Shown: piece by piece, positions 1 through 64,000 of the stretch | How positions within the stretch are numbered: position 1 is the stretch's first letter | Layout of the letters: each line of letters opens with the position of its first letter | Source: a virus | Virus record (IMG/VR): IMGVR_UViG_3300021963_000021 | Coordinates: 1-64,000 of that record | Direction: 5' to 3' (one strand) | Length of the DNA: 64,000 nucleotides | Program-made: the position numbers and the translations under genes | Notes under the pieces: model-generated | The model's input: the letters and a program-made list of their open reading frames with translations, nothing else | Databases searched by the model: none | Told to the model about the DNA's origin: nothing

Positions 1-2
1 AC

Positions 3-182
3 AAACGGGCTTCCACGGCCCGGGCTGCTGTGACTCGATACCGGAACGAACTGGAGAAAGGATATCGAAGCTATCCTAGGATCCTGGGCTGCTGCTCATA
101 TCAAGACTTCGAAGGGATCCTGATGGGGCTCAGAGGAGATGCCCTGAAGATGTGGCAATTTTGCCACAGTAAAACGGGTTGA
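3..182 (+). CDS. 3' end of an unknown protein (partial)
   Basis: An open frame enters from the left edge and stops with TGA at 180-182, giving 59 visible residues rich in Arg and Tyr and ending WQFCHSKTG. I do not recognise the family and the start lies outside the window. Its stop codon falls inside the -35 box of the next promoter, which is the same economy seen in the cassettes that follow. That arrangement is the main reason to believe it is a real gene end and not a chance open frame. Confidence 0.5.
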   Translation, partial: KRASTARAAVTRYRNELEKGYRSYPRILGCCSYQDFEGILMGLRGDALKMWQFCHSKTG

Positions 183-207
183 CAGCAGCCCAAAACGATC
201 GTACAAT
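179..207 (+). promoter_or_regulatory. Early sigma-70-type promoter 1
   Basis: TTGACA at 179-184 and TACAAT at 202-207 are separated by exactly 17 bp. The leader carries the Shine-Dalgarno sequence AGGAG at 225-229 before the ATG at 235. Confidence 0.88.
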
Positions 208-234
208 ACGAACACTGAAACACTAGGAGCGAAC

Positions 235-528
235 ATGACCTTTGACACACTGAAATCGGGCCCGATCCAAGCTACCGAGGACCTCGATCACTTGATCAAC
301 CAATTGGCCTTCCAGGTACGCAGCACACGCAGCGAGTATGGGTTGACACAGAAGCAGGCGCAAGAGATCTACAATCGATTCAACAGAATCGTAGCGGCCT
401 ATCCCGAGATCCACGGTCGGGTCAGGGAGGCCTGCGACACGGACGATCGCTTCTGGCAACAGCCCGCAGACACACAGCTAAAGTACCTAGACAGCGCAGG
501 GTTATTGGTTGACACTTTGGGCGTTTGA
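235..528 (+). CDS. Small early protein, unknown function
   Basis: A 97-residue soluble, mostly helical protein of unknown family. The start is set by AGGAGCGAAC immediately upstream, a leader motif repeated before the other cassettes. It is the first complete member of a run of small plus-strand genes that each have their own promoter, the usual layout of phage host-takeover genes. Its last codons (Val-Asp-Thr-Leu-Gly-Val-stop) are overwritten by the -35 box and spacer of the next promoter. There are no membrane segments or recognisable catalytic motifs. An early host-directed role is inferred from context only. Confidence 0.8.
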   Translation: MTFDTLKSGPIQATEDLDHLINQLAFQVRSTRSEYGLTQKQAQEIYNRFNRIVAAYPEIHGRVREACDTDDRFWQQPADTQLKYLDSAGLLVDTLGV

Positions 529-537
529 GCTTATACT
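509..537 (+). promoter_or_regulatory. Early sigma-70-type promoter 2
   Basis: TTGACA at 509-514 and TATACT at 532-537 have a 17-bp spacer. The -35 box lies in the last codons of the preceding gene. Confidence 0.88.
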
Positions 538-561
538 AGCAGCAACAGTTAGGGAGCAGGG

Positions 562-702
562 ATGGAATACACAGTCTTATACCCAAATGGGCGCCAGCAA
601 CAGTTCTACATCAGATCAGTGGCTGACATGTACGCAGCACTGGGTGGGGGACGTGTTGTAGGACGGCCACACTTGATTTTGGTTGACAAACGGGCAGCTT
701 GA
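562..702 (+). CDS. 46-residue early protein, unknown function
   Basis: A short frame beginning MEYTVLYPNG and ending LVDKRAA. AGGGAG at 551-556 lies 5 nt before the ATG, and a perfect promoter lies just upstream. It is small, but the same promoter, leader and gene spacing as its neighbours argues that it is real. As in the previous cassette, the last codons (Val-Asp-Lys) overlap the -35 box of the next promoter. It has no recognisable domain. Confidence 0.65.
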   Translation: MEYTVLYPNGRQQQFYIRSVADMYAALGGGRVVGRPHLILVDKRAA

Positions 703-711
703 TCATATAAT
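683..711 (+). promoter_or_regulatory. Early sigma-70-type promoter 3 (consensus)
   Basis: TTGACA at 683-688 and TATAAT at 706-711 have a 17-bp spacer, a full consensus match. It overlaps the 3' end and stop codon of the preceding 46-codon gene. Confidence 0.92.
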
Positions 712-738
712 ACACACACTGAAACAAAGGAGCGAACA

Positions 739-945
739 ATGACAATCACAGTAGCAGAAATGATCCGGGCCCTAAGCGAGTTGCCCCCAGAGGCTGAGTT
801 GGTGGTCACTGAGAGTGGCTACTACAGCTACTCAGAGTTTGCTGAGATCATGCTGCCCGAAGCCTACACTGTGGAAAGCACAGAAGAAGGCCGCACACAG
901 GGCACACAGGTCTACCGTATCGGTCACAGCCACCAAAGCTATTGA
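739..945 (+). CDS. Small acidic early protein, unknown function
   Basis: A 68-residue acidic protein. Its N-terminal helix followed by LPPEAELVVTESGYYSY resembles small phage and bacterial proteins that begin with a TVAELIEAL-type helix and an LP.DAEV strand. This is a family resemblance without an assigned function. AAAGGAGCGAACA precedes the ATG. It sits between two consensus promoters and is probably expressed immediately after infection. I see no catalytic motif. Confidence 0.78.
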   Translation: MTITVAEMIRALSELPPEAELVVTESGYYSYSEFAEIMLPEAYTVESTEEGRTQGTQVYRIGHSHQSY

Positions 946-949
946 GTGG

Positions 950-978
950 TTGACCGTTTGGCTAAACGGCCGTATAAT
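950..978 (+). promoter_or_regulatory. Early sigma-70-type promoter 4
   Basis: TTGACC at 950-955 and TATAAT at 973-978 have a 17-bp spacer. It begins 5 bp after the stop codon of the preceding gene. Confidence 0.9.
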
Positions 979-1007
979 ACACACACTAACACAGCAAGGA
1001 GCGAACC

Positions 1008-1214
1008 ATGAAGAACCCAATACAGAAAAACGGCTTTTTTGCCACTCCAGATAGCATGCAGGCCCTGGAAGATCAGATCATGGCATTCACTGGTCAGGAA
1101 CGTATGGTAGCAATGACCGCAGCACTGATGGCTCTGAACTTGGCCAGCAAAATGGTTGACGAAGCTATCCAAAACCAGTATAATACCAGCACAGACAACA
1201 CACAAGGAGCCTAA
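1008..1214 (+). CDS. Small early helical protein, unknown function
   Basis: A 68-residue protein with a predicted amphipathic helix in the middle, rich in Met, Ala and Leu. AAGGAGCGAACC precedes the ATG. Codons from about residue 50 onward encode both its C-terminus and the complete promoter of the next gene, and the last codons with the stop also supply that gene's Shine-Dalgarno sequence. The low-complexity tail (QNQYNTSTDNTQGA) may therefore be shaped by regulatory constraint more than by protein function. Family unknown. Confidence 0.75.
   Translation: MKNPIQKNGFFATPDSMQALEDQIMAFTGQERMVAMTAALMALNLASKMVDEAIQNQYNTSTDNTQGA
1156..1184 (+). promoter_or_regulatory. Early promoter 5, nested inside a coding region
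   Basis: TTGACG at 1156-1161 and TATAAT at 1179-1184 have a 17-bp spacer and lie entirely within the preceding gene. The Shine-Dalgarno sequence AAGGAG for the next start overlaps that gene's stop codon. Confidence 0.85.
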
Positions 1215-1215
1215 C

Positions 1216-1398
1216 ATGTCAGAACGTTCAGCCGTGTTTCTCTTGGTCACGGGCATACTGGTAACAGCATTCGGCGTAGGCGGCATTGAGTCTAGCTTAG
1301 ATAATCAAGGACTGTTAGCTGGGGTAGCTGTGAGCACTGTGGGCCTACTGATCATGTGGTCGGGCACACTGGGATTGCGCAACAGGGATCTGTTGTAA
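1216..1398 (+). CDS. Small two-helix membrane protein
   Basis: A 60-residue protein beginning MSERSAVFLL with two hydrophobic segments, at about residues 7-23 and 33-52, separated by a short polar loop. It is therefore probably a small inner-membrane hairpin. The start at 1216 is chosen over an upstream in-frame ATG at 1156 because AAGGAG lies just before it and the upstream codons belong to the preceding gene. Its position among early cassettes suggests a host-envelope target or a superinfection or holin-like role, but nothing in the sequence proves this. Confidence 0.75.
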   Translation: MSERSAVFLLVTGILVTAFGVGGIESSLDNQGLLAGVAVSTVGLLIMWSGTLGLRNRDLL

Positions 1399-1417
1399 AA
1401 ATACAACAACAAATTGG

Positions 1418-1446
1418 TTGACAGGGTGCCTGTTTGAGCTTATAAT
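1418..1446 (+). promoter_or_regulatory. Early sigma-70-type promoter 6 (consensus)
   Basis: TTGACA at 1418-1423 and TATAAT at 1441-1446 have a 17-bp spacer, with TAAGGAGCGAAC just before the ATG at 1477. Confidence 0.92.
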
Positions 1447-1476
1447 ATACGCATACTTAGACGTAAGGAGCGAACT

Positions 1477-1791
1477 ATGAAGCTGGAGAACCGCAGGCAC
1501 ATCGTGTATGCTATCAACATAGCGGGTGCTCAGTACATAGGCTGTACCAATGTAGACGCCAAGCTGGGAGTAGCTGGTAGCCTACGTCGACGCATAGCCA
1601 AGCACTGGTATAGACTCAAGGACGACAAGCGCCGCAAGTGGGCTCTGTATCAGGCATTGGCCACACTGCCCAGCAAGGATGCGGTACCAGCAGAAGTCAT
1701 AGTGGTAGCCGCTAGCAAAGCAGAGGGCCATGCTGAAGAGCAAAGGCTAATTAAGTTATTGGATCCCAAATTGAATTCAGACAAGGACTGA
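1477..1791 (+). CDS. GIY-YIG-like nuclease domain protein
   Basis: A 104-residue basic protein with the order of a minimal GIY-YIG domain. VYAIN at residues 10-14 stands for the GIY strand and QYIGCTNV at about 19-26 for YIG. A helix SLRRRIAKHW at about 36-45 follows, and a late Glu (EEQRLIKLLDPKLN) gives the usual E...P.LN ending. Known family members cut DNA, either as free-standing homing endonucleases or as repair and restriction enzymes. A GIY-YIG alone usually spans 90-100 residues, so no DNA-binding extension is present. It is transcribed from a consensus early promoter, and the next gene starts 2 bp after its stop. A role in host DNA degradation is inferred. Confidence 0.6.
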   Translation: MKLENRRHIVYAINIAGAQYIGCTNVDAKLGVAGSLRRRIAKHWYRLKDDKRRKWALYQALATLPSKDAVPAEVIVVAASKAEGHAEEQRLIKLLDPKLNSDKD

Positions 1792-1792
1792 T

Positions 1793-2068
1793 ATGAATGA
1801 CAAAGACTACACCGAGTACGACAATCAAGAAGAAGCAGAGATAGCACAGATAGCTAACTTGAATGCCAACACTGCTGCTATCAACGCAGCACGTGCACAG
1901 CTGGCTAAGCAAGCTGAGCAGCCTAGCGCAGAAGAGTGCGAGGACTGCGGCGAAGACATCCCCAAGGCACGTCGAGAGATGATCTTAGGCGTACAACGCT
2001 GCGTCTCATGCCAGGATATCTGGGAACGACGCCGAAGGATGTATGGCACTGGACCTCAAGACGAGTGA
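1793..2068 (+). CDS. DksA/TraR-type zinc-finger protein
   Basis: A 91-residue acidic protein with an alpha-helical N-terminal half and a C-terminal four-cysteine finger: CEDCGEDIP, then CVSCQ. This is the C-x2-C-G-x2-IP ... C-x2-CQ signature of DksA/TraR proteins. TraR and its phage relatives bind the secondary channel of RNA polymerase and mimic DksA plus ppGpp to shift host transcription. The length matches TraR (about 73) more than DksA (about 151). It is coupled to the GIY-YIG-like gene. The early position fits a host-transcription modulator. Confidence 0.75.
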   Translation: MNDKDYTEYDNQEEAEIAQIANLNANTAAINAARAQLAKQAEQPSAEECEDCGEDIPKARREMILGVQRCVSCQDIWERRRRMYGTGPQDE

Positions 2069-2388
2069 TGGTGGTGATGGTGGTGGTCAGCCATCGATAG
2101 GGGTGGGGGGCATAGTGTATATGCTAGTGTTGCTATTTTACAACAGGTATGGGTACAGAATCACCACCTTGAAAAGAAAAGTACTCCACCACAATTTTTT
2201 GCGCAGCTGGTTTTTTTCCCTGTAGACCCATTTCGGGCTATATACTAGCTTATGTACGCACCAATAGAATACGATCTTATTTTAGTAGAAATCTTACTAG
2301 AACTGTTATCACAAGGTAAATTATGATCCGTCCCGCATATGTGGTTGTAGCTGTAATGCTTGTAGCGTTTATAGCCATACATCTATAT
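2069..2388. other. Intergenic stretch with two overlapping micro-ORFs
   Basis: The left part has GGT/GAT trinucleotide repetition and no convincing gene. Further right, a 24-codon frame (2252-2326, starting MYAPIEYDL) overlaps by ATGA a 23-codon frame (2323-2394, starting MIRPAYVVV) that would be a single hydrophobic transmembrane peptide. TATACT at 2241-2246 lies 5 nt before the first ATG, but no good -35 box is visible. AAGGT precedes the second start. Expression of either is possible but unproven. Confidence 0.35.
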
Positions 2389-2619
2389 CTATAAGTAGCT
2401 CTTAGCAGTCAGTATCTTTAGATTACTGTCTGTGAGCATGACCAAGGCTATCAGCTCTTTAGGCACGTAAAAGTCAACGCAGCCTAGCATTCCACTATGC
2501 GCAGCACCACCTTTTGACTGTATCAAACTCCATAGATACTCTGGATCCACTGAGCAGTAGTATGGATCATAGTGTACACAATATAGTGTGATTGGTAGTG
2601 TATATGTCGACGGCCCCAT
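2389..2619 (-). CDS. Small unknown protein, probably leaderless
   Basis: A 76-residue protein with an aromatic, Cys- and Tyr-rich first half (YCVHYDPYYCSVDPEYLW) and a hydrophobic second half. The family is unknown. No Shine-Dalgarno sequence precedes the ATG. Instead a good promoter ends 5 nt before it, so the transcript should begin at or next to the start codon. It is transcribed away from the plus-strand early cassettes. The existence of the gene rests mainly on that promoter. Confidence 0.55.
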   Translation of the reverse strand: MGPSTYTLPITLYCVHYDPYYCSVDPEYLWSLIQSKGGAAHSGMLGCVDFYVPKELIALVMLTDSNLKILTAKSYL

Positions 2620-2624
2620 CGCTT

Positions 2625-2653
2625 ACTATATAGCACTGTAGATCGACTGTCAA
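2625..2653 (-). promoter_or_regulatory. Early-type promoter placed for a leaderless transcript
   Basis: On the minus strand TTGACA (2648-2653), a 17-bp spacer and TATAGT (2625-2630) are followed after 5 nt by ATG at 2619. Confidence 0.75.
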
Positions 2654-2767
2654 GAGATCCCACGGGGCCAAGAGGAGAAATTTTGCTAACCGTTTTGCAG
2701 CTTGCGCTGCGCTTCGCTAGCTAAAAACCGCTTGCACCGCTTCGCGGATATCTACTTTAGCGGGTCG

Positions 2768-3307
2768 TCAAGTCCAGAGATCAAAGTTGACCAAACACCT
2801 AGGGCCTGTTGTACTAGGGCTACCTGCGTGTAGGATCTTGCCGTCAAACATGACTACACGGCCTTTTTTGGGTGTAACACGTTTGACTATCTGCCTATTG
2901 TTGTCAAAGAACACAGTGTCTCCATCTGCGTCATTGACATAGTAAATGACCACTGTGTGTGCGCCTGGCAGATCCTGATGCGGGTGGAAATGCGTTAGTG
3001 TAGTTGCTGTGGGCGTGGCAATGAATATACGTGCTACTATGATGTCTTTCAGTGTGAGATTGCTCTGTGCGCAGGCTGCTTGTGCTATCATGCCAAAGTT
3101 AGCTAATTCTCTGCTCTGCGCAGTGTTGCTTTTTAATATGTGTACAAAACTCAAAGGTGAATATTCTGGGGTTTCAGCAGTGGGCTCCCATTGGCAACGG
3201 AACTCCACTGTGGGATGTATGAACTCATCACTGCTGCGGCCCAAGCAGATCAGCTCAAAGTAATCCTGTAGATATCCAGGTATTAGATCATCCCAGACTG
3301 TGATCAT
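2768..3307 (-). CDS. 2-oxoglutarate/Fe(II)-dependent oxygenase
   Basis: A 179-residue protein of the prolyl-4-hydroxylase-like 2OG-Fe(II) oxygenase fold. The iron ligands appear to be His110 and Asp112 (HPHQD) and the distal His160 (ILHAGSP). Arg170 (GPRCLVNF) is well placed to bind 2-oxoglutarate. Such enzymes hydroxylate protein side chains or nucleobases. Small versions are common in T4-like aquatic phages and their substrates are generally unknown. The gene starts on the last base of the stop codon of the upstream structural gene (TAATG), so it is late and co-expressed with a virion protein. That suggests a virion-protein modification role (inference). Confidence 0.85.
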   Translation of the reverse strand: MITVWDDLIPGYLQDYFELICLGRSSDEFIHPTVEFRCQWEPTAETPEYSPLSFVHILKSNTAQSRELANFGMIAQAACAQSNLTLKDIIVARIFIATPTATTLTHFHPHQDLPGAHTVVIYYVNDADGDTVFFDNNRQIVKRVTPKKGRVVMFDGKILHAGSPSTTGPRCLVNFDLWT

Positions 3308-3894
3308 TAGGCAATCACTACAGTGTCAGCTACAGCCACTTCTTCAGCAAATAGGCCGTCGTAGTAAATGCGCATGTCTATGGTGTGTCCTGAGACCGCA
3401 GCAGCATCTAGGGTTTTGGTTATCACAGCTTGATTTTCGTTGACTGTGACACCTGCGCTGAGATCGTTGTCAGTGAAGTCTCCGCTGACCACAGTGCCGT
3501 CTGCCACATAGTAGATCACATCACCGTTGGCCACGCCCTGTGTGGTAATGGTCCAGGTAATGGTGTCTCCCACAGCAGCTGAACTGACATCTGCGGCGAT
3601 TTCGTAGCCCTGCCAACTGATCAGGATGTTTTCGTCAGCACCGCCCGTGGCGTAGAAACCCAAATCTATGCCCGCAGTGCCTGGTGCTGAACCATCATAG
3701 ACACGATATTCTTTGCGGCGCAGCCAGGCTTCTATGGTGTCTCGAGTTTCCACAGTTATGGTAACTTCTTTGGTAAACTTGCGATCTTTAGCTCGTTGAT
3801 CTATTAGGTTTAGTATTAGTCCGTAACGCTCGTCTAGTTCAGCGTCATCGAATTCCGAAGCAGCTTTGGCTCTGCTCTGTGCGGCTGTGCTCAT
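3307..3894 (-). CDS. Probable virion structural protein with Ig-like C-terminus
   Basis: A 195-residue protein. Residues 1-60 are charged and helical. The rest is beta-rich with short Thr/Val/Asp repeats, as in phage Ig-like or fibre-attachment domains (the region around ITWTITTQGVANGDVIYYV). It is preceded by a late promoter box (ACTAAATA, 3926-3933) and by AAGGA near the ATG. The family is not recognised by name. A surface or fibre-associated role is inferred from composition, the late promoter and the downstream oxygenase. Confidence 0.6.
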   Translation of the reverse strand: MSTAAQSRAKAASEFDDAELDERYGLILNLIDQRAKDRKFTKEVTITVETRDTIEAWLRRKEYRVYDGSAPGTAGIDLGFYATGGADENILISWQGYEIAADVSSAAVGDTITWTITTQGVANGDVIYYVADGTVVSGDFTDNDLSAGVTVNENQAVITKTLDAAAVSGHTIDMRIYYDGLFAEEVAVADTVVIA

Positions 3895-3925
3895 GTGTCT
3901 TTTCCTTAAGGCAAATTGATGGAAA

Positions 3926-3933
3926 TATTTAGT
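3926..3933 (-). promoter_or_regulatory. Late promoter box ACTAAATA
   Basis: Read on the minus strand, this is a one- to two-base variant of the T4 late element TATAAATA, lying 31 nt upstream of the ATG at 3894. The leader contains AAGGA. Confidence 0.6.
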
Positions 3934-3941
3934 GCCTGATC

Positions 3942-3970
3942 TTGACAGGCGTTGCTAAAAGTGGTATAAT
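3942..3970 (+). promoter_or_regulatory. Early sigma-70-type promoter (consensus)
   Basis: TTGACA at 3942-3947 and TATAAT at 3965-3970 have a 17-bp spacer. CTAGGAGAACCTA precedes the ATG at 4003. It diverges from the late promoter of the neighbouring structural gene. Confidence 0.92.
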
Positions 3971-4002
3971 TAAACATGTAATAACTCTTCTAGGAGAACC
4001 TA

Positions 4003-4689
4003 ATGTTTTACAATGACAGTATTGGAACTTATAAAACTGCTGAGCAGATCAACTCAGCGATGATGCGTGTGTACAATCACATGTGCCTAGCAGTCTGTAC
4101 TTCGGCTGCGGTTGCTGGACTCACAGCCTCCAGCACTGCTCTAATGGCAGTTCTGTTTGGCACAGCTCTAAAGTGGGTCATCATCTTTGCTCCCTTGGTA
4201 GCTATCTTTGCCTTTGCTTGGGCAGCAGATCGTTTGGACCGAACGGGGTTGATCCTATTCCTACACGGTTTTGCTGCGCTGATGGGTCTTAGTATGAGCA
4301 CCATATTTGTGGTCTTTACCATGGGCAGTATCTTTTCAGCATTCATGGGTGCCGCAATCTTGTTTGCTGTGCTCAGTGGCTATGGATACTTTACCAAACG
4401 CAGTCTAGATGGTCTTGGGCAGTTTATGTTTATTGGTTTGATCGCTATCGTTATAGCATCAGTCATTAACATTTTCATAGGCAGCACTGTGATGGCCACA
4501 GTGATTTCAGCATTGGCTATCATCATCTTCTTGGGCTTGACGGCCTATGACACACAGAAGATCCGTGAGATCATCTCAGTGGGCGGTGATACAGGACGTG
4601 AAGAAGTCATTGGCGCACTGACGCTGTACTTGGACTTTATCAACCTGTTTATGAACCTACTACAGTTGATTGGCGTTAAACGTGATTGA
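4003..4689 (+). CDS. Bax inhibitor-1 (TMBIM/YccA) family membrane protein
   Basis: A 228-residue polytopic membrane protein with about seven hydrophobic segments. The C-terminal signature ALTLYLDFINLFMNLLQLIG (about 205-224) and the preceding GLTAYDTQKI are typical of the Bax-inhibitor-1 family. In bacteria the family includes YbhL and YccA. E. coli YccA is a substrate and inhibitor of the FtsH membrane protease, and others behave as pH-gated calcium leak channels. The gene has a consensus early promoter, a strong Shine-Dalgarno sequence and its own terminator, so it is an independent early unit. Protection of early phage proteins from FtsH, or control of membrane stress, is a reasonable inference. 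Confidence 0.88.
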   Translation: MFYNDSIGTYKTAEQINSAMMRVYNHMCLAVCTSAAVAGLTASSTALMAVLFGTALKWVIIFAPLVAIFAFAWAADRLDRTGLILFLHGFAALMGLSMSTIFVVFTMGSIFSAFMGAAILFAVLSGYGYFTKRSLDGLGQFMFIGLIAIVIASVINIFIGSTVMATVISALAIIIFLGLTAYDTQKIREIISVGGDTGREEVIGALTLYLDFINLFMNLLQLIGVKRD

Positions 4690-4701
4690 TTGATCAGTGA
4701 C

Positions 4702-4729
4702 AAAAAAGCCCGCTTCGGCGGGCTTTTTT
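4702..4729 (+). terminator. Bidirectional intrinsic terminator
   Basis: GCCCGC (4708-4713), a TTCG tetraloop and GCGGGC (4718-4723) are flanked by A6 and T6. It serves the membrane-protein gene on + and the nucleotidyltransferase gene ending at 4728 on -. Confidence 0.93.
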
Positions 4730-5405
4730 ATTGGTCTATACTAAGCTCTTGATCCTGTAGCCTACGTATGCGATCTGCCATTTTATCTATAAGCCCTACA
4801 CGGCGTAGCTGCTTGAATACTAGATTTTCCACTGACCATTCTCCGGCACGAGCCAGTCCTGATTTGCGCATCTGTGTGATCTTGGTTTTCACACGTTCTA
4901 GACGATCTAGTTCGTTAGAGTCCAGTGCTTCGCCTATACCCCAGGCTAGACTCTGATACTTGGCACTCACAGCACGATCGTCTATCTTGGGTTTGGTCTT
5001 TGTGGGCACTGTGAGCCATTCATTTTTATTGATGCTGTATATGCCTGTTGAGTGATGTGGCTCATCTTCGCCCTGTACATAACACTCTACCGGTAGTCCG
5101 CGGACAGTGATTTCGTGTTCATCGCTCCACAGGCTCTTTTTAGCTGAATACAGTTCGCGTTCTTCTTCTGTGGGTATACCTGGAACTATTACATGTAGAT
5201 CTAGGTCTGAATACTGATTCCATGTGTAGTTGGCATTTGACCCTGTGACTGTGAGATCTACAACTTCTACCTCTACGCCTAGGAAATCAATGAATGCTTC
5301 TGCGATCTTGTGCAGTGCTTGATCGACATCGGGCTGTAGCTCAGTGCCATTCCAAATTTTTGGATTTAAGGTCTTGTTAACCGTGATTAGATCGCTGGCT
5401 CGCAT
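4728..5405 (-). CDS. Nucleotidyltransferase-superfamily protein
   Basis: A 225-residue protein with the pol-beta-type nucleotidyltransferase signature: Gly55-Ser56, then YSDLDLH at 65-71 with the metal-binding Asp pair. A third carboxylate may lie in LPVEC. The C-terminal third is helical and basic. Such phage proteins are usually annotated only as putative nucleotidyltransferase, and the substrate (protein, tRNA or antibiotic-like molecule) is unknown. It starts directly after the stop of the upstream gene and shares its MRA-x-(D/E)-(L/I) N-terminus. It lies behind a late promoter, so it may be packaged in the head (inference). Confidence 0.75.
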   Translation of the reverse strand: MRASDLITVNKTLNPKIWNGTELQPDVDQALHKIAEAFIDFLGVEVEVVDLTVTGSNANYTWNQYSDLDLHVIVPGIPTEEERELYSAKKSLWSDEHEITVRGLPVECYVQGEDEPHHSTGIYSINKNEWLTVPTKTKPKIDDRAVSAKYQSLAWGIGEALDSNELDRLERVKTKITQMRKSGLARAGEWSVENLVFKQLRRVGLIDKMADRIRRLQDQELSIDQ

Positions 5406-5789
5406 TTAGACTCCGTAGCGATTCTTTCGGGGCTTGGCCACTGGACTGACATTGTTGATGCTGCCTAGTTCGTGACTGTCTAGATCACCGTCGTTGAGAT
5501 CATGCCATGTAGCACCTACAGCTTTATAGGCCAACTTCAACATGTTGACTTCTTCTTGTGTGTAGGGATTGTTAAACTTGTGCTTGCCAATCCAGGATTT
5601 TGGATCTATGTCTGGTTTGGTTTTTCCGTCAGTCATTGCCAGAGCCATGCCTAGTCTAAACATGGTGTAATCTGAATTAGCGTGTTCTGCGTCGGAATAT
5701 AGGTGTGCGCCCACTGTGCTACGCTGCTGACGTTTGGTCAGCTTGGCCTGGGCTACTTCACTTAGAACTGTTATTTCTTTTGCTCGCAT
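5406..5789 (-). CDS. Unknown late protein, possible internal head protein
   Basis: A 127-residue charged protein beginning MRAKEITVLSE followed by VAQAK. The N-terminus looks like a short amphipathic peptide ending in Leu-Ser-Glu, which matches the (L/I)-x-E cleavage rule of the T4 gp21 prohead protease. A GATAAATA box lies 4 nt before the ATG with no Shine-Dalgarno sequence, so the late transcript is likely leaderless. The gene overlaps the 3' end of the upstream gene by 19 bp. No catalytic motif is visible. Confidence 0.65.
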   Translation of the reverse strand: MRAKEITVLSEVAQAKLTKRQQRSTVGAHLYSDAEHANSDYTMFRLGMALAMTDGKTKPDIDPKSWIGKHKFNNPYTQEEVNMLKLAYKAVGATWHDLNDGDLDSHELGSINNVSPVAKPRKNRYGV

Positions 5790-6049
5790 CCATTATTTAT
5801 CAGCCTAAGGTGTGTGCTGCGATATATGAATTCTTGGTCTACAACATCGTTGAATGTTTCTAAGACCAGCTGATTGATCTTGGTTTTTGGATCTACGTAA
5901 AGATAGCTCTGTGCGAGTTTAGCATCTAGATCTCGTATCCAACGACTGAGATCTAGACCAAGATGCTGTGCTGCTTCAGCCCAGGCTATTTTAAACTCTT
6001 TGCTGGTAGTGTCTGTCCACTGATATAGTATGTGCTTGTTACACTTCAT
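5771..6049 (-). CDS. Unknown protein downstream of helicase
   Basis: A 92-residue soluble protein, beginning MKCNKHILYQWTD, with alternating aromatic and acidic residues. It overlaps the helicase gene by 11 bp at its start and the next gene by 19 bp at its end, so it is translationally coupled within the replication operon. Family not recognised. Confidence 0.65.
   Translation of the reverse strand: MKCNKHILYQWTDTTSKEFKIAWAEAAQHLGLDLSRWIRDLDAKLAQSYLYVDPKTKINQLVLETFNDVVDQEFIYRSTHLRLINNGCEQKK
5794..5801 (-). promoter_or_regulatory. Late promoter box GATAAATA, 4 nt from ATG
   Basis: On the minus strand GATAAATA is followed by ATGG and then by the ATG at 5789. The box lies inside the 3' end of the upstream gene. 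Confidence 0.65.
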
Positions 6050-7469
6050 CGCTAGAACCCAAACCGTTAATAAACTGCCTTAGTTTGGTTGATTCTACGA
6101 TTGCCTTGACTTTGCCTACTTCTACGCCTTTAGTGGGATCCTGTACGACCCCGTCATCATCTACTACTGTGCTGTTACGACTTTTGATTTGAGAAATTAT
6201 GCTTGAACTACGTTGTGAGCCTGCTTCATCTGATTGTTGATCTTCTGGAAGATCTGCGATACGCAATGTATCAATGTTGAAATCTAGATCTAGTTTTTGT
6301 CCAACACCACTGCTACTACGTGTCTTCATTAACTGGATCTGATAACGACCACGTTCACGCATAGCACGGCTTGTAAAGATACCAAACACGTTATCCGCAG
6401 TTTGAATCTTACTTAGACCACCTGAAATGTGACTGTGATCGAATTCTACTTCTTCTACAGCGCCACGATTCAACTGTGCGGCTGTGACCAACAATACCTG
6501 TTTTTCCATAGCCAAGTTACGCAATTCTTCTGACACATACTTGTCTTTGATAAACAGATTTTCTGCGGAGATCTTTTTACCTATGGGCATCAATAAGTCC
6601 AAATAGTCAACTAAAAGTACGTCTACTTTCTTGCCCATTTGTATTTCATATTCTTTTAGATACGCACGAATATCGTTGGTAGTTTTACCCGATGGCATGT
6701 ATTTGACCTGGAACATACCTGACTTCTTGCCTACTAGTTTGACTTTCATTTCAACATCGTCAATGTTCTTAAAAATGTCTTTGGTAGTCACACCTGTAAG
6801 CATCGAGTCAATACGCATAGATACCAGTGCTTCTGAAAGTTCTAATGTAAGGTACACAACATTAAGACCCATCGTAGCCCAGTTAACACCTAGATTGGCT
6901 AAGAACAAAGATTTGCCAGCACCAGATCCACCTGCCCAAATATTCAGTTCGCCTCTGTTCATACCACCAAACAGTTTACGATCCAAAGTACTCCAACCTG
7001 TAGATACCTGCCCGTTCTTGTCTTTGAGTCCCATCAGTCGTGCTCTAGGATCAGCAAAGTAGTTAGTACCCATGTCTCGAGCAAGGCCGATCTGTACAGC
7101 TTCTTTAACCAGTGCTTCTACCTGTCCGTAGTCTTTCTTTTCTAAAAGATCTGCTGATTTAATAATCGCACGTTCTAGACTCTTATGACGAGTAAACTGT
7201 TCAAAGTCATCTAAGAACCAATCCATGTGGCCGTCTTTGAGTTCACCTGGATGTGCTAGTTCAGTCTTACAGGCCGCATTGACCATGTTATATTCTGGCA
7301 GCACAGAATATTGCTCTGCGTATTGATGTACGAACTCTGCTGCTTCTTGTAGTTTGCGATCAAATAATGTGTGATCAAAAATGCCTTGGCAACGCACAAA
7401 TGTTTCTGCGTCAGCTAACATTATTTCAAGATAGAGTTTTTGTACGTCGTAGTCGTATTCTTTTATCAT
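6039..7469 (-). CDS. gp41: Replicative DNA helicase (T4 gp41/DnaB type)
   Basis: A 476-residue hexameric 5'-3' helicase of the RecA/DnaB fold. The N-terminal helical domain spans residues 1-130. Walker A is GGSGAGKS at 180-187, Walker B VLLVD at 284-288, with downstream QLNRG and ISGGLSKIQTADNV segments typical of the family. The length matches T4 gp41 (475). It unwinds the lagging-strand template and partners with the primase encoded just upstream. TATAAT lies 6 nt before the ATG with TTGTAA 17 bp further up, and no Shine-Dalgarno sequence is visible. The Asp/Ser-rich C-terminal tail is of unknown role. Confidence 0.95.
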   Translation of the reverse strand: MIKEYDYDVQKLYLEIMLADAETFVRCQGIFDHTLFDRKLQEAAEFVHQYAEQYSVLPEYNMVNAACKTELAHPGELKDGHMDWFLDDFEQFTRHKSLERAIIKSADLLEKKDYGQVEALVKEAVQIGLARDMGTNYFADPRARLMGLKDKNGQVSTGWSTLDRKLFGGMNRGELNIWAGGSGAGKSLFLANLGVNWATMGLNVVYLTLELSEALVSMRIDSMLTGVTTKDIFKNIDDVEMKVKLVGKKSGMFQVKYMPSGKTTNDIRAYLKEYEIQMGKKVDVLLVDYLDLLMPIGKKISAENLFIKDKYVSEELRNLAMEKQVLLVTAAQLNRGAVEEVEFDHSHISGGLSKIQTADNVFGIFTSRAMRERGRYQIQLMKTRSSSGVGQKLDLDFNIDTLRIADLPEDQQSDEAGSQRSSSIISQIKSRNSTVVDDDGVVQDPTKGVEVGKVKAIVESTKLRQFINGLGSSDEV

Positions 7470-8426
7470 TTAACTATTATACTGTAATTCAAGATGTTTT
7501 ACAATACCTAAGTTACAGTTTATTCTCTGATTGGTGGTCAACAATGCTGCGCCGATAGCTGAACTACCGTCGCCGGGATCAGGCAATGACCATATACCTT
7601 TCCACTGTCTATTCAGCTTCTTGTTATACTTGCTGTTCATAGCACATCCGCCCATATAGACTAGATTGTCTATTGATGTATAAGAGTGTGCCAAGGCCAT
7701 AACCCAGTCTACCTGTTCTTCGAATACAGTCTGTACAGCAGCAGCAATATCAGCACGATTCTCGTCAGTGACTGGTTCGTCCCAATCCCATACACCTCTG
7801 TGTAGATTTCTATTCAGTGTCATAGGCGCATCAAAATAACCTTTGACTTTGAAATAGTATCTTTTGAAATCACCTTGATCACTGAGTTGCTGAAGCAGAT
7901 GCTCTTCTGCCAGTGGCTTGAATCCTATCAGTTTGGTGAATGCTGAGTAGAACAGGCCTAGACTGTTGGGATAAGATGCTGACCATAGTTTGGTTAATTT
8001 AGTGCCACTGCCTAACCAGATGCTGGCCGATTCCCATTCTCCAATAGCGTCTAACACTACTACTATTGCTTGATTAAATGGGCTGGTAAAAAAACCCGCA
8101 GCAGCATGTGATTTGTGGTGCGGGTGATATACTACTTTAGGATATCTTAGATTCATTGATCTTAGATAGTTGCTCGGCATCACTGACATATCCATGGCAG
8201 CATCCCATTGTCCCGCATACAACTGACGTGTCTTTTTAACCAACGGACGTTCGTACCAAGCGATAGTAGATGGACCTCGATAGCCACTGTAGTCAATGGC
8301 TTCTTTGACCATTTCTGACGTTAGGCGATCGCTGGAGTTATTCCTAATCCAATGTACGGTATCCTTGCCGCCTACTACAGCAATACTAGATCCGTGATTT
8401 AATGCGTTTACGCCCCAGACTATCAT
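7470..8426 (-). CDS. Carbamoyltransferase-like protein, Kae1-like domain only
   Basis: A 318-residue protein with the N-terminal fold of the NodU/CmcH/TobZ O-carbamoyltransferases: GVNALNHGSSIAVV at the start, the metal-binding HHKSHAAAGFF at about 102-112, and VVVLDAIGEWESASIW. Normal family members are 550-610 residues because a second, YrdC-like domain makes the carbamoyl-adenylate intermediate. That domain is absent here. Either the protein cooperates with another enzyme or it has a different function. It lies between primase and helicase genes and overlaps its upstream neighbour by ATGA. A full-length relative is encoded at 56995-58821. Confidence 0.8.
   Translation of the reverse strand: MIVWGVNALNHGSSIAVVGGKDTVHWIRNNSSDRLTSEMVKEAIDYSGYRGPSTIAWYERPLVKKTRQLYAGQWDAAMDMSVMPSNYLRSMNLRYPKVVYHPHHKSHAAAGFFTSPFNQAIVVVLDAIGEWESASIWLGSGTKLTKLWSASYPNSLGLFYSAFTKLIGFKPLAEEHLLQQLSDQGDFKRYYFKVKGYFDAPMTLNRNLHRGVWDWDEPVTDENRADIAAAVQTVFEEQVDWVMALAHSYTSIDNLVYMGGCAMNSKYNKKLNRQWKGIWSLPDPGDGSSAIGAALLTTNQRINCNLGIVKHLELQYNS
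7476..7504 (-). promoter_or_regulatory. Promoter directly abutting the helicase start
   Basis: On the minus strand TTGTAA (7499-7504), a 17-bp spacer and TATAAT (7476-7481) are followed by AGTTAA and the ATG at 7469. It lies in the 3' end of the upstream gene. Confidence 0.6.
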
Positions 8427-8512
8427 TTATAGATAAAAGGATCGCGCTTACGCAGTTCACGTATCCTTCTCCTGTACTTGATATAATTGATTAACTTTCT
8501 AAATAAGTTCAT
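8423..8512 (-). CDS. 29-residue basic micro-protein
   Basis: The frame reads MNLFRKLINY, then a run of Arg/Lys, and ends RELRKRDPFIYK. It is linked by four-base overlaps (ATGA) to the primase gene upstream and the carbamoyltransferase-like gene downstream, which is strong evidence that it is translated. The sequence is an amphipathic, very basic helix with a conserved-looking RKRDPFIY end. It could bind RNA, DNA or membrane. I recall similar tiny proteins in T4-like aquatic phages, without a known function. Confidence 0.7.
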   Translation of the reverse strand: MNLFRKLINYIKYRRRIRELRKRDPFIYK

Positions 8513-9504
8513 TTAACTTTTCTCTCGAACTGCTTCATATATAGATTTATCTTGATAGCACCACTGACAGCAGTATTCATGGCATCTACCATAACAAACA
8601 ATTTTCCGTATTTTGCCACAGCATCTGCGCAGTCTTTGACATCCGCATCCCAATTAGGAAATGCCACATGCCAATCATACTTTAATGCGTCTTTGATTAG
8701 ACTAGCACCTGCTCGATCTTGATCAGGAATAACAATCACAGTCTTACCTAGTTTGTTAATCAATCTTGCTTGTTCTTCTGATATCTCGTTGTGTAGTAGT
8801 GCTAGTCCTTGTACAGCAAGAGCATCAAATGGACCTTCTACAACAAATACATACTCTTGTTCTTGTGTAACACTATCCATGTTAAACACAAAATGCGGCT
8901 GTTGTTCACTGAGATATTTTGGCTTGCCTTCTTTGATCTTTCTGGCAGTCCATCCTACTATTCTTCCTGTGTATTTGAACGGTATGATTACACGCTCATC
9001 CATGCCATCTAAAGGACTCCAATAATATTCGCCTAATGGATCAATGCCCCTGCCAACAAGATAGTTAACTACGTTTGCTAGTTTTTGATCAGTATCTGCG
9101 TCCAGTTCTTGATCAATCCATTCGCTTAACAATAGACTACCTTCTGGTAAAGGTTTATCTGGAAATACTACTAGCTCTCTTTTTTGTTCTTTTACTTCAG
9201 GAGCTTCTGCTCTAAGAGCTTCGAATACCATCTTGTTGATATCGTCTTCAGGAGCACCTAACCAACGCATGAAGTTTTTTAGTTTTTGACCGATCTGTCT
9301 GCCTGGTTTCCAACTGGCTGTATATCCGCAGTTGAAACAGTTAAAGACTAGTCCTTCAGAAAATATCACACCACCACGTTGACGATTGTCTGCGGTATGC
9401 CCTCTATGATGACAACAGGGAGCATTGAAGCTAACCCATCCACTGGGTGTTTTTTTGCTTCGATGCGGTAAATGTTGTTTGAATATATCGACTACCAGAC
9501 TCAT
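8509..9504 (-). CDS. gp61: DNA primase (T4 gp61 type)
   Basis: A 331-residue primase. The N-terminal zinc-binding domain has CCHH at 30-33 and CFNC at 56-59. The TOPRIM catalytic core carries Glu223 in VVEGPFDA and the D-x-D pair in IPDQDRAG (261-263). The length equals that of T4 gp61 (342). It makes RNA primers for lagging-strand synthesis with the gp41 helicase encoded downstream. A TTGACA-17-TAAAAT promoter ends 6 nt before the ATG and no Shine-Dalgarno sequence is visible, so the message is probably leaderless. Confidence 0.95.
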   Translation of the reverse strand: MSLVVDIFKQHLPHRSKKTPSGWVSFNAPCCHHRGHTADNRQRGGVIFSEGLVFNCFNCGYTASWKPGRQIGQKLKNFMRWLGAPEDDINKMVFEALRAEAPEVKEQKRELVVFPDKPLPEGSLLLSEWIDQELDADTDQKLANVVNYLVGRGIDPLGEYYWSPLDGMDERVIIPFKYTGRIVGWTARKIKEGKPKYLSEQQPHFVFNMDSVTQEQEYVFVVEGPFDALAVQGLALLHNEISEEQARLINKLGKTVIVIPDQDRAGASLIKDALKYDWHVAFPNWDADVKDCADAVAKYGKLFVMVDAMNTAVSGAIKINLYMKQFERKVK

Positions 9505-9510
9505 GTATAC

Positions 9511-9539
9511 ATTTTAATATCTGTATAGCACTTTGTCAA
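9511..9539 (-). promoter_or_regulatory. Primase promoter, positioned for a leaderless mRNA
   Basis: On the minus strand TTGACA (9534-9539), a 17-bp spacer and TAAAAT (9511-9516) are followed by GTATAC and the ATG at 9504. It overlaps the end of the upstream structural gene. Confidence 0.8.
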
Positions 9540-10296
9540 TAGTCCCGGTAGCCGGAGTGTGTTTTATTCTTAGATTATTCCAAACGCCAGTGACGTTATG
9601 GTATGTAAGCCCACTGTTACTGTAGTTTATGCTGTCGATATCAACCCATTCTACTGGATTGGTTGAATTGTCCAAACTGCCCTGTATTGTTATCGAACCG
9701 GTGTAGTTTGTTAGATAAAATGCGAATGTGTGTAGGCCTGCGTTGGAGTTAAACTGCGGCTTGGCATCAAATAGATCGCTGGTATACCAACTAACTGGAT
9801 CTCCCATAAGATCAAACCCACCAGATTCAAAATTTGTTACTGTTTGACTGTCTACAGGCTCTCCAGTAATGCTGCCTTCGACGTCTATTCTGCCAATAGC
9901 TGAAAATTGTGTATCACCGTACAATGGAGTCTTGACACCGTTGGTATCTATAGTGTAAGCGGAGAATAGATAATGTCCGTGCTCTAGATCCGCCATGTCT
10001 GCTTCTGTTAGGACTACATATACTTTGCCAAGTGTGCTATCATACACCGAGCAGGTCTTTTGTTTTATCAACTCATTTGATTCAGGTAATATAACATTGA
10101 ATACTACTTCATACCCAGTAATGTTTTTTGCTTTTTGGTCAGAATTACGTACCTGTAATTCAAGACGATTATCTACTCCACGGTAGACTTTGAATGTTCT
10201 TTGATACACTTTTCTATACCTCTCTGTTGTCCAAGAGCCGAGATTTGTGTAGACGTCGATCTTGTTTGGATATAAATAACACGGATTGAGCTGCAT
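9514..10296 (-). CDS. Virion protein with BppU-like N-terminal domain
   Basis: A 260-residue beta-rich protein. The first 130 residues (NKIDVYTNLGSW, VDNRLELQV, VVFNVI, AYTIDTNG) follow the pattern of the BppU-type N-terminal baseplate or fibre-attachment domain found in many phages. The C-terminal half resembles a carbohydrate-binding jelly-roll (FAFYLTNYTGSITIQGSLD). It is preceded by a GATAAATA late box. A role in attaching a receptor-binding element to the baseplate is inferred. The assignment rests on pattern, not on an exact match. Confidence 0.6.
   Translation of the reverse strand: MQLNPCYLYPNKIDVYTNLGSWTTERYRKVYQRTFKVYRGVDNRLELQVRNSDQKAKNITGYEVVFNVILPESNELIKQKTCSVYDSTLGKVYVVLTEADMADLEHGHYLFSAYTIDTNGVKTPLYGDTQFSAIGRIDVEGSITGEPVDSQTVTNFESGGFDLMGDPVSWYTSDLFDAKPQFNSNAGLHTFAFYLTNYTGSITIQGSLDNSTNPVEWVDIDSINYSNSGLTYHNVTGVWNNLRIKHTPATGTIDKVLYRY
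10271..10278 (+). promoter_or_regulatory. Late promoter box TATAAATA (plus strand)
   Basis: An exact T4 late consensus on the plus strand, 47 nt before the ATG at 10326 and inside the 5' end of the minus-strand structural gene. Confidence 0.6.
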
Positions 10297-10316
10297 GTTG
10301 TGGCCCTAATAATAGA

Positions 10317-10324
10317 TATTTATC
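10317..10324 (-). promoter_or_regulatory. Late promoter box GATAAATA (minus strand)
   Basis: It lies 20 nt upstream of the ATG at 10296. It sits immediately before the plus-strand start at 10326, so the two late units overlap at their 5' ends. Confidence 0.65.
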
Positions 10325-10325
10325 G

Positions 10326-10697
10326 ATGAGAATCAGCGAGCACTTACAACAAAACTTCCCATTTATCACAGTGATCACGTATGTGGATCAGGAATTTGTG
10401 GGCATAATAATAAATCAAGACGCACAAATAACCAGTATCTACGACTATTCTAGTTTAAAGACAGAATCTGAAAAACAGAAGTTTTTAGAGCTTGGTGAAG
10501 TTTGGTGGTGGGAATCAAATAGACAGATTCCTATTAACATTTTCTTATCTAAAGAAATGTATGAATTCCGATACATTATAAGGAATTTTACAACCAAAGA
10601 TGTAAAGGTCTTGTTTGGACCAGTTACAAGTCTAAATGATATTATGACCAAACGAGTGAAAAGAAAAAGTATCACTCTTATTCGCAAAGCAAAATAG
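10326..10697 (+). CDS. Unknown protein
   Basis: A 123-residue protein with alternating beta and helical segments (ITVITYVDQEFVGIIINQDAQITSIYDY) and a basic C-terminus. The only likely promoter is a TATAAATA box 47 nt upstream. No Shine-Dalgarno sequence is obvious. It is an isolated plus-strand gene whose stop abuts the stop of the convergent DnaE-like gene. Family not recognised. Confidence 0.65.
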   Translation: MRISEHLQQNFPFITVITYVDQEFVGIIINQDAQITSIYDYSSLKTESEKQKFLELGEVWWWESNRQIPINIFLSKEMYEFRYIIRNFTTKDVKVLFGPVTSLNDIMTKRVKRKSITLIRKAK

Positions 10698-11267
10698 TTA
10701 CTGAAATCCGTAACTTATTGTTTCACATATTAAGTTCATCTGTACCACCACCGCCGTAGCATAGGCAATAGCATGTGACTTCTTAAAGAAGTATTCATCG
10801 CTGGCAGGCTTTACCCACACCTCGTCTTCTACATCTTTCCAGCTCTTCCCTATCAAATGCCTCTTTGCTGGCCTGATCATAGCCAGTACTGCCGCAAGCT
10901 GCGGAATTGTTTTCGGCTTCATTGTTCTTAAGATAGAACCATGTCCGTTGACGTGAAAGAGCATACTGCTGAAATCGTCTTGTTCGAGTAAATCCCATAA
11001 CGGCTCCGTGTTCATTAGAATTTCTAAATGCTCTTCTGAGCGTACCTCTTTGTAAATTCCAACGTTTAAAAAATCAATCTTGAAGTAGCCTTGATCTTCC
11101 GCTTCTTCATAGGGAATAGCACATAGACCTGTCGGAGCATGTACAGGAACAGTATGTAGATATACACCTGTGTTGTGTACAGCCATATCTTTGCGACTAG
11201 CCTTGATATGTTTAATATGTGCTAGTGCTTGATTTCTATCAGCAAAGTCTATGTCTATGTCTGGCAT
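10698..11267 (-). CDS. Miniature DNA polymerase III alpha (DnaE)-like protein
   Basis: A 189-residue protein carrying, in order, signatures of C-family polymerases. PDIDIDF at 2-8 matches the palm motif with the first two catalytic Asp residues. YFKIDFL at 61-67 matches the (V/C)KFDFLGL motif with the third catalytic Asp. SMLFHVNGHGSILRTMKP...AAVLAMIRPA at about 101-134 matches the FQ.ES.GM..LL..LKP...ALYRPGP region. FKKSHAIAYATAVVVQ at 161-176 matches FNKSHAAAYA...YQ. Full DnaE is about 1160 residues. The PHP, most of the fingers and the beta-binding and OB domains are missing. It ends a UvsW/clamp-loader operon. It could be a degenerate polymerase, a decoy for the host clamp or a novel nucleotidyltransferase. 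Confidence 0.7.
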   Translation of the reverse strand: MPDIDIDFADRNQALAHIKHIKASRKDMAVHNTGVYLHTVPVHAPTGLCAIPYEEAEDQGYFKIDFLNVGIYKEVRSEEHLEILMNTEPLWDLLEQDDFSSMLFHVNGHGSILRTMKPKTIPQLAAVLAMIRPAKRHLIGKSWKDVEDEVWVKPASDEYFFKKSHAIAYATAVVVQMNLICETISYGFQ

Positions 11268-11497
11268 TATTGTAACCTTGTGGTTTCAAAAAGTAATAAC
11301 GGTAGTGTGTCTTGTAAAAATTGTGCGTATTCTTCTGCGTCTTCGAAATCTTCAAAGCCTGTAAATTTTAGATATACAGCTGGTTCCTCTTCGCCTACTT
11401 CGATTTCAATGCCTATGTCATCTCTTGAAATAAATTCTTCGTTTTCTTGTAGTTCTTCTACTTCAACTTCTACCTGCTCAGTTTTCTTTTTTGTCAT
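11267..11497 (-). CDS. Small highly acidic protein
   Basis: A 76-residue protein with about a third Glu plus Asp, beginning MTKKKTEQVEVEVEEL. It shares one base with each neighbour (TAATG junctions), so it is tightly coupled between the zinc-finger protein and the mini-DnaE-like protein. The acidity suggests a protein partner or DNA mimic, but nothing specific can be assigned. Confidence 0.65.
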   Translation of the reverse strand: MTKKKTEQVEVEVEELQENEEFISRDDIGIEIEVGEEEPAVYLKFTGFEDFEDAEEYAQFLQDTLPLLLFETTRLQ

Positions 11498-12171
11498 TAA
11501 GGCACCTTGGCTTCCTTTAGAACCTCTTTCACTAGCTCAAGATCGCCTGGAGCACTTTTAAATCTGCGACTCCAGTGGTCTGGGTCTAGCATAGGAGATA
11601 CTATTTCTATTTGTTCGTTATTTAACTTGGTAAGCATCTGTCGACCACTTTTACAGTTTAAAATAAACCAAGGACTTACCAATCCTTCTTTTATATGTTT
11701 AGTTGCTCTGTTTAAATTTACATACAAAAAATAATGTTCCCATTGTGCTGAATTTTCTTCAGCCCATTCTAACATTGTAGTCATGGTTCGTTGTATAGCA
11801 CCATCTGCTGGCTCAGTCTTTATTAGCTCAGTGATATAATGATCATACAATTCATCACGACACCAATGATCTAATTTTATTCCACTACGAATAACATAGT
11901 CAATAAATCTCTCTGGATATACAGGATTAGCATTGACTAAAAAACTACCAAATTTTACAAAAGCGTTATAGTATGGGCTTTCTACGAACTCATCGAAGTT
12001 TTTGTGTTTGCCCTTTTGAACCAAATCATAGAATTTTTGATAAGCAATTAACGCAGCCTGTACATGTTTTTCATTGCGACTGAGATGGCGTCTTTTCTTT
12101 TCGCAGATATGTACAGCCAGAGTTTTTTCTCTAGTAAAGTCTTTACCGCAATACACACACTGATAGGTCAT
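11497..12171 (-). CDS. C2H2 zinc-finger protein of the replication operon
   Basis: A 224-residue protein with an N-terminal C2H2 finger (CVYCGKDFTREKTLAVHICEKKRRH, Cys5, Cys8, His21 and the following Cys/His) and a long helical remainder. Similar proteins sit beside UvsW and clamp-loader genes in T4-like aquatic phages and are annotated as hypothetical. It overlaps the gp62-like gene by ATGA. A DNA- or RNA-binding replication accessory role is inferred. Confidence 0.65.
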   Translation of the reverse strand: MTYQCVYCGKDFTREKTLAVHICEKKRRHLSRNEKHVQAALIAYQKFYDLVQKGKHKNFDEFVESPYYNAFVKFGSFLVNANPVYPERFIDYVIRSGIKLDHWCRDELYDHYITELIKTEPADGAIQRTMTTMLEWAEENSAQWEHYFLYVNLNRATKHIKEGLVSPWFILNCKSGRQMLTKLNNEQIEIVSPMLDPDHWSRRFKSAPGDLELVKEVLKEAKVP

Positions 12172-12656
12172 ATTAGATCTTTAATCGCCCTTTCATCTAG
12201 ACCGTGATCTCTAGCCAGTTCCTTGACTTCTTTATCTGTCATTAGTTTTGCTAACACTTCAACATCATCAATCTTCATGTTAGGATTCATAATCATTAAG
12301 AATCTTGCTTTCTTAGAACTGCCGTCACTCTTTCTTTCTAGTTTAATCCATTCGTGGAATTGTGTTTTTTTACTTTCGTGACAGCACATACACAGCAGAG
12401 TCCACAGAAGTTTAGAATCTTCTTTGGCTAGCACCGCATAATTCTTGTTGTAGAATTCGTTAACGATAATGACAAAGTGTTCTTGTAGTTCTCTATTGCT
12501 GGTCTTACAACTACTGATATATCTATTAAGATTCCACAAGTCACCTTTGATTTCTTTTCGGCCTTCATCTGTGGCAGCGTCCCACAGTTCTTTCAATCCC
12601 ATGTCTACCGCTGGGATCATGTCTTTAAAAAGATCTACGTGTTTATTTCTGCCCAT
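12168..12656 (-). CDS. gp62: Probable clamp-loader small subunit (gp62-like)
   Basis: A 162-residue helical protein. The layout LNRYISSCKTSN, QEHFVIIVNEFYNK, KLLWTLLCMC, FHEWIKLERK and a C-terminal MNPNMKIDDVEVLA...ELARDHG resembles gp62 of aquatic T4-like phages (T4 gp62 is 187 residues). In T4, gp62 joins four gp44 ATPases to load the gp45 clamp. It has no ATPase motif, as expected for gp62. gp44 and gp45 are not in the window. The alternative is an unrelated operon-specific protein, because the similarity is recalled and not computed. Confidence 0.55.
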   Translation of the reverse strand: MGRNKHVDLFKDMIPAVDMGLKELWDAATDEGRKEIKGDLWNLNRYISSCKTSNRELQEHFVIIVNEFYNKNYAVLAKEDSKLLWTLLCMCCHESKKTQFHEWIKLERKSDGSSKKARFLMIMNPNMKIDDVEVLAKLMTDKEVKELARDHGLDERAIKDLI

Positions 12657-12903
12657 GTTCTTTACTCAGTTCGTATACTAGTATAGCATGATCAATTGCC
12701 TTTTGTAAAGCGGGATTAGTTCTTGCTTCTCGCATCATATCGACCCATTTAAAGGATCTCCAATTATTTTCTCGAGTTTCTTGTTTCTTATAATCCCATC
12801 CGATTGCTATTCTTGTGCTCGGGTCTGCTCCAAATTCTCTAGCGTAGACTGTGTCGTCTACACGTTCATATATGTAGGTTGCTCCAGGTTTAAGTGTCCC
12901 CAT
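12643..12903 (-). CDS. Unknown conserved-type protein
   Basis: An 86-residue protein beginning MGTLKPGATYIYERVDDTVYARE. I recall this opening in small hypothetical proteins of T4-like aquatic phages. It overlaps both neighbours by 14 bp. It has no catalytic motif and its function is unknown. Confidence 0.65.
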   Translation of the reverse strand: MGTLKPGATYIYERVDDTVYAREFGADPSTRIAIGWDYKKQETRENNWRSFKWVDMMREARTNPALQKAIDHAILVYELSKEHGQK

Positions 12904-13246
12904 TATTTCTATACCCTATAGTTTCTCTTTCGATATCATTATGATCAAATTCTGCCCAATACAATTCAAACATGACTCCGTCTGTAATGGCTTCAAACTG
13001 ATGATATTCTCCGGGCGCAACCTTAGTATATTGCCCTGCTTTAAGTAACGTTGTGTCAACAAGATCATAATCATTCTTCCAAACTCGAATAATCATTTCT
13101 CCTTTTTCAACAAAGAATCCGTTCCATTTATATTTGTGTTTATGCTTTGAGCATACGCCACCAGCATTAACTTCAATACGATGAAATTCTAATACTCCGT
13201 TAGCTTCTAGGAGTTCAGTAACTCCCCATATTTTTCCTGCTCTCAT
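12890..13246 (-). CDS. Small cupin-domain protein
   Basis: A 118-residue single cupin. The first cupin motif is GGVCSKHKHKYKWNGFFVEKGE (about 29-50, with metal-ligand His residues and Glu). The second is VAPGEYHQFEA (about 76-86). Its closest relatives are sugar-phosphate isomerase-type or sugar-epimerase-type cupins. The substrate is unknown. It overlaps its neighbours by 4 and 14 bp inside the UvsW operon, a placement I recall in other T4-like aquatic phages. Confidence 0.75.
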   Translation of the reverse strand: MRAGKIWGVTELLEANGVLEFHRIEVNAGGVCSKHKHKYKWNGFFVEKGEMIIRVWKNDYDLVDTTLLKAGQYTKVAPGEYHQFEAITDGVMFELYWAEFDHNDIERETIGYRNNGDT

Positions 13247-13749
13247 AATATTTTATCAAGTTGTATTACTTCGCTTTGTCTAGAAATTTCTTTTACGAAA
13301 TAGGCACATGGCGGATTAGGACCTTCACGCAACGGCACTGTTAGTAATTGATTATTTTTCATCTTTGGAAAATACCATTTAACATCCTGATAGATGTTTA
13401 CAATTTCCACTGATGCGTATTCTACTTTGAATCCTTTAATAGGATTAAACAGCATAGCATCAAATCCACGTTCATTGATACTGGTCAATGGCAATACTTC
13501 CGGATCCATTCCGCAGTCTTTGTCCCCAACTAGCATAGCCCAATCCAATGGCATTTGTACTTCATACCCGCCAATCTTTAATACGATGGCCGGCGAATTA
13601 AATGATTCCAGGAAGATAAGTGGTATAAAAAAGAAATCAGGTTCTGTAGGATTAGAATTATCTAATACCGAAAACCGTGTGTCATCTTCTATTTCTTCTG
13701 GTAGATCGTTTAAATCAAACGATTTATTTTCTAATGTTAGTATTCTCAT
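13243..13749 (-). CDS. Unknown conserved protein next to UvsW
   Basis: A 168-residue protein beginning MRILTLENKSFDLNDLPEEIEDD with a central, strongly patterned segment, DWAMLVGDKDCGMDPEVLPL, followed by FDAMLFNPIKGF and VKWYFPKMKNNQLLTVPL. The gene starts inside the stop of UvsW (ATGA). It resembles a hypothetical protein commonly beside uvsW in aquatic T4-like phages. No function can be assigned. Confidence 0.7.
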   Translation of the reverse strand: MRILTLENKSFDLNDLPEEIEDDTRFSVLDNSNPTEPDFFFIPLIFLESFNSPAIVLKIGGYEVQMPLDWAMLVGDKDCGMDPEVLPLTSINERGFDAMLFNPIKGFKVEYASVEIVNIYQDVKWYFPKMKNNQLLTVPLREGPNPPCAYFVKEISRQSEVIQLDKIL

Positions 13750-15203
13750 ATTGTTACCTTGGTTATATTGAAAGGATATTGAGCATCCTTGTAAAATTTC
13801 TTGCGTTCTGTTAAGTGGCGTTTAGCGTATTTGGTGCCGCCTGTTATGTCCCAAATCTGTACAAAATCTTTGTCCTCTGCTTTGCGAATACCTCGTCCTA
13901 TGCTCTGTATGACCCTTACAAAAGATTTGCCAGGTTCAATAAGTATAAGATTAAAAATGCGAGGAATGTTAATCCCCACGGCGGCAACACCATAAGTAGC
14001 AACAATGATCTTATCATCCACAGATCGTACTTCATCGTATGTTTCTTTCCTGTCTTTGGTTTTTACAGATCCGCTAATAAAATCTGCTTCTGGTAATCTT
14101 TCACATAACATTTTGCCTGTTTCGATTCTATCAATTAATACAAGCGTGTTTCCTGTAGCAGCAATGTTTTTAATTTTATTAGCTATCCAATCAACTCTTT
14201 CGGAATCAGTTACTAGATATTTTAATTCCTCAGGATATGACCGGAACTCTTTGATTTCAATAGTCTGTAATACTTCAACGTGACACTCTGCCAACACACC
14301 TTTTTGTTGTAGATCGTGAGCAGAGATACTGTTAATAACTGGCCCTATACTGGCTAACAGACTTGTAAATTCAAATTTTTCTTTAGGAATAGTTCCTGTC
14401 AACCCCCAACGTATTGGGCAATTTGCTAGATCTCTAGTGAGAATATTTTTTAATACTTCTGCTTTGGCTTGATGTACTTCGTCGACAATGATAGCAGCAA
14501 CGTCTTGAAAAAATTCCGCCAATGTCAGCAGTTCAGGATCGTCTTTGCTTTTCTTATCTAATACATTAAGACTCTGCCAAGTACAGATAGTGTGTATTTT
14601 TCCTAGTTCTTTGCGGTCGCCGTAATACACACCTACATCTAGTCCAACGGTTCTAAAATCTTCTTCTGTCTGTTCAACTAACGACTTGTTAGGAACGATA
14701 ACGATAGATCTTCCATATTTTTCACAACAGTGACTTAGTGTAGCAGTGGTAATAGTTTTACCTGCTCCTGTGGCAATTTCTTGAAGGCATTGCGGATTTT
14801 CTAAAAACTTGTTAACAGCATCATATTGATAGTCACGCAGTATAATCGGCTGTCCTTCTGCCGGGTGTCCCTTGGGCCAAACCTTACCTTTGTCTGCCCA
14901 ATAGGTTTCTGTGACCTTAGTGAACTCTAGACTTACCGAAGACCTATGATCTTCGAATTCTACATCATAACCGTCTTTAGTGACGATATCTAATATCTCT
15001 GGTAAGTGGCACATATAGCCTGTACCGCCTATGCCAAAGAAGGCAACAGTACCATCCCAACGTCCGAGACGATAGGAAGGTTGATATCTAGCCCACGGAA
15101 CGTCAATCTTAAACTTGTTGGCTAACTTTCGTCTAGTTTCTAGTGCCAACCCTTCGAATTTAATGTTTACTTCATCTTTTATTATTAGTTTACAATTCGA
15201 CAA
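13746..15203 (-). CDS. uvsW: UvsW-type DNA/RNA helicase
   Basis: A 485-residue superfamily-2 helicase. Residues 1-110 form the N-terminal domain. LRDYQYDAV (about 122-130) is the Q-like motif, ATGAGKT (144-150) Walker A, DEVH (241-244) motif II, LTGT (268-271) motif III and QSIGRGIRK motif VI. T4 UvsW (about 500 residues) regresses stalled forks, resolves Holliday junctions and unwinds R-loops to shut off origin-dependent replication. It overlaps its upstream partner by 14 bp and its downstream one by 4 bp. Confidence 0.93.
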   Translation of the reverse strand: MSNCKLIIKDEVNIKFEGLALETRRKLANKFKIDVPWARYQPSYRLGRWDGTVAFFGIGGTGYMCHLPEILDIVTKDGYDVEFEDHRSSVSLEFTKVTETYWADKGKVWPKGHPAEGQPIILRDYQYDAVNKFLENPQCLQEIATGAGKTITTATLSHCCEKYGRSIVIVPNKSLVEQTEEDFRTVGLDVGVYYGDRKELGKIHTICTWQSLNVLDKKSKDDPELLTLAEFFQDVAAIIVDEVHQAKAEVLKNILTRDLANCPIRWGLTGTIPKEKFEFTSLLASIGPVINSISAHDLQQKGVLAECHVEVLQTIEIKEFRSYPEELKYLVTDSERVDWIANKIKNIAATGNTLVLIDRIETGKMLCERLPEADFISGSVKTKDRKETYDEVRSVDDKIIVATYGVAAVGINIPRIFNLILIEPGKSFVRVIQSIGRGIRKAEDKDFVQIWDITGGTKYAKRHLTERKKFYKDAQYPFNITKVTI

Positions 15204-16389
15204 TCTTTAGGTCCTTATTAACAGACGGCTTCACCTTGCCGATATAAAAAACTGTGTGATGTGAATTAATCATAGAGCTAGCGACTATGTTAGTCTGCGG
15301 GTATAGCGAATTACTTATCACAATCTTCGGTGAAAAATCACCCTTCAACATCCACTTTGGCGGTTTGTGTTGGCAAATAAAAATCTTTCCAGACTCTACA
15401 CTTCCGCCTAAATTATTTTCTTTGACCCATTGATTGAACTCGGTTCCTTCTGGATCTTCCTTGGGGAATCTGAAACACACCCTCATGCCTTCGATACCAA
15501 GATTTTCGGCCTGAAAATGGTAAAATATGTTCTTGACCCAATCAATGGCATCATGGCTTCGATCAAGAAAAATCACAATAGGGTATGCGTTTAACTCTTT
15601 GATCAGGTTGGCAATTTTTTTAATGTCACTGGTCCAGAACTTGGTTTCCATGGTTGAAAAAATCTCAAAAATTTTGGATTTTTCTTGAGATTTTGCCACC
15701 GGAAATCCCATGGTTTTTGCTAGGTGTAGATCTTCAATCAACTGACCACTTTTGTGGTTTTCAAAATATGTAAGAGCGTTGGCGTTGGCGTTGACTAACA
15801 AAATATTTTTATCTTCGATAACACAGTGTGGTGACAAATCCACTTCATCACTCCATATTTCTTCGACCTGTTCCACAAGATTTATGAAATTTTCACTGAA
15901 TTCAAATTCGTTCTTTTTGCCATACTCATACAAGCGAATATGATTGATATCATGTAACGCAGCCTTTTGAACTTTTTGTTCGTTGTCCCATACTGTGGGA
16001 GTTTTACCTCTGCTGTCGGCAAATTCTTTCTGAAAATTTTCCTTTAAACTAAATGGAAAACGTATGTGTACGTAGGTCTTTCCGTCTTCTTCAAATTCTA
16101 TAGAAATTCTTTTACTATAGTCGATTTCTCTAAAAGGATTTTTCCATAAAGGATTATCTATCAACTCACCGATTTCTTTGCCTAGGCTAATTTCAAGATC
16201 TTTTCGATATTTTCTAACCAGTTTTAACATAAAGTCGGCCTGGCGTTTAGTAATGCCACTTCCACTGTCAAGAGCATGTTGGAAACTCATCACAGGAGAC
16301 GCATCGGCATGCCAAAAAGAAATTTGGCCAGCGTTTACTAGTTTTGCTAATTCAAGAAAAGCGTCTTCAATAAATCTTGTCGTTGACAT
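15190..16389 (-). CDS. Unknown 399-residue protein coupled to UvsW
   Basis: A large protein starting MSTTRFIEDAFLELAKL. The N-terminal region contains a helix-rich SGSGITKRQADFMLKLVRKYR segment that recurs in T4-like aquatic phage proteins of unknown function. The middle (FLDRSHDAIDWVKNIFYHF) has the look of a P-loop-less Rossmann fold. It may be a replication or helicase accessory because it overlaps UvsW by 14 bp and heads the operon. TAATAT lies 6 nt before the ATG with no Shine-Dalgarno sequence. Confidence 0.65.
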   Translation of the reverse strand: MSTTRFIEDAFLELAKLVNAGQISFWHADASPVMSFQHALDSGSGITKRQADFMLKLVRKYRKDLEISLGKEIGELIDNPLWKNPFREIDYSKRISIEFEEDGKTYVHIRFPFSLKENFQKEFADSRGKTPTVWDNEQKVQKAALHDINHIRLYEYGKKNEFEFSENFINLVEQVEEIWSDEVDLSPHCVIEDKNILLVNANANALTYFENHKSGQLIEDLHLAKTMGFPVAKSQEKSKIFEIFSTMETKFWTSDIKKIANLIKELNAYPIVIFLDRSHDAIDWVKNIFYHFQAENLGIEGMRVCFRFPKEDPEGTEFNQWVKENNLGGSVESGKIFICQHKPPKWMLKGDFSPKIVISNSLYPQTNIVASSMINSHHTVFYIGKVKPSVNKDLKIVEL

Positions 16390-16395
16390 TTTACT

Positions 16396-16424
16396 ATATT
16401 AACATCTTGCTTGCCAGAGATCAA
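16396..16424 (-). promoter_or_regulatory. UvsW-operon promoter, leaderless geometry
   Basis: On the minus strand TTGATC (16419-16424), a 17-bp spacer and TAATAT (16396-16401) are followed by AGTAAA and the ATG at 16389. Confidence 0.65.
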
Positions 16425-16449
16425 GAATTTTCTGTGATTTTTTTGACTC

Positions 16450-16457
16450 AATAAATA
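16450..16457 (+). promoter_or_regulatory. Late promoter box AATAAATA, 4 nt from ATG
   Basis: It is followed by TCGT and the ATG at 16462. No Shine-Dalgarno sequence is present. It drives the plus-strand glycan genes. Confidence 0.7.
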
Positions 16458-16461
16458 TCGT

Positions 16462-17277
16462 ATGGAAAGAAAAATTGCCGTAGTCACTACATTCAACGAT
16501 CGTGGGCGTATTCAGTATGCTCAAAAAATGATAAACAGCTTCTGCCAAAATTGGCCTAAAGAAGTAACACTATATCTGTACCCTGAGGACACAAATCCCC
16601 AGGTTCCAGCCCATGATAGAATACGTCTTGTGGATCTTGGTACTGGAGTACCGGACCTAAAAGCATTTAAAGACAAATGGAAAGACGTACCTCATGCCAA
16701 TGGCGACATTTCTGGCGTCCCAAGACTGGCATCTAGAAAAGACAGCCATAAACCATTCAAGTGGGATGCGGTAAGATTCGCACATAAAGTGTATTCTATA
16801 TTTCATTGTGCTAAAAATTGTGATGCTGACGTGTTGATATGGATGGATGCTGATATGGTTTGCCATAGCCCTATTACTTTAGAAAAAATCAACGAAATGA
16901 TTCCAGAAGGTGCTGATCTTTGTTATCTAGGAAGGAAGGGCAAGTTCTCAGAATGTGGCCTGTATTCAATGAATCTACGATCTCCTATGGTAAAAACGTT
17001 TCTACAAGAATTTCAAAGAATGTACGACGACGCAGAGCACGGAATTTTTTATCTTGACGAATGGCACGATAGTTTTGTGTTCGATGCTGTCAGACAAAAA
17101 ATGCCATTTCTACAACAGGTAGATTGGAGCAACGGAATTATCACCGGAGAAGGCCATCCGTTAATTAACAGCAAATGGGGTGCCTATCTTGACCATCTCA
17201 AAGGTGACAGAAAAGCTCAAGGCAAGAGTCATTTGAAAGATTTAAAAGTAAAAAGACAAGAAGCATACTGGCAATGA
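16462..17277 (+). CDS. Glycosyltransferase, GT-A type
   Basis: A 271-residue cytosolic protein. The N-terminal Rossmann half begins RKIAVVTTFNDRG. WMDADMV at about 131-137 is the D-x-D metal/nucleotide-sugar motif of GT-A enzymes. The segment after it (CYLGRKGKFSECGLYSMNL, FYLDEWHDSFVFDAV) is acceptor-side. The nucleotide sugar is unknown. It heads a six-gene, mostly overlapping plus-strand operon that starts from a late box, so the glycan it builds is made late. Confidence 0.75.
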   Translation: MERKIAVVTTFNDRGRIQYAQKMINSFCQNWPKEVTLYLYPEDTNPQVPAHDRIRLVDLGTGVPDLKAFKDKWKDVPHANGDISGVPRLASRKDSHKPFKWDAVRFAHKVYSIFHCAKNCDADVLIWMDADMVCHSPITLEKINEMIPEGADLCYLGRKGKFSECGLYSMNLRSPMVKTFLQEFQRMYDDAEHGIFYLDEWHDSFVFDAVRQKMPFLQQVDWSNGIITGEGHPLINSKWGAYLDHLKGDRKAQGKSHLKDLKVKRQEAYWQ

Positions 17278-17882
17278 TATTAGATACACAACCAAAAACT
17301 TTTGTAATCGCAATTAAAGGACATCCCATTAGCGAAAAACAACTCCAAGAATGTTTAGATACTGCTAAAGCATACAACTGGAGTGTAGAAGTGTTTTGGG
17401 GTGTAAATGGCAAAACAATTACACCAGAAACTTGGCTTTCGGAAGGTCTAACTCCTAGATTAGATAAACCAACAATGGGCTCGCTTGGTGTACAAGGTTG
17501 CTTTTTGAGTCATTATTCGTTATGGAAACGTTGTGTAGAACTCAACGAACCTATCATCATTTTTGAACACGATGCGTTGATCCAAGGCAACTGGATTCCT
17601 ATAAATTTAGACAACGCTGTGGTAAAATTACATAGATATTACAAGCCAAAAAATCTTAAATTTGATGATGACTCGGGTCTATGGTCTCCATCGGGGCATG
17701 CCTATTGTATTTCTCCAACACACGCAACAATTTTAATTAATTTTGTAAAACAAGTAGGTGCGTTTGAAGTAGATAGGGTGTTAGGTGATAAAGTTATACC
17801 AGTAATACACCTAGGAAAGCCTTCATTAGTCGAAAGACAAGATTCTTATTCAACAACAAATAATTTAGAGGAACACCTATGA
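17274..17882 (+). CDS. Glycosyltransferase family 25-like
   Basis: A 202-residue protein. GSLGVQGCFLSHYSLWKRCVELNEPIIIFEHDA is the GT25 pattern (G..GC..SH..LW..C.....P..I.E.DA), as in LPS and LOS galactosyltransferases. The usual E-D-D is EHD here. HAYCISPTHA is the GYA-type site. It overlaps neighbours by four bases on both sides. A second GT25 domain follows two genes later, so the two may act in sequence. Confidence 0.75.
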   Translation: MILDTQPKTFVIAIKGHPISEKQLQECLDTAKAYNWSVEVFWGVNGKTITPETWLSEGLTPRLDKPTMGSLGVQGCFLSHYSLWKRCVELNEPIIIFEHDALIQGNWIPINLDNAVVKLHRYYKPKNLKFDDDSGLWSPSGHAYCISPTHATILINFVKQVGAFEVDRVLGDKVIPVIHLGKPSLVERQDSYSTTNNLEEHL

Positions 17883-18499
17883 AAGAACCTAGAGTTGAGA
17901 ACAGAGAAGGATGGGTGTGGCCTGTTCAAGATGTAAAATGTTGGGAGTGGTTACAGGCTGAAAAAGATCTTCCTAACTTGATTTCTTCTTACTGTGCTAA
18001 TAAACGTGTAGTCGTACAGGCAGGAGGAAACTGTGGCTTTTATGTTAAACCCTATGCTCAGATGTTTGAGACCGTTTATACATTTGAACCAAATTCATTG
18101 AATTTTTATTGCCTAACTAATAATGTATGGGAAGGAAATGTTGTTAAAATTCAAGCCTGCTTAGGTGATTCTCATAATTCAGTTGGGTTAACTTATAAAA
18201 AAGTAAATTCTGGAGTGAGTAGAGTACACGGCGAAGGGATATTTCCCACTTTCAAGATTGACGACTTAGGTTTATCAAATTGTGACCTAATACATCTGGA
18301 TATCGAAGGCTACGAAATGTTTGCGTTAAAAGGCGGCATAGAAACCATCAAAGAATTCAAGCCAATAATTGCTTTAGAATGGCTAGATCATAATAATCAA
18401 TTTGGCATTAGCGCAGACGACATACTTAATTGGTTAACAGAGTTAGGATACAAAGAAATTGCTTCTTTATACCACGAAAAGGTCTTTTCAGCATCATGA
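17879..18499 (+). CDS. FkbM-family methyltransferase
   Basis: A 206-residue SAM-dependent methyltransferase. VVQAGGNCGFYVKPYA (about 40-55) is the SAM-binding motif I. YTFEPNS gives motif II, FPTFKIDDLGLSNCDLIHLDIEGYE the FkbM core, and KPIIALEW the end. FkbM enzymes O-methylate sugars or polyketides. Here the target is probably a glycan hydroxyl, given the flanking glycosyltransferases. ATGA overlaps join it to both neighbours. Confidence 0.85.
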   Translation: MKEPRVENREGWVWPVQDVKCWEWLQAEKDLPNLISSYCANKRVVVQAGGNCGFYVKPYAQMFETVYTFEPNSLNFYCLTNNVWEGNVVKIQACLGDSHNSVGLTYKKVNSGVSRVHGEGIFPTFKIDDLGLSNCDLIHLDIEGYEMFALKGGIETIKEFKPIIALEWLDHNNQFGISADDILNWLTELGYKEIASLYHEKVFSAS

Positions 18500-20016
18500 A
18501 ATCATTTATTATTCATTTATCAAAGATACCAGCTTCCTTAAAAACTGCGTTAGATGTTAAACAACAATTAGAGTCGTTTGGTATGGAAGCCGAACTGTTC
18601 GAAGGGTCGTACGGCAACGAAGTAAAAGAAAGATATGCCAGGGAAGGTCGTCGATATCATCCTTGGAATTTTAAAAATGGTCCTGAAAATCCGTTTCCTG
18701 AAGAATTTCGTGACAGCCAACAAAACCCAGGAGAAATGGGCTGCTTTGACAGCCATTATCGCTTGTGGGAAAAATGTGTAGAACTCAACGAGCCTATTTT
18801 AATTTTTGAAGATGACGTAATTTTTGAAAGACCATACCTTCCTGTAACATTTAATGAAGTATTGATTACAGTTTTTGGAAATTTAACCAAGTCAGCAAAA
18901 TATTTTCACTATTATACATCGCCGACTGGAGATCCTCGGGCTGAGTGGTACGGCCAGGCATCTATGCCAGGTACTCCGGGATATGCTATCAAACCATCGG
19001 CTGCTAAAAAACTTGTAGAAATGTATAAAAACACTTGGTTGCCATCAGACAATGCTATGATGATAAACATTGTAGGTATACAAGTACATAGTCATGTCAT
19101 GGGCAGAGCATTGATAGCCGAAGATGGCAAAAAATCATTGGTTCGAGGAAAAAATAATTTTTGGGGAAAGCAGGAAATGAAAAAGAAGGTGTTAATCACA
19201 GGTAACTCCGGATATATTGGCTCACATCTTACACAACTGTTAGTAAAAGATTCAAACATTGAGATACATGGACTAGATAAGAACGACCCGATAAAACCTG
19301 TTTCAAAATTTTTCCATAGAGACATTACACACGATACTGAATGGTATATTGAACACGAGTACGACTGTGTTATACATCTCGCAGCAGAAGTAGCTGTAGG
19401 AAGAAGTGTAGAAACACCAACATTGTATTATCAAACCAATACAATTGGTACACTCAATGTTCTTAAGAAAATAAAAACCAAGAGATTAGTGATAGCATCG
19501 ACAGGTGCTGCTGCGGGTATGGGAAGTCCTTACGGAATCAGCAAACGAGCTATGGAAGATATTGTTTTTGAATATTGTAAAACTCATAATATTCCATTTA
19601 CAATTTTTAGATTTTACAATGTTACCGGTAGCGACGGAATAGAACCAACTAATCCAGATGGGCTGTTTGCTAGCTTAATCGCTGCTACTAAGACTGGCAA
19701 TTTTACAATCTTTGGTAATGATTATAACACAGAAGACGGCACATGTATCAGAGATTATACACATGTCAATGAAATATGCCATTCAGTAGTCGAAGCAATA
19801 GATAAGTCAACTAATCAAATAGAAAATCTAGGGCACGGTGTTGGCACTAGTGTAACACAGATGGTAGATATCTTTAAAAGAGTGAACGGTGCTGATTTTA
19901 ATGTTACTATAGGATCTCGTAGAGAAGGTGATCTTGAAAGAAGCGTACTAACTAATCCTTCACCTTTTATGAAAAAACTTTATCCTATTGAAGATCTATT
20001 AACAATGAAAAAATAA
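18496..20016 (+). CDS. GT25 glycosyltransferase fused to NAD-dependent sugar epimerase
   Basis: A 506-residue two-domain protein. Residues 1-227 are a GT25 domain (GEMGCFDSHYRLWEKCVELNEPILIFEDDV with the E-D-D motif, and GTPGYAIKP). Residues 228-506 are a GalE-type short-chain epimerase/dehydratase: GNSGYIGSH for NAD, HLAAEVAVG, the catalytic YGISK, and RFYNVTG. The start at 18496 (MKSFIIHL) is chosen because it forms the ATGA overlap with the previous stop. There is no stop between domains, but an in-frame ATG at 19177 after GGGGAAAGCAGGAA could also yield the epimerase alone. Confidence 0.85.
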   Translation: MKSFIIHLSKIPASLKTALDVKQQLESFGMEAELFEGSYGNEVKERYAREGRRYHPWNFKNGPENPFPEEFRDSQQNPGEMGCFDSHYRLWEKCVELNEPILIFEDDVIFERPYLPVTFNEVLITVFGNLTKSAKYFHYYTSPTGDPRAEWYGQASMPGTPGYAIKPSAAKKLVEMYKNTWLPSDNAMMINIVGIQVHSHVMGRALIAEDGKKSLVRGKNNFWGKQEMKKKVLITGNSGYIGSHLTQLLVKDSNIEIHGLDKNDPIKPVSKFFHRDITHDTEWYIEHEYDCVIHLAAEVAVGRSVETPTLYYQTNTIGTLNVLKKIKTKRLVIASTGAAAGMGSPYGISKRAMEDIVFEYCKTHNIPFTIFRFYNVTGSDGIEPTNPDGLFASLIAATKTGNFTIFGNDYNTEDGTCIRDYTHVNEICHSVVEAIDKSTNQIENLGHGVGTSVTQMVDIFKRVNGADFNVTIGSRREGDLERSVLTNPSPFMKKLYPIEDLLTMKK

Positions 20017-20018
20017 TT

Positions 20019-20651
20019 ATGTCAGATAATTTAGAAGAAATATGGTCAAAGTCAATGGCCGAAAACAGTCAGCTAGGATTGGAATCTATTAGCGGTGTTG
20101 GCTCAACATTAAGATACACTGAAAATCTAAGAAAAGAATTGCCACATCTGATTGAAAAATTTTCTATTAAATCTATATTCGACGCACCGTGCGGTGATAT
20201 GAATTGGATGAATGTGTTTTTAAATGAGCACCCTATAAAATATATCGGCGGCGACATAGTTAATCAAGTAGTAGATAGTAATCAACAGTACACTAATAAT
20301 CTTACTAAAGTAGTGAAATTAGACATTACAACTGACCCGTTTCCTTCGGCAGATTTATGGATTTGTAGAGACTGCTGGTTTCATTTGCCAGATGAAAAGA
20401 TATTTTTATCTATTGATAATTTTTTAAAATCAGATATTAAATTTTTGTTGACTACTACACATATCAACACTGGATTTAATAATTCCGATTTAGCTACTGT
20501 TGGATTTAAATTAATAGATCTTTTTTCTTCTCCATATAATTTTCCAAAACCTTTATACAAAATTACAGACTACTACGGAAAAAAATTACCTAGAGAAATG
20601 GTGTTGTTTAGCAAAGAACAATTAGTAGCATGGAAAAAATCCCAAGAATAA
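20019..20651 (+). CDS. SAM-dependent methyltransferase (class I)
   Basis: A 210-residue protein with FDAPCGDMNWM (motif I, about 54-64), YIGGDIVNQVV (motif II) and ADLWICRDCWFHLPDEKI (motif IV). This combination resembles small methyltransferases in phage and bacterial glycan clusters. The target is unknown. The start lies 3 nt after the previous stop. It overlaps the following glycosyltransferase by 22 bp. Confidence 0.8.
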   Translation: MSDNLEEIWSKSMAENSQLGLESISGVGSTLRYTENLRKELPHLIEKFSIKSIFDAPCGDMNWMNVFLNEHPIKYIGGDIVNQVVDSNQQYTNNLTKVVKLDITTDPFPSADLWICRDCWFHLPDEKIFLSIDNFLKSDIKFLLTTTHINTGFNNSDLATVGFKLIDLFSSPYNFPKPLYKITDYYGKKLPREMVLFSKEQLVAWKKSQE

Positions 20652-21304
20652 TTTATTGTTTTTGGTTCGGGCCAGAAATGTCTGCTGATCGAGCTAGGTG
20701 CTTTCAAAGCATTACACAACACTCTAAAGTTGATGTAAAATTAATAACTGAGAACAATCTTAAAAATTATCTAACAACACCAATACACGACGGTTTCAAA
20801 TATCTAAGCTCAACTCATAAATCAGATTATCTCAGATCCTATTTCATGTATCATTATGGTGGAGGATACACTGATATTAAACAGTGCGATTTTGACTGGA
20901 ATCCTTATTTTGATTGTTTAGAAAACAGCGATAAGTCGTTTATCGGATGTCCGCAGTACAGCCCGAAACATATTGCTTATCGACCCTACAAAGAGTTTTA
21001 TAATGATCTTATTGGGTGTACTAATTTTATTTTTAAAAAACAATCAAAGTTTGGAAAACTTTGGTATGATCAAACAAATTATGTAATGGATTTAAAACTA
21101 GCTGCGTTAAAAAATAATCCAGGGACATATCATCATCGAGCGATTTTAGGTGGAGTACAAGGTATACCTGATATTTTTAATGAATCAAAATATCCGCTGA
21201 CTTGGAATGAATTACTGGGACAAATTTTTCATAAACTTCAATACGAAAATCGTGAAGATTATATGATTGGAACACCGTTCCCAAATATAGAAAATTATCG
21301 CTGA
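20630..21304 (+). CDS. GT32-type (DXD) glycosyltransferase
   Basis: A 224-residue protein. IPRIIYCFWFG at the start, HKSDYLRSYFMYHYGGGYTDIK (about 63-84) and the terminal TYHHRAILG are the signature of GT32/capsular-polysaccharide glycosyltransferases. The usual D-x-D is D-I-K here (GGGYTDIKQCDF), so the metal site may be shifted. It is last in the plus-strand glycan operon and overlaps the convergent gene's 3' end by 10 bp with no terminator between. Confidence 0.8.
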   Translation: MEKIPRIIYCFWFGPEMSADRARCFQSITQHSKVDVKLITENNLKNYLTTPIHDGFKYLSSTHKSDYLRSYFMYHYGGGYTDIKQCDFDWNPYFDCLENSDKSFIGCPQYSPKHIAYRPYKEFYNDLIGCTNFIFKKQSKFGKLWYDQTNYVMDLKLAALKNNPGTYHHRAILGGVQGIPDIFNESKYPLTWNELLGQIFHKLQYENREDYMIGTPFPNIENYR

Positions 21305-22236
21305 ATAAATTTTTTCATATGATCCCAGCATTCGCCGGATCTTAATTCGTCAAACTTCCAGTGTGACATTGCTAGTCGCTCAACCCAGGCCTGTCTATCT
21401 GGCATCCACGGATTTTCCATCTTAGAAAGATCTGTATTGGCAATATCTCTACATTGACTGTTTGTCGGATCAGTAACAAACACCGGATATCCTTCTATAG
21501 CTGCTCCGACCACTGGACTAGAATTATGATTCACCGCAGCCCAACAGTTTTTTAAATCGTCTAATAGGTTTTCATTGTGACTCAATGTAACACCGTAGTC
21601 AAATTTAATTTTACACAAGGGACCGCCGGCTTTAACAATTCGTTTAGTTTCTTTATCTCCTGGGTGTAGTCTAATTACTATAGGTCTACTACTGTATTTT
21701 CTAATCTCTTTGATAGTATTCACAGCCCAGTCTTGATTATTTAGACCTCTCATAGACCATCCGCCATTTCTCTGTAAGCATAGTAATATATGGCTTCCGG
21801 TTTCTCTGTAGTCTTTGAGTTGTAGGTTTAAATCTTTGCTGATCGACTTCCACCGTTCTGGATTTACTTCAGTATCGCAGTAAATGCCCGTGTTAGGAAA
21901 AATTCCATTAAAACTGTATCTAAGATAATGATAAGGATTAGTTGTGTCTGCGTAAAGGAATAGATTACTGTCTACACCTACAACATATCTTGAATGCTCT
22001 AGTTGATTTTTTATAACTCTGGCTCTTAGATCACCGTGAGGGCTTGTTGGCTGTCCGTCAGCGACCCACCCTTGTATAACCGCAACATCAGCAGCAGAAT
22101 AGACCGAGTAGTTGTTAATATCAAATACTGTTTCGCCTTTAGCTCTGGCACCTTGGGCAAATAATCTCAAGATATCCATTTTTTCTTGATTCTTATTGTT
22201 AGGCACTGACTTGTGATATACTGCTAAAAGTGTCAT
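21295..22236 (-). CDS. Probable GT-B-like polysaccharide enzyme
   Basis: A 313-residue protein with two Rossmann-like halves. The segments RPIVIRLHPGD (about 202) and GVTLSHNENLLDDLKNCWAAVNHNSSPVVGAAIEGYPVFVTDP recall the C-terminal donor-binding half of KpsS/LipB-type capsule glycosyltransferases. The next gene upstream has the same architecture (RPIVVRERAK, ALVTYNSVAAIESIFHGIPAF), so the two are likely paralogues. It overlaps its neighbour by four bases. Confidence 0.6.
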   Translation of the reverse strand: MTLLAVYHKSVPNNKNQEKMDILRLFAQGARAKGETVFDINNYSVYSAADVAVIQGWVADGQPTSPHGDLRARVIKNQLEHSRYVVGVDSNLFLYADTTNPYHYLRYSFNGIFPNTGIYCDTEVNPERWKSISKDLNLQLKDYRETGSHILLCLQRNGGWSMRGLNNQDWAVNTIKEIRKYSSRPIVIRLHPGDKETKRIVKAGGPLCKIKFDYGVTLSHNENLLDDLKNCWAAVNHNSSPVVGAAIEGYPVFVTDPTNSQCRDIANTDLSKMENPWMPDRQAWVERLAMSHWKFDELRSGECWDHMKKFIQR

Positions 22237-23024
22237 TGTGTTAACATCCTTAACGCTGTTCCGTTATTCATTTCTGTGACATGAAACTGTCCGTATGCCA
22301 AGTGGCATCCCCATGCGTATAATTTATCCTGCGATGGATAGTAAGGTTCGTTTATACTAGATAGGTCTTGACTTGCCACAGGCATGGCAGCATTAGCAGG
22401 TGCTAGCGTAAAGGCTGGAATTCCATGAAAAATACTTTCGATAGCAGCTACGCTATTATATGTAACTAGAGCAAACACATCGTCATCTAATGCCTGCTGT
22501 AGTGTATTATGTGATATTCTATCTATTCTTTGTTTTGCTCGTTCTCTTACGACTATCGGTCTGTCAGTGTATTGTTTTATAGTGTCTATGGTGTTTTGTA
22601 CCCATGTTTCTTTGTCTACACCATAAAATTTACAGGGTTTTTCATCTGGCGCTGCTATAAGAATCTTCCTACCAGACTTTTTCCAAGGATTAAATGTTTT
22701 ATTAAATTGCTTGAATCTGTCGTCTGGCCTTGGAATTATATCTGTATGCTGTAGATTGTTTTTAACTATGCGATGCCAATATTTCCATCCGTTGGGATTC
22801 TTATTAGTTTTTTCGTTACCAAAATATCCAGTGTCAACATAGTAAAAATCTCTGTTGTCGTCCCAACACTGTTTCATTAATTTATATTTGAGTATTCCTC
22901 TAATGACTATCGGATCAGTGCTGTCTTCGTAAGTAAAATTACTAGAGTTCATAGGCTGAAACCCAGAACCTCGAGCAAAATTATTAATGTATTCGTCTTG
23001 GCCGTTCTTACTTAAAAATATCAT
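22233..23024 (-). CDS. Paralogous GT-B-like protein common in T4-like aquatic phages
   Basis: A 263-residue protein beginning MIFLSKNGQDEYINNFARGSG. The segments FYYVDTGYFGN, WHRIVKNNLQH, DRPIVVRERAKQR and VFALVTYNSVAAIESIFHGIPAFTLAPANAA give a GT-B C-terminal half with the capsule-type N/S-A-A...E motif. I recall near-identical openings in other T4-like aquatic phages, where the protein is hypothetical. It overlaps both neighbours. A surface-glycan role is inferred from context. Confidence 0.6.
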   Translation of the reverse strand: MIFLSKNGQDEYINNFARGSGFQPMNSSNFTYEDSTDPIVIRGILKYKLMKQCWDDNRDFYYVDTGYFGNEKTNKNPNGWKYWHRIVKNNLQHTDIIPRPDDRFKQFNKTFNPWKKSGRKILIAAPDEKPCKFYGVDKETWVQNTIDTIKQYTDRPIVVRERAKQRIDRISHNTLQQALDDDVFALVTYNSVAAIESIFHGIPAFTLAPANAAMPVASQDLSSINEPYYPSQDKLYAWGCHLAYGQFHVTEMNNGTALRMLTQ

Positions 23025-23700
23025 GTTGTTGACAGTATTCTGTAAGTATTCGCTCTCTGTGCCATTCGTCTCCCATTGGAGTACCTGCGTATTGATAAAA
23101 ACTAGGTGTACCTAGTGTGTAGTGTAGTAGTTTCGCATCAGGATTTGGACCGTATTCATCGGGCAACCAATTCCATTCTTTAGGAAGTTCTCCTATGCGT
23201 TTGTCATCCAGCCATGAAAATCTATGTAATACAGAACCTGGAGAGTTTTGTACAAACTCAGGTGTTAATTTACGATTAGGGAAACTAGCACAATTCCACA
23301 TTATCACACTAGACCAATTTTTTCTAGGATAGTCTTCGTTTTTACTTCCTAGATATTTTTCTTTTGCTTTGGTTTTATAGTCATGCTTTACGACCATAAC
23401 GTCTTTGTCGATTTGTTTTGATTCCCACAGCTCATTGATGTCGCCGCGTAGAATCATGTCACCGTCAATGAATATTGCCCAGCCTTGCCAACGCATTAGA
23501 TAAGGCACAAGAAATCTACTATAAATGAATGAGTTGCTGCCGTCAGTATGTGTTTCTGTATAGTCTTTAAACAGGTTAAGTGATACAGGAATAATAGCTA
23601 CAGGTTTGGAAGAATGCCTAATAATACTGTTAACACAGGTATGATAAGCAATAGCTTCTCTTGGATCATATCCAATGAATACCGGTATGATGTCTGTCAT
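23008..23700 (-). CDS. Glycosyltransferase, GT8-like
   Basis: A 230-residue protein. IPVFIGYDPREAIAYHTCVNSIIRHS is the typical opening of this family. FIDGDMIL (about 77-84) holds the D-x-D motif. WNWLPDEYGPNPDAKLLHYTLGTPSF gives the C-terminal His/Gly region. GT8 enzymes transfer galactose or glucose from UDP-sugars. It overlaps both neighbours (4 and 17 bp) inside the minus-strand glycan operon that starts from a TATAAATA box. Confidence 0.8.
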   Translation of the reverse strand: MTDIIPVFIGYDPREAIAYHTCVNSIIRHSSKPVAIIPVSLNLFKDYTETHTDGSNSFIYSRFLVPYLMRWQGWAIFIDGDMILRGDINELWESKQIDKDVMVVKHDYKTKAKEKYLGSKNEDYPRKNWSSVIMWNCASFPNRKLTPEFVQNSPGSVLHRFSWLDDKRIGELPKEWNWLPDEYGPNPDAKLLHYTLGTPSFYQYAGTPMGDEWHRERILTEYCQQHDIFK

Positions 23701-24458
23701 TTTCTTTCTATGTCCTCTTCTTCGCAGCGTTCACCGTATTGTATTTCGACAATTTTACACGGTGTGTCATAGGGGTTGTGTACTCTATGCCAGTCGCCTA
23801 CTGGAATTGATATTTGTTGATGTGTTGTCAGTTCTTTGCTAGGTAACGCATAACCGCTTGGCATCTGTTGCTCGACTACACATTTACCATCAGCTACATG
23901 CCAAAACTCGTGTCTTAGACTATGCCGTTGAAGGCTGATACCTTTTCCGGGTTCAATGGTTAGCTCTTTTACTTTACACCCTGGGATCTCATGTAGTACA
24001 CGATAGTAGCCCCAGGAGCGGTGTGTCTTAGGTGCTTTCCACTCCTGTAGGATCCAACTGCTTGAGTTAGACTTATCAAACCCGCCAACTCCGAACACGA
24101 ACGATAAATGTTCGTCTTTGAAATCCATTTCTGGAATATCAAGGTGTGTTCTATCTCCACCGTTGGCAAAAACAATTTTATGATCTGGCCAAGTCTGTCT
24201 AGCTAGCTTAATAGCGTGTTTAGCACTACCGTCATCGTCATTGAATTCTAAAACAAAATCTACATCTTTTATATTTTTAATAATATTCAATCGCTCAGTG
24301 AGCGGCATAAATGGCGCACCCTTTTTGCGTGTTAGCCACGCATCAGAATTTACGCCCACAACCAGTACATCGCCTAGTTGTTTTGCTGCTTTGATATAAG
24401 AAAGATGTCCGGAATGAAGCGGATCGAAACCGCCGGTTATTAGCACGAGTGTTTTCAT
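23697..24458 (-). CDS. Nucleotidylyltransferase-cupin fusion (sugar activation)
   Basis: A 253-residue fusion. Residues 1-140 form a cytidylyl/adenylyltransferase domain: GGFDPLHSGH (H15-x-x-H18) binds the nucleotide, and RKKGAPFMPLTERL follows. This is the fold of HldE's C-terminal domain and of glycerol-3-phosphate cytidylyltransferases. Residues 145-253 form a cupin like the C-terminal domain of type II phosphomannose isomerases: HRSWGYYRVL, KGISLQRHSLRHEFWHVADG, IPVGDWHRVHNP. The pairing suggests isomerisation and activation of a sugar phosphate in one protein. A TATAAATA box lies 5 nt before the ATG. Confidence 0.85.
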   Translation of the reverse strand: MKTLVLITGGFDPLHSGHLSYIKAAKQLGDVLVVGVNSDAWLTRKKGAPFMPLTERLNIIKNIKDVDFVLEFNDDDGSAKHAIKLARQTWPDHKIVFANGGDRTHLDIPEMDFKDEHLSFVFGVGGFDKSNSSSWILQEWKAPKTHRSWGYYRVLHEIPGCKVKELTIEPGKGISLQRHSLRHEFWHVADGKCVVEQQMPSGYALPSKELTTHQQISIPVGDWHRVHNPYDTPCKIVEIQYGERCEEEDIERK

Positions 24459-24463
24459 GCTAA

Positions 24464-24471
24464 TATTTATA
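24464..24471 (-). promoter_or_regulatory. Late promoter box TATAAATA, 5 nt from ATG
   Basis: An exact T4 late consensus on the minus strand, followed by TTAGC and the ATG at 24458. No Shine-Dalgarno sequence is present. Confidence 0.8.
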
Positions 24472-24496
24472 TGTGTATATTATAGGGGAATGATAC

Positions 24497-24952
24497 TTAG
24501 AGTGTAGCATCTTCCATGCCAGCTACTCGCAATTTAACTATATTTGTTAGTTGCCATTGTTTCTGGTCAAGAGCTTTGACAATGCCCAACCATTTGTTAC
24601 GTAGTAGGGCAAATTCATTGATAATTTTTTCAAAGTCAACTACATCTGCTTCGCCATCTACAAACTTTTCACAGTCTCTAGATGACAAAGCACGTTGGTA
24701 GTTTTCTAAGTATTTTCTAAAATGCTGACTCTTTAATCGACGAAGTTCAATGTTTAGATATTCAAGAATCGCTTCAATCTCTTGTAATTGATTAAAGCGA
24801 TGCTCAACGATACCGGGCATATTTGCCGAGGCACGTTCAACATTTCCATGGATTTTACATTCCATTTTCGCTGCTTGTAATTCTGCTTCGTAGTATACAG
24901 CAGCATCAGGGATGTTGCTAATATCCTTGGAAATCTTATCGTACCAGTTCAT
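24497..24952 (-). CDS. uvsY: UvsY-like recombination mediator
   Basis: A 151-residue helical protein. The C-terminal half (KYLENYQRALSSRDCEKFVDGEADVVD, INEFALLRNKWLGIVKALDQKQWQLTNIVKLRVAGMED) matches the layout of UvsY in T4-like phages, including the YW(L)GI..  and final helix of T4 UvsY (137 residues). UvsY loads UvsX onto gp32-coated ssDNA. The position, two genes after UvsX in the same overlapping operon, supports the call. Direct sequence identity to T4 UvsY is low. Confidence 0.6.
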   Translation of the reverse strand: MNWYDKISKDISNIPDAAVYYEAELQAAKMECKIHGNVERASANMPGIVEHRFNQLQEIEAILEYLNIELRRLKSQHFRKYLENYQRALSSRDCEKFVDGEADVVDFEKIINEFALLRNKWLGIVKALDQKQWQLTNIVKLRVAGMEDATL

Positions 24953-25191
24953 TAGTCCTCGTCATCATAACGATCATCATCAGTCTCGTCGCTATATGTT
25001 TCGCCATCAAGTGCGTAATCAATAGCATTGTCGAGATAGGGATCAATACCTAAAAGATTGTCGAGCGTTGATTCTTTAATTCCATAGTCTAACAGAGTAT
25101 TAACAAAGTCTGCTGCTACATCCTTTTTGAATTTTTCTGGAATGTGTTCGCTCATCACGTTCCAAATATCGGCAATCAAATCTTCTTTCAT
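24952..25191 (-). CDS. Small acidic protein between UvsX and UvsY
   Basis: A 79-residue protein, helical at first (LIADIWNVMSEHIPEKFKKDVAADFVNTLLDYGI) and ending in an Asp/Glu-rich tail. I recall this small gene after uvsX in T4-like aquatic phages. It overlaps UvsX by four bases and touches the next gene by one. It is probably part of the recombination module. Function unknown. Confidence 0.65.
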   Translation of the reverse strand: MKEDLIADIWNVMSEHIPEKFKKDVAADFVNTLLDYGIKESTLDNLLGIDPYLDNAIDYALDGETYSDETDDDRYDDED

Positions 25192-26255
25192 TCAGTTGGC
25201 TCCATTTCGGCTTGAGTAGTTACCTCTGCTTGCGCTACTAGTTCGGGCTTCTTGGCGATATCGTTCATGACCATGTCTAGTTTTTCTCCAGTCCATGCCT
25301 TACGATATTCAAGATGTACTACACCATCGAGGTCAACATATTTAAGTCGATTGCCTTCTTTTTTCAAGATACCTTTTGCTTCAAACAGATCAACAAGACC
25401 GCTGTATGGATTCATACCTGTCTCATAAGGAATCTTAACCTGTACACTTTCAAAAGGTTTGGCATAACGTGTCTTCATGATCTTACATGCGGCACGAATA
25501 CCTAATACTTCACTGACCTTGTTGCCATCTTCGTCTTCTTTGAGTTTAAGTTTCTTCATAGCAACAACGATACTTGAAGCGTAGATAAACCCTTGACCAC
25601 CTGAGATCTTGTCATCTGGATCAAACATATCTTGTGAAGCGTATGTGTGATTAGTTGCTACTAGACCAATGTTCAGTGACCCAAACATATTAACACAGTT
25701 ACGAACAAGTGCTGTCAGTGCTTTAGGCTTACGGCCCATATCACCTTTTAGATCACCTGCTTCAAACTGATTTACGTCTGTGGGTGTTAGCAACATACCT
25801 AATGAGTCGAGTACAAACAAGACCTTAGGACGAGTTTCTTCTGGCATTGTTTTATATTCAGCGACAAATTCTGTAATAGTTTTTGCCACGTCGTCAATCA
25901 TAGCCATGTTAAGTTTTAACAACTTATCTTCTGCTGTATCGACACCTAGAGCCTTAAGCCAATCTTCGTCAAGTGCGTTTTCGCTGTCGATTAGGATCGG
26001 ATAAATGCCCTGTGCCTGTGCTGCCTTGATAAGGTTGCCAGAACAAATATATGATTTGCCTGCGCCTGATTCACCAGCGAATACAGTAACTTTACCTAGC
26101 GGAACTCCACGATTGAAATCTCCACTGATAAGATAATTTAAGGCATAGTTGCCTGTTGAGATCCAATCTGTTGGATCGTTAAAGCCAATGCTAAGACCTT
26201 CAATGCTCTTAGTGATCGACTTTCTAAATTTAGAAATATCAAATGCTTTAGTCAT
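25188..26255 (-). CDS. uvsX: UvsX recombinase (RecA family)
   Basis: A 355-residue RecA-like strand-exchange ATPase. GESGAGKS at 61-68 is Walker A, LFVLDSLGML at about 140-149 Walker B, ATNHTYAS the following sensor/L1-type segment, and DDKISGGQGFIYASS the L2-type region. T4 UvsX is 391 residues. It pairs homologous DNA for recombination-dependent replication. The start at 26255 (MTKAFDISKF) is chosen because it forms a TAATG junction with the upstream stop. A longer in-frame start would overlap that gene. The acidic C-terminus is like RecA's. Confidence 0.93.
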   Translation of the reverse strand: MTKAFDISKFRKSITKSIEGLSIGFNDPTDWISTGNYALNYLISGDFNRGVPLGKVTVFAGESGAGKSYICSGNLIKAAQAQGIYPILIDSENALDEDWLKALGVDTAEDKLLKLNMAMIDDVAKTITEFVAEYKTMPEETRPKVLFVLDSLGMLLTPTDVNQFEAGDLKGDMGRKPKALTALVRNCVNMFGSLNIGLVATNHTYASQDMFDPDDKISGGQGFIYASSIVVAMKKLKLKEDEDGNKVSEVLGIRAACKIMKTRYAKPFESVQVKIPYETGMNPYSGLVDLFEAKGILKKEGNRLKYVDLDGVVHLEYRKAWTGEKLDMVMNDIAKKPELVAQAEVTTQAEMEPTE

Positions 26256-26446
26256 TATTGATCCAACTCCATTGAATTCCATTCTTTGATTACTGCGATA
26301 ACCTCGTCTTCGGTACTACACATAGTCTTTGTGGTTTTCCATTCTTCTTTTTTATCGCGGCCACCAATTTCAACCATCCAACCATTGTCGTAACGGTTAA
26401 GAGTAATTGATTCGTTTACCTTTGCCAGTTTGTTTAATTTTGCCAT
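26255..26446 (-). CDS. Small unknown protein preceding UvsX
   Basis: A 63-residue protein beginning MAKLNKLAKVNESITLNRYDNGWMVEIGG. The start is set by AAGGAGATCAGA just before the ATG (about 26446). It has a beta-strand-rich middle (GWMVEIGGRDKKEEWKTTKTM) and a helical end. It shares one base with uvsX (TAATG). A stem-loop lies between it and gp32. Function unknown. Confidence 0.7.
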   Translation of the reverse strand: MAKLNKLAKVNESITLNRYDNGWMVEIGGRDKKEEWKTTKTMCSTEDEVIAVIKEWNSMELDQ

Positions 26447-26468
26447 TCTGATCTCCTTTAGTGACAAG

Positions 26469-26494
26469 AGAGTACGGGCTCACGCCCGCACTCT
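26469..26494 (-). promoter_or_regulatory. Stem-loop between gp32 and the UvsX operon
   Basis: AGAGTACGGGC, TCAC and GCCCGCACTCT can pair over 11 bp. The one non-Watson-Crick position is A.C in plus-strand RNA but a U.G wobble in minus-strand RNA, so the structure is optimised for the minus transcript. There is no long U-tract, so it is more likely an mRNA processing, stability or attenuation element than a full terminator. Confidence 0.6.
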
Positions 26495-26504
26495 TATTTT
26501 ATTG

Positions 26505-27488
26505 TTATTGCTTTTGACGGTTACGAATCATGGCAAGGATGTCTTGCGCACGACTGTTATTGTCTGAGCTAGGAGCAGATGCTTCTGGTTGTGGTGCTGG
26601 CGCTGGACGAGCTGCCACTGGTGCCGGTTCGTCATCACCGTCATCAACTGGTGCTGCTACTGCTGCCTTTTTAGCAACATTAGGATCACCTGTTTGCTGA
26701 CTCATGCCAGCTGGCTTGAAGTATTGACCCCAACGATCCATGTCGTAGGCTTCGCCGTCGACAGAGGCTTCAAACATTTCCTTGATTACCTTCAACTCAA
26801 CATCAGTTGGCTTCTTAGGTAGGAAATCCTTGAGGTTAAACAGTCCATGCTTTTCGATAGCCGCTGTTTCTTCAGGAGATAGAGCACGTTCGTTACGGCT
26901 CCACTTTGATGTGCTGTAATCAGCATAGCCGCCCTTTGATGTCTTAGCAATGCGGAAATCCACACCGTGTAAGAAATCAGTTGGAAGCTCGTTGAGCTCT
27001 GGATCCATCAATGCGGAACGGATGATCTGATAGATCTGAGGTCCGATGATAAATCTGCGGATTGGGTTTTCTGGTGTCGTATCTTCAGCGATAGGACTCT
27101 TGACTACATACCCTTGGAAAATGTAAGAACGTTTCTTCCAGTACTTACGACCCATTTCTTCCAATGATTTGTCTTTGAACCAGCCACGTACTTCGCTTAG
27201 AATAGGACATGTTTCATTCCACATTTCCATACAAGGAACTTGTACTTGTACTGGCTTGCTGCCTGTATCGCCTTTAACACCGGCGAATGGCAGTTTGATC
27301 ATCGCACGTTCTGCCCAGAAGAATGTGTTTGACGAATCACCGTCTGGTAAAAAGCGAATAGTAGCTTCTTTACCTTCTTCCATATTCCAGTGGGGATAGA
27401 TTGCGTTGTCGCCTCCGCTGCTTGATTTGCCGCCTTGGCCTGCTTGTGCTTCTTGAAGTTTCGCACGAATTTCTGCTAATGATGCCAT
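26505..27488 (-). CDS. gp32: gp32 single-stranded DNA-binding protein
   Basis: A 327-residue SSB. Residues 1-15 (ASLAEIRAKLQEAQ) correspond to the basic N-terminal cooperativity domain. The OB core covers IYPHWNMEEGKEATIRFLPDGD through PFEAS-type segments and GRKYWKKRSYIFQGYVV. The tail from about 270 is Pro/Ala/Asp-rich and acidic, as in T4 gp32, where it recruits partners. The T4 zinc site is reduced: only VPCMEMWNETCPI is present, without the third Cys of the T4 site. GGAGG precedes the ATG. The promoter region suggests both early and late expression. Confidence 0.93.
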   Translation of the reverse strand: MASLAEIRAKLQEAQAGQGGKSSSGGDNAIYPHWNMEEGKEATIRFLPDGDSSNTFFWAERAMIKLPFAGVKGDTGSKPVQVQVPCMEMWNETCPILSEVRGWFKDKSLEEMGRKYWKKRSYIFQGYVVKSPIAEDTTPENPIRRFIIGPQIYQIIRSALMDPELNELPTDFLHGVDFRIAKTSKGGYADYSTSKWSRNERALSPEETAAIEKHGLFNLKDFLPKKPTDVELKVIKEMFEASVDGEAYDMDRWGQYFKPAGMSQQTGDPNVAKKAAVAAPVDDGDDEPAPVAARPAPAPQPEASAPSSDNNSRAQDILAMIRNRQKQ

Positions 27489-27543
27489 TTTAAATTGCCT
27501 CCTTTAATATGCCTTAAAATGTATGCCTTGTACGCATAGTATT

Positions 27544-27572
27544 ATTATGCGCTTTTTATTTATCAAGGTCAA
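27544..27572 (-). promoter_or_regulatory. Dual early/late promoter of gp32
   Basis: On the minus strand TTGACC (27567-27572), a 17-bp spacer and CATAAT (27544-27549) form a sigma-70-type promoter. The late box GATAAATA (27557-27564) lies inside its spacer. The leader downstream contains AAGGCATA twice before GGAGG, a possible operator for autoregulation. Confidence 0.65.
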
Positions 27573-27601
27573 TATGTTTATCAAATATTTTTTCACCAAA
27601 C

Positions 27602-27630
27602 AAAAAACCTGGATTTTTTAAGTCCAGGTT
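27602..27630 (-). terminator. Intrinsic terminator
   Basis: AACCTGGA and TCCAGGTT pair across a short loop. On the minus strand the stem is followed by TTTTTTG. It ends transcription of the large protein gene at 27659-29539 before the gp32 promoter. Confidence 0.85.
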
Positions 27631-27658
27631 CGTTGTACTTTTTAAAGTATTTGGTTTG

Positions 27659-29539
27659 TTATAGGCCTGATAAAGATTTGATTCTTGCCAATTCGCTGTT
27701 TTCTGCTGAATTCTGTAACATCTGATCGCCTGTTATTTTTCTTTGATCAAGTCTATTAATCATTTCTTGAGCAATTTGTCCAGCACGGTCGCCGTACTTC
27801 TTAGCAACCATAGTTACTACTGCTGTTGGGCCTTTAGGAAATTCTTCATTTTGTTTGTCGTAGAATGAGCCAATAAATTGTGCTAATTCATTCATGTTTA
27901 AAGATTCTTGTTGTCCAGAACGCTTACGGAAATCGCGAGCGTGTCTGTCGTCATGTTTTTTAGGATCTGGTAAACGGTACTTGTCTGTGCCTTTGCCTCT
28001 CATGCTTGGTGGTAGATCGTAGTCGTCTTGCTTGTCATACTCTGGGTGATTAGGGTCGCTGGCTTCCTCGTACTCGTCGTTAGCATAACCGTAATCTTCA
28101 TCAGATCCAAACCCTGCTGAAGCCAACGCATAGTTGTCGTCAGTTTCGCCACCTTCATCGCTGCCGTCTGGCATTTCCATATCGCCAAAGTCTAGTTCGT
28201 CAACAACTTCAGGAGCATTGTCCTGTAACCATTGATATACTAGCGGACGTACACATGTGTCAGCATCTTCTTTTGCTGCTGCTTTGATTTCCTGATGTAG
28301 TTGTGGATCGTCAATAATTCCTTTTAGACTGCTGATAGCATTTTGACCATCAACACCTGCTGGGAAATGCTCTCCTACTAATTTCTGTAAAGCATCAATA
28401 GCAGAAGAACGTTCTTCTTCGTCATTACTTTGAATTGCTGATTCTTCTCCTAGGTTCATAACCCAAGATTCGAAATTGCCAAAGTCATTTTCAAATGTAT
28501 GTTCTGTTTCTAGATCTTGTTGTACAGTCTCCTGTGTCATTGCGACTATGTCGTCGTAGCCTAATCCGTTGTCGCCCTCTCTCATCAAATTATAGATGAC
28601 TGGGAATACACTCTTGATATCTTCTTTGAAGTTTTTAACGGTAAATTTGTTTGTTAGGTCTTCGATTACATCCTGTGGTACTTCTTCTTGAACTTGTGAT
28701 TGGAAACTTTCTTTGAAATTATGGTAGTAATTTTTTCCTGCTAGTCTTTTAATTTCTTCTCTTAGTCTGTTTAATGCCTGGCCAGTTCTTTCAACAATGT
28801 CATTAGTATCAGAATTCATTAGATCATTACGAACAACATAGTTGCCAAAATTCTTTAGTTGAGCAATTTGTTCGCTCATATTGATTATGTGTCTACCAAT
28901 GTCGTCGTATGGTAGGCCGCCCTCTTGAACGTGTCTCTGCATAGCACGAGCACCTGCTAGGTGTATGAACGGATATTTAAAACGTTCACCTTGACCATTT
29001 TCAATGAACATAGCACTGATGTGTCTAGTTCTAGCACCTGGGCTAGTTTCGTCCACTTTCTGATTGTGCTTGATGATCAGTGTTGTGTTTTCTAGTTTCT
29101 GATAGCTGGTCTTTGTGCTACCGTACATGCCTTCTTTCATAATTGATTCTCCAACGGGCGATGAATATTGTGTTAGGAAAGCGTAATCACGCTTGTCCAA
29201 GTTGTCTTTTGAAATGTCTCTGGTATCAAAGCTCATTAGCCTTCTTTTAGCGAATTCTCGTAGTCCTCTTAAGAATCCGTACCAGTTGCCTTTTTGCTCA
29301 TGATCCATTTGTTCGCTAATACCTGTGCTGTAGTAGACCTTCATGTTTGAAGGCTCAGCAAGGCTAATACTTACATGGCCAACGGGATTTTCTCCCTCCA
29401 TGTAGTCAAAATCAAAAAACACAGCTTCTTCTGGATTAATAGTAACTTCGCCAGTTTCTTTACCTAATTTTAGGCCAGAAAAACGACTACGTATTTTGTA
29501 GAACAAGTCCGTGCTTACACTTTTAAGGTTATCTTCCAT
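27659..29539 (-). CDS. Large conserved-type virion/prohead-associated protein
   Basis: A 626-residue protein. The start at 29539 (MEDNLKSVSTDLFYK) is chosen because GATAAATA lies 5 nt upstream. A longer TTG start would sit inside the promoter box. The N-terminal 300 residues are mixed alpha/beta (VFFDFDYMEGENPVGHVSISL, HIKHNQ-type beta strands). An acidic low-complexity linker with DDNYALASAGFGSDEDYGY spans about 460-530. A C-terminal helical domain begins MNELAQFIGSFYDKQNEEFPKGPTAVVTMV. I recall this last domain in T4-like aquatic phages. A head-internal or structural role is inferred from the late promoter and proximity to terminase. Confidence 0.65.
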   Translation of the reverse strand: MEDNLKSVSTDLFYKIRSRFSGLKLGKETGEVTINPEEAVFFDFDYMEGENPVGHVSISLAEPSNMKVYYSTGISEQMDHEQKGNWYGFLRGLREFAKRRLMSFDTRDISKDNLDKRDYAFLTQYSSPVGESIMKEGMYGSTKTSYQKLENTTLIIKHNQKVDETSPGARTRHISAMFIENGQGERFKYPFIHLAGARAMQRHVQEGGLPYDDIGRHIINMSEQIAQLKNFGNYVVRNDLMNSDTNDIVERTGQALNRLREEIKRLAGKNYYHNFKESFQSQVQEEVPQDVIEDLTNKFTVKNFKEDIKSVFPVIYNLMREGDNGLGYDDIVAMTQETVQQDLETEHTFENDFGNFESWVMNLGEESAIQSNDEEERSSAIDALQKLVGEHFPAGVDGQNAISSLKGIIDDPQLHQEIKAAAKEDADTCVRPLVYQWLQDNAPEVVDELDFGDMEMPDGSDEGGETDDNYALASAGFGSDEDYGYANDEYEEASDPNHPEYDKQDDYDLPPSMRGKGTDKYRLPDPKKHDDRHARDFRKRSGQQESLNMNELAQFIGSFYDKQNEEFPKGPTAVVTMVAKKYGDRAGQIAQEMINRLDQRKITGDQMLQNSAENSELARIKSLSGL

Positions 29540-29544
29540 GTTAA

Positions 29545-29552
29545 TATTTATC
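29545..29552 (-). promoter_or_regulatory. Late promoter box GATAAATA, 5 nt from ATG
   Basis: On the minus strand it is followed by TTAAC and the ATG at 29539. It overlaps the terminase stop codon. No Shine-Dalgarno sequence is present. Confidence 0.75.
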
Positions 29553-31137
29553 AAAATCCACTGCTGACAAAGATAGGCATAGGCATCTGATCTTCGGTTA
29601 ATCTTTCTGTCATTTTTTCATAAATCTGCGGATCCCAATCACTTAGGACTTCAGCCATGCGGCAGATCAACAAAGTAGATGACACTAAGTCATCGTGCTC
29701 ACCTGTTTTAGCACCAAATCCCACACCGTGTGCTACGAACGTTTTGAGCTCTGAAACTAAGGGCTTGCTGTGTATCTTCATTTTATATGTTTCAAGCATA
29801 TTTTTAAACACAGCGCAGGCAGCAATTTTAGTACGGTGTGTGGTATTGAACCCTTTACGGAACTTACGTACATGACCCTTACGTATAGGCTCGCTTAAGA
29901 ATAGCCCTGGAAAGTTTTCCTCACCAATATCGCTAATTACTACCAGTGCTGCTTCGCCTAATGTGTTGTTTTCTACAGAATAGTAAATTTGAGGAGTTCC
30001 GCCTTTTTCAGCACCACGATCTTGTATGTACTTACAAATCTCTCTCATGTGCTTGACCTGCTGTTGTATCGGTGTTAGGTTATGATGCCACTCTGCTACC
30101 TGAGTCATACTAGGCATTTCAAATACCTGTATAGCACCATAGTCTCCGCCTGTACCTAAGCTAGGATCGAGTGCGACTAGATATGTTGCTCGCGGATCAA
30201 CATCTTTGTACCAGCGTGTTTGCCCCATAGTCATTACAGGGTCAACACCTTTAATTTCCGCCAGCTTTACTGCGTTGATCAATGTTTCATCAAAGATCAA
30301 GAATTCGCAGTCAAATTCTCTGCGGAATCGTTCGTCACCAATCTTAGCACGTTCTATCTTAGCCCATGCTTCATCGCGATCTGGATGTTCTGCCCAGTGA
30401 GCAAAATACGAATAAAATCCGTTGGTTCCTAATTTTTGTTCGTTGCCAAACTCGTCAAACTTTTTGTTGGCTTCAGTCCAAATCAACGCAAACTGATCTT
30501 CGTCTGAGTTTGGTGTTGATGTGATAATACATTTACCACCTGTTGATAATGTTGGCGATAACGCAGTCCAGAACTCTTTAGCTTTCTCTGGGGGCTGTAC
30601 GAACGCAAACTCATCGCAGTAAATTAAAGAAAGAGACTTACCACGACCGGTGTTTTCTGTAGTAGTGGTAGCTTGGATTCTTGCTCCGTTATCGTATTCA
30701 ATAGTGTTCCTATTGTAACTGTAGACACCAGCACGAATAAAATCAGGTAAATTTTCATAGCCATACCTATAACGATTCATAATATCCTGCGCACCTTCAT
30801 ATTTGTGAGCAGCAATTAGAACTTGTGCTTCTGGTACAAACATTGTGTACCATAACAGATAACCTGTAGCACAGGTTGTTTTGCCCATCTGACGAGGTAA
30901 CATAGCAATACATTGCTTGTTTTCGTGGTAGGCCTGTATTAGACGTTCCTGGTATTCGTAGGGAACGAACGGGATCGATCCACGAACAGGATGTTGTATT
31001 TTAAGAAAGTTTTTACAAAAATAAAGTGGGCCCGTAACAGGATCCATACATGCTTCTAAGTGCTTAACTTCTTCTAGCGTGTATCTTTGTTTTGCGTGGG
31101 CCTTTTTGATTAAAACGCCATCAAGTGATTTTGCCAT
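29551..31137 (-). CDS. gp17: Large terminase subunit (gp17)
   Basis: A 528-residue packaging motor. The ATPase domain has Walker A PRQMGKTT at 81-88 and Walker B LIYCDEF with Asp175-Glu176. The RNase H-like nuclease domain starts at about residue 315, with the catalytic Asp in VALDPSLGTGGDYGA and a late HDDLV carrying the second acidic pair. It docks on the portal and cuts concatemeric DNA with gp16, encoded upstream. T4 gp17 is 610 residues, so this is slightly short. TGTAAATA lies 5 nt before the ATG and there is no Shine-Dalgarno sequence. Confidence 0.95.
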   Translation of the reverse strand: MAKSLDGVLIKKAHAKQRYTLEEVKHLEACMDPVTGPLYFCKNFLKIQHPVRGSIPFVPYEYQERLIQAYHENKQCIAMLPRQMGKTTCATGYLLWYTMFVPEAQVLIAAHKYEGAQDIMNRYRYGYENLPDFIRAGVYSYNRNTIEYDNGARIQATTTTENTGRGKSLSLIYCDEFAFVQPPEKAKEFWTALSPTLSTGGKCIITSTPNSDEDQFALIWTEANKKFDEFGNEQKLGTNGFYSYFAHWAEHPDRDEAWAKIERAKIGDERFRREFDCEFLIFDETLINAVKLAEIKGVDPVMTMGQTRWYKDVDPRATYLVALDPSLGTGGDYGAIQVFEMPSMTQVAEWHHNLTPIQQQVKHMREICKYIQDRGAEKGGTPQIYYSVENNTLGEAALVVISDIGEENFPGLFLSEPIRKGHVRKFRKGFNTTHRTKIAACAVFKNMLETYKMKIHSKPLVSELKTFVAHGVGFGAKTGEHDDLVSSTLLICRMAEVLSDWDPQIYEKMTERLTEDQMPMPIFVSSGF

Positions 31138-31142
31138 AACTT

Positions 31143-31150
31143 TATTTACA
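31143..31150 (-). promoter_or_regulatory. Late promoter box TGTAAATA, 5 nt from ATG
   Basis: On the minus strand it is one base off TATAAATA and is followed by AAGTT and the terminase ATG at 31137. It lies just after a terminator. Confidence 0.7.
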
Positions 31151-31151
31151 G

Positions 31152-31179
31152 AAAAAAATAGGCTCCGAAGAGCCTATTT
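31152..31179 (-). terminator. Intrinsic terminator
   Basis: AAATAGGCTC, CGAA and GAGCCTATTT form a 10-bp stem. On the minus strand it is followed by a T-run. It ends the gp16 operon before the terminase promoter. Confidence 0.88.
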
Positions 31180-31194
31180 GGATCACATATCTTA

Positions 31195-31680
31195 TTATTG
31201 ATTCTTGTGTTCAGCTAACTGAGCAAGCAGTTGTGCTTTAATGCTATTAACTAGATCATCGCCTTCGCCCATGGCACGTGGATTATCGCCACCTGCTGCT
31301 GCCGGATAACCTTTCTTAGGCTTGTGCATGTCGTTGCCATCTGGAATAGAAGCAGAAATATCTTTATAATCTGGGCTAGGATGTGTTGTAGCATCATCGA
31401 AACCGTCTTCTAGTTCTTCTCTATCTCTCATACCAATTTTCATGATAGGATTTGTCATTGTCGGCAAAGGCATATCATTTTTTGGCATCATATCTGGGTT
31501 AACTTTAGTCATTAACTTTAGTAGACTTTCGATATTGTCCATGCCTTGTGCGTTTAGACTAACACTCATGCTAGGTGGAGTTGCTGGCGGAGTTGGGGAA
31601 CTCATAGGCATTTCACCGCATTCTGCGATGACACCTTTGTCGATGTCATGAATGCGTTTATATAGATCGTTAAAGTTCAT
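31195..31680 (-). CDS. Probable head-associated protein with N-terminal targeting peptide
   Basis: A 161-residue protein beginning MNFNDLYKRIHDIDKGVIAECGEMPM, then Pro/Met/Ser-rich stretches and an LNAQGMDNIESLLKLMTKVNPDMM segment. I recall this architecture in T4-like aquatic phages as an uncharacterised structural protein. IAE before Cys21 fits the (L/I)-x-E cleavage rule of the gp21 prohead protease, so the N-terminal peptide may be removed in the head. Its start abuts the stop of the upstream gene. Confidence 0.6.
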   Translation of the reverse strand: MNFNDLYKRIHDIDKGVIAECGEMPMSSPTPPATPPSMSVSLNAQGMDNIESLLKLMTKVNPDMMPKNDMPLPTMTNPIMKIGMRDREELEDGFDDATTHPSPDYKDISASIPDGNDMHKPKKGYPAAAGGDNPRAMGEGDDLVNSIKAQLLAQLAEHKNQ

Positions 31681-32243
31681 TATTTGCTCCCAACGGCACT
31701 CTTAGCACCGGCTTTGTCTTCTTTGTGTTTAGGTAATTTGTACTCTACATGCTGGCCTTCATCTTTTTTACGTGCTTTTGATTCTTTAGCAAGATTCTTT
31801 AAAAATGAAGTATTGTAGTCATCGCCAAAATAATCCTTGCTGCGAATCTTTTCTGGGTCTGATAATTCTTTGTTTAATAGTGCGTCGCCACTTGGATTTT
31901 CTACATCAAAGTATGGTTGTAGATCTTCTCCTAGACTACGTACACGGAAATGGCTTTCTGGCATGCCAGTAACCTCACGTACACGTACAGCAATCTGTTG
32001 TGAAGTTACAGGATAGTCGCATTCTGCTTCAAACACAGTAACTTCGATATTTTTTAGGTCGGGGAAATCCAAAGCAGTTGGGCGTATTGGAGTTTCGCTT
32101 GATTTAGCTACTTTTGAGCAGTTAAATTTAGCAAGGCCACCTTTTACTTTGTCTTCAAACCCTTCAGCAAGACTACCTGCTACCTTAATATGAAAGGTAT
32201 AGGTTTTTTTGCTTTCGGTTAGGTAATCTTTCAATGTCTTCAT
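31680..32243 (-). CDS. Probable internal head protein with capsid-targeting peptide
   Basis: A 187-residue protein. The start MKTLKDYLTE closely resembles the T4 capsid-targeting sequence of internal proteins (MKTYQEFIAE), with Leu-Thr-Glu as a gp21-type cleavage site. A beta-rich domain follows (TYTFHIKVAGSL, IEVTVFEAECDYPVTSQQIAVRVREVTGM) and a basic Lys-rich tail suited to DNA. The start at 32243 is preferred over 32249 because AATAAATA ends at 32249 and leaves exactly 5 nt. It is likely packaged with the DNA (inference). Confidence 0.7.
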   Translation of the reverse strand: MKTLKDYLTESKKTYTFHIKVAGSLAEGFEDKVKGGLAKFNCSKVAKSSETPIRPTALDFPDLKNIEVTVFEAECDYPVTSQQIAVRVREVTGMPESHFRVRSLGEDLQPYFDVENPSGDALLNKELSDPEKIRSKDYFGDDYNTSFLKNLAKESKARKKDEGQHVEYKLPKHKEDKAGAKSAVGSK

Positions 32244-32248
32244 ACTCA

Positions 32249-32256
32249 TATTTATT
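32249..32256 (-). promoter_or_regulatory. Late promoter box AATAAATA, 5 nt from ATG
   Basis: On the minus strand it is followed by TGAGT and the ATG at 32243. It overlaps the gp16 stop region. Confidence 0.75.
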
Positions 32257-32731
32257 CTTTTCCTGAAAGTTTTTTAAGTAGCTCATTACGGTCAGTTATA
32301 ACAAACCCTTGCCCGTTTAGGACGTTTCCGTCCTCGTCACCGGCATCTTTGTCTATTTTGAGCTTTTTAAGTTTAAGCTCTACTGCTTTGAGCTTTTTAT
32401 CAATCTTCGCTGACTTGGCATCTATGGCATTTTTAAGCATAGTGCCCGCAACTTCTAAAATTCGACCGCTGTAACGTACTTCTACGTTCATGCCCAAATC
32501 CATAAGATCGTCGTAGGCATCTTCGGCCTTTTTTGCCAATGCGTCTAGGTCTTTTTCGTCTAGAGTGTCTAGGTCATCTATAGGGGGCAATGATCCGGCT
32601 ATTTGATCAATTTCTCTATAGCTGCGTTCTAGACTGCGTACTTCTTCTTTAGTTTCTTCGACTTGAGGTACAACTTCCTGAATGTTTTCAGGGCTATCTA
32701 GATTAAAGAGTTCTTCAAGTTTTTTAGTCAT
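32252..32731 (-). CDS. gp16: Small terminase subunit (gp16-like)
   Basis: A 159-residue acidic helical protein. The central AEDAYDDLMDLGMNVEVRYSGRILEVAGTMLKNAIDAKSAKIDKKLKAVELKLKKLKID matches the two-helix oligomerisation core of T4 gp16 (164 residues). gp16 recognises DNA and stimulates the gp17 motor encoded downstream. The Asp-rich C-terminus resembles the gp17-interacting tail. An 8-nt gap separates it from gp4. Confidence 0.75.
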   Translation of the reverse strand: MTKKLEELFNLDSPENIQEVVPQVEETKEEVRSLERSYREIDQIAGSLPPIDDLDTLDEKDLDALAKKAEDAYDDLMDLGMNVEVRYSGRILEVAGTMLKNAIDAKSAKIDKKLKAVELKLKKLKIDKDAGDEDGNVLNGQGFVITDRNELLKKLSGKE

Positions 32732-32738
32732 ACTTTAC

Positions 32739-33179
32739 TTATCTGCGTTTTGAGCCTTTATGGAAAATATCATCTTCGTTGACTACACGAAATTTGATAC
32801 CCTGCTGCTTACACCAAGCAGTAGCAGCTTCCCATTTGGCTAGATTTTTGATATACTGTTCTTGGTTATACAAGCTCTTGCCCACACGTTCTTTTAACGT
32901 ATGGTTACTGGGCTTAACTTCTACAACTTCGGCATGTGTTGATTTATTTTTGTCTACATATACTACAAAAAAATCAGGAACATACACGGTGTACTTGCCA
33001 GTTAACGGATCTTTATATGGAATCTGTATGCTTTCGCTGGCCCAGTTTTGTACTCCTGGATGCTCGTCTAACATTCTCATAAAAACAAATTCCCAACTGC
33101 TTCTAGCCAGCGGGCGTCTTTTCCCTATATATTTGTCAGGGTTTTTTAGAGTATACGGTCCTTGGGCAAATTTTGGCAT
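32739..33179 (-). CDS. gp4: Head completion nuclease-like protein (gp4)
   Basis: A 146-residue protein: PYTLKNPDKYIGKRRPLARSSWEFVFMRMLDEHPGVQNWASESIQIPY, then the PD-(D/E)xK-type core VPDFFVVYVDK...EVVEVKP. This is the layout of T4 gp4 (gp50/gp4, 150 residues), which acts on DNA ends during head completion and neck joining. The catalytic Asp, Glu and Lys are visible. It shares one base with the upstream gene. Confidence 0.85.
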   Translation of the reverse strand: MPKFAQGPYTLKNPDKYIGKRRPLARSSWEFVFMRMLDEHPGVQNWASESIQIPYKDPLTGKYTVYVPDFFVVYVDKNKSTHAEVVEVKPSNHTLKERVGKSLYNQEQYIKNLAKWEAATAWCKQQGIKFRVVNEDDIFHKGSKRR

Positions 33180-33556
33180 TAGGCTAAGATGTTTCTTGTT
33201 TGGAATTGATTTTCGACTGTAGCAAATCTAAATCCCAATACTGATGTTACAGATCTATTTTGATTTAATACTGTGCTTACAATAGACGAAAGTTGTAGTT
33301 CTTGTAGACCTTTTAATGTGTCCAATAACGCATATACTGGAATGTTTTCTTGTTTGGCCTGTTTTAGCAATATTATCGACGTGATAATTGATGCTTGGTC
33401 GCCGAACCCCTTAGATCGAAGATATCCTACAGTAGAATCAACATCACTGGCGTTGTATTCTTCACCTTTGTTTGCGTAGTTGTTGAAATATGTTTTTGAA
33501 AAATCTGAACTGTCTGTCGACGGCGGTGCTGGTAAATTTGATAACACTGTTTTCAT
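33179..33556 (-). CDS. Unknown structural-operon protein
   Basis: A 125-residue helical protein with a hydrophobic, Leu/Ile-rich middle (ASIITSIILLKQAKQENIPVYALLDTLKGL) and an Asn/Ser-rich end. GGAG lies 11 nt before the ATG. Similar proteins are known to me from T4-like aquatic phages beside gp4 and a gp48/54-like gene, without a T4 name I can defend. A baseplate or head completion role is inferred. Confidence 0.6.
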   Translation of the reverse strand: MKTVLSNLPAPPSTDSSDFSKTYFNNYANKGEEYNASDVDSTVGYLRSKGFGDQASIITSIILLKQAKQENIPVYALLDTLKGLQELQLSSIVSTVLNQNRSVTSVLGFRFATVENQFQTRNILA

Positions 33557-33557
33557 A

Positions 33558-34652
33558 TTATCTTACTCCGGGGAAGGACACACCGGGGAGACCGGATGTA
33601 CTGTTTGGCAAGGCAACAGAACCTTGTAGTATGTTTTGTGCGTCGGCTGCTAGACTTTCTGGACTGATGCTAGCGAGGCTCTTATAGAGGTTTACAGCTC
33701 GTATCGCAGAACTTAATAAATCTCCCGGTGAACCGGCGTCATCGACATAGAACCCTCTGAAAATAATGCTAGCATCGAATATTACTTCGGCACCAGCATC
33801 GGCTAAGATACCTAATGGGCCAAACAGTTGTCCTTGACCAGCTCCTCCGCTAATAGTCAACGGGCTCGGAACTTTATCATAATGAACCAACTGGAATCCT
33901 TTTGGTTCTTTGCCTTTAATAACTCTGCCGGTTCCATATCTAACAGATTCATAGGCAAGCTGCATTGTAATTTCACCTGTACCGTTGCTTTCTGAACTAT
34001 TAACTTGACCATGAGACATACTAACAATATGCGGTTTTATCAATGTATAAGAATTAAAAGTTTTCTTAGCCATTGTGTATATTGTTATAGAATTAAAGAA
34101 CGGCATGTTTGTTCCGTCAGAGTCTAATCCATAACGCTGAGCTTTTAGCTCTTCGCCGAGATGACTGTCATACATGCCTGCGCCTACACCGGTTGATCCG
34201 TTGGAATGATATCCTACATTCAAACTGTCAATGGTTCCAATAAATCTTTCAGGCGAATAATAACCATAATACAAAGCCATCATAGCATTAACAATACCAG
34301 CGTTATCATCATGTAAGCTAATACTAATAGGATCGTATTTGATATCTTTGTAAATTATTTTTTTCTTATTATATTGATTTTTAAAATCATAATCATAAGT
34401 CATTTTGGGAAGGTCTGCGCTCTTGACTAACATCCCTGCTTCTAGCTGATGTTTAAATTTCCAGTCTGATCCTCGCATTGCTTCTTTTTCTATATCAAAG
34501 AATATATGATACGAAAACTTAGTACGTGGAGCTCTCGACATGCTATAATCGGTAAACAACCGAGCAGCATGACGGGCATCGCCAAGGTTACCCTTGGGAT
34601 TTAATATGCCTTGTCCAAAACCTTCTAAAAATCTATCGAATTGATCTGCCAT
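33558..34652 (-). CDS. Tail-tube-family protein, possible gp48/gp54 equivalent
   Basis: A 364-residue protein. RAPRTKFSYHIFFDIEKEA, AGMLVKSADLPKMTYDYDFKNQYNKKKIIYKDIKYDPISISLHDD and the later FNSITIYTMA recall the gp19-like tube fold, extended by extra domains as in the T4 baseplate tube proteins gp48 (364 residues) and gp54. The C-terminus is Ser/Ala-rich. Position next to gp19 supports a tube-initiation role. ACTAAATA lies 5 nt before the ATG, and a terminator ends gp19 just upstream. Confidence 0.55.
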   Translation of the reverse strand: MADQFDRFLEGFGQGILNPKGNLGDARHAARLFTDYSMSRAPRTKFSYHIFFDIEKEAMRGSDWKFKHQLEAGMLVKSADLPKMTYDYDFKNQYNKKKIIYKDIKYDPISISLHDDNAGIVNAMMALYYGYYSPERFIGTIDSLNVGYHSNGSTGVGAGMYDSHLGEELKAQRYGLDSDGTNMPFFNSITIYTMAKKTFNSYTLIKPHIVSMSHGQVNSSESNGTGEITMQLAYESVRYGTGRVIKGKEPKGFQLVHYDKVPSPLTISGGAGQGQLFGPLGILADAGAEVIFDASIIFRGFYVDDAGSPGDLLSSAIRAVNLYKSLASISPESLAADAQNILQGSVALPNSTSGLPGVSFPGVR

Positions 34653-34657
34653 AATAT

Positions 34658-34665
34658 TATTTAGT
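34658..34665 (-). promoter_or_regulatory. Late promoter box ACTAAATA, 5 nt from ATG
   Basis: On the minus strand it is followed by ATATT and the ATG at 34652. No Shine-Dalgarno sequence is present. Confidence 0.65.
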
Positions 34666-34672
34666 CGTAAAA

Positions 34673-34697
34673 AAAGCCCGACTTTAAATCGGGCTTT
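34673..34697 (-). terminator. Intrinsic terminator after gp19
   Basis: AAAGCCCGA and TCGGGCTTT form a 9-bp stem. On the minus strand it is followed by TTTTTTT before the next late promoter. Confidence 0.9.
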
Positions 34698-34715
34698 CTT
34701 TGAGTTTTAGTGCTA

Positions 34716-35357
34716 TTAAGTGCTACCGCCACCAGTTGATAAGCTACCAATTGATCTAGCACCGATGCTTCTACCAATACCATCGACGCCGCCGCCTTTG
34801 TATTGGATAGCGTTGTCGTATCTAATCGCTAGCGTAACTTGTGCTGGCTCATTAGTTGTATAGTTTAGATCACCGTAGTCGATGTTTTGAACAAAGCAAC
34901 CATAGCACTCAAATGTTTCAAGAGTGTTTGGTGTTTGTGTACCGTTACCACCATCTAGGACTTCGATTACTGTTGTAAACTTGTAATCTTGTCCTGAAGC
35001 AGCACCAGACTGTTCGAAAAAGTCAAATTGCTTTTGAATCTGCTCACCACACAATCTTTGAATAGCGCCAGTAGCGTCATCGCGGATGTTAAGCGTTAGT
35101 GGTTCCCAGTTATGACGTCCTGCTAGATAAACTCTAGAGTTGTAAACTGGAAGTTCGATTTCTTCGAAGTTAATCTTTGGACGTGTAATGTCCATGACTT
35201 GCTTTGTAAGCTCTGTGGGCACCGTACCGTTAGCACCGAAGCCCTGTAGTGTAACCCTAAATCTATATTTTAGTTTAGGCATCAGCAGACCTTGGCTCGC
35301 TGATGAAGCATCAGTTGCTAAGGGTACTGTTAGTTTTGATAATGTTGAAATTGCCAT
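34716..35357 (-). CDS. gp19: Tail tube protein (gp19)
   Basis: A 213-residue protein. LMPKLKYRFRVTLQGFG, KINFEEIELPVYNSRVYLAGRHNWEPLTLNIRDD and FECYGCFVQNIDYGDLNYTTNEPAQVTLAIRYDNA are characteristic of gp19-type tail tube proteins. T4 gp19 is 163 residues, so loops or the Gly/Ser-rich tail are longer. Hexameric rings form the tube inside the sheath. It has a GATAAATA late box and a GGAG-containing leader, and it is preceded and followed by terminators, so it is a single-gene unit, as expected for an abundant protein. Confidence 0.92.
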   Translation of the reverse strand: MAISTLSKLTVPLATDASSASQGLLMPKLKYRFRVTLQGFGANGTVPTELTKQVMDITRPKINFEEIELPVYNSRVYLAGRHNWEPLTLNIRDDATGAIQRLCGEQIQKQFDFFEQSGAASGQDYKFTTVIEVLDGGNGTQTPNTLETFECYGCFVQNIDYGDLNYTTNEPAQVTLAIRYDNAIQYKGGGVDGIGRSIGARSIGSLSTGGGST

Positions 35358-35379
35358 GTCTTCTTGCTCCGGGTAATGT

Positions 35380-35387
35380 TATTTATC
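35380..35387 (-). promoter_or_regulatory. Late promoter box GATAAATA of gp19
   Basis: It lies 22 nt upstream of the ATG at 35357. The leader contains GGAG. Confidence 0.75.
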
Positions 35388-35396
35388 ACGGAATCA

Positions 35397-35416
35397 AAGG
35401 GGTCATATGACCCCCT
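35397..35416 (-). terminator. Palindromic terminator after the sheath gene
   Basis: GGGGTCATATGACCCC at 35399-35414 is a perfect palindrome. On the minus strand it is followed by TTTG. Confidence 0.75.
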
Positions 35417-35419
35417 TAA

Positions 35420-38400
35420 TTACGATGCTCTCGCTCCCTGTATTTCTCCTGTGTTCTTCAATCTTAATGGAATGTAAATGAACTCAATTGCCTTGACTGG
35501 CTCAATTGCGATATCTACATATAGCTCATTACGATCGATTCTTGCTGGAGTATTGTTTGTTTCGTCACAAACTACAGCGTAGTCATAGATAGCTCTTAGG
35601 CCAACTAGTTCTAGCAACAGACTTTCAATAGCCTGCTTGATCTCATCACGTGTGATCTTGTCGTTTGGTTCAAACACATAAGGTTTAGCTAGTTTGTTTA
35701 GCTGACTTCTTAGGAATACTACTAGACGAGCTACGTTAATTCTATCAAGTGCTGAATTACCAGCTGAACGTGTTCGTTGACCGTAGTTTACTAGTCCAAC
35801 ACCATTAAAGAATGTTAATGGATTGATCTTAACTCCGTATAACGCATCACGTTGTCCTTCAGTTAAGCTAACAGACTTAAATTCGCCTGTGGTCTTATCA
35901 ACGTATCCGACTGATGTAGCATTAGTGATAGCACCTCTGCGTAGACCAGCTGGAGCAAACCATGGATAGCTAACTTGATCGCTTAGGGCGATTGTTTTAA
36001 GCATCATGTGGCTTGCTGGAACAACGACTGTGTTACCAGTGTTGTCGTTAGTTAAACCACTTGGATAAAATACTGCTGAGTAAGCGTCATATGTTACAAG
36101 ACCAGTATCACCGTTGTCAGTAGCACCATTTTCGTTATTACCCCAAGCAACTAGCGATGCTGTGTCGGATGGTAATCTTAGTGGTGTGTCGCCAACAACA
36201 AATGCTGTGCCTCCACGATCATTGTTAAGATCTACTAGATTCTGTAGAACTTCTGGATAACCTGGGCAAGCAATTAGATTGAAGCTGCGTACTTCGTCTT
36301 CACGCATTTCTTGGTTTGTAGAAATAGCTTCTTTCAATGCCTGTACAACTACTCTGCGTTGTGCTTTACGGCCAAAATCTTCACCGGACATAGTTACCCA
36401 ACGTGATGGGAAGTAATCAATCATTGATTGATCGCCCTGTCTTGGGTTATCATCTTCAGTGTTAATATAGTTTTCTCTGTATACCTTGACGTTGAAACCA
36501 CTTCTACGTGTGTTCCATAACAAGATACCTTTTGGATATAGATCTGGATCTGGAGCATCTGGATCTAGGAAGTCGCTTGTTAATAGGTCTAGTATATCTG
36601 CTGCTGTGCCAGACTCTGTGCCAGCTCCTGGACCAGTTGTCCAACGAGCATCAGCAAACACAACACCTTCTTCAGATGTGCTGTCTGATGTATCAATAGC
36701 AGTCCATTTTAGGGTGTCTGTATTCCAACGATAGATAACTGGGTAGTTTTCTAAGTCGCTAGTGTCAATCCATAGATCGCCTGCTTGTAGATTAGTTACA
36801 CCGTCGCTTTGTTTTACTGGTTTTGTAGCACCAATTAGTGGACCAGTTGGGTCTGCTAATGGAAACTCGTTTTGATAACCGACCCATGTATTGCCGTCGT
36901 GTACCATGATATCAACTTCGCTGATAGCACTTGAATACCAATATTGACCGTCCGCTGGGTCATTCAATGGAGGATCCATATCTGCTACATAGCCAGTTAG
37001 CGTTGCTGCTAATGGCAACCAACCGCTGGCAATGAAATCGTATGTTTCGCCTTGTGGAGCAGGGTATAAGTTTACAGAACCTTCCCATGCGCCAGATGAA
37101 CCGTTGTAGTCAAATCCGCTAAATCCAATATCTGTAAACACGTTGCTAGTGTCAAGAATTCTAAATTCTCCACCTAGCTTATGAGAAATAGTAACCTTGT
37201 TGTTGCTTACAGTTGCTTCGATATTTGCTAGCTCGGAGTTGTTAATTGCCTGAGCAATAGCATTTGCGTTTGCTGCTCCGTCGCCTGCTACTGAAGTAAA
37301 TGTAACAGTGATTGGACTAGGAGTACCTGTTTCACCAGATGGTGTTCCTAGCAATCTGCTGCCAAGCACACTTTCTCTAATTGTGAATGACTTAGACACT
37401 GACGTACTAAATGTAGAATCAGTGATCTGTCCTGAGGTAATTGAAACAGCGCCAGATGTGCGTCTTGTGAATAATTTGAAAGCAGCAGTCTGGGGTGTAG
37501 CATCGTACCCAGTGTCTTCTGTGTAGTTATATTGAACATATAAAGTGTCTTTGACAATATTCTGTCCGCCAGCAATTTTGTCAATGCCATATACCGCAGC
37601 ATGGCCGCTAGCATATAACGGAGCAGTAACTTCTACCCATGCTTTAGATGTGTCATTCCACTTCTTAACTCTCCAACGAGCACCTTGATTTGGTTCAGTT
37701 GCCTTGACCCAAACAGAACCTGTTGGGCGTGGTTTTTGTGAACTTGTTTTCCACTGAGGAACACTAGTGTGTGCTGCTATTGATAGATCCGGAGCATAGT
37801 ATTGTCCTGCGGCAAATCCAAAAATGTCTGCGATAGTAATTGCTGGATTCTCAGAACTAGTTTCGAACATGATAGAAGCAGCGCCTTCTGAGTCGCCTGG
37901 GCCATCTGTTTGATCGATAACAAAGAACGATACCTTGTTGTTTACAACACCTGCTCTTACACCCTGGATAGCATATCCATTGATTGTGTTAGCAAGATTT
38001 TGTGCTGTTTGGCCACCTACGCCAACTGTAACAGCCACGCCGTTAACAATAAATTTATATGCGTCATTGATATTCGCATACCCAGCTACAGTAGCAGTAA
38101 CAGTTGGGGAAGTACCTCTCCAACCTGGTGTACCAATTAGGTGCCATGCTGCTGATGATGTTGATTGTGTATAATTTTTGCCTTTGTAGTAGTATCTGAT
38201 AACATCAGTTTCTGCTACTACTGCGTAGTCACCGACTTTACCTACTCCGCTTGCTGGAGCACCGTTGTCAATTTTGTCGCTGTCAGACGCTGAGAGAACG
38301 ATTGGAGTCTTAGCAACAAACTTCTGTCCGCCTAGATCGGCCGGGGTAGCATCCCACTCTAGTAGACCCCATTTTGTGCTTTGTGTATCGAGCCACCACT

Positions 38401-38800
38401 GTCCGTTGGAAGCTTCTGAACCTGGTACTGTTTCTGTGCCAGTTAAGTCATCTAGATTAATATCTGCTCTTGCGATATATGCTGTGTTGGAAATACCTAA
38501 AAAGCTATATGCTGCTTGTAGACCGTATTCGTTTTGTTCGTCTCCGTTTCTTGGGTTTCCAGAGACTGTCTTTTTAAATGTAGGTGTTCCGTAAAATTCA
38601 GCCAACTCGCGTTGACTTGAAACACGGTATACCTTACCTATGTTTGCTGCTAGGGTACCTTTTGCTATTCCGGTGCCACTAGCGTTTGATTTATTCTGTG
38701 CGGTGGCTACAACAATAAGAGGAGTTGTTCCAGCTTCTGCTGGAGTATAAAAACTCTCGTCGTTTACGGTAACCTGTACGCCTGGTGATGTTAGAGCCAT
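35420..38800 (-). CDS. gp18: Tail sheath protein (gp18) with very large insertion
   Basis: A 1126-residue protein (T4 gp18: 659). The N-terminus (MALTSPGVQVTVNDESFY, RELAEFYGTPTF, YGLQAAYSFLGISNTAYIARAD) and the C-terminus (FNLIACPGYPEVLQNLVDL, SYPWFAPAGLRRGAI, VVFLRSQLNKLAKPYVFEPND, YVDIAIEPVKAIEFIYIPLRL) are classic sheath. Between about residues 130 and 780 lies an array of beta-rich modules, some with G-x-x-W-x-x-x...W patterns. Insertions in gp18 normally project from the outer sheath surface, so these are probably decoration or adhesion domains. Confidence 0.93.
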   Translation of the reverse strand: MALTSPGVQVTVNDESFYTPAEAGTTPLIVVATAQNKSNASGTGIAKGTLAANIGKVYRVSSQRELAEFYGTPTFKKTVSGNPRNGDEQNEYGLQAAYSFLGISNTAYIARADINLDDLTGTETVPGSEASNGQWWLDTQSTKWGLLEWDATPADLGGQKFVAKTPIVLSASDSDKIDNGAPASGVGKVGDYAVVAETDVIRYYYKGKNYTQSTSSAAWHLIGTPGWRGTSPTVTATVAGYANINDAYKFIVNGVAVTVGVGGQTAQNLANTINGYAIQGVRAGVVNNKVSFFVIDQTDGPGDSEGAASIMFETSSENPAITIADIFGFAAGQYYAPDLSIAAHTSVPQWKTSSQKPRPTGSVWVKATEPNQGARWRVKKWNDTSKAWVEVTAPLYASGHAAVYGIDKIAGGQNIVKDTLYVQYNYTEDTGYDATPQTAAFKLFTRRTSGAVSITSGQITDSTFSTSVSKSFTIRESVLGSRLLGTPSGETGTPSPITVTFTSVAGDGAANANAIAQAINNSELANIEATVSNNKVTISHKLGGEFRILDTSNVFTDIGFSGFDYNGSSGAWEGSVNLYPAPQGETYDFIASGWLPLAATLTGYVADMDPPLNDPADGQYWYSSAISEVDIMVHDGNTWVGYQNEFPLADPTGPLIGATKPVKQSDGVTNLQAGDLWIDTSDLENYPVIYRWNTDTLKWTAIDTSDSTSEEGVVFADARWTTGPGAGTESGTAADILDLLTSDFLDPDAPDPDLYPKGILLWNTRRSGFNVKVYRENYINTEDDNPRQGDQSMIDYFPSRWVTMSGEDFGRKAQRRVVVQALKEAISTNQEMREDEVRSFNLIACPGYPEVLQNLVDLNNDRGGTAFVVGDTPLRLPSDTASLVAWGNNENGATDNGDTGLVTYDAYSAVFYPSGLTNDNTGNTVVVPASHMMLKTIALSDQVSYPWFAPAGLRRGAITNATSVGYVDKTTGEFKSVSLTEGQRDALYGVKINPLTFFNGVGLVNYGQRTRSAGNSALDRINVARLVVFLRSQLNKLAKPYVFEPNDKITRDEIKQAIESLLLELVGLRAIYDYAVVCDETNNTPARIDRNELYVDIAIEPVKAIEFIYIPLRLKNTGEIQGARAS

Positions 38801-38836
38801 TCCGTTCTCTCCTGATGGGTTAAAACTTTGTATAGA

Positions 38837-38844
38837 TATTTAGC
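38837..38844 (-). promoter_or_regulatory. Late promoter box GCTAAATA of gp18
   Basis: It lies 36 nt upstream of the ATG at 38800. The leader contains AGGAGAG. Confidence 0.7.
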
Positions 38845-38902
38845 GCCATTTGGTAAAAATACACTGTTATAACCCTAGGAAAAGGGATAAAAAAGGGTAA
38901 GT

Positions 38903-39244
38903 ATGTATATGAGACCTTTATGCGAATGCGGTTTAAGACCCTCTGCGGTTAACTACCATAAAAATGGTAAAACTTTTTACAGGTCAAGATGCGAAACTTG
39001 CCTAAAGAAAGGTAAATTTCACGGTATACCTAAATGGTATAGAGTTGGGTATAGATTAAAGAGTCAGTGTGACAAATGCGGTTTTAAAAGCCCGCATAAG
39101 GAAGTATTTGCTGTCTATCATGTAGACGAAAATTTAGATAATTGTAGACCCAGCAATCTTAAAACAGTATGCGCTAACTGCCAGCGCATACTTGCTAAAG
39201 AAGGTATTAAATGGAAACAGGGAGATCTAATTGCTGATTTTTAA
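38903..39244 (+). CDS. HNH endonuclease-like protein
   Basis: A 113-residue protein with two paired-Cys sites: CECG...CETC at the start, then CDKCGF...VYHVDENLDNCRPSNLKTVCANCQ. The HxD..N...N pattern followed by C..C is the HNH/beta-beta-alpha-metal nuclease core. It is a lone plus-strand gene among minus-strand structural genes, typical of a mobile homing endonuclease, with AAGGG before the ATG (a second ATG is 6 nt downstream). Its 3' end overlaps that of the dNMP kinase gene by 38 bp. Confidence 0.75.
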   Translation: MYMRPLCECGLRPSAVNYHKNGKTFYRSRCETCLKKGKFHGIPKWYRVGYRLKSQCDKCGFKSPHKEVFAVYHVDENLDNCRPSNLKTVCANCQRILAKEGIKWKQGDLIADF

Positions 39245-39854
39245 TCAAACTCTCGGACTGCTTAAAGAGTTCATCTATAGTACCGTTGTTATCTACGATC
39301 AGATCGAAATCGGTATCAGCCCATGCCCATTCGCTTGCGTGTACTTTGTGAATACTGGTCATAGCTTCTAAAGCCATTTTATCCCCTTGGCAGGCTAGTC
39401 GAGCTGTGTCAAACCAAATAGGTTCTTCACCGCGAACTACTCTAACTACAAATCCACCAGCATTTTTAATAGCTTTTACTTCATTGGGGAATCTAACATC
39501 GCTGATAACAACGTTGTCTTGTGTTTTTCTTAACTTGTTTTCTAAGCTGGCAATCCAAATATCATCGTGGAAGCTCTGGCGGCAGACTTCTGTCCCCCAG
39601 TACTGTAATACCCAACGTGGCGTTAAGTGAGGCATCCCCATACGCTGCGCCCACCACGGATCTACCTGTTCTCGCCACTCACGTGCTTCTTTAGTACGTC
39701 CTTCAAGCAGTACACGATCCCAGCCAAACACAGCAGCAACGGCATCTTTTAGTGTGCCGGCAAAACTATCACGACGGAACTCGTGGAAGTTAACAAGATA
39801 GTCTGCTATCGTGTCTTTTCCTGTTCCAATAAAACCGCAGATTCCTATGATCAT
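39207..39854 (-). CDS. Deoxynucleoside monophosphate kinase (T4 gp1-like)
   Basis: A 215-residue P-loop kinase: GICGFIGTGKDTIADYL (Walker A at 7-14), SFAGTLKDAVAAVFGWDRVLLEGRTKEAREWRE, LQYWGTEVCRQSFHDDIW, and VVISDVRFPNEVKAIKNAGG. These match T4 gene 1 kinase (241 residues), which phosphorylates dNMPs, including modified ones, for replication. It has a TTGACA-17-TATTAT promoter that overlaps the terminator of the upstream gp13 gene. Confidence 0.88.
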   Translation of the reverse strand: MIIGICGFIGTGKDTIADYLVNFHEFRRDSFAGTLKDAVAAVFGWDRVLLEGRTKEAREWREQVDPWWAQRMGMPHLTPRWVLQYWGTEVCRQSFHDDIWIASLENKLRKTQDNVVISDVRFPNEVKAIKNAGGFVVRVVRGEEPIWFDTARLACQGDKMALEAMTSIHKVHASEWAWADTDFDLIVDNNGTIDELFKQSESLIKNQQLDLPVSI

Positions 39855-39856
39855 AA

Positions 39857-39892
39857 AAAAGCCCTCTATTTGTTATATAATAAAGGGCTTTT
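39857..39892 (-). terminator. Terminator-like hairpin overlapping a promoter
   Basis: AAAAGCCCT and AGGGCTTTT form a 9-bp stem around an inner TATT/AATA pairing. On the minus strand it is followed by T-rich sequence. It terminates the gp13 transcript. Confidence 0.75.
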
Positions 39893-39905
39893 AGTTCTGT
39901 GTCAA
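39877..39905 (-). promoter_or_regulatory. Early-type promoter of the dNMP kinase
   Basis: On the minus strand TTGACA (39900-39905), a 17-bp spacer and TATTAT (39877-39882). The spacer contains one arm of the upstream terminator. Confidence 0.75.
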
Positions 39906-39912
39906 GAGTGGC

Positions 39913-40677
39913 TTAGCCAATCACAAATGTGTATCCTGCGTTAGCTGTACCTGGTACAAAGTTCACTAGTTCCGCTGTCAATCTTTCGATATCTGCTTGG
40001 GCTTCTTGTTTGAGGGCTGCTCCGTTGAGCTGTGTGCCTCCCTGTGGGCCTGCTATGCTGGCAAATTTTTCACGAGCTTGTCCTAACATCATCTTACAGT
40101 TAGCCAAAGTATAATCTTTGATCCAGATATTAGCATAAGTGTCTGTAAGTATAGCGTGGTCTGGCCGTGTGTTGTATACCCAAAGCATGATCTCTTCATC
40201 GGATCTTGGTCTTTGGTGAATAGTTAATTTGTGTGATTGAGCGTGCCATGTAAACTGAATAAAACTGCCAAACATTTTGCCCACACGTTCTTGATAGCCA
40301 GCAAAAAGTTCGTATGTTAACAGCCCGCCCATATTTGTTGAGCTTAACAAATAAGTGTTTGTATAGGCCAAGTTAAACGGCTCAAAAACAGTACCACCGT
40401 TTCCGCCGCCCGATCGAGATCCTATAGATCTTCTATACGCTTCTCTAACTACCTGTATTTCTTTAGGTAGTATGTATTCGTTTTGATCTATTTCCAGCTT
40501 CAAAAATGCGAAACTTTCTTCCACTGAATTATCACCGCGTTGTCTGAATATAGCAAGAGATCTATCCAGCGCAGTTGTATAATGTATAGGGTCTAGCTCT
40601 ACATCAACCATACCGTCGCCCAACATGGTTTTACAGTAATCGTAGACTTTTTGTTTTTCTTGATCTATTTGGCTCAT
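39913..40677 (-). CDS. gp13: Neck protein gp13
   Basis: A 254-residue protein. VDVELDPIHYTTALDRSLAIFRQRGDN, a middle beta domain, and the C-terminal DYTLANCKMMLGQAREKFASIAGPQGGTQLNGAALKQEAQADIERLTAEL match gp13 of T4-like aquatic phages (T4: 309 residues). gp13 joins gp14 to form the collar on the head portal. It is transcribed divergently from gp14 and gp15. AATAAATA lies 5 nt before the ATG with no Shine-Dalgarno sequence. Confidence 0.85.
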   Translation of the reverse strand: MSQIDQEKQKVYDYCKTMLGDGMVDVELDPIHYTTALDRSLAIFRQRGDNSVEESFAFLKLEIDQNEYILPKEIQVVREAYRRSIGSRSGGGNGGTVFEPFNLAYTNTYLLSSTNMGGLLTYELFAGYQERVGKMFGSFIQFTWHAQSHKLTIHQRPRSDEEIMLWVYNTRPDHAILTDTYANIWIKDYTLANCKMMLGQAREKFASIAGPQGGTQLNGAALKQEAQADIERLTAELVNFVPGTANAGYTFVIG

Positions 40678-40682
40678 GCTAG

Positions 40683-40690
40683 TATTTATT
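40683..40690 (-). promoter_or_regulatory. Late promoter box AATAAATA, 5 nt from ATG
   Basis: On the minus strand it is followed by CTAGC and the ATG at 40677. A plus-strand TAAATA (40698-40703), divergent from it, precedes gp14 by 7 nt or 1 nt depending on the start used. Confidence 0.75.
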
Positions 40691-40710
40691 ACAGCGGTAA
40701 ATATATGACT

Positions 40711-42027
40711 ATGCCAAGACTCAGTTTATACAAGCCCGAAAAAGGCAACGATTACAGATTTTTTGACCGTAATATTTGGGAGATGTTCCAAGTAGGCGGT
40801 ACGGATGTGCTGCTACACAAGTATGTAGGGCCAGGTGCTCCTGCTCCTGGTGAAAGCAGCCCTACAATACCGAACTATACCAGCGGTATTCCTGAACTAC
40901 AAATACAAGATCTTTTGTTTTTAGAAAACAGAGATCGTAAGTATGACCCAGATATCTATCTTATGAGGGGCATATACAACATACAAGACATAGACTTTAA
41001 CCTAAGTCAGTTTGGTCTATTCTTACAAAATGACGTAATTTTTATTACATTCCATATCAACGACACTATAGAAAAAATAGGTCGTAAAATTATGGCAGGT
41101 GATGTTCTCGAGTTGCCCCATTTGAAGGACGATCATGCTCTTAATGATCTTAAATTTGCTCTAAAAAGATTTTATGTCATAGAAGAAGTTAACAGAGCAG
41201 CTGAAGGGTTTTCAGCTACTTGGTATCCTCACTTGTATAGAGCCAAATGTAAACCTTTAGTAGACAGTCAAGAGTTTAAACAGATATTAGATGGAATCGC
41301 CGATACTGAAAACTTCAAAGGCACATACAACCCAGCCGCAACATACTATCCTGATGATGTTGTTACTGGCCCAGACGGTAGAAAATACACAGTGACCGCA
41401 CAGGTAACTGGAATTGCTCCTCCTAACAGTACCTACTACAGAGATGCCGATACCTTAAGAGAAATAATGAGCACCTACGAAAAAGAAATGCAGATCACAA
41501 ACGCAGTTTTAGATCAAGCAGAAGCAGATGCTCCAAGAAGTGGCTACGACACATCTATGTTCTATACTGTGCCGTTAGATGAAAATGGTAAAATAAAACT
41601 AAACACAGTAGATAAAGATACAGTTACCGCAGACAATGCTGATCCTAACGCAGGCAGTGACGCTAGTATGATTGTTGCTTCTCCAGTTAAAGACGGATAC
41701 CAAAGCTATCACGAAGATGGTATTACACCAAATGGTGCTCCTTTTACCAGTGGTATAGCATTCCCTCAGACGCCAGTCGAAGGACAATTTTGCCTAAGAA
41801 CAGATTATTTTCCAAAGAGACTGTTTAGATATAACGGAACACGTTGGGTCAAATACGAAGATAATGTACGAATGACTATGAGTAACAATGGAACAGATTC
41901 CGCTGATACTAGACTTAATCAGAAAGGTACATTTATTAACAATAACACAGTATCTACTATTGACGGAAAACAAATACAAGAGAAACAAAGCCTTAGCAAG
42001 GCACTACGACCAAAGGCAGATGAATAA
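40711..42027 (+). CDS. gp14: Neck protein gp14 with C-terminal extension
   Basis: A 438-residue protein (T4 gp14: 256). MPRLSLYKPEKGNDYRFFDRNIWEMFQVGGTDVLLHKYVG, a segment FNLSQFGLFLQNDVIFITFHI and AGDVLELPHLKDDHALNDLKFALKRFYVIEEVNRA follow the gp14 plan. From about 210 an added region holds GTYNPAATYYPDDVVTGPDGRKYTV and a beta module ending RLFRYNGTRWVKYED. The start is 40711, with ATG 40705 as an alternative. It overlaps the gp15 start by one base (TAATG). Confidence 0.8.
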   Translation: MPRLSLYKPEKGNDYRFFDRNIWEMFQVGGTDVLLHKYVGPGAPAPGESSPTIPNYTSGIPELQIQDLLFLENRDRKYDPDIYLMRGIYNIQDIDFNLSQFGLFLQNDVIFITFHINDTIEKIGRKIMAGDVLELPHLKDDHALNDLKFALKRFYVIEEVNRAAEGFSATWYPHLYRAKCKPLVDSQEFKQILDGIADTENFKGTYNPAATYYPDDVVTGPDGRKYTVTAQVTGIAPPNSTYYRDADTLREIMSTYEKEMQITNAVLDQAEADAPRSGYDTSMFYTVPLDENGKIKLNTVDKDTVTADNADPNAGSDASMIVASPVKDGYQSYHEDGITPNGAPFTSGIAFPQTPVEGQFCLRTDYFPKRLFRYNGTRWVKYEDNVRMTMSNNGTDSADTRLNQKGTFINNNTVSTIDGKQIQEKQSLSKALRPKADE

Positions 42028-43460
42028 TGGATTTCTTTTATGACGGTCAGATAAGACGCTACATTACACAATTTATGCGTATCTTTATCGGTTTTAGTTA
42101 TAAGGCCGGTGACAATACGTTGAAACAGGTGCCAGTTATGTACGGTGATCTTAGCAAACAGGTAGCTAACGTGATCAGAGAAAACTCAGGAAACAAACTT
42201 CCTAGTGTTCCTCGTATTGCCTGTTATGTAACAGCATTGGAATTAGACAGATCTAGACTAGCAGACCCGTCATTTATTTCAAAAGTAAACATAAGAGAAC
42301 GTGCTTATGACTACGACGATGAAGGTAAACCAGTCTATCAAAACTATCAAGGTGGCGGTTATACTGTTGAAAGATTAATGCCGACACCGTTTTTATTAAC
42401 TATGCGCTGTGATTTATGGACATCTAATACTGATCAAAAATTACAGTTGTTAGAACAGATGTTGGTATTGTTTAATCCTAGCCTAGAAGTACAGACCACC
42501 GACAATTACATTGACTGGACCAGTCTAAGCACAATCATGCTACAGTCTACAACATTTAGTTCTAGATCTATTCCTCAAGGAACAGAGGAAGATATAGACA
42601 TCTGTACTTTAGATTTTGAAATGCCTATATACATTTCTCCGCCTGTCAAGGTTAAGAAGCTAGGCGTTATACAAAATATTATTATGAATATGTTTAATGA
42701 ATCTGGAGACATAAGACCATTAAACGAATTAGCTTATAATTTCTCAGATGCTCAAGGCGCAAACATTTATTCAACTGCTGTTACTCCTGGCGGATACGGA
42801 GTTCTACTAGTTGCTGATAAATCAGTAACAGGTGCTGATATGGGAACTTATTACGTTTCTGTACTCGAAGCCAACGAAGCATTGCGAGACCTAGGTCTTG
42901 AATTGCCATTGAAGTCCGGTGATCGACTTGACTGGAATAAGGTCATACTACAGTACATGAACTATCGTCCAAACATAAGTCGAATAAGATTTTTACAACC
43001 AAGTGGCAGTGAAATCGTAGGTACATTTGCCATTAACGAGTTAGATCCAACATATTTGGTTGTTGAGTTTGACAACGATACATTGCCTCCAAACAATATA
43101 CCTCACATAACTTCTATAATAAATCCTCAGACATTTAATCCCGTGACAACATTTGGATCAAAGGCAGCTATTGCTACTGGAACACGATATCTTATATTAG
43201 AGGATATCGGCAATGCTATAAATCAAGATGGTCCAGATGGGTGGAAAGGCCTAGGCAACGAAGATCTTATCGCATCAGCTAACGATATTATAGAGTGGAA
43301 CGGAGCAAAATGGATCGTGTCTTTAGATGCTTCCGCAACTACTACAACAAAATATGTCACCAATTTAAGAACCAAAATACAATATAAGTGGGACGGAGAT
43401 CAGTGGCTCAAGAGTTTTGAGGGCGAATACACTGCCGGTTATTGGAGTTTTGATTTCTAA
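42027..43460 (+). CDS. gp15: Tail completion / sheath stabiliser gp15 with extension
   Basis: A 477-residue protein (T4 gp15: 272). MDFFYDGQIRRYITQFMRIFIGFSYKAGDNTLKQVPVMYGDLSKQVANVI and LLTMRCDLWTSNTDQKLQLLEQMLVLFNPSLEVQT are diagnostic for gp15, which caps the tail tube and sheath at the neck. The extra 200 residues at the C-terminus include a W..W module (EWNGAKWIVSL, YKWDGDQWLK) like those in gp14 and gp18. It is the middle of a plus-strand late unit. Confidence 0.88.
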   Translation: MDFFYDGQIRRYITQFMRIFIGFSYKAGDNTLKQVPVMYGDLSKQVANVIRENSGNKLPSVPRIACYVTALELDRSRLADPSFISKVNIRERAYDYDDEGKPVYQNYQGGGYTVERLMPTPFLLTMRCDLWTSNTDQKLQLLEQMLVLFNPSLEVQTTDNYIDWTSLSTIMLQSTTFSSRSIPQGTEEDIDICTLDFEMPIYISPPVKVKKLGVIQNIIMNMFNESGDIRPLNELAYNFSDAQGANIYSTAVTPGGYGVLLVADKSVTGADMGTYYVSVLEANEALRDLGLELPLKSGDRLDWNKVILQYMNYRPNISRIRFLQPSGSEIVGTFAINELDPTYLVVEFDNDTLPPNNIPHITSIINPQTFNPVTTFGSKAAIATGTRYLILEDIGNAINQDGPDGWKGLGNEDLIASANDIIEWNGAKWIVSLDASATTTTKYVTNLRTKIQYKWDGDQWLKSFEGEYTAGYWSFDF

Positions 43461-43477
43461 AACAGATACATAATAGC

Positions 43478-43864
43478 ATGCAAAAACATGCTGGCATACT
43501 GTTTATTTCTAAAAAATCTTCTAGGATCTTCCTGTTGTTAGATGACGGGAAGTGGTCTGTGCCTACATTCGTTCGGGCCAAGTCAGTAATAGAAGATGCT
43601 CAACCAGTCATCGATTCTTTCTATGAAAAAGAATCTAGACTAATACCTATCGAATTATATCTGAGTCAAGACCAAGGGTTTGAATATTCAACCTACATCT
43701 GTTTGATCGAAGATGATTTTATTGCTAAAAATGGCGATACTTATTGTTGGGCTTCGTTACAGAATCTTCCAAAAAACATACACACTGGTCTAAAATCTAC
43801 TCTAACAAATAAAATTATTCAAACAAAGATTGACACTATTTTATTAATGGGGAAGAATGAATGA
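43478..43864 (+). CDS. Degenerate Nudix-fold protein
   Basis: A 128-residue protein with the Nudix layout: AGILFISKKSSRIFLLLDDGKWSVP at the start, a helix, then LYLSQDQGFEYSTYICLIEDDF and CWASLQNLP. The Nudix box GX5EX7REUXEEXGU is not intact. Only a partial helix with E-K-E is present (SFYEKESRLIP), so catalysis is doubtful. T4-like aquatic phages often carry Nudix proteins near neck genes. It could be a structural or nucleotide-sensing derivative. Confidence 0.55.
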   Translation: MQKHAGILFISKKSSRIFLLLDDGKWSVPTFVRAKSVIEDAQPVIDSFYEKESRLIPIELYLSQDQGFEYSTYICLIEDDFIAKNGDTYCWASLQNLPKNIHTGLKSTLTNKIIQTKIDTILLMGKNE

Positions 43865-44118
43865 GTGTGTTGTCTATAAAAAATAATCCTCAATTTCAAA
43901 AGGATCTTGATCGATTCACAGAAGTTATAAATCAGCTTGATGGTGTCAAAAAGAATGAAGCTGAAAAACTGTTAAAAAGATTTATAGAGGCTATAAAAAG
44001 AATCGACGACACACTAGTAAATGTCAGTCTTGCTCCTGTTGATTATTCTTTTCACGTAGAAGCAAGAAGAGAACTAAAAAAGATTAGGCTCGATTTAGAA
44101 AATCTTTTACAGAAATAA
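43861..44118 (+). CDS. Small coiled-coil protein
   Basis: An 85-residue helical protein with heptad-like Leu/Ile spacing (FTEVINQLDGVKKNEAEKLLKRFIEAIKRID). It overlaps the upstream stop by four bases (ATGA). Its 3' end runs 35 bp into the convergent heptose-epimerase gene. Function unknown. Confidence 0.65.
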   Translation: MSVLSIKNNPQFQKDLDRFTEVINQLDGVKKNEAEKLLKRFIEAIKRIDDTLVNVSLAPVDYSFHVEARRELKKIRLDLENLLQK

Positions 44119-44956
44119 ATCGATAATCGCCGATCACTGATTTTAATTTTTCTATATCAGCACAGGTATACTTTTGATATTGTCCTTCTAATTCGAAAGG
44201 AAACTCTATTTCTTTTATCGAAGCATCGTATTTCTTAGCAACAAGCTCAGCTACATCTTTAAAAGAAACTACTGCGCCTGTACCTAAATTGAATATGCCA
44301 CTGTGCCAATGGCCCACTGATAGTTTAATATTAACTATATCCTCTACGCAGATAAAGTCTCTTAGAAAATTCTCACTGCCTTTGAACACAAATACACTGC
44401 CTTCTACCTGCGCCTGTTGAGAAAACTTGTGTATAGGACTCGCCTGTGACCCTTTGTGCTTTTCACCGTTGCCGTAGACATTGAAGTATCTCCAGCCCTG
44501 TAACTTAGCTCTAGGGTTTTCTAATAATTTGATAGCTGTGTAGTAATCTATATCAGCTTTGCTTTGTGCGTACAAGGATCTAGGATCAAGAGGTTGATTT
44601 TCTTTAAAGCTCGGGCCGCTGCCATACACACTGGCAGAGCTAGCATATGACAAAAGAAAATCATGCTCGATTGCTTTATCTATAAGAAAAAATGTAGGAT
44701 TTTTATTTTTTCTTTGTATTAGATTTTTATCACGCTCTGTTGTACTAGATATCGCACCTTCGTGATATACTACTTCAACTGTGTGCCACTGATTGAAATT
44801 GTTATAGAACTCGTCAACAGTATGCCATTCAGAATAGGCCAGTTCTATATTAGCACGAGCATCATCGACACAGATAATGTCAGTGCGTCCTAGAGCATTT
44901 AATCCACGAACTAGATTAGATCCTATAAATCCTGCTGCGCCAGTGACTACAATCAT
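44084..44956 (-). CDS. hldD: ADP-L-glycero-D-manno-heptose 6-epimerase (HldD/RfaD type)
   Basis: A 290-residue short-chain dehydrogenase. MIVVTGAAGFIGSN is the NAD(P) site. VVYHEGAISSTTE, ASSASVYG with Y-x3-K in SLYAQSKADIDYY, RYFNVYGNGEKHKGSQAS, KGSENFLRDF, SGIFNLGTG and PFELEGQYQKYTCAD are all specific to HldD and are not found together in GalE. HldD converts ADP-D-heptose to ADP-L-heptose, the donor for LPS inner core. The start at 44956 forms ATGA with the HAD gene. It is last in the heptose operon. Confidence 0.92.
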   Translation of the reverse strand: MIVVTGAAGFIGSNLVRGLNALGRTDIICVDDARANIELAYSEWHTVDEFYNNFNQWHTVEVVYHEGAISSTTERDKNLIQRKNKNPTFFLIDKAIEHDFLLSYASSASVYGSGPSFKENQPLDPRSLYAQSKADIDYYTAIKLLENPRAKLQGWRYFNVYGNGEKHKGSQASPIHKFSQQAQVEGSVFVFKGSENFLRDFICVEDIVNIKLSVGHWHSGIFNLGTGAVVSFKDVAELVAKKYDASIKEIEFPFELEGQYQKYTCADIEKLKSVIGDYRFISVKDFLNRA

Positions 44957-45444
44957 CCCAGTGTCTGCTCCAACCAAGTCTTACAATTAGGCCAACTTCT
45001 GTAAATGTGTGCCCTACCACCAGCTCTAATCCATTCTTCGCAGTTACTATTGCGATCGTCAATTAAAATGTCACCTGGTTCTCTACAGTGCATGTATTTT
45101 TCGTAACTGTAAGGGCCAAGAAACACAGGTATGTGTGGAAAATGTTCTTGTGCCCAAAATACTTTATCCTGAGGTGCCCAGGGCATGTCGTTGCCTTTGG
45201 GAATAGCACTGAGAAAATAGAGACCGCAGCCTGTAATTGATTTATATGTTGTTACCCAATTGACTAATTCATATGCGCCTTCTTTGATTGGAAGTTTGCT
45301 GTACATACGCTGATCATCTTTGAGCCTACGCCAAGTTGAGTCAGGTAAAAGGTCACCGTCTTTAAACAAAGGTGCTTTTAGATAATCTCTAGCGTAGCCA
45401 TACCAATCAGCTACAACATCATCCATGTCTAGATATATGTTCAT
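44953..45444 (-). CDS. HAD-superfamily phosphatase (possible GmhB role)
   Basis: A 163-residue HAD hydrolase: LDMDDVVADW (nucleophile Asp6, acid Asp8), YFLSAIPKGNDMPWAP (motif II) and GDILIDDRNSNCEEWIRAGG (motif IV, Asp-Asp). The sequence is closest in style to 5'(3')-deoxynucleotidases of phages. In an hldC-hldA-cupin-HAD-hldD operon, a heptose-1,7-bisphosphate 7-phosphatase (GmhB) activity is the missing step and is a plausible role. ATGA overlaps join both neighbours. Confidence 0.75.
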   Translation of the reverse strand: MNIYLDMDDVVADWYGYARDYLKAPLFKDGDLLPDSTWRRLKDDQRMYSKLPIKEGAYELVNWVTTYKSITGCGLYFLSAIPKGNDMPWAPQDKVFWAQEHFPHIPVFLGPYSYEKYMHCREPGDILIDDRNSNCEEWIRAGGRAHIYRSWPNCKTWLEQTLG

Positions 45445-45833
45445 GATTTTTCTGCGTTTTCAAAAATCTGTTTCTGACTGTCACCTGGGATAATTCTGTA
45501 ATTGTCCTCTACACTGTCAGCAGTACTGACTTCAAACAGCATGGCATTGTCTGTTAATGCTTCTAGTTGGTGCGGCTGTAATGGAGGGTTATGCCATGTG
45601 TCGCCTTCGCTGAGATCTTTTTCAAACAGCACCGCACGTTCTGTATCTATCCAACGGACTTTAAACTTGCCGCTGTTAACAAACCATGTTTCGTCTTTGT
45701 CTTTATGGAAGTGCATAGAAAATTTATTTCCTGCCTTAGTAAAGCACAGTATTTTTCCGCAGTATTTTTCGTTGGTGGCAAATATTAATTCGTATCCCCA
45801 GCCTTTTTCTTGATAACCTTGTAATTGTGTCAT
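45441..45833 (-). CDS. Cupin-domain sugar-pathway protein
   Basis: A 130-residue cupin. HFHKDKDETWFVNSGKFKV (about 42-60) is motif 1 and WHNPPLQPHQLEA motif 2. It resembles phosphomannose/sugar-phosphate isomerase-type cupins and the cupin domain fused to the nucleotidylyltransferase at 23697-24458. The start at 45833 (MTQLQGYQEKGWG) is chosen because it overlaps the hldA stop by ATGA. A role as sugar-phosphate isomerase or epimerase is inferred from the operon. Confidence 0.75.
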   Translation of the reverse strand: MTQLQGYQEKGWGYELIFATNEKYCGKILCFTKAGNKFSMHFHKDKDETWFVNSGKFKVRWIDTERAVLFEKDLSEGDTWHNPPLQPHQLEALTDNAMLFEVSTADSVEDNYRIIPGDSQKQIFENAEKS

Positions 45834-46579
45834 TTTATTTCCTCTATTTTTGGAGCATAACAACCTACGTGCTGTACTGTTATTGACGCAGCGTTGTTGG
45901 CAAATTCTACTGCCGTTTTAATTTCTTTTGTTTCTAGATACATGTAGGCTAACGCAGATAAAAAAGTATCGCCTGCGCCTGTAACATCAACTACTTCAAC
46001 TGAGGGAGCAGGGGAAGAAATGTCATGATGCTTTATTATTGCGCCTTTAGCACCTTTGGTAACTATCAGTCCTGTACATTCAGATTTGATTTTACTATAT
46101 TCTAATTCATTGATCTTAACCCATGCGCCTTGTAATCGTTCTAGATCTGTTTTCTTTGTGTCAACAAACACAGGAATTCTAGTAGCTATGGCTTCCTCAA
46201 TAACATCGTAGGATACCGTACCTTTGTCGTAGTCGCTGATAACAATAGCATCATAGACTTTAGGTATTGCTGTCACAAACTCAATTGGGGTTGAGCTGGC
46301 ATCATTGTCTATTCTAACAATCTGTTGTTTACTGCGTATATCTATCAAGCGTGTCTTGGTTGAGCAGTCGCCGTGTAAGAAGTTAACTTCGCAGCCCAGT
46401 GCTTCTAGATTACGAGCAACATTGCCGGCCATACCTGGTTTTTGTTCTTCATGACTAAACTTAAACACAGGCACAGGTGCTTCCGGACTGATGCGATCCA
46501 CAGTGCCGTATTGATATATGTCAAGACAATTATCGCCGATCAATAATATCTTGTATCTTTTTTGTTGTTGAATAACCAT
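45830..46579 (-). CDS. hldA: Heptose-7-phosphate kinase (HldA/HldE N-domain type)
   Basis: A 249-residue PfkB-family kinase: ILLIGDNCLDIYQYGTVDRISPEAPVPVF, PGMAGNVARNLEALGC and the ATP/anion-hole DVTGAGDTFLSALAY near residue 210. These are the hallmarks of HldE's N-terminal kinase, which makes heptose-1,7-bisphosphate. It is shorter than the E. coli domain (about 318). The start is 46579 or 46591. Either way its first 50-62 bp are read in a different frame inside hldC. Confidence 0.88.
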   Translation of the reverse strand: MVIQQQKRYKILLIGDNCLDIYQYGTVDRISPEAPVPVFKFSHEEQKPGMAGNVARNLEALGCEVNFLHGDCSTKTRLIDIRSKQQIVRIDNDASSTPIEFVTAIPKVYDAIVISDYDKGTVSYDVIEEAIATRIPVFVDTKKTDLERLQGAWVKINELEYSKIKSECTGLIVTKGAKGAIIKHHDISSPAPSVEVVDVTGAGDTFLSALAYMYLETKEIKTAVEFANNAASITVQHVGCYAPKIEEIK

Positions 46580-46925
46580 CGATTCTTTCAAAAAATTCTA
46601 TCCTTTTACAGACCTCTTCGCCTACTATAGGTTTTCCCTGCCAATCGGCACCCTTGACCATTACATCACAGTCTGCGATAAGATTTCTTAATTCGGTATC
46701 TGTTTCGAAAACTTTAACATCTGATACAGCTCTAAGGCTTTTTAACATTTTAGTACGTTCAAATTGATTATTAATTGGCCGACTGTGACCTTTTAATCTG
46801 CGTACACGCTCGTCAGAATCTATGCCCACGATTACCTCGTTACCGAGGCTCTGTGCGTATTCTAATAGTTCAATGTGTCCGACATGAAGTATGTCAAAGG
46901 TGCCATTCACAAAAACACGAGTCAT
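46530..46925 (-). CDS. hldC: Heptose-1-phosphate adenylyltransferase (HldC/HldE C-domain type)
   Basis: A 131-residue nucleotidylyltransferase: NGTFDILHVGH (H14-x-x-H17), VGIDSDERVRRLKGHSRPINNQFER (the KG.RP.....R site), MVKGADW and the terminal FFERIDGYSTTKKI match HldE's C-terminal domain and stand-alone HldC, which make ADP-D-glycero-beta-D-manno-heptose. It heads the operon. The alternative is a glycerol-3-phosphate cytidylyltransferase, less likely given hldA and hldD. A TAAAAT box ends 5 nt before the ATG with no Shine-Dalgarno sequence. Confidence 0.88.
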   Translation of the reverse strand: MTRVFVNGTFDILHVGHIELLEYAQSLGNEVIVGIDSDERVRRLKGHSRPINNQFERTKMLKSLRAVSDVKVFETDTELRNLIADCDVMVKGADWQGKPIVGEEVCKRIEFFERIDGYSTTKKIQDIIDRR

Positions 46926-46930
46926 ACTAT

Positions 46931-46960
46931 ATTTTAGTATAGTACGACCCGGTTTGTCAA
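46931..46960 (-). promoter_or_regulatory. Heptose-operon promoter, leaderless geometry
   Basis: On the minus strand TTGACA (46955-46960), an 18-bp spacer and TAAAAT (46931-46936) are followed by ATAGT and the ATG at 46925. A 7-bp inverted repeat (TACTATA / TATAGTA) overlaps it and may be an operator. Confidence 0.65.
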
Positions 46961-46964
46961 CGGA

Positions 46965-49900
46965 TTAGGCTTGCGCTTCTGCCCAACGTAGAATAATGTT
47001 AGCTGGTGTAGCTGTTCCAGATACCTTATACACGTTGATAGCCAAAACGTCTGGTCCGTTCGGGAATGTACCACGTCCGCCTAACGCAGTTGTAGTCAAT
47101 TCTTTAAGTTCGCCTAGGTTCAACGCATCAGTTGATCCTGGGTTTGTAATGAACGAGAAGATCGTTTCGCCCGGTAGCGCATATGGTGGTAAACCAAATT
47201 GGAACTGTACTGTGGTAGACCCTCCAGTAACCACAACGTTAGTAGTTTGTGTAAAGGTTACTGTATAATATGGCGTTCCTGAGAATGTCTGTAATGTGCT
47301 CACTGACTGTACACGAGTACCAGCAGGGAATTTGGTTTCAGTTGTGGCAACTTCAGTGTTAGCCGATGCTCCAGACGATTCCCACGATGCTTGTGTAAAG
47401 TAAATCGTAGAAGTGTTAGCAGTTGACTGTGCTAGCTGGAATGTGATGTTATTGGTGTTGCTAATTGCGCTGGTCGATGCTCTACTAAATGACAGTGTAT
47501 AATACAGTGTAGTATTAAATGTCACTGTTCCGCTAGCAGACACAACGGCTGTATTTCCTGCGTTAAATGTCACAGCATAATAACTAGTACCAGCAAATGT
47601 TCTCAGTGTGCTCACAGAGCTAATTTGAGTACCGCCGCCAAATTTAGCATCGTTAGTTGTCTGACCTGCGATAATATCAACAGGTAACGCAGCCCAACTT
47701 GACTGTTGGAAGAAGTGTATAGTATTTCCAATTGCTCTAGTACCAGCAAATCTAAATGATACTGTCGAGTTATTATTAACTTGACGGAGTGTTGATGTGC
47801 TAAAGCTCACGGTGTAAAACCCACCACTTGGGCCTGTTACTGCTGTAACATAAGTTCCATCAACAAACAACGACGTATCATTAGTAAAGATATCAGTAGC
47901 AGTAGTAGAACCTTGTAGTGCTGCCCACGAAGCCTGTAAGAAATATAACACATTGCTTGGAGCACCAATAGTAAACGCAGATACTGATGTTGATTGTAAT
48001 AATGGTAAAGTAGTTGCTGTTGGATTTGGGCTGTCTGTCTTGCCAGATACTGTAGTACCCGACGGAAACTTAACGTCATTAACAGATTGTCCTACCACGG
48101 CAGCAATGCTGTCCCAACTGGTTCTTGTCACATAAGCAATAGTAGTACCGCTAGATCTATTAAATGCTGCGCCAGTTGGCACAGTGGCATTACCAGTTAC
48201 AGTACCTAATGCTGTAGCAGTAGTAAATGTATACGAGCCACCACCTGCCCAGTTAACAGAACCGCCAGGAGCAATCTGTGCGAAGCTAGGCTGTCCACCT
48301 TGCGCTAGTCCGTTTAATTTACCCCAGGTAATATCTCCTGGGTTAGTTGGATAGTTTTGTGGATTCAACACACCTTCAATAACCACTCCGCCAGTGCCTG
48401 CGTCTGAAGCGATTGAAATCTCTTTCAATAACAACTGCGCTCTGTTTAACAGTTCACGCTCGCCTAGATCTCCAACAACAGCGTTAGACACGCTAGGTGC
48501 TAGTCGAATCAAGAACACAGTCTTTTTAGTAGTCGAAATTGAGTTACCAGTTGATGTATAACTGAATAGATAACCGCGGTCTTCGTCAAATCTACCGTCT
48601 GTCAAGAACGCAGAACCCCAGTGACTAATCAAAGGTGTTGTTGTATTTGTTAATAATATTACACCTGTTCTTGATGTATGTGATGTAGCTATACCTGCTC
48701 GGTAACTTCTTAACGCACCAGATTGATAGTTAGTTAACTGTGCTGCTCGAGTAGCGCCAGTTAAGGCTGTCGCTGTTTTACCTGAGTAACTGATTAATTC
48801 ATTATCGACATAAACTACACCCGTGTCTGGATAGAACTGAGTGTCTTCAATAGGAATAGTTGTGTCTAAGGCAGTTATGTCAGCAGTTAGTCTTTCAGCT
48901 GGGCCATAGTTAGCTACCTCGTATCGCACTGGCAAGTTACCAGTTCTCATGAACGCTTCTGAGTTCACGTTACTGTTACGCATACGATGAGCAAAAACAA
49001 AGTTACCATCTCCGCCACGTAGCATAAAGTCAATAAATCCAGCACCGTACCAAGTATATTGGATACCGATCATCTGCATTTTTGTAATATCAACATCGTA
49101 GCCGCTAGGACCGGTACCGTCTAGTCTGTCTCTATTGAACTGACTCTGAGGGACACGTTTATCAAACACCAAACAGATCTTAGTTCCGCTGACTGCGCTG
49201 ACTCCTCTGAAGTCTGGATTCACAGTCATTGAAGTGTTAGATGCTACCGCCGTGACTACGTGAGTCATTCCCTTAACTACCACAAAGTCGCCTGCTTTGA
49301 CTTGATCTAAGAATCGAGAGTTACTACCAGTTATGGTATTACTACCAGGCAATATAGAAATCGTGCCAGCTAGCTGCTTGGTAGCAGTTCTTTGTACAAC
49401 TGCTAGTTCAGTGCCGTTATATTCCCAAAACACACCGTTTTGATCATCAAACGCACCTGCTCTAACTACTGCGCCTTTCCAATTTAACGTTGATACCTGA
49501 CAGCTGAATCCTAGTGTTGGAATTTTTGAACCTAATCGTCTAACTGCCTTAACTCGGAACACTCGTTCACTGACAATTTCGTCAACTGTGTAATCTTCAC
49601 CAGGATAAAATTCATTACCACTGTCATATCCTGGAGTATCTACTCCAGTGATACGCACCACAGCACCTGCTTGGAATCCGTGATCGTTTTCGTCTAGAGT
49701 AATTGTTATAGTAGAACCGACTTCCACTCCATCAGAGACAATATTCTGTATGTCGTAACTAGGGGCAAATAGCGCACCGGTGGTGTACATCATGCCTTTA
49801 CCAGATTGGTAACGAATGTATTTTTTACTTTGACGTATTGCCTGTACACCGTGCTGCGGACCGCCTGTGCCTAGTTGTACACCACCGTCGAAGGGTCTAT

Positions 49901-52900
49901 GTGTAAAGAAGCTGTCTGGTCTAGCATAGACTCTACCAGTAATAGTGCCAGCAATAGTACCCGATGCTCTGGCCTGATAGCTTAGAGCTGTTGCTGTTGG
50001 TATTGAAGTTGCTGTATATGATCCGCCGGCAAGTGTATGATTGTTAGAACCGTTGTCTGAAGATGGCACAACAATAAAGGCTCCGCCCGGTGGTATACCA
50101 TGCGCTGCTAAGAAATCTATACGTATCGTTGCCAACGCAGCATACGTCAATGTCGTTGATGAAGGCACAGCTCCTGTTGTGAATTCACTGACAGTGATTG
50201 CTGAATACAGCGAGAATGTAGTACCTGCTGAAGCAGTATGCGATCCTACAGTTATGTTAACAACTCCGCCTAGGGTAACATTTGAAACAGTTAGAACAAC
50301 ATCGTTAGTTGGACTTGCGCCACCAAGGGTAGCACCTGATAACTGTATCTTATTACCGATGTAATAATTAGTCCCGCCAGTTGCTGCTACTACAGAACTG
50401 TATGCGCTGCTAGATCTTGTTAGATTAAATGTTGCTCCGTTGCCTCTAGAAGCTGTGTTTGTTCCAGCCACTCCTGTGTAGGTAATTTGATAACTGGCAG
50501 TTCCAGAAACGCTAGCTTCTGTAATCGCGCCAGACTGGTTACTTGCTGCGCCTGTTACAGAGAAGTTTGTTATACCGCCAGTGACATTAGCTGCTGTCAC
50601 TGTGATTGTTAAATCGTTGGCTGTTGTTGAACCACCTAACTGTGTACCGTAGATCGTTAATGTATCTGCGGAATTATAACCAGATCCTGGGTTTGTTAGA
50701 GTCACAAAATATTCAGTGCCGTTCCTGATAACAGTAAATGTCGCTGCTGACCCAGTACCAGAAGTCAGGTCTTGAATAATGCTAGTGTAAGTAGCTGAAA
50801 CTTTAGATACTGTAATAGTAGCGTTATTTGACGGTGTTGATCCGTAGGTAAATGTTGTCCCAGGAACTGTAAACGATTCACCTGCTGAATAATTTGAACC
50901 GGCAGTGGTAACGTTAACTGTATAAGCGTTGCTGCGAGTTATTGAAAACACAGCACCTGTGCCTGCTGCCGAAGTTGTATAAACAGTGCTATCAATGCCA
51001 GTTACTGTTTGATTAGCAATGGCAAGAGCTGTTCCTTGGATCACTGTCACGGCTGAGATAGCACTGCCTGATAATGTTTCAACGTTTAGATACAGGTCGT
51101 TGGCTGTGGATGTTCCACCGAGATCTGTACCTAGTATTACGATAGTGTCACCAACAGCGTATCCGGATCCTCCGGCATTAACTGTTACTGTAGAATAGTT
51201 AGTAGTGTTATCTCGCAAGACATTAAATGTTGCGCTAGATCCTGTGCCTACAACGTTAGTACCTGCTATACCTAGATAGTTAACATTATTACCTTTGATG
51301 CTAGCAGTCAAAGGATCTGTAAACACTAATGTAAGGCCCTGTATATCCGAAATGAATATGTTATTACCTGATCCGTCGTTGACTGCTAGACCAATTTGTA
51401 CACCGACTGTGCTGGTCACATCAACTTGTGTAGTTCCAGAAGGATAATCGGCGGTCAATAAAGGTGTTGTCACAACACCTCCAGTACCAAGCACTGAAGT
51501 TATCTGTGAACCTACACCGAGATTCGTACCGGTTATAGGAGCACCAATTTCTGGTGCTGTGCCTGTGAACGCAAATCTATTAGAACCACTCGGTGCTGCT
51601 AATGATGTTGTCACTGTACCGCTAGTACCGTTGCTGATAACGGAAAATGTTGGTGTACCAATTTCAGCACCAGTATAAAAACCGCCTTGACGTACCTGTG
51701 AAAATGCTGTGGCCAATGCTGTGGGATTGCTCGATCCTACTCGTGCTTTGGCATAGTATGTAAATGATTTAGTAGTCGGTACTGAAGTAACAATAAATGA
51801 CCCCTCAGCACGTGAAACTCCACTGATAGCCTGAGTAAGACCTCTCACAGTAATAGGCTGACCAACAGCAAATCCGTGTACAGCGTTTGTCGTTACTGTA
51901 ATCAAACTGCCGCCGATGCCACTGGTGCCCACTGACGCATCTGAAACAATGCTAACTATATCTTGATCAGTACCCGGGACTTCATAGATACTTGGATATC
52001 CTCTCGCTACTGCGATAGCCTGCCACTTGGTTGGCTGTAAGCCGTATTCAAAGTCAGCGTCAAGCATGGCCTGCGGCGGAGCAACACGCATACGTTCAAT
52101 AGCATCTGTGCCAAAGTCGTATGGACGTACTGACATATCTTTGGTTTCTACAAATATCTGTATCTCATCATCTTCGGTCATTGAAGATGTGTCACAGTTT
52201 AATTTAATAGTCGTTACACCGTCAGTGGCCTGTAAGAATTTTACAAAGTCCTCGTCTTCAACAGTCTCTTGTGTAACGGTTCCGCCGATAGCAGGATTAG
52301 AGAAATTATAAATGATTACGTTTGCGGTCGTGTTTGTGATCAATAATAGATCATCACTACCAGCTTTACCTTGGAATTTAATTCTACCATAGGTGTTTGG
52401 AATTGCTGCTGCTAACAAGCTCAGACCGCCAGGAATAACAGTTAACACTATATTAGATAGTTCTACAATTCTCGCGGCAGCTCCTGCTTCTGGAGATCCA
52501 GTCAATACAACCTGAGGTGTAGATGTCTGGTATGGTACAGTTCTATATGAAGGATACGAAGGCAACGAACTAGTGCCAACCAACAATAGATTAATTAATA
52601 AATCCGATAACGCAGTGATTCGTGTTGTAGCACCTGTTTCAGCGAACGGAGATGTTCTAACCTGAGCATAGGTATTCTGGAATGACGGAGCAGCTATACC
52701 TGTTAAAATATAGTTGTTTATAGTGTTTCTTAAAAACGTATGAGCATAAGCTTCTGGATATCTATCGCCGTCAACTTGTGCTTCGTTTCCATAATAGTAT
52801 TTTGATACAACACGATATGTTTCTTCATTTCCATTGTATTGTAAGTCATAGATGTATGCGTCGATAACATAACCGGAATCTCTAATACACTTAGCACTGT

Positions 52901-54791
52901 CAAATGTATATCCTTGGAAATCTACCACGCTGTTAACTATAGTTGTCTTAGCCGATGCTATAGCTGTCTTAGCTGTTTGTAGTGCTGTGACAGCAAAAGT
53001 CACGCTAGGTACAGTTCTTGCTATTCCGCTTAGATATGAATTAGCCTGTGACTGTGTTGTACAGGCAACTACATCTTTGGTTATCTGTACCAGACCCTCT
53101 AATATTGTAGTTTCAGTATTGCTGGCGTTTGCGCCAGTTATTGTCTGAGACAGTGTATTTGGTGTAGACCCAGTGACTGTTTTTGTTATAGATATACCTT
53201 GAACAATTTGACCTATTATAGTTTTCAGTCTTCCGTAGGCATCTACAGTCTGTAATCTATGCGTTGGATCAATGCCCGGAGCTCCGTTAGCAAAACCATA
53301 GAAGAAGAATTTTGCTTGGTCATAGGTCGCAGCATTGCCACCATATAGAATATCATAACATAGCGCATCAATGGCATATTTGACATCTCGAGTACACTTA
53401 GCTTCGTCGTGATTATGTGTGGGATATGCGTCAGCTACCCAAGCATTGACTTCTGCTGCTATAAAGTTTTTGTTGGCAATCAGTTTGTCTTTGGCTGCGA
53501 TTTGATTTGCTGTGGCCGAACTTGGATTTGTGAACGTCACTGTATCAGCATTAGCTCTGCCGTTAGTAGCAATATCTCTAACTTCACTAAAGAAATTATT
53601 AGATCTTGTAACTGCTAGTGTACTTGCTGAAACACCGGCTAGTGCTGCTACTTCTAGTCCGGCTCTACGAATAGTATCTAACACGATAAAATCGTTGTCA
53701 AGAGCATTGTATTCTGCTAGTCCAAGGAACACAGCATTATAATTAGTGCCTAGGGCTATGTCGTATTGAACACCATCTATTAGATAACCAATATCTCGAA
53801 CACACTTGCTGGCTGTATCGATTTGATCTTGTATCCAAGCAGTGACTTCATATTGTAGATATTGTTTGTTAGCAGTTAACAAACGAACTGCTTCGTCGTA
53901 ATCTTCTGTGCCTACAATATTTTCAATGATATTGCTGTTAATTCTTTCTCGAACAAATCGATGTGCTTCAACTTCAGCTTGGCCGCTGCCGTCAACTTGT
54001 AGAGTATCTCCGTCGTAATAGACCTTAACAATATCCGTGATTGCTTCTGTACCGTCGTATCTTAAATCGTTTAGATACGCATCAAGTACAAATCCAAAAT
54101 CTCTTTCGCACTTGGCATTGCTGTAAGTGTAGTTTTCGTAGGTAGATGCTTTATATTGTATAGTCGGTAATGCGCTGAGTCCAGTGCTAATTACATCTTT
54201 GGTTATTTGTATTAATGTAGAAACTTTAGCAAATGATTGTACTTCAGCAGATGGTCCAGTTCTATACTGTGTGTAAGTTCCCTGATAAGAAGAAGCCGCA
54301 GTAGTTGTTAGGATGTTATTCTGTATGAGAGAATTTAAAAATGTGTAGGCCGCAACTTCTGGGGTTCTTGGTCCGTCAATTTGTGGACTAGATCCAATCC
54401 AGTAGTAGGTCGCTATTCTTCTAGTTTCTTCGTTACCGCCATATCGCAGATCATGGATATAGGCATTGATATTATTGGTTACGTCATTTAGACACTTTGT
54501 TGCGTCATAGGTATAACCGGAAAATGGTGCTATGCTGTTTGTTATCTGATACTGTATCCAAGCAACAACTTCATATTTCATATAGTTGATATTATTGGTC
54601 AGTAAGCGATAAGCTTCTGGATAGTAGTTAAACGCAGTATCAACAGTTATTCTTCTGTTGATGAATGCTGATAACTCTTTCTTTAGATGTTCTTTGTTAG
54701 CTGCTATGCTGGCATAGGCACTTGGAAACAAGTTATCAGTGTAACTTATTCCCGGTCTAAAAACGTAATTATTAATTTTTTTCTTTGCCAT
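46965..54791 (-). CDS. Giant repeat-containing virion (fibre-like) protein
   Basis: A 2608-residue protein. The first 700 residues contain at least five repeats built around K-C-x-(R/N)-D-x-x-(Y/F)-x-(I/L)-D-A...D-(L/I)-x-Y-x-G, with Cys near residues 100, 228, 330, about 470 and 630. Residues about 1100-1600 carry many beta modules of the type GSGY-x-GD-x-(I/F)-x-I-x-GT-x-LGG-(x)3-NDL. Residues about 1650-2150 look unique. Residues about 2250-2560 hold W-x-x-x repeats ending GT-x-YYxVTF. I recall the Cys-repeat N-terminus from T4-like aquatic phages. It is probably a long adhesin or fibre. Confidence 0.75.
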   Translation of the reverse strand: MAKKKINNYVFRPGISYTDNLFPSAYASIAANKEHLKKELSAFINRRITVDTAFNYYPEAYRLLTNNINYMKYEVVAWIQYQITNSIAPFSGYTYDATKCLNDVTNNINAYIHDLRYGGNEETRRIATYYWIGSSPQIDGPRTPEVAAYTFLNSLIQNNILTTTAASSYQGTYTQYRTGPSAEVQSFAKVSTLIQITKDVISTGLSALPTIQYKASTYENYTYSNAKCERDFGFVLDAYLNDLRYDGTEAITDIVKVYYDGDTLQVDGSGQAEVEAHRFVRERINSNIIENIVGTEDYDEAVRLLTANKQYLQYEVTAWIQDQIDTASKCVRDIGYLIDGVQYDIALGTNYNAVFLGLAEYNALDNDFIVLDTIRRAGLEVAALAGVSASTLAVTRSNNFFSEVRDIATNGRANADTVTFTNPSSATANQIAAKDKLIANKNFIAAEVNAWVADAYPTHNHDEAKCTRDVKYAIDALCYDILYGGNAATYDQAKFFFYGFANGAPGIDPTHRLQTVDAYGRLKTIIGQIVQGISITKTVTGSTPNTLSQTITGANASNTETTILEGLVQITKDVVACTTQSQANSYLSGIARTVPSVTFAVTALQTAKTAIASAKTTIVNSVVDFQGYTFDSAKCIRDSGYVIDAYIYDLQYNGNEETYRVVSKYYYGNEAQVDGDRYPEAYAHTFLRNTINNYILTGIAAPSFQNTYAQVRTSPFAETGATTRITALSDLLINLLLVGTSSLPSYPSYRTVPYQTSTPQVVLTGSPEAGAAARIVELSNIVLTVIPGGLSLLAAAIPNTYGRIKFQGKAGSDDLLLITNTTANVIIYNFSNPAIGGTVTQETVEDEDFVKFLQATDGVTTIKLNCDTSSMTEDDEIQIFVETKDMSVRPYDFGTDAIERMRVAPPQAMLDADFEYGLQPTKWQAIAVARGYPSIYEVPGTDQDIVSIVSDASVGTSGIGGSLITVTTNAVHGFAVGQPITVRGLTQAISGVSRAEGSFIVTSVPTTKSFTYYAKARVGSSNPTALATAFSQVRQGGFYTGAEIGTPTFSVISNGTSGTVTTSLAAPSGSNRFAFTGTAPEIGAPITGTNLGVGSQITSVLGTGGVVTTPLLTADYPSGTTQVDVTSTVGVQIGLAVNDGSGNNIFISDIQGLTLVFTDPLTASIKGNNVNYLGIAGTNVVGTGSSATFNVLRDNTTNYSTVTVNAGGSGYAVGDTIVILGTDLGGTSTANDLYLNVETLSGSAISAVTVIQGTALAIANQTVTGIDSTVYTTSAAGTGAVFSITRSNAYTVNVTTAGSNYSAGESFTVPGTTFTYGSTPSNNATITVSKVSATYTSIIQDLTSGTGSAATFTVIRNGTEYFVTLTNPGSGYNSADTLTIYGTQLGGSTTANDLTITVTAANVTGGITNFSVTGAASNQSGAITEASVSGTASYQITYTGVAGTNTASRGNGATFNLTRSSSAYSSVVAATGGTNYYIGNKIQLSGATLGGASPTNDVVLTVSNVTLGGVVNITVGSHTASAGTTFSLYSAITVSEFTTGAVPSSTTLTYAALATIRIDFLAAHGIPPGGAFIVVPSSDNGSNNHTLAGGSYTATSIPTATALSYQARASGTIAGTITGRVYARPDSFFTHRPFDGGVQLGTGGPQHGVQAIRQSKKYIRYQSGKGMMYTTGALFAPSYDIQNIVSDGVEVGSTITITLDENDHGFQAGAVVRITGVDTPGYDSGNEFYPGEDYTVDEIVSERVFRVKAVRRLGSKIPTLGFSCQVSTLNWKGAVVRAGAFDDQNGVFWEYNGTELAVVQRTATKQLAGTISILPGSNTITGSNSRFLDQVKAGDFVVVKGMTHVVTAVASNTSMTVNPDFRGVSAVSGTKICLVFDKRVPQSQFNRDRLDGTGPSGYDVDITKMQMIGIQYTWYGAGFIDFMLRGGDGNFVFAHRMRNSNVNSEAFMRTGNLPVRYEVANYGPAERLTADITALDTTIPIEDTQFYPDTGVVYVDNELISYSGKTATALTGATRAAQLTNYQSGALRSYRAGIATSHTSRTGVILLTNTTTPLISHWGSAFLTDGRFDEDRGYLFSYTSTGNSISTTKKTVFLIRLAPSVSNAVVGDLGERELLNRAQLLLKEISIASDAGTGGVVIEGVLNPQNYPTNPGDITWGKLNGLAQGGQPSFAQIAPGGSVNWAGGGSYTFTTATALGTVTGNATVPTGAAFNRSSGTTIAYVTRTSWDSIAAVVGQSVNDVKFPSGTTVSGKTDSPNPTATTLPLLQSTSVSAFTIGAPSNVLYFLQASWAALQGSTTATDIFTNDTSLFVDGTYVTAVTGPSGGFYTVSFSTSTLRQVNNNSTVSFRFAGTRAIGNTIHFFQQSSWAALPVDIIAGQTTNDAKFGGGTQISSVSTLRTFAGTSYYAVTFNAGNTAVVSASGTVTFNTTLYYTLSFSRASTSAISNTNNITFQLAQSTANTSTIYFTQASWESSGASANTEVATTETKFPAGTRVQSVSTLQTFSGTPYYTVTFTQTTNVVVTGGSTTVQFQFGLPPYALPGETIFSFITNPGSTDALNLGELKELTTTALGGRGTFPNGPDVLAINVYKVSGTATPANIILRWAEAQA

Positions 54792-54800
54792 TTTTCTCTC

Positions 54801-55352
54801 TTAGGCTCCAAACGCTACCGCAAAAGCGACAACGGAATTGTCTACATAATCTTTTCTTGCCGGATTGGCTGCTAATGTAGGAACAGGGATTAGCATACCA
54901 TCGACAAATGTCACTATACCACTTATATCTGCCCCAGACGCTGAAATTTCAGCGTTGTCAGCATTTAAACTTCCTGGGGAGACACCATTACTTACCACAT
55001 CTATTTGGTAGGCCGTGACCTGTCCTGGCGTTAGTGTACCAATATCTACATTATTAATAGTTCCTCTGGTCAAGCTGTTAATAACTACACGACCAGAAAC
55101 AACTGAAACTCTGTTTACCCCACTGCTTCTTAAATATACATCGCCATTAGTTTGTAACTGAGACAACACACCTATAGTTTCAAGGCTGCTGTTTTTAATT
55201 GTGTTGCTAAGGGCAGTTAAATCAGTTGAGAATGGATTGCCATAAGAACCTATGCTGAGAGTATTTGCGGTAAGATTACCGTTCTCATCAACATAGAACC
55301 CTGGACTTTTAAATCCAAAATCTGACTTTAATGTTTTTTGTCCTACAGTCAT
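54801..55352 (-). CDS. Tail-fibre-associated protein
   Basis: A 183-residue protein. GFKSPGFYVDENGNLTANTLSIG is a common fibre-shaft opening. The remainder is beta-repeat-like (NGDVYLRSSGVNRVSVVSGRVVINS) and ends in a hydrophobic alanine/valine stretch. TATAAATA lies 13 nt before the ATG. It is probably co-transcribed with the giant protein downstream. A trimeric fibre connector is inferred. Confidence 0.6.
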   Translation of the reverse strand: MTVGQKTLKSDFGFKSPGFYVDENGNLTANTLSIGSYGNPFSTDLTALSNTIKNSSLETIGVLSQLQTNGDVYLRSSGVNRVSVVSGRVVINSLTRGTINNVDIGTLTPGQVTAYQIDVVSNGVSPGSLNADNAEISASGADISGIVTFVDGMLIPVPTLAANPARKDYVDNSVVAFAVAFGA

Positions 55353-55365
55353 AGTTTATCCAGAG

Positions 55366-55373
55366 TATTTATA
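55366..55373 (-). promoter_or_regulatory. Late promoter box TATAAATA
   Basis: An exact T4 late consensus on the minus strand, 13 nt before the ATG at 55352 and inside the 3' end of the upstream gene. Confidence 0.8.
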
Positions 55374-56922
55374 GCCTGCCCACAACCACTTCTATAACGC
55401 CTTCGACGCCATCAAAGTTTTCTAGAGCCTTGCCGATTACGGTTCCGACTTTTGGGTCACTTGAAGGTCTAGCATATCCACCACCACTTGCGACCATCAT
55501 ATCACCTTTGTGGATTTTTCCTCGAACTTTACATGGCACACGCCCTTGTAATGCCAACGGAACTACATGTTTGCCTTCTAAATGACCATTCATTAAATGC
55601 GCAGGCTGTGTAGAAACAATGCCTGCTACACGTCTTGTTTCGTCTGATGCTACGGTTACTTCATAGTCTCCGCCAAATTCTAATACTGTTCCGGGTTCGT
55701 AGGCAGCATCTGCCAAATAATTTTCTGCCAAGTCCGCCCATTGTGCTTGTGTTGATGTAACTGTAAGAACATCAGTTGCTGTATTCAATGTCACTGTGCT
55801 CTTAGCATAAAGAGACTGCCCAGATACAGAGTCTGTTCCTGTAGAAAGCACCAACGGATATGAGCCAGTACTAACAGCCTGTACAATTACAGCCTGTGCT
55901 GTTCCGCCACTTCCGCCTCCACCACCAGAGGACGAAAAGGTTATAGTATCAGAAGCAGCATTGGTAGTAATAGTCATGCCTGTGCCTGCTACAAATGTCA
56001 ACGTGTCACTTGCTCTTTCAGCTATGACATTGGATTGTCCAGATACCGCAATAGTAGTAAAAGAATTACCAGAAGATACTGTTCCGCCACCTCCGCTGCT
56101 AGATCCGCTGCTGCCTGTGTTGGTAATAGTAATTGAATCCGTCAATGGATCTGTAATAATACTGATTCCAGTACCGGCAACTAGTGTAACTCTATCATTT
56201 GGTGTTTCGGCTACTACATCAGATTCGCCTGCTACAGATATTTTATTAAAATAGGTAAATGCCTGACCACCTATAGTCGAACCTGCGGGTACTTCTATGG
56301 CATTTGAACCTGTGCTAGATATTACTGCGCCATTTAGATTTAACACACCACCTAGGTATAAATTGTCCCAAGGTGCTGCTGCGGTCCCAAGATCGTGAAC
56401 AAATCCTAAATCTGGAATTATATCTCTGTCAACAGCGCCTAGATTTATAGTCGAACCACCTCCAGATATAGGAGGTCCACCTGGTGTTGGGTCAGGTACT
56501 AAAAAGGTAGGACTCTGAGGACGCTCAATGGCATTAAGAACTCCAGAGTAATGTGCTCTATATATGGCTTTCAGACCGTTGTAGTCAGCAATTTTTGGTG
56601 ATAGTTTCAGTGACAGATAACTGTCGTTGACTTCTACAGACACATCAACTAATTCGTCATCAATAGCTACACGACCAACAATAGAATAGTTGGCATAATC
56701 GGGTCTAGCTACAACTAGGACTTGAAGTGTTTCTTTTTTGTTAGAATTAAATTCTAAAGAAATTTGATAGCTAGCACTGGCAAAGTCGCCTACATACCAG
56801 CGATCAATTTCAGTAGAATCAAAGATTTGAATCCAGGGCCCTTTGTGGAGAAAATTGACCCCATTTTTAAACTGTAGGGTATTTTTTACATTAGGTATAA
56901 AATAATTGTTAAAATCGGTCAT
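55369..56922 (-). CDS. Tail fibre protein with possible autoprocessing C-terminal domain
   Basis: A 517-residue protein. The N-terminal 130 residues are a beta-sandwich. Then come a Gly/Ser-rich linker region and two paired repeats (ISVAGESDVVAETPNDRVTLVAGTGISI... and IAVSGQSNVIAERASDTLTFVAGTGMTI...). The C-terminal part from about 400 (ADLAENYLADAAYEPGTVLEFGGDYEVTVA...VVPLALQGRVPCKVRGKIHKGDMMVASGGGYA) recalls the Peptidase_G2/IMC autoproteolysis-type fibre domain. It has a GTTAAATA late box. Receptor binding is inferred. Confidence 0.7.
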   Translation of the reverse strand: MTDFNNYFIPNVKNTLQFKNGVNFLHKGPWIQIFDSTEIDRWYVGDFASASYQISLEFNSNKKETLQVLVVARPDYANYSIVGRVAIDDELVDVSVEVNDSYLSLKLSPKIADYNGLKAIYRAHYSGVLNAIERPQSPTFLVPDPTPGGPPISGGGSTINLGAVDRDIIPDLGFVHDLGTAAAPWDNLYLGGVLNLNGAVISSTGSNAIEVPAGSTIGGQAFTYFNKISVAGESDVVAETPNDRVTLVAGTGISIITDPLTDSITITNTGSSGSSSGGGGTVSSGNSFTTIAVSGQSNVIAERASDTLTFVAGTGMTITTNAASDTITFSSSGGGGGSGGTAQAVIVQAVSTGSYPLVLSTGTDSVSGQSLYAKSTVTLNTATDVLTVTSTQAQWADLAENYLADAAYEPGTVLEFGGDYEVTVASDETRRVAGIVSTQPAHLMNGHLEGKHVVPLALQGRVPCKVRGKIHKGDMMVASGGGYARPSSDPKVGTVIGKALENFDGVEGVIEVVVGRL

Positions 56923-56943
56923 AGCTCGCTCGGGGTTATTATG

Positions 56944-56951
56944 TATTTAAC
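56944..56951 (-). promoter_or_regulatory. Late promoter box GTTAAATA
   Basis: It lies 21 nt upstream of the ATG at 56922. The leader includes a weak GAG-type Shine-Dalgarno sequence. Confidence 0.55.
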
Positions 56952-56967
56952 AGATTTTATCCATAAT

Positions 56968-56988
56968 AAAAAACCCCCTTGCGGGGGT
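56968..56988 (-). terminator. Intrinsic terminator after the carbamoyltransferase
   Basis: ACCCCC, TTGC and GGGGGT form a strong stem. On the minus strand it is followed by TTTTTTATT. Confidence 0.92.
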
Positions 56989-56994
56989 CTTTAA

Positions 56995-58821
56995 TTAGCT
57001 ATTTGCTATTTTTACCAACTTACCGTATTCTGGCAAGTATAGGTATTCAATATCGCTGCGTACTAGCGTATCTATAGCATCATCTAGTGTTTCTACTAGT
57101 GGGTCGCCACCTAAATTAAAGCTGGTGTTAAACAAGATAGGAATACCTGTTTCTTCTTTGAATGCTTTGATTAGATCATAGTAATGTTTGTTTTGCTCTT
57201 GTGTAACTGTCTGTATACGACAAGTGCCATCAACGTGAATAATACTTGGGATCTTTTCAGCAATACCGGGCTTACAATTTACAGCATACATCATGTGAGG
57301 GCTTGAACCCATTCCTCGCAGATCAAACCACTCATGAACATCGTCTTGTAGAATAGATCCTGCGAAGGGTCTAAAATACTCGCGACGTTTGACCATGTTT
57401 ACGAAGTCTTTTCCATCTTCAAAAGTTGGATCAAAAAGCACACTTCTGTTACCAAGTGCTCTAGGACCGTTCTCACTGCGTCCTTGGAAAATAGTAACAA
57501 TATTTTTTTCACGCAACAATTTAACAACATCTTTATGTGTAGCATCAGTCATTGTTCCGTCTGCAAACTTAACTTTTTCTTCTATTTCATCGACAGTGTA
57601 GATCTGTTCTGGGCCAAGATACAGCGTATCTAACTTGTGAACAGTCATGTTATCATCTAAAGCATGCCAGAACATCAAAGCAGCACCCATAGCAGTACCA
57701 GCATCATTGGAAATTGGTTCTACATAAATTTCGATGCCGTCTTTTTCTAAATGTTCTAGATAGAAATAATTGGCCACACAGTTTAGGCCGTAGCCGCCAC
57801 TGATAACTACACGCTTCTTGCCGCTCATTGCTGAGGCTTTACGAATCAAATTCAGTACCTGTTCCTGTGTCTGAGTTTGTACAGCATAGGCCAAGTCTCT
57901 TCTATTCTGTAGTGTAGTCACATCAGTTTTTTCATCTGTAGGATTTTCATCTAAGAATTCAAACATATCTGCGTTAACTGTAGAACTTGACGGATACATT
58001 GGTATGATCAAATTTCTATTTGACACAGGAAACTTTGCGTTAGATTCAAACAGCGGAGGAATCTTATCGTTAGGTTTACCATATGGAAATAGTCCCATAG
58101 TTTTTCCAGCTTCGATAGCTGAAAATCCACAGTACTCAGTTACACCTTCGTAGGTCTTAACAATGCCAGCACGGTCTGTTACCCATGCTTCGTGTGTTTC
58201 GCCCTGTTCACCAAATTGGTCAGAAGCTAACTTGTCATAATACTGCGCAGGAATACCTTCTCTAGTTCCATAGTGTTTATACAATGTTTTAAACTGTGAA
58301 GGATAGTTACAGTCAACAATAGATTCTACTTCATACGACCATATCTGTTGTCCGTTAAATGACAGTGGAATAAAAGTTCCTGCTCCGTCAACAATAAGTG
58401 CTACAGCATCTTCCCATCCTGAACGATAAAACGCACAGGCAGCATGTAGTTTGTGATGCATAAAGCTGAGATCAATAATCTGTGGGTGATTATAGATATT
58501 GGCTTTACGATCAATTAATCCCATCTTACGAGCTAGACCAGTATAGACATCGTCACCGGTATAGTCGACTCTGCCAGCTGTGTCGCCAAGTTTTTGTGTG
58601 TGAGCAATGATCAAATAATCTAACTTGTCTGTATATTCTAAAATTTTCATTATAGACGCATACGGACCGCCGTCATACTTGTGTCTTGTTAGTCGTTCTT
58701 CCTCAATAGAAAATACGATTTCACCATCTTTTAATAAGCAAACACCAGCATTATGGCCACGAGCTACGGCTGCGATCCAACCGCTTTTTAATCTTGGAGT
58801 TAAATCTTGTTGTTCGTTCAT
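56995..58821 (-). CDS. Full-length O-carbamoyltransferase (NodU/CmcH family)
   Basis: A 608-residue protein. The Kae1-like domain has GHNAGVCLLKDGEIVFSIEEERLTRHK, HHKLHAACAFY and ALIVDGAGTF. The C-terminal YrdC-like region has GRSENGPRALGNRS, FRPFAGSIL, HVDGTCRIQTV and PILFNTSFNLGGDPLVET. The family carbamoylates hydroxyls of sugars or antibiotics using carbamoyl phosphate and ATP. It is coupled by ATGA to a GT9 glycosyltransferase, so a glycan is the probable substrate. A Kae1-only relative is at 7470-8426. Confidence 0.93.
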   Translation of the reverse strand: MNEQQDLTPRLKSGWIAAVARGHNAGVCLLKDGEIVFSIEEERLTRHKYDGGPYASIMKILEYTDKLDYLIIAHTQKLGDTAGRVDYTGDDVYTGLARKMGLIDRKANIYNHPQIIDLSFMHHKLHAACAFYRSGWEDAVALIVDGAGTFIPLSFNGQQIWSYEVESIVDCNYPSQFKTLYKHYGTREGIPAQYYDKLASDQFGEQGETHEAWVTDRAGIVKTYEGVTEYCGFSAIEAGKTMGLFPYGKPNDKIPPLFESNAKFPVSNRNLIIPMYPSSSTVNADMFEFLDENPTDEKTDVTTLQNRRDLAYAVQTQTQEQVLNLIRKASAMSGKKRVVISGGYGLNCVANYFYLEHLEKDGIEIYVEPISNDAGTAMGAALMFWHALDDNMTVHKLDTLYLGPEQIYTVDEIEEKVKFADGTMTDATHKDVVKLLREKNIVTIFQGRSENGPRALGNRSVLFDPTFEDGKDFVNMVKRREYFRPFAGSILQDDVHEWFDLRGMGSSPHMMYAVNCKPGIAEKIPSIIHVDGTCRIQTVTQEQNKHYYDLIKAFKEETGIPILFNTSFNLGGDPLVETLDDAIDTLVRSDIEYLYLPEYGKLVKIANS

Positions 58822-59762
58822 TTCTTATGTTTTCCTAAAACAGCATCAACGACATAATCTATAATTTCAGGCGTCATTGACATTAGATTTTCATGCTTTC
58901 TATCTATACGTTCGTCCATTGTAATACGTATAGGGCTGTATTCACGCAGTTCTTCGCCCATGTCTAATACATTAAAGTTTTTGGCATTAGGATATGAAAC
59001 GTTTATAGGATAGGTAGAACCAAATACCACAGTTGATGGCTTATCCATTGCGTAGGCCAAGTGCTGGCCTAGACTATCACAACCTAAGAAATGATCTGCG
59101 TATTTGATTACAGCAGCCCATTGACGTATACTGATATTTTCAGGGAACGCAATTTCATCTTTGATAGTTTTTTCTTGAGTTAGGTCTAGTTTTATTTCGC
59201 TCATCATTATTACAGCAAATCCTTTTTCCTGTAACTTCTGTATGATTTTCTTAACATCTTTGTATTCAATACTGCGAGCAGTTCTGTCTACAAACGATTC
59301 GTCGAGATATTCTATGCCTCTACCAAACGGCTGGAATACAATTACTTTTTCTTTTTTTAATTTCTTTTTAACTTCAGCAATTAGTTGACGACCGGCAATT
59401 AATTCATCCTTGCTGAGTCTCAACGTAGGTCTTGGTAATTCTCTAATACCCTGCTTGTTTAATTCGATATCAATGGCTTGGCTAATACTACATTTTTGAT
59501 TGTAATATTCCCAGACACGATACGGTTCAATTGTGTAGATATCTTTGTCTTTGAGTTTCTCTACGAACAGATTCTTGTGCCAAACGTCATAGGTTCTAGC
59601 ATCAAGGGTGGGGTGTCCTTTAAACACATCTGTGCCACCTTCGCAAACGATAATAAAATCTTTATCTCCGGACTCTTGTTCGTACTTTTCAAAAGCAGGT
59701 ACTGAACAAAGCATACGGCCTGCGCCGCCATTAATAAAGAATGCTTTAGAGCGTTTTTCCAT
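58818..59762 (-). CDS. Glycosyltransferase family 9 (heptosyltransferase-like)
   Basis: A 314-residue GT-B enzyme. FINGGAGRMLCSVPAFEKYEQ gives the N-terminal G-x-G loop and first helix. VIVFQPFGRGIEYLDESF and the C-terminal donor site FLGCDSLGQHLAYAMDKPSTVVFGSTYP follow the GT9 pattern (D-S-x-x-x-H-L-A...P.V.LFG.T.P), as in ADP-heptose:LPS heptosyltransferases. GGAGT lies 6 nt before the ATG. With the hld operon in the same genome, an ADP-heptose donor is a reasonable inference. Confidence 0.8.
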   Translation of the reverse strand: MEKRSKAFFINGGAGRMLCSVPAFEKYEQESGDKDFIIVCEGGTDVFKGHPTLDARTYDVWHKNLFVEKLKDKDIYTIEPYRVWEYYNQKCSISQAIDIELNKQGIRELPRPTLRLSKDELIAGRQLIAEVKKKLKKEKVIVFQPFGRGIEYLDESFVDRTARSIEYKDVKKIIQKLQEKGFAVIMMSEIKLDLTQEKTIKDEIAFPENISIRQWAAVIKYADHFLGCDSLGQHLAYAMDKPSTVVFGSTYPINVSYPNAKNFNVLDMGEELREYSPIRITMDERIDRKHENLMSMTPEIIDYVVDAVLGKHKK

Positions 59763-59771
59763 TTATACTCC

Positions 59772-59832
59772 AAGAAAATAGGTTCTGTGTACTATGTATC
59801 AAACAATAATAACACAGAACCTATTCTTGGTT
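59772..59832 (-). terminator. Long inverted repeat, probable terminator
   Basis: A perfect 14-bp inverted repeat, AATAGGTTCTGTGT (59777-59790) with ACACAGAACCTATT, plus a bulged extension of the arms (CCAAGAA) around a 21-nt A/T-rich loop. On the minus strand the stem ends in TATTTTC. It lies between the 214-residue protein gene and GT9. Confidence 0.65.
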
Positions 59833-59840
59833 CAAGTATT

Positions 59841-60485
59841 TTAATAGAAAGTTGGTAAGTCGCTTGGGAAAGGAATCTTCCAGTGATCTACATCAGCATA
59901 TGTAGTTTCAAGGTTTTGTAGCCATTCTAAATGGTCTTCCATTTTTTGAATGTCTTCAGCGGAATACATCATTTCTGCTGCGTGTGCCAATGATCTTTCT
60001 ACAGACTCAATTAGACTTGGGATTGAAGCTAAGAAACTTGCTCTTGAGTTTGCGTGTTCACGGAATCTCGGTCCAACAAATGCTCCGTTGATATATTTCA
60101 TATCGTTAGTCCAACGACATTGACCTAGCGCACCCTGTTTCTGATCATAATGGTATGTGTATGTTCCACCAGGTACTTCTTCTTCATACGTTGGAATTTC
60201 TTCTACATACTCGTACTGATTAGTTAGGTACGCACATTGATATGTGTATTCGTCTGCGTCAATTTTGTAAAAAGTAGTTGCTGGATCGTCATCAACTAAA
60301 TCTTCAAAATTTAAATCCGCCTCAGTTTCGGCTCGTCTAGCGATGTATTTTATCTCGCCAGTTGCGTCAATAACGCAAATAGCAAGGTATCTTGAACCGG
60401 TATAAACAGCATTCACTGTGTTATTGTTAACAGTGGTAGTCTTATATGGCTCATCTGGTAGTAAAAAAGTAAATGCTTTTCTCAT
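59841..60485 (-). CDS. Unknown late protein
   Basis: A 214-residue protein. The first half is beta-rich (YTGSRYLAICVIDATGEIKYIARRA, YEYVEEIPTYEEEVPGGTYTYHY). The C-terminal half is helical and acidic (SRASFLASIPSLIESVERSLAHAAEMMYSAEDIQKMEDHLEWLQNLETTY). GAGGAC lies just before the ATG and GATAAATA lies 16 nt upstream. It follows three cysteine-rich surface proteins. A chaperone for their folding or assembly is possible but speculative. Confidence 0.6.
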   Translation of the reverse strand: MRKAFTFLLPDEPYKTTTVNNNTVNAVYTGSRYLAICVIDATGEIKYIARRAETEADLNFEDLVDDDPATTFYKIDADEYTYQCAYLTNQYEYVEEIPTYEEEVPGGTYTYHYDQKQGALGQCRWTNDMKYINGAFVGPRFREHANSRASFLASIPSLIESVERSLAHAAEMMYSAEDIQKMEDHLEWLQNLETTYADVDHWKIPFPSDLPTFY

Positions 60486-60501
60486 AATCGTCCTCTAAAT
60501 C

Positions 60502-60509
60502 TATTTATC
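60502..60509 (-). promoter_or_regulatory. Late promoter box GATAAATA
   Basis: It lies 16 nt before the ATG at 60485, overlaps the upstream stop codon, and has a GAGGAC leader. Confidence 0.7.
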
Positions 60510-61470
60510 AAAAGAATCTAATGCGTACAGCACCATGACCGCCACGTCCTGCGTGATCTCTATGGTCTGGACAAGGTCTCGGTGCCCACCCACCAATTCC
60601 CGGTGGAATGTAAGGAGTACAGCCCTGCATTTCATAACAGCCACATGCTCGGTCTGAACGCCAGCAGTAACTCATTGGAATTCCTACCTGCGGACTTCTT
60701 GACATAGCAGCCACAGCATTCATGGACTGCATTTTTCCTTGACCGTTCATACCGTTTGAGTGTCTGTTATCGTCCTCGGTTTGCCAAGAAGCAGCACCAC
60801 CGTTACAGCCGTATAATCCAGGAGGCGCAGCGACCCAATACTGGAAGCAACAGGTACATGTTGGTTGACATCCGTTAAACGATGTACAACTAAATGCGCC
60901 ACAGCAGTTAACATCGCCGCCAAATCCGCAGGCAATCCAAATACCTGAGAAGTAATTACAGATCAAACCGCAGTTATCATTATATGGTCCACGAGCACAA
61001 TAGCCGTTAGCAGCAAAACAGCAGAACAAAGAAGTACCTGTTGAGCAGAAAGAACGGCCGCCTGCCCCACCTTGGGCGCACATACAGCCGTTAGCACCAG
61101 CGGCTCCTTGCCAACATAGGGCAGTTGAATCTGAACATCCTCGGAAACAGATAGCATCTGCGTTACCGCAGCTCATTCCAACACCGCCGCAGATAGTTTT
61201 ACCTGCGCAAACTGATATTGTTCTCTTAGAATACGCACCAGCATTACCTGGCAATCCGCCACCGCAGCAGCACATACGAGCACCACTACCACCGGCACCC
61301 CATATTTCTATGACTGCTGTGCCTGTGCCTGGTGCTATCCAGCAAAATCCTGTACATAAGTTAGTGTAAAAAGTAGATGGCGTATAGACCCAGATTCTAC
61401 CCTGTTGGATATTGTCTTCTTCTCTACCTATTGATCGCTGTCTAACCAGCATTTGTAATGATGACGGCAT
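60508..61470 (-). CDS. Cys/Gly-rich virion surface protein, paralogue 1
   Basis: A 320-residue protein with 33 cysteines (about 10%) and many glycines. Shared blocks with its two paralogues are WGAGGSGARMCCCGGGLPGN, the GC.CAQGG segment, C.FRGCSD, the GDVNCCGAFSC region, and a terminal GRGGHGAVRIRF. The Gly-rich parts resemble polyglycine adhesin tips of phage fibres. The cysteines could bind metal or form disulfides after release. I recall similar proteins in T4-like aquatic phages without a proven role. It is third in a three-gene tandem array. Confidence 0.75.
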   Translation of the reverse strand: MPSSLQMLVRQRSIGREEDNIQQGRIWVYTPSTFYTNLCTGFCWIAPGTGTAVIEIWGAGGSGARMCCCGGGLPGNAGAYSKRTISVCAGKTICGGVGMSCGNADAICFRGCSDSTALCWQGAAGANGCMCAQGGAGGRSFCSTGTSLFCCFAANGYCARGPYNDNCGLICNYFSGIWIACGFGGDVNCCGAFSCTSFNGCQPTCTCCFQYWVAAPPGLYGCNGGAASWQTEDDNRHSNGMNGQGKMQSMNAVAAMSRSPQVGIPMSYCWRSDRACGCYEMQGCTPYIPPGIGGWAPRPCPDHRDHAGRGGHGAVRIRFF

Positions 61471-61483
61471 TGTTTTCTCTCTG

Positions 61484-62482
61484 TTATTCTAAGAAATTAT
61501 TTCTTGTACCTGCTGCCACGAATCTAATACGCACAGCACCATGACCTCCGCGACCACCCACGTCACGAACATCTGGGCAACCTCTTCCAGCATAACCAGG
61601 AAATCCTGGTGGCATATAAGGTATACAGCCGTTGGATTCTTGACATCCGCATGAACGGCCACCTGTCCAACAGTTGTTATTCATGAATCCCATGCTTGGA
61701 CTCTTGCTGGCGATTCCAAGTCCGGGAAATATTCCGTTAAGTCCTGTTCCTGACCAGTTTTCTGAAGCGTTATCTGCGTCCATTGTGTAGGTAATAACTG
61801 CGCCGCCAGTGCCAAACTTGCCAGGTGGTGTTGCTACGTGATATTGTGTAGCACACGGACATTGTGGTAAGCAACCAAAGAAACTAGTACAGCTAAATCC
61901 ACCAAAACAGTTGATGTCGCCACCGTAGGCCTGAGCACAGCAACCGCCTGTGCCTGGACCATAGTTACAGATAATTCCGCAGCCTGTGCCACCTAATTGT
62001 GTACCGCAGAAGCTGCCTGCTATAAAGCAGCAATAAGGAGCAGTACCTGTAGTACAATAACTTGTACCACCGCGGCCACCTTGAGCACACATACAACCGT
62101 TAGTTGTACTGCTAAACCAACAGGCCTGTGTAGGATCCGAACAACCACGGAAACATAATCCGTCTGTGTTACCGCAGCTAAATCCCACTGTTCCACAGAT
62201 TTTACAGCCAGTGGCCACGGCGAAAGAACGTTTAGCATAAGCGCCAGGATTACCCGGAAGTCCAGCGCCGCAGCAGCACATACGAGCACCACTACCACCA
62301 GCACCCCATAATTCTAATGTTACACAACCTGCGCTAGGCGCTGTCCAGCAAAATCCTGTACAGAAATTTGTTCTTACGTTACCTGGGCTCCATGCCCAAA
62401 CACGACCTTGTTCGAGGTTTTCCTCTTCATCTGCGATGAAGTTTAATTTTGTTCTTATTAATCCTCTAAAACTTGTAGGCAT
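61484..62482 (-). CDS. Cys/Gly-rich virion surface protein, paralogue 2
   Basis: A 332-residue protein with 32 cysteines, in the same order of blocks as the other two, including WGAGGSGARMCCCGAGLPGN and GRGGHGAVRIRF, and a short extra C-terminal tail (VAAGTRNNFLE). The Cys positions are largely conserved while the spacer sequences differ, so the Cys framework is under selection. It lies 1 bp after the upstream paralogue's stop. The middle copy may differ in receptor specificity. Confidence 0.75.
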   Translation of the reverse strand: MPTSFRGLIRTKLNFIADEEENLEQGRVWAWSPGNVRTNFCTGFCWTAPSAGCVTLELWGAGGSGARMCCCGAGLPGNPGAYAKRSFAVATGCKICGTVGFSCGNTDGLCFRGCSDPTQACWFSSTTNGCMCAQGGRGGTSYCTTGTAPYCCFIAGSFCGTQLGGTGCGIICNYGPGTGGCCAQAYGGDINCFGGFSCTSFFGCLPQCPCATQYHVATPPGKFGTGGAVITYTMDADNASENWSGTGLNGIFPGLGIASKSPSMGFMNNNCWTGGRSCGCQESNGCIPYMPPGFPGYAGRGCPDVRDVGGRGGHGAVRIRFVAAGTRNNFLE

Positions 62483-62483
62483 C

Positions 62484-63458
62484 TTAGAATCCCTCGATAA
62501 ATTTAATTCTGATCATACCGTGTCCGCCTCGGCGTCCTTGATCTCTAACACCTGGACACGGAGCTCCTGCTGATCCTGGATGTCCTGGAGGTATATGTCC
62601 AGAACAACCTTCGTTTTCATAACAGCCGCAACCACCACCGAAGCCCCAGTTATATGCGAACGGAATACCTGAGTTTGGTTTTTTACTTGCTGCTGACAGC
62701 GCAGAAACGTGTTGGTGTGCGCCTTGACCGGACCAGTTTGAGAATTCGTTACCATCTTCTGTGGTAAACACAGCAACACCACCGCATTTAGCATATTGTC
62801 CCGGTGGAATGGCTACATGATAGTGGAAGGAACATGGACATTGTGGTAAGCACCCAGCAAATAGCGTACAGCTAAAACCACCGCAGCGATTAACGTCACC
62901 GCCAAAACCACAGCCAATCCAAGCACCGCCGAAGTAGTTACAGATCAAACCACAGTTATCGTTGTATGGACCACTGAAACAGAACCCTTGGTTGACAAAG
63001 CAACAGAACAAGGATGTGCCTGTAGAACACATCTGTCTACCGCCCAAACCACCTTGAGCACACATACAACCGCTTGCTCCGCAGTTTCCGTACCAATATA
63101 ACCCTGAGGCATCCGAACAGCCTTTAAAACATAGTCCTTCGTTACCACAGGCATAACCCACTGAACCGCAGATAAAGCAACCTGCGTTCATTCTTATTGT
63201 TTTCTTAGCATAGCCGCCTGCGTTACCTGGCAATCCGCCACCGCAGCAGCACATACGAGCACCACTACCACCAGCACCCCATAGCTCAATCACAGCAGTA
63301 CCGCAGGTAGGGGCAATCCAGCACATGGTAAACTGTGAAAAGTCGTTGCCTGGTGTATAAACCCAAACTCTTCCTCTTTCTAAATTTTCTTCAGCGCCTG
63401 CTGAGGTATAGAAAGAGTTAGTCTTGGTTCCTATCAGGCTTTTAAATGATGTTGGCAT
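62484..63458 (-). CDS. Cys/Gly-rich virion surface protein, paralogue 3
   Basis: A 324-residue protein with 30 cysteines. The N-terminus MPTSFKSLIGTK is followed by the shared CW.AP...GTAV core, WGAGGSGARMCCCGGGLPGN and the terminal RRGGHGMIRIKF. AGGAAGCGAGAAC precedes the ATG. It is transcribed first of the three, after a small structural gene with a late promoter. It shares the NYF.G.W..CGFGGDVN segment with paralogue 1, so these two are closest. Confidence 0.75.
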   Translation of the reverse strand: MPTSFKSLIGTKTNSFYTSAGAEENLERGRVWVYTPGNDFSQFTMCWIAPTCGTAVIELWGAGGSGARMCCCGGGLPGNAGGYAKKTIRMNAGCFICGSVGYACGNEGLCFKGCSDASGLYWYGNCGASGCMCAQGGLGGRQMCSTGTSLFCCFVNQGFCFSGPYNDNCGLICNYFGGAWIGCGFGGDVNRCGGFSCTLFAGCLPQCPCSFHYHVAIPPGQYAKCGGVAVFTTEDGNEFSNWSGQGAHQHVSALSAASKKPNSGIPFAYNWGFGGGCGCYENEGCSGHIPPGHPGSAGAPCPGVRDQGRRGGHGMIRIKFIEGF

Positions 63459-63500
63459 ATTGTTCTCGCTTCCTGTAAGTTGTGAATATCGCTCGCATCA

Positions 63501-63833
63501 TTAAGCCGATGATACAATCCATCCGTAGTTTGATCCTGTGTACACTAGTGTGATAATAGATCCGTTAATGTCTATTGTTAGATCGTCAGCAATATTCTGT
63601 ATCTTAGCACCATTTCTAGCAACAGTGATGTTGTTAGTAGCTGCTGATGCGCCAATATCAATGATCTGAATAGTGTCATTCAAAAACAGTGTGTTTGATG
63701 CCGGCAGCGTTATGGTAAATGCTGTGCTTGAAGAATTTGCTAAAATTCTGTCGTTTACTGAAGCGTTGAAGGTATTACTAACTTCACGTATAGTAGTACC
63801 TGCTGTTCCAGTTGTTGTGATATATCTTCCCAT
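63501..63833 (-). CDS. Small fibre/tail structural protein
   Basis: A 110-residue beta-rich protein: NDRILANSSSTAFTITLPASNTLFLNDTIQIIDIGASAATNNITVARNGAKIQNIADDLTID. This is the repeat style of trimeric phage fibre or needle segments (F.ITLP.....ND.I.I.D). AGGGGAC precedes the ATG. It leads the operon of cysteine-rich surface proteins from an AATAAATA late box. Confidence 0.65.
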   Translation of the reverse strand: MGRYITTTGTAGTTIREVSNTFNASVNDRILANSSSTAFTITLPASNTLFLNDTIQIIDIGASAATNNITVARNGAKIQNIADDLTIDINGSIITLVYTGSNYGWIVSSA

Positions 63834-63850
63834 TTAAGTCCCCTATGGAA

Positions 63851-63858
63851 TATTTATT
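63851..63858 (-). promoter_or_regulatory. Late promoter box AATAAATA
   Basis: It lies 17 nt before the ATG at 63833 and directly after the stop of the partial gene at the window edge. The leader contains AGGGGAC. Confidence 0.75.
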
Positions 63859-64000
63859 TTATAACGTAGATGTTTCAAGTCCGAACGCTACGGCACTTAT
63901 GTTTGCTTGGTTACTGTAAACCACCAAAACTTTGCCTGCGTCCATGACTATACCAGTTCTTTCAAGCACACCTTTACCTAAAAGTTCTGTGTCGTATTCT
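63859..64000 (-). CDS. 3' end of a structural protein (partial)
   Basis: The open frame entering from the right edge ends at a TAA (63859-63861). The visible C-terminus includes GVLERTGIVMDAGKVLVVYSNQ and ends in AVAFGLETSTL. The style matches phage fibre or tail proteins. The start is outside the window, so length and family are unknown. Confidence 0.6.
   Translation of the reverse strand, partial: EYDTELLGKGVLERTGIVMDAGKVLVVYSNQANISAVAFGLETSTL

Follow-up and report, generated by a model that had tools for sequence, protein, structure and literature searches.

The window analysed here, the first 64 kb of a virus record of 364 kb (a jumbo phage genome), carries on its minus strand a gene whose 189-residue product is a real and conserved homologue of the catalytic core of DnaE, the alpha subunit of bacterial DNA polymerase III. 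We refer to this product as the C-half. The gene, its motifs and the neighbouring genes are listed below, with the number of loci sharing each neighbour counted over 72 loci that are 15 kb or longer.

10698-11267, minus strand: C-half of a split minimal DnaE (C-terminal half), with the catalytic palm strands and shortened fingers; 189 aa, ATG start, PHROG 11778
11244-11264, minus strand: PDIDIDF, residues 2-8, aligned to E. coli DnaE 399-406 (hhalign)
11166-11177, minus strand: HNTG, residues 31-34, at the place of KHAGG, a motif C-terminal to the thumb in DnaE (hhalign)
11073-11081, minus strand: K63-I-D65 within FKIDFL, equivalent to E. coli K553 and D555 (hhalign)
10869-10874, minus strand: R132-P133, of the RPGP motif of the fingers, invariant in 108/108 (hhalign)
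10758-10787, minus strand: FKKSHAIAYA, residues 161-170, equivalent to the FNKSHxAAYA motif of DnaE (hhalign)
10326-10697, plus strand: phrog_11637 gene of unknown function, convergent with the C-half gene; 71/72 loci
11497-12171, minus strand: C2H2 zinc-finger-like protein (phrog_11058), upstream of the C-half gene; 71/72 loci
8509-9504, minus strand: DnaG/gp61-like primase, in the C-half operon; 71/72 loci
6039-7469, minus strand: open reading frame where annotated relatives have their gp41/DnaB-type replicative helicase; 72/72 loci
13746-15203, minus strand: UvsW-like helicase, heading the syntenic block; 64/72 loci

An initial annotation of this open reading frame had noted core signatures of DnaE, and both the frame and the motifs are as it described: PDIDIDF, YFKIDFL (residues 61-67), the LFHVNGHGSILRTMKP...IRP block and FKKSHAIAYA follow each other in the same order as in DnaE. 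The alignment places D3 and D5 on E. coli D401 and D403 (hhalign), which together with D555 have an established catalytic role in the E. coli enzyme. That the three catalytic aspartates are kept, as had been suggested, is borne out by the invariance of D3, D5 and D65 in all 108 distinct C-half sequences, along with D7, H31, G34, P41, K63, Y72, W91, I131, R132, P133, K135, F161, K162 and H165. A candidate beta-clamp-binding motif, QMNLI (residues 176-180), was rejected, as it sits within a long helix aligning to a DnaE helix with a similar YQTLWLK.

The relationship to DnaE is visible at the level of profiles. The C-half belongs to PHROG 11778, annotated as 'DNA polymerase' (E 3.1e-64), and matches phrog_405, the full-length phage DnaE family, with an E-value of 3.1e-7. 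Profile-profile alignment by hhalign against nine DnaE proteins, the kind of check that the initial annotation had called for, matched it to residues 399-778 of E. coli DnaE (E 4.6e-6, Prob 86.5). Searches with the single sequence gave only sub-threshold C-family matches in Pfam and NCBIfam (the Pfam fingers family at E 0.069, under the cut-off) and, with phmmer against the PDB, no match. The AlphaFold2 model of the C-half, built from 49 sequences, has a mean pLDDT of 91.3 and contains the palm strands at residues 4-8, 30-36 and 64-68; its top 15 Foldseek matches in the PDB are all C-family polymerases (best E 0.004). For the halves described here the Foldseek probability reaches 1.00 with modest E-values, which is expected since the queries are fragments.

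Nucleotide binding requires the GRGS motif, which the C-half does not have: a second gene, at another place in this genome, encodes it. The earlier suggestion of a 'minimal nucleotidyltransferase', taken as self-sufficient, is therefore not supported. The second gene lies ~181 kb from the window gene:

192115-192597, minus strand (of the 364-kb genome): N-half of the split DnaE, with GRGS and the initial segment of the palm; 160 aa, PF07733, PHROG 11127

It is the only match in this genome to PF07733, the DnaE palm family (E 8e-13), which does not hit the C-half gene, and its PHROG 11127 match has an E-value of 1.6e-40. A GroES-like gene and a gp44 clamp loader are found near it. The annotated jumbo phages Phosso, Atu_ph07, PAC2 and RaK2 likewise have their PF07733 match in a separate protein of 169-177 aa belonging to PHROG 11127; a pattern search of viral contigs that started from the N-half of Phosso gave no relatives, which reflects the limit of such a search. 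GRGS is invariant in 57/57 distinct N-halves. The active site is thus complete in neither half alone, with GRGS on the N-half and the three aspartates on the C-half. The AlphaFold model of the N-half, made on a 67%-identical relative, reached a pLDDT of 82.1, and its top 10 Foldseek matches in the PDB are all C-family polymerases (best E 0.085). Taken alone, the model has no beta strands; folding of the N-half may depend on its partner, or the model may be mispredicted.

The two proteins abut in DnaE almost to the residue. On the phrog_405 profile the N-half occupies positions 362-436 and the C-half positions 442-454, 578-678 and 779-809, in collinear order. Alignment of the N-half to the nine DnaE proteins (hhalign, E 6.7e-9) is firm from about residue 319 of E. 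coli DnaE and ends near 397, while the C-half starts at 399, and profile searches of the PDB concur (319-394 for the N-half, from 399 for the C-half). Between them the halves account for the palm and a portion of the fingers. The C-half has no counterpart to the thumb (about residues 422-505 of E. coli DnaE) nor to a stretch of the fingers (about 642-740). At the sensitivity of the profiles, neither the two proteins nor their own genome contain a PHP, thumb, HhH, OB or C-terminal domain; across five genomes the phrog_405 profile gave, beyond the halves, one weak match, in Phosso (E 0.01). Joining of the chains by an intein was ruled out, since only 2-7 residues follow the last conserved residue of the N-half in 57 distinct sequences, and with no intein-like extensions the joining, if any, must be non-covalent.

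The halves travel together. Both are encoded by all five jumbo phages checked at first (the genome studied here, Phosso, Atu_ph07, PAC2 and RaK2) and by 9 of 11 further long records, the remaining two being contigs of 280 and 169 kb, maybe incomplete, with one half each. The C-half was found by tblastn in 90 GenBank phage records and the N-half in 87 (E < 1e-12), with near-equal counts per host genus and at least 63 accessions common to the two lists; a first scan of IMG/VR added at least 549 relatives of the C-half. Hosts include Pseudomonas, enterobacteria, Rhizobiales, Vibrio, Salicola and Alishewanella. One of the nine records with both halves is the 141-kb genome of Alishewanella phage Slickus01, so the pair is not confined to genomes above 200 kb. 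Fused or adjacent halves were found in none of 241 loci, and in these the two were never within 6-8 kb of each other; this distance, with the genes not sharing an operon, weakens any claim of stoichiometric co-expression. Both halves are under purifying selection (median dN/dS 0.08 for the C-half over 140 pairs and 0.12 for the N-half over 15 pairs). A scan of bacterial and archaeal genomes returned only two close relatives, on MAG contigs of probable phage origin, and one distant match in Glycomyces. Two contigs binned as archaeal, one under Natrialbaceae and one under Pacearchaeota, encode a C-half with 52-53% identity, and the Pacearchaeota assembly has the N-half as well; these are probably mis-binned phage contigs.

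The replication setting that had been proposed for the window gene is supported by its neighbours, the UvsW-like helicase before it and the primase and the gp41-like helicase after it. Of the 'UvsW/gp62-like operon' named in the initial annotation, the UvsW part stands and the gp62-like part finds no support among the neighbours scanned. The zinc-finger-like protein of phrog_11058 may be a functional partner of the C-half. Two further features of the window were noted, namely a 225-aa open reading frame apart from the C-half gene (4728-5405, minus strand), in which a GSNANYTWNQYSDLDLHV motif recalls those typically seen in pol-beta-like nucleotidyltransferases, and, on the strand opposite to the replication operon (16462-21304, plus strand), a run of open reading frames that by eye resemble glycosyltransferases, methyltransferases and sugar epimerases.

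The genome also has an intact family B polymerase (PolB), a 904-aa frame with DLNSLYPS and YGDTDS motifs (PF00136, E 4e-37). In Atu_ph07 (NC_042013.1, about 212-214 kb) PolB lies in two open frames of 418 and 578 aa, so that both polymerases are split in this phage; in PAC2 (PP408249.1, 203-207 kb) the PolB match spreads over two frames of 825 and 379 aa, ~2.5 kb apart, perhaps because of an intron or homing endonuclease. A DnaQ-like exonuclease domain (PF00929) passed the cut-off in 3 of 9 genomes and in the genome studied here none was found, and a minimal alpha-epsilon core as a constant feature was therefore rejected.

What would the two halves do then? Homology to DnaE and the split itself are firmly supported; as to function, the C-half and N-half most likely assemble into a small auxiliary C-family polymerase. 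The N-half would bring GRGS and the first part of the palm, while the C-half would be the catalytic half, and the chains would associate without covalent joining, rebuilding the palm and part of the fingers with one complete active site. This site would be shared across the chains, with GRGS coming from the N-half and the three aspartates, the KxD, RP and FKKSH motifs coming from the C-half. Because the thumb, PHP, HhH, OB and clamp-binding tail are missing, the pair should be distributive or dependent on partners. Its synthesis of DNA would be short-range, as in gap filling, in repair, at recombination intermediates or on the lagging strand, beside the intact B-family polymerase. A bolder reading, which we think unlikely as a whole, is that the pair is a working two-chain polymerase of palm and fingers near the smallest size possible for the C family, that it could come from a lineage which branched off ahead of the extra domains of the full bacterial enzyme (the ancestral reading of Iyer et al., 2021) instead of being a cut-down host gene, and that it may serve a dedicated step beside PolB, such as gap filling or strand-specific synthesis.

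Without a thumb, binding of the primer-template may be poor, and so the activity could differ from polymerisation. The halves might assemble with the active site kept and catalyse something else, for example template-independent nucleotide addition, synthesis of short primers or RNA, or nucleotidylation of a different molecule, reactions that losing the thumb and the DNA-binding domains would have opened up. Such a role would agree with an active site that is invariant even though the thumb and all the C-terminal DNA-binding domains are gone, and with bulk replication having its own intact PolB. However, the finger motifs RP and FKKSH are also kept and invariant, and the genes sit among replication and recombination genes; we regard catalysis other than templated DNA synthesis as rather unlikely.

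Next comes a non-catalytic mimic: bound to partners of host Pol III or to the replisome of the phage, one or both halves would serve as decoy or scaffold. The partner-binding parts of host Pol III could in principle be imitated, and other replication proteins are encoded nearby. DnaE, however, binds the clamp, tau and epsilon via its C-terminal and PHP domains, and these are the very parts that are missing here. A decoy would not need invariant metal-binding aspartates and a GRGS motif in separate co-occurring genes; the host Pol III decoy suggested in the initial annotation does not predict catalytic residues that are invariant over such a pair, and we consider it improbable. The suggestion of a fossil fares worse: decaying remnants of a former full-length DnaE would account for the large deletions relative to DnaE, but not for the low dN/dS of both genes (about 0.08 in the C-half) and the invariant catalytic residues, nor for their retention, with a constant split point, in phages of all the hosts named above, from Pseudomonas to Alishewanella, and it is very improbable. 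Chance or convergent likeness to DnaE motifs, for which the non-significant single-sequence searches of Pfam and the PDB might be invoked, can be dismissed given the profile-level matches, the predicted fold, for which every top hit is a C-family polymerase, and the existence of a partner gene for exactly the neighbouring region of DnaE. The initial annotation is supported in the homology to the DnaE core, the aspartates and the neighbourhood, but not in self-sufficiency or the fossil; it rested on one half of the system, with the partner missed.

If the assembled polymerase is active, giant phages which already hold a T4-type polymerase would be maintaining a DnaE-type enzyme trimmed to about 350 residues and divided across its active site. 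Such an enzyme would offer a compact, tractable system for the catalytic core of the C family, on which the need for the thumb and PHP domains could be tested, and a direct route to why these phages keep two polymerase families. We found no experimental test of whether the halves join or make DNA in the literature covered by our search, outside of which lay most subscription papers and preprints.

Compared with E. coli DnaE and bacterial PolC, the phage pair has the same order of palm and finger motifs and the same key residues (D401, D403, D555, K553 and GRGS). Full-length DnaE is, however, one chain of 1160 aa, in contrast to two chains of together about 350 aa in the phage, which lack PHP, thumb, part of the fingers, HhH, the clamp-binding region, OB and the C-terminal domain. 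A split DnaE is also known from cyanobacteria, where, according to work cited in PMC3919608, two distant genes encode parts joined by a split intein; the distant genes are common to both systems, whereas the phage proteins have no intein and form a minimal core. Parts of the phage system have been reported singly. In phage CBB, CBB_328 was described, that half alone, as a 'truncated' Pol III alpha (PMC5259590); this protein of 172 aa is the N-half of the present system, and the CBB genome encodes the C-half too. The earlier genome paper on Atu_ph07 similarly noted the N-half alone, as a Pol III alpha subunit.

The pair as a whole was recognised from sequence in 'group 2.2' jumbo phages as a split minimal Pol III alpha (Iyer et al., 2021; PMC7824862). 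In that description two distantly encoded proteins, the N-terminal one for NTP binding and the C-terminal one for Mg2+ and template binding, occur alongside a family B polymerase; the authors suggested that the pair makes one of the strands or takes part in repair, and that its origin is ancestral (PMC7824862). Nothing essential differs here: the genome has a standalone C-half, an N-half elsewhere, PolB and no other Pol III alpha domains matched by the phrog_405 profile, and Atu_ph07, placed in group 2.2 in that paper (PMC7824862), belongs to the present family. By its sequence, then, the window gene is one half of an already known, conserved two-gene minimal C-family polymerase. To the 2021 description our analysis adds the junction at the level of residues, the invariance counts, the dN/dS values, the occurrence of the pair in a phage of 141 kb and the inconstancy of the DnaQ-type exonuclease.
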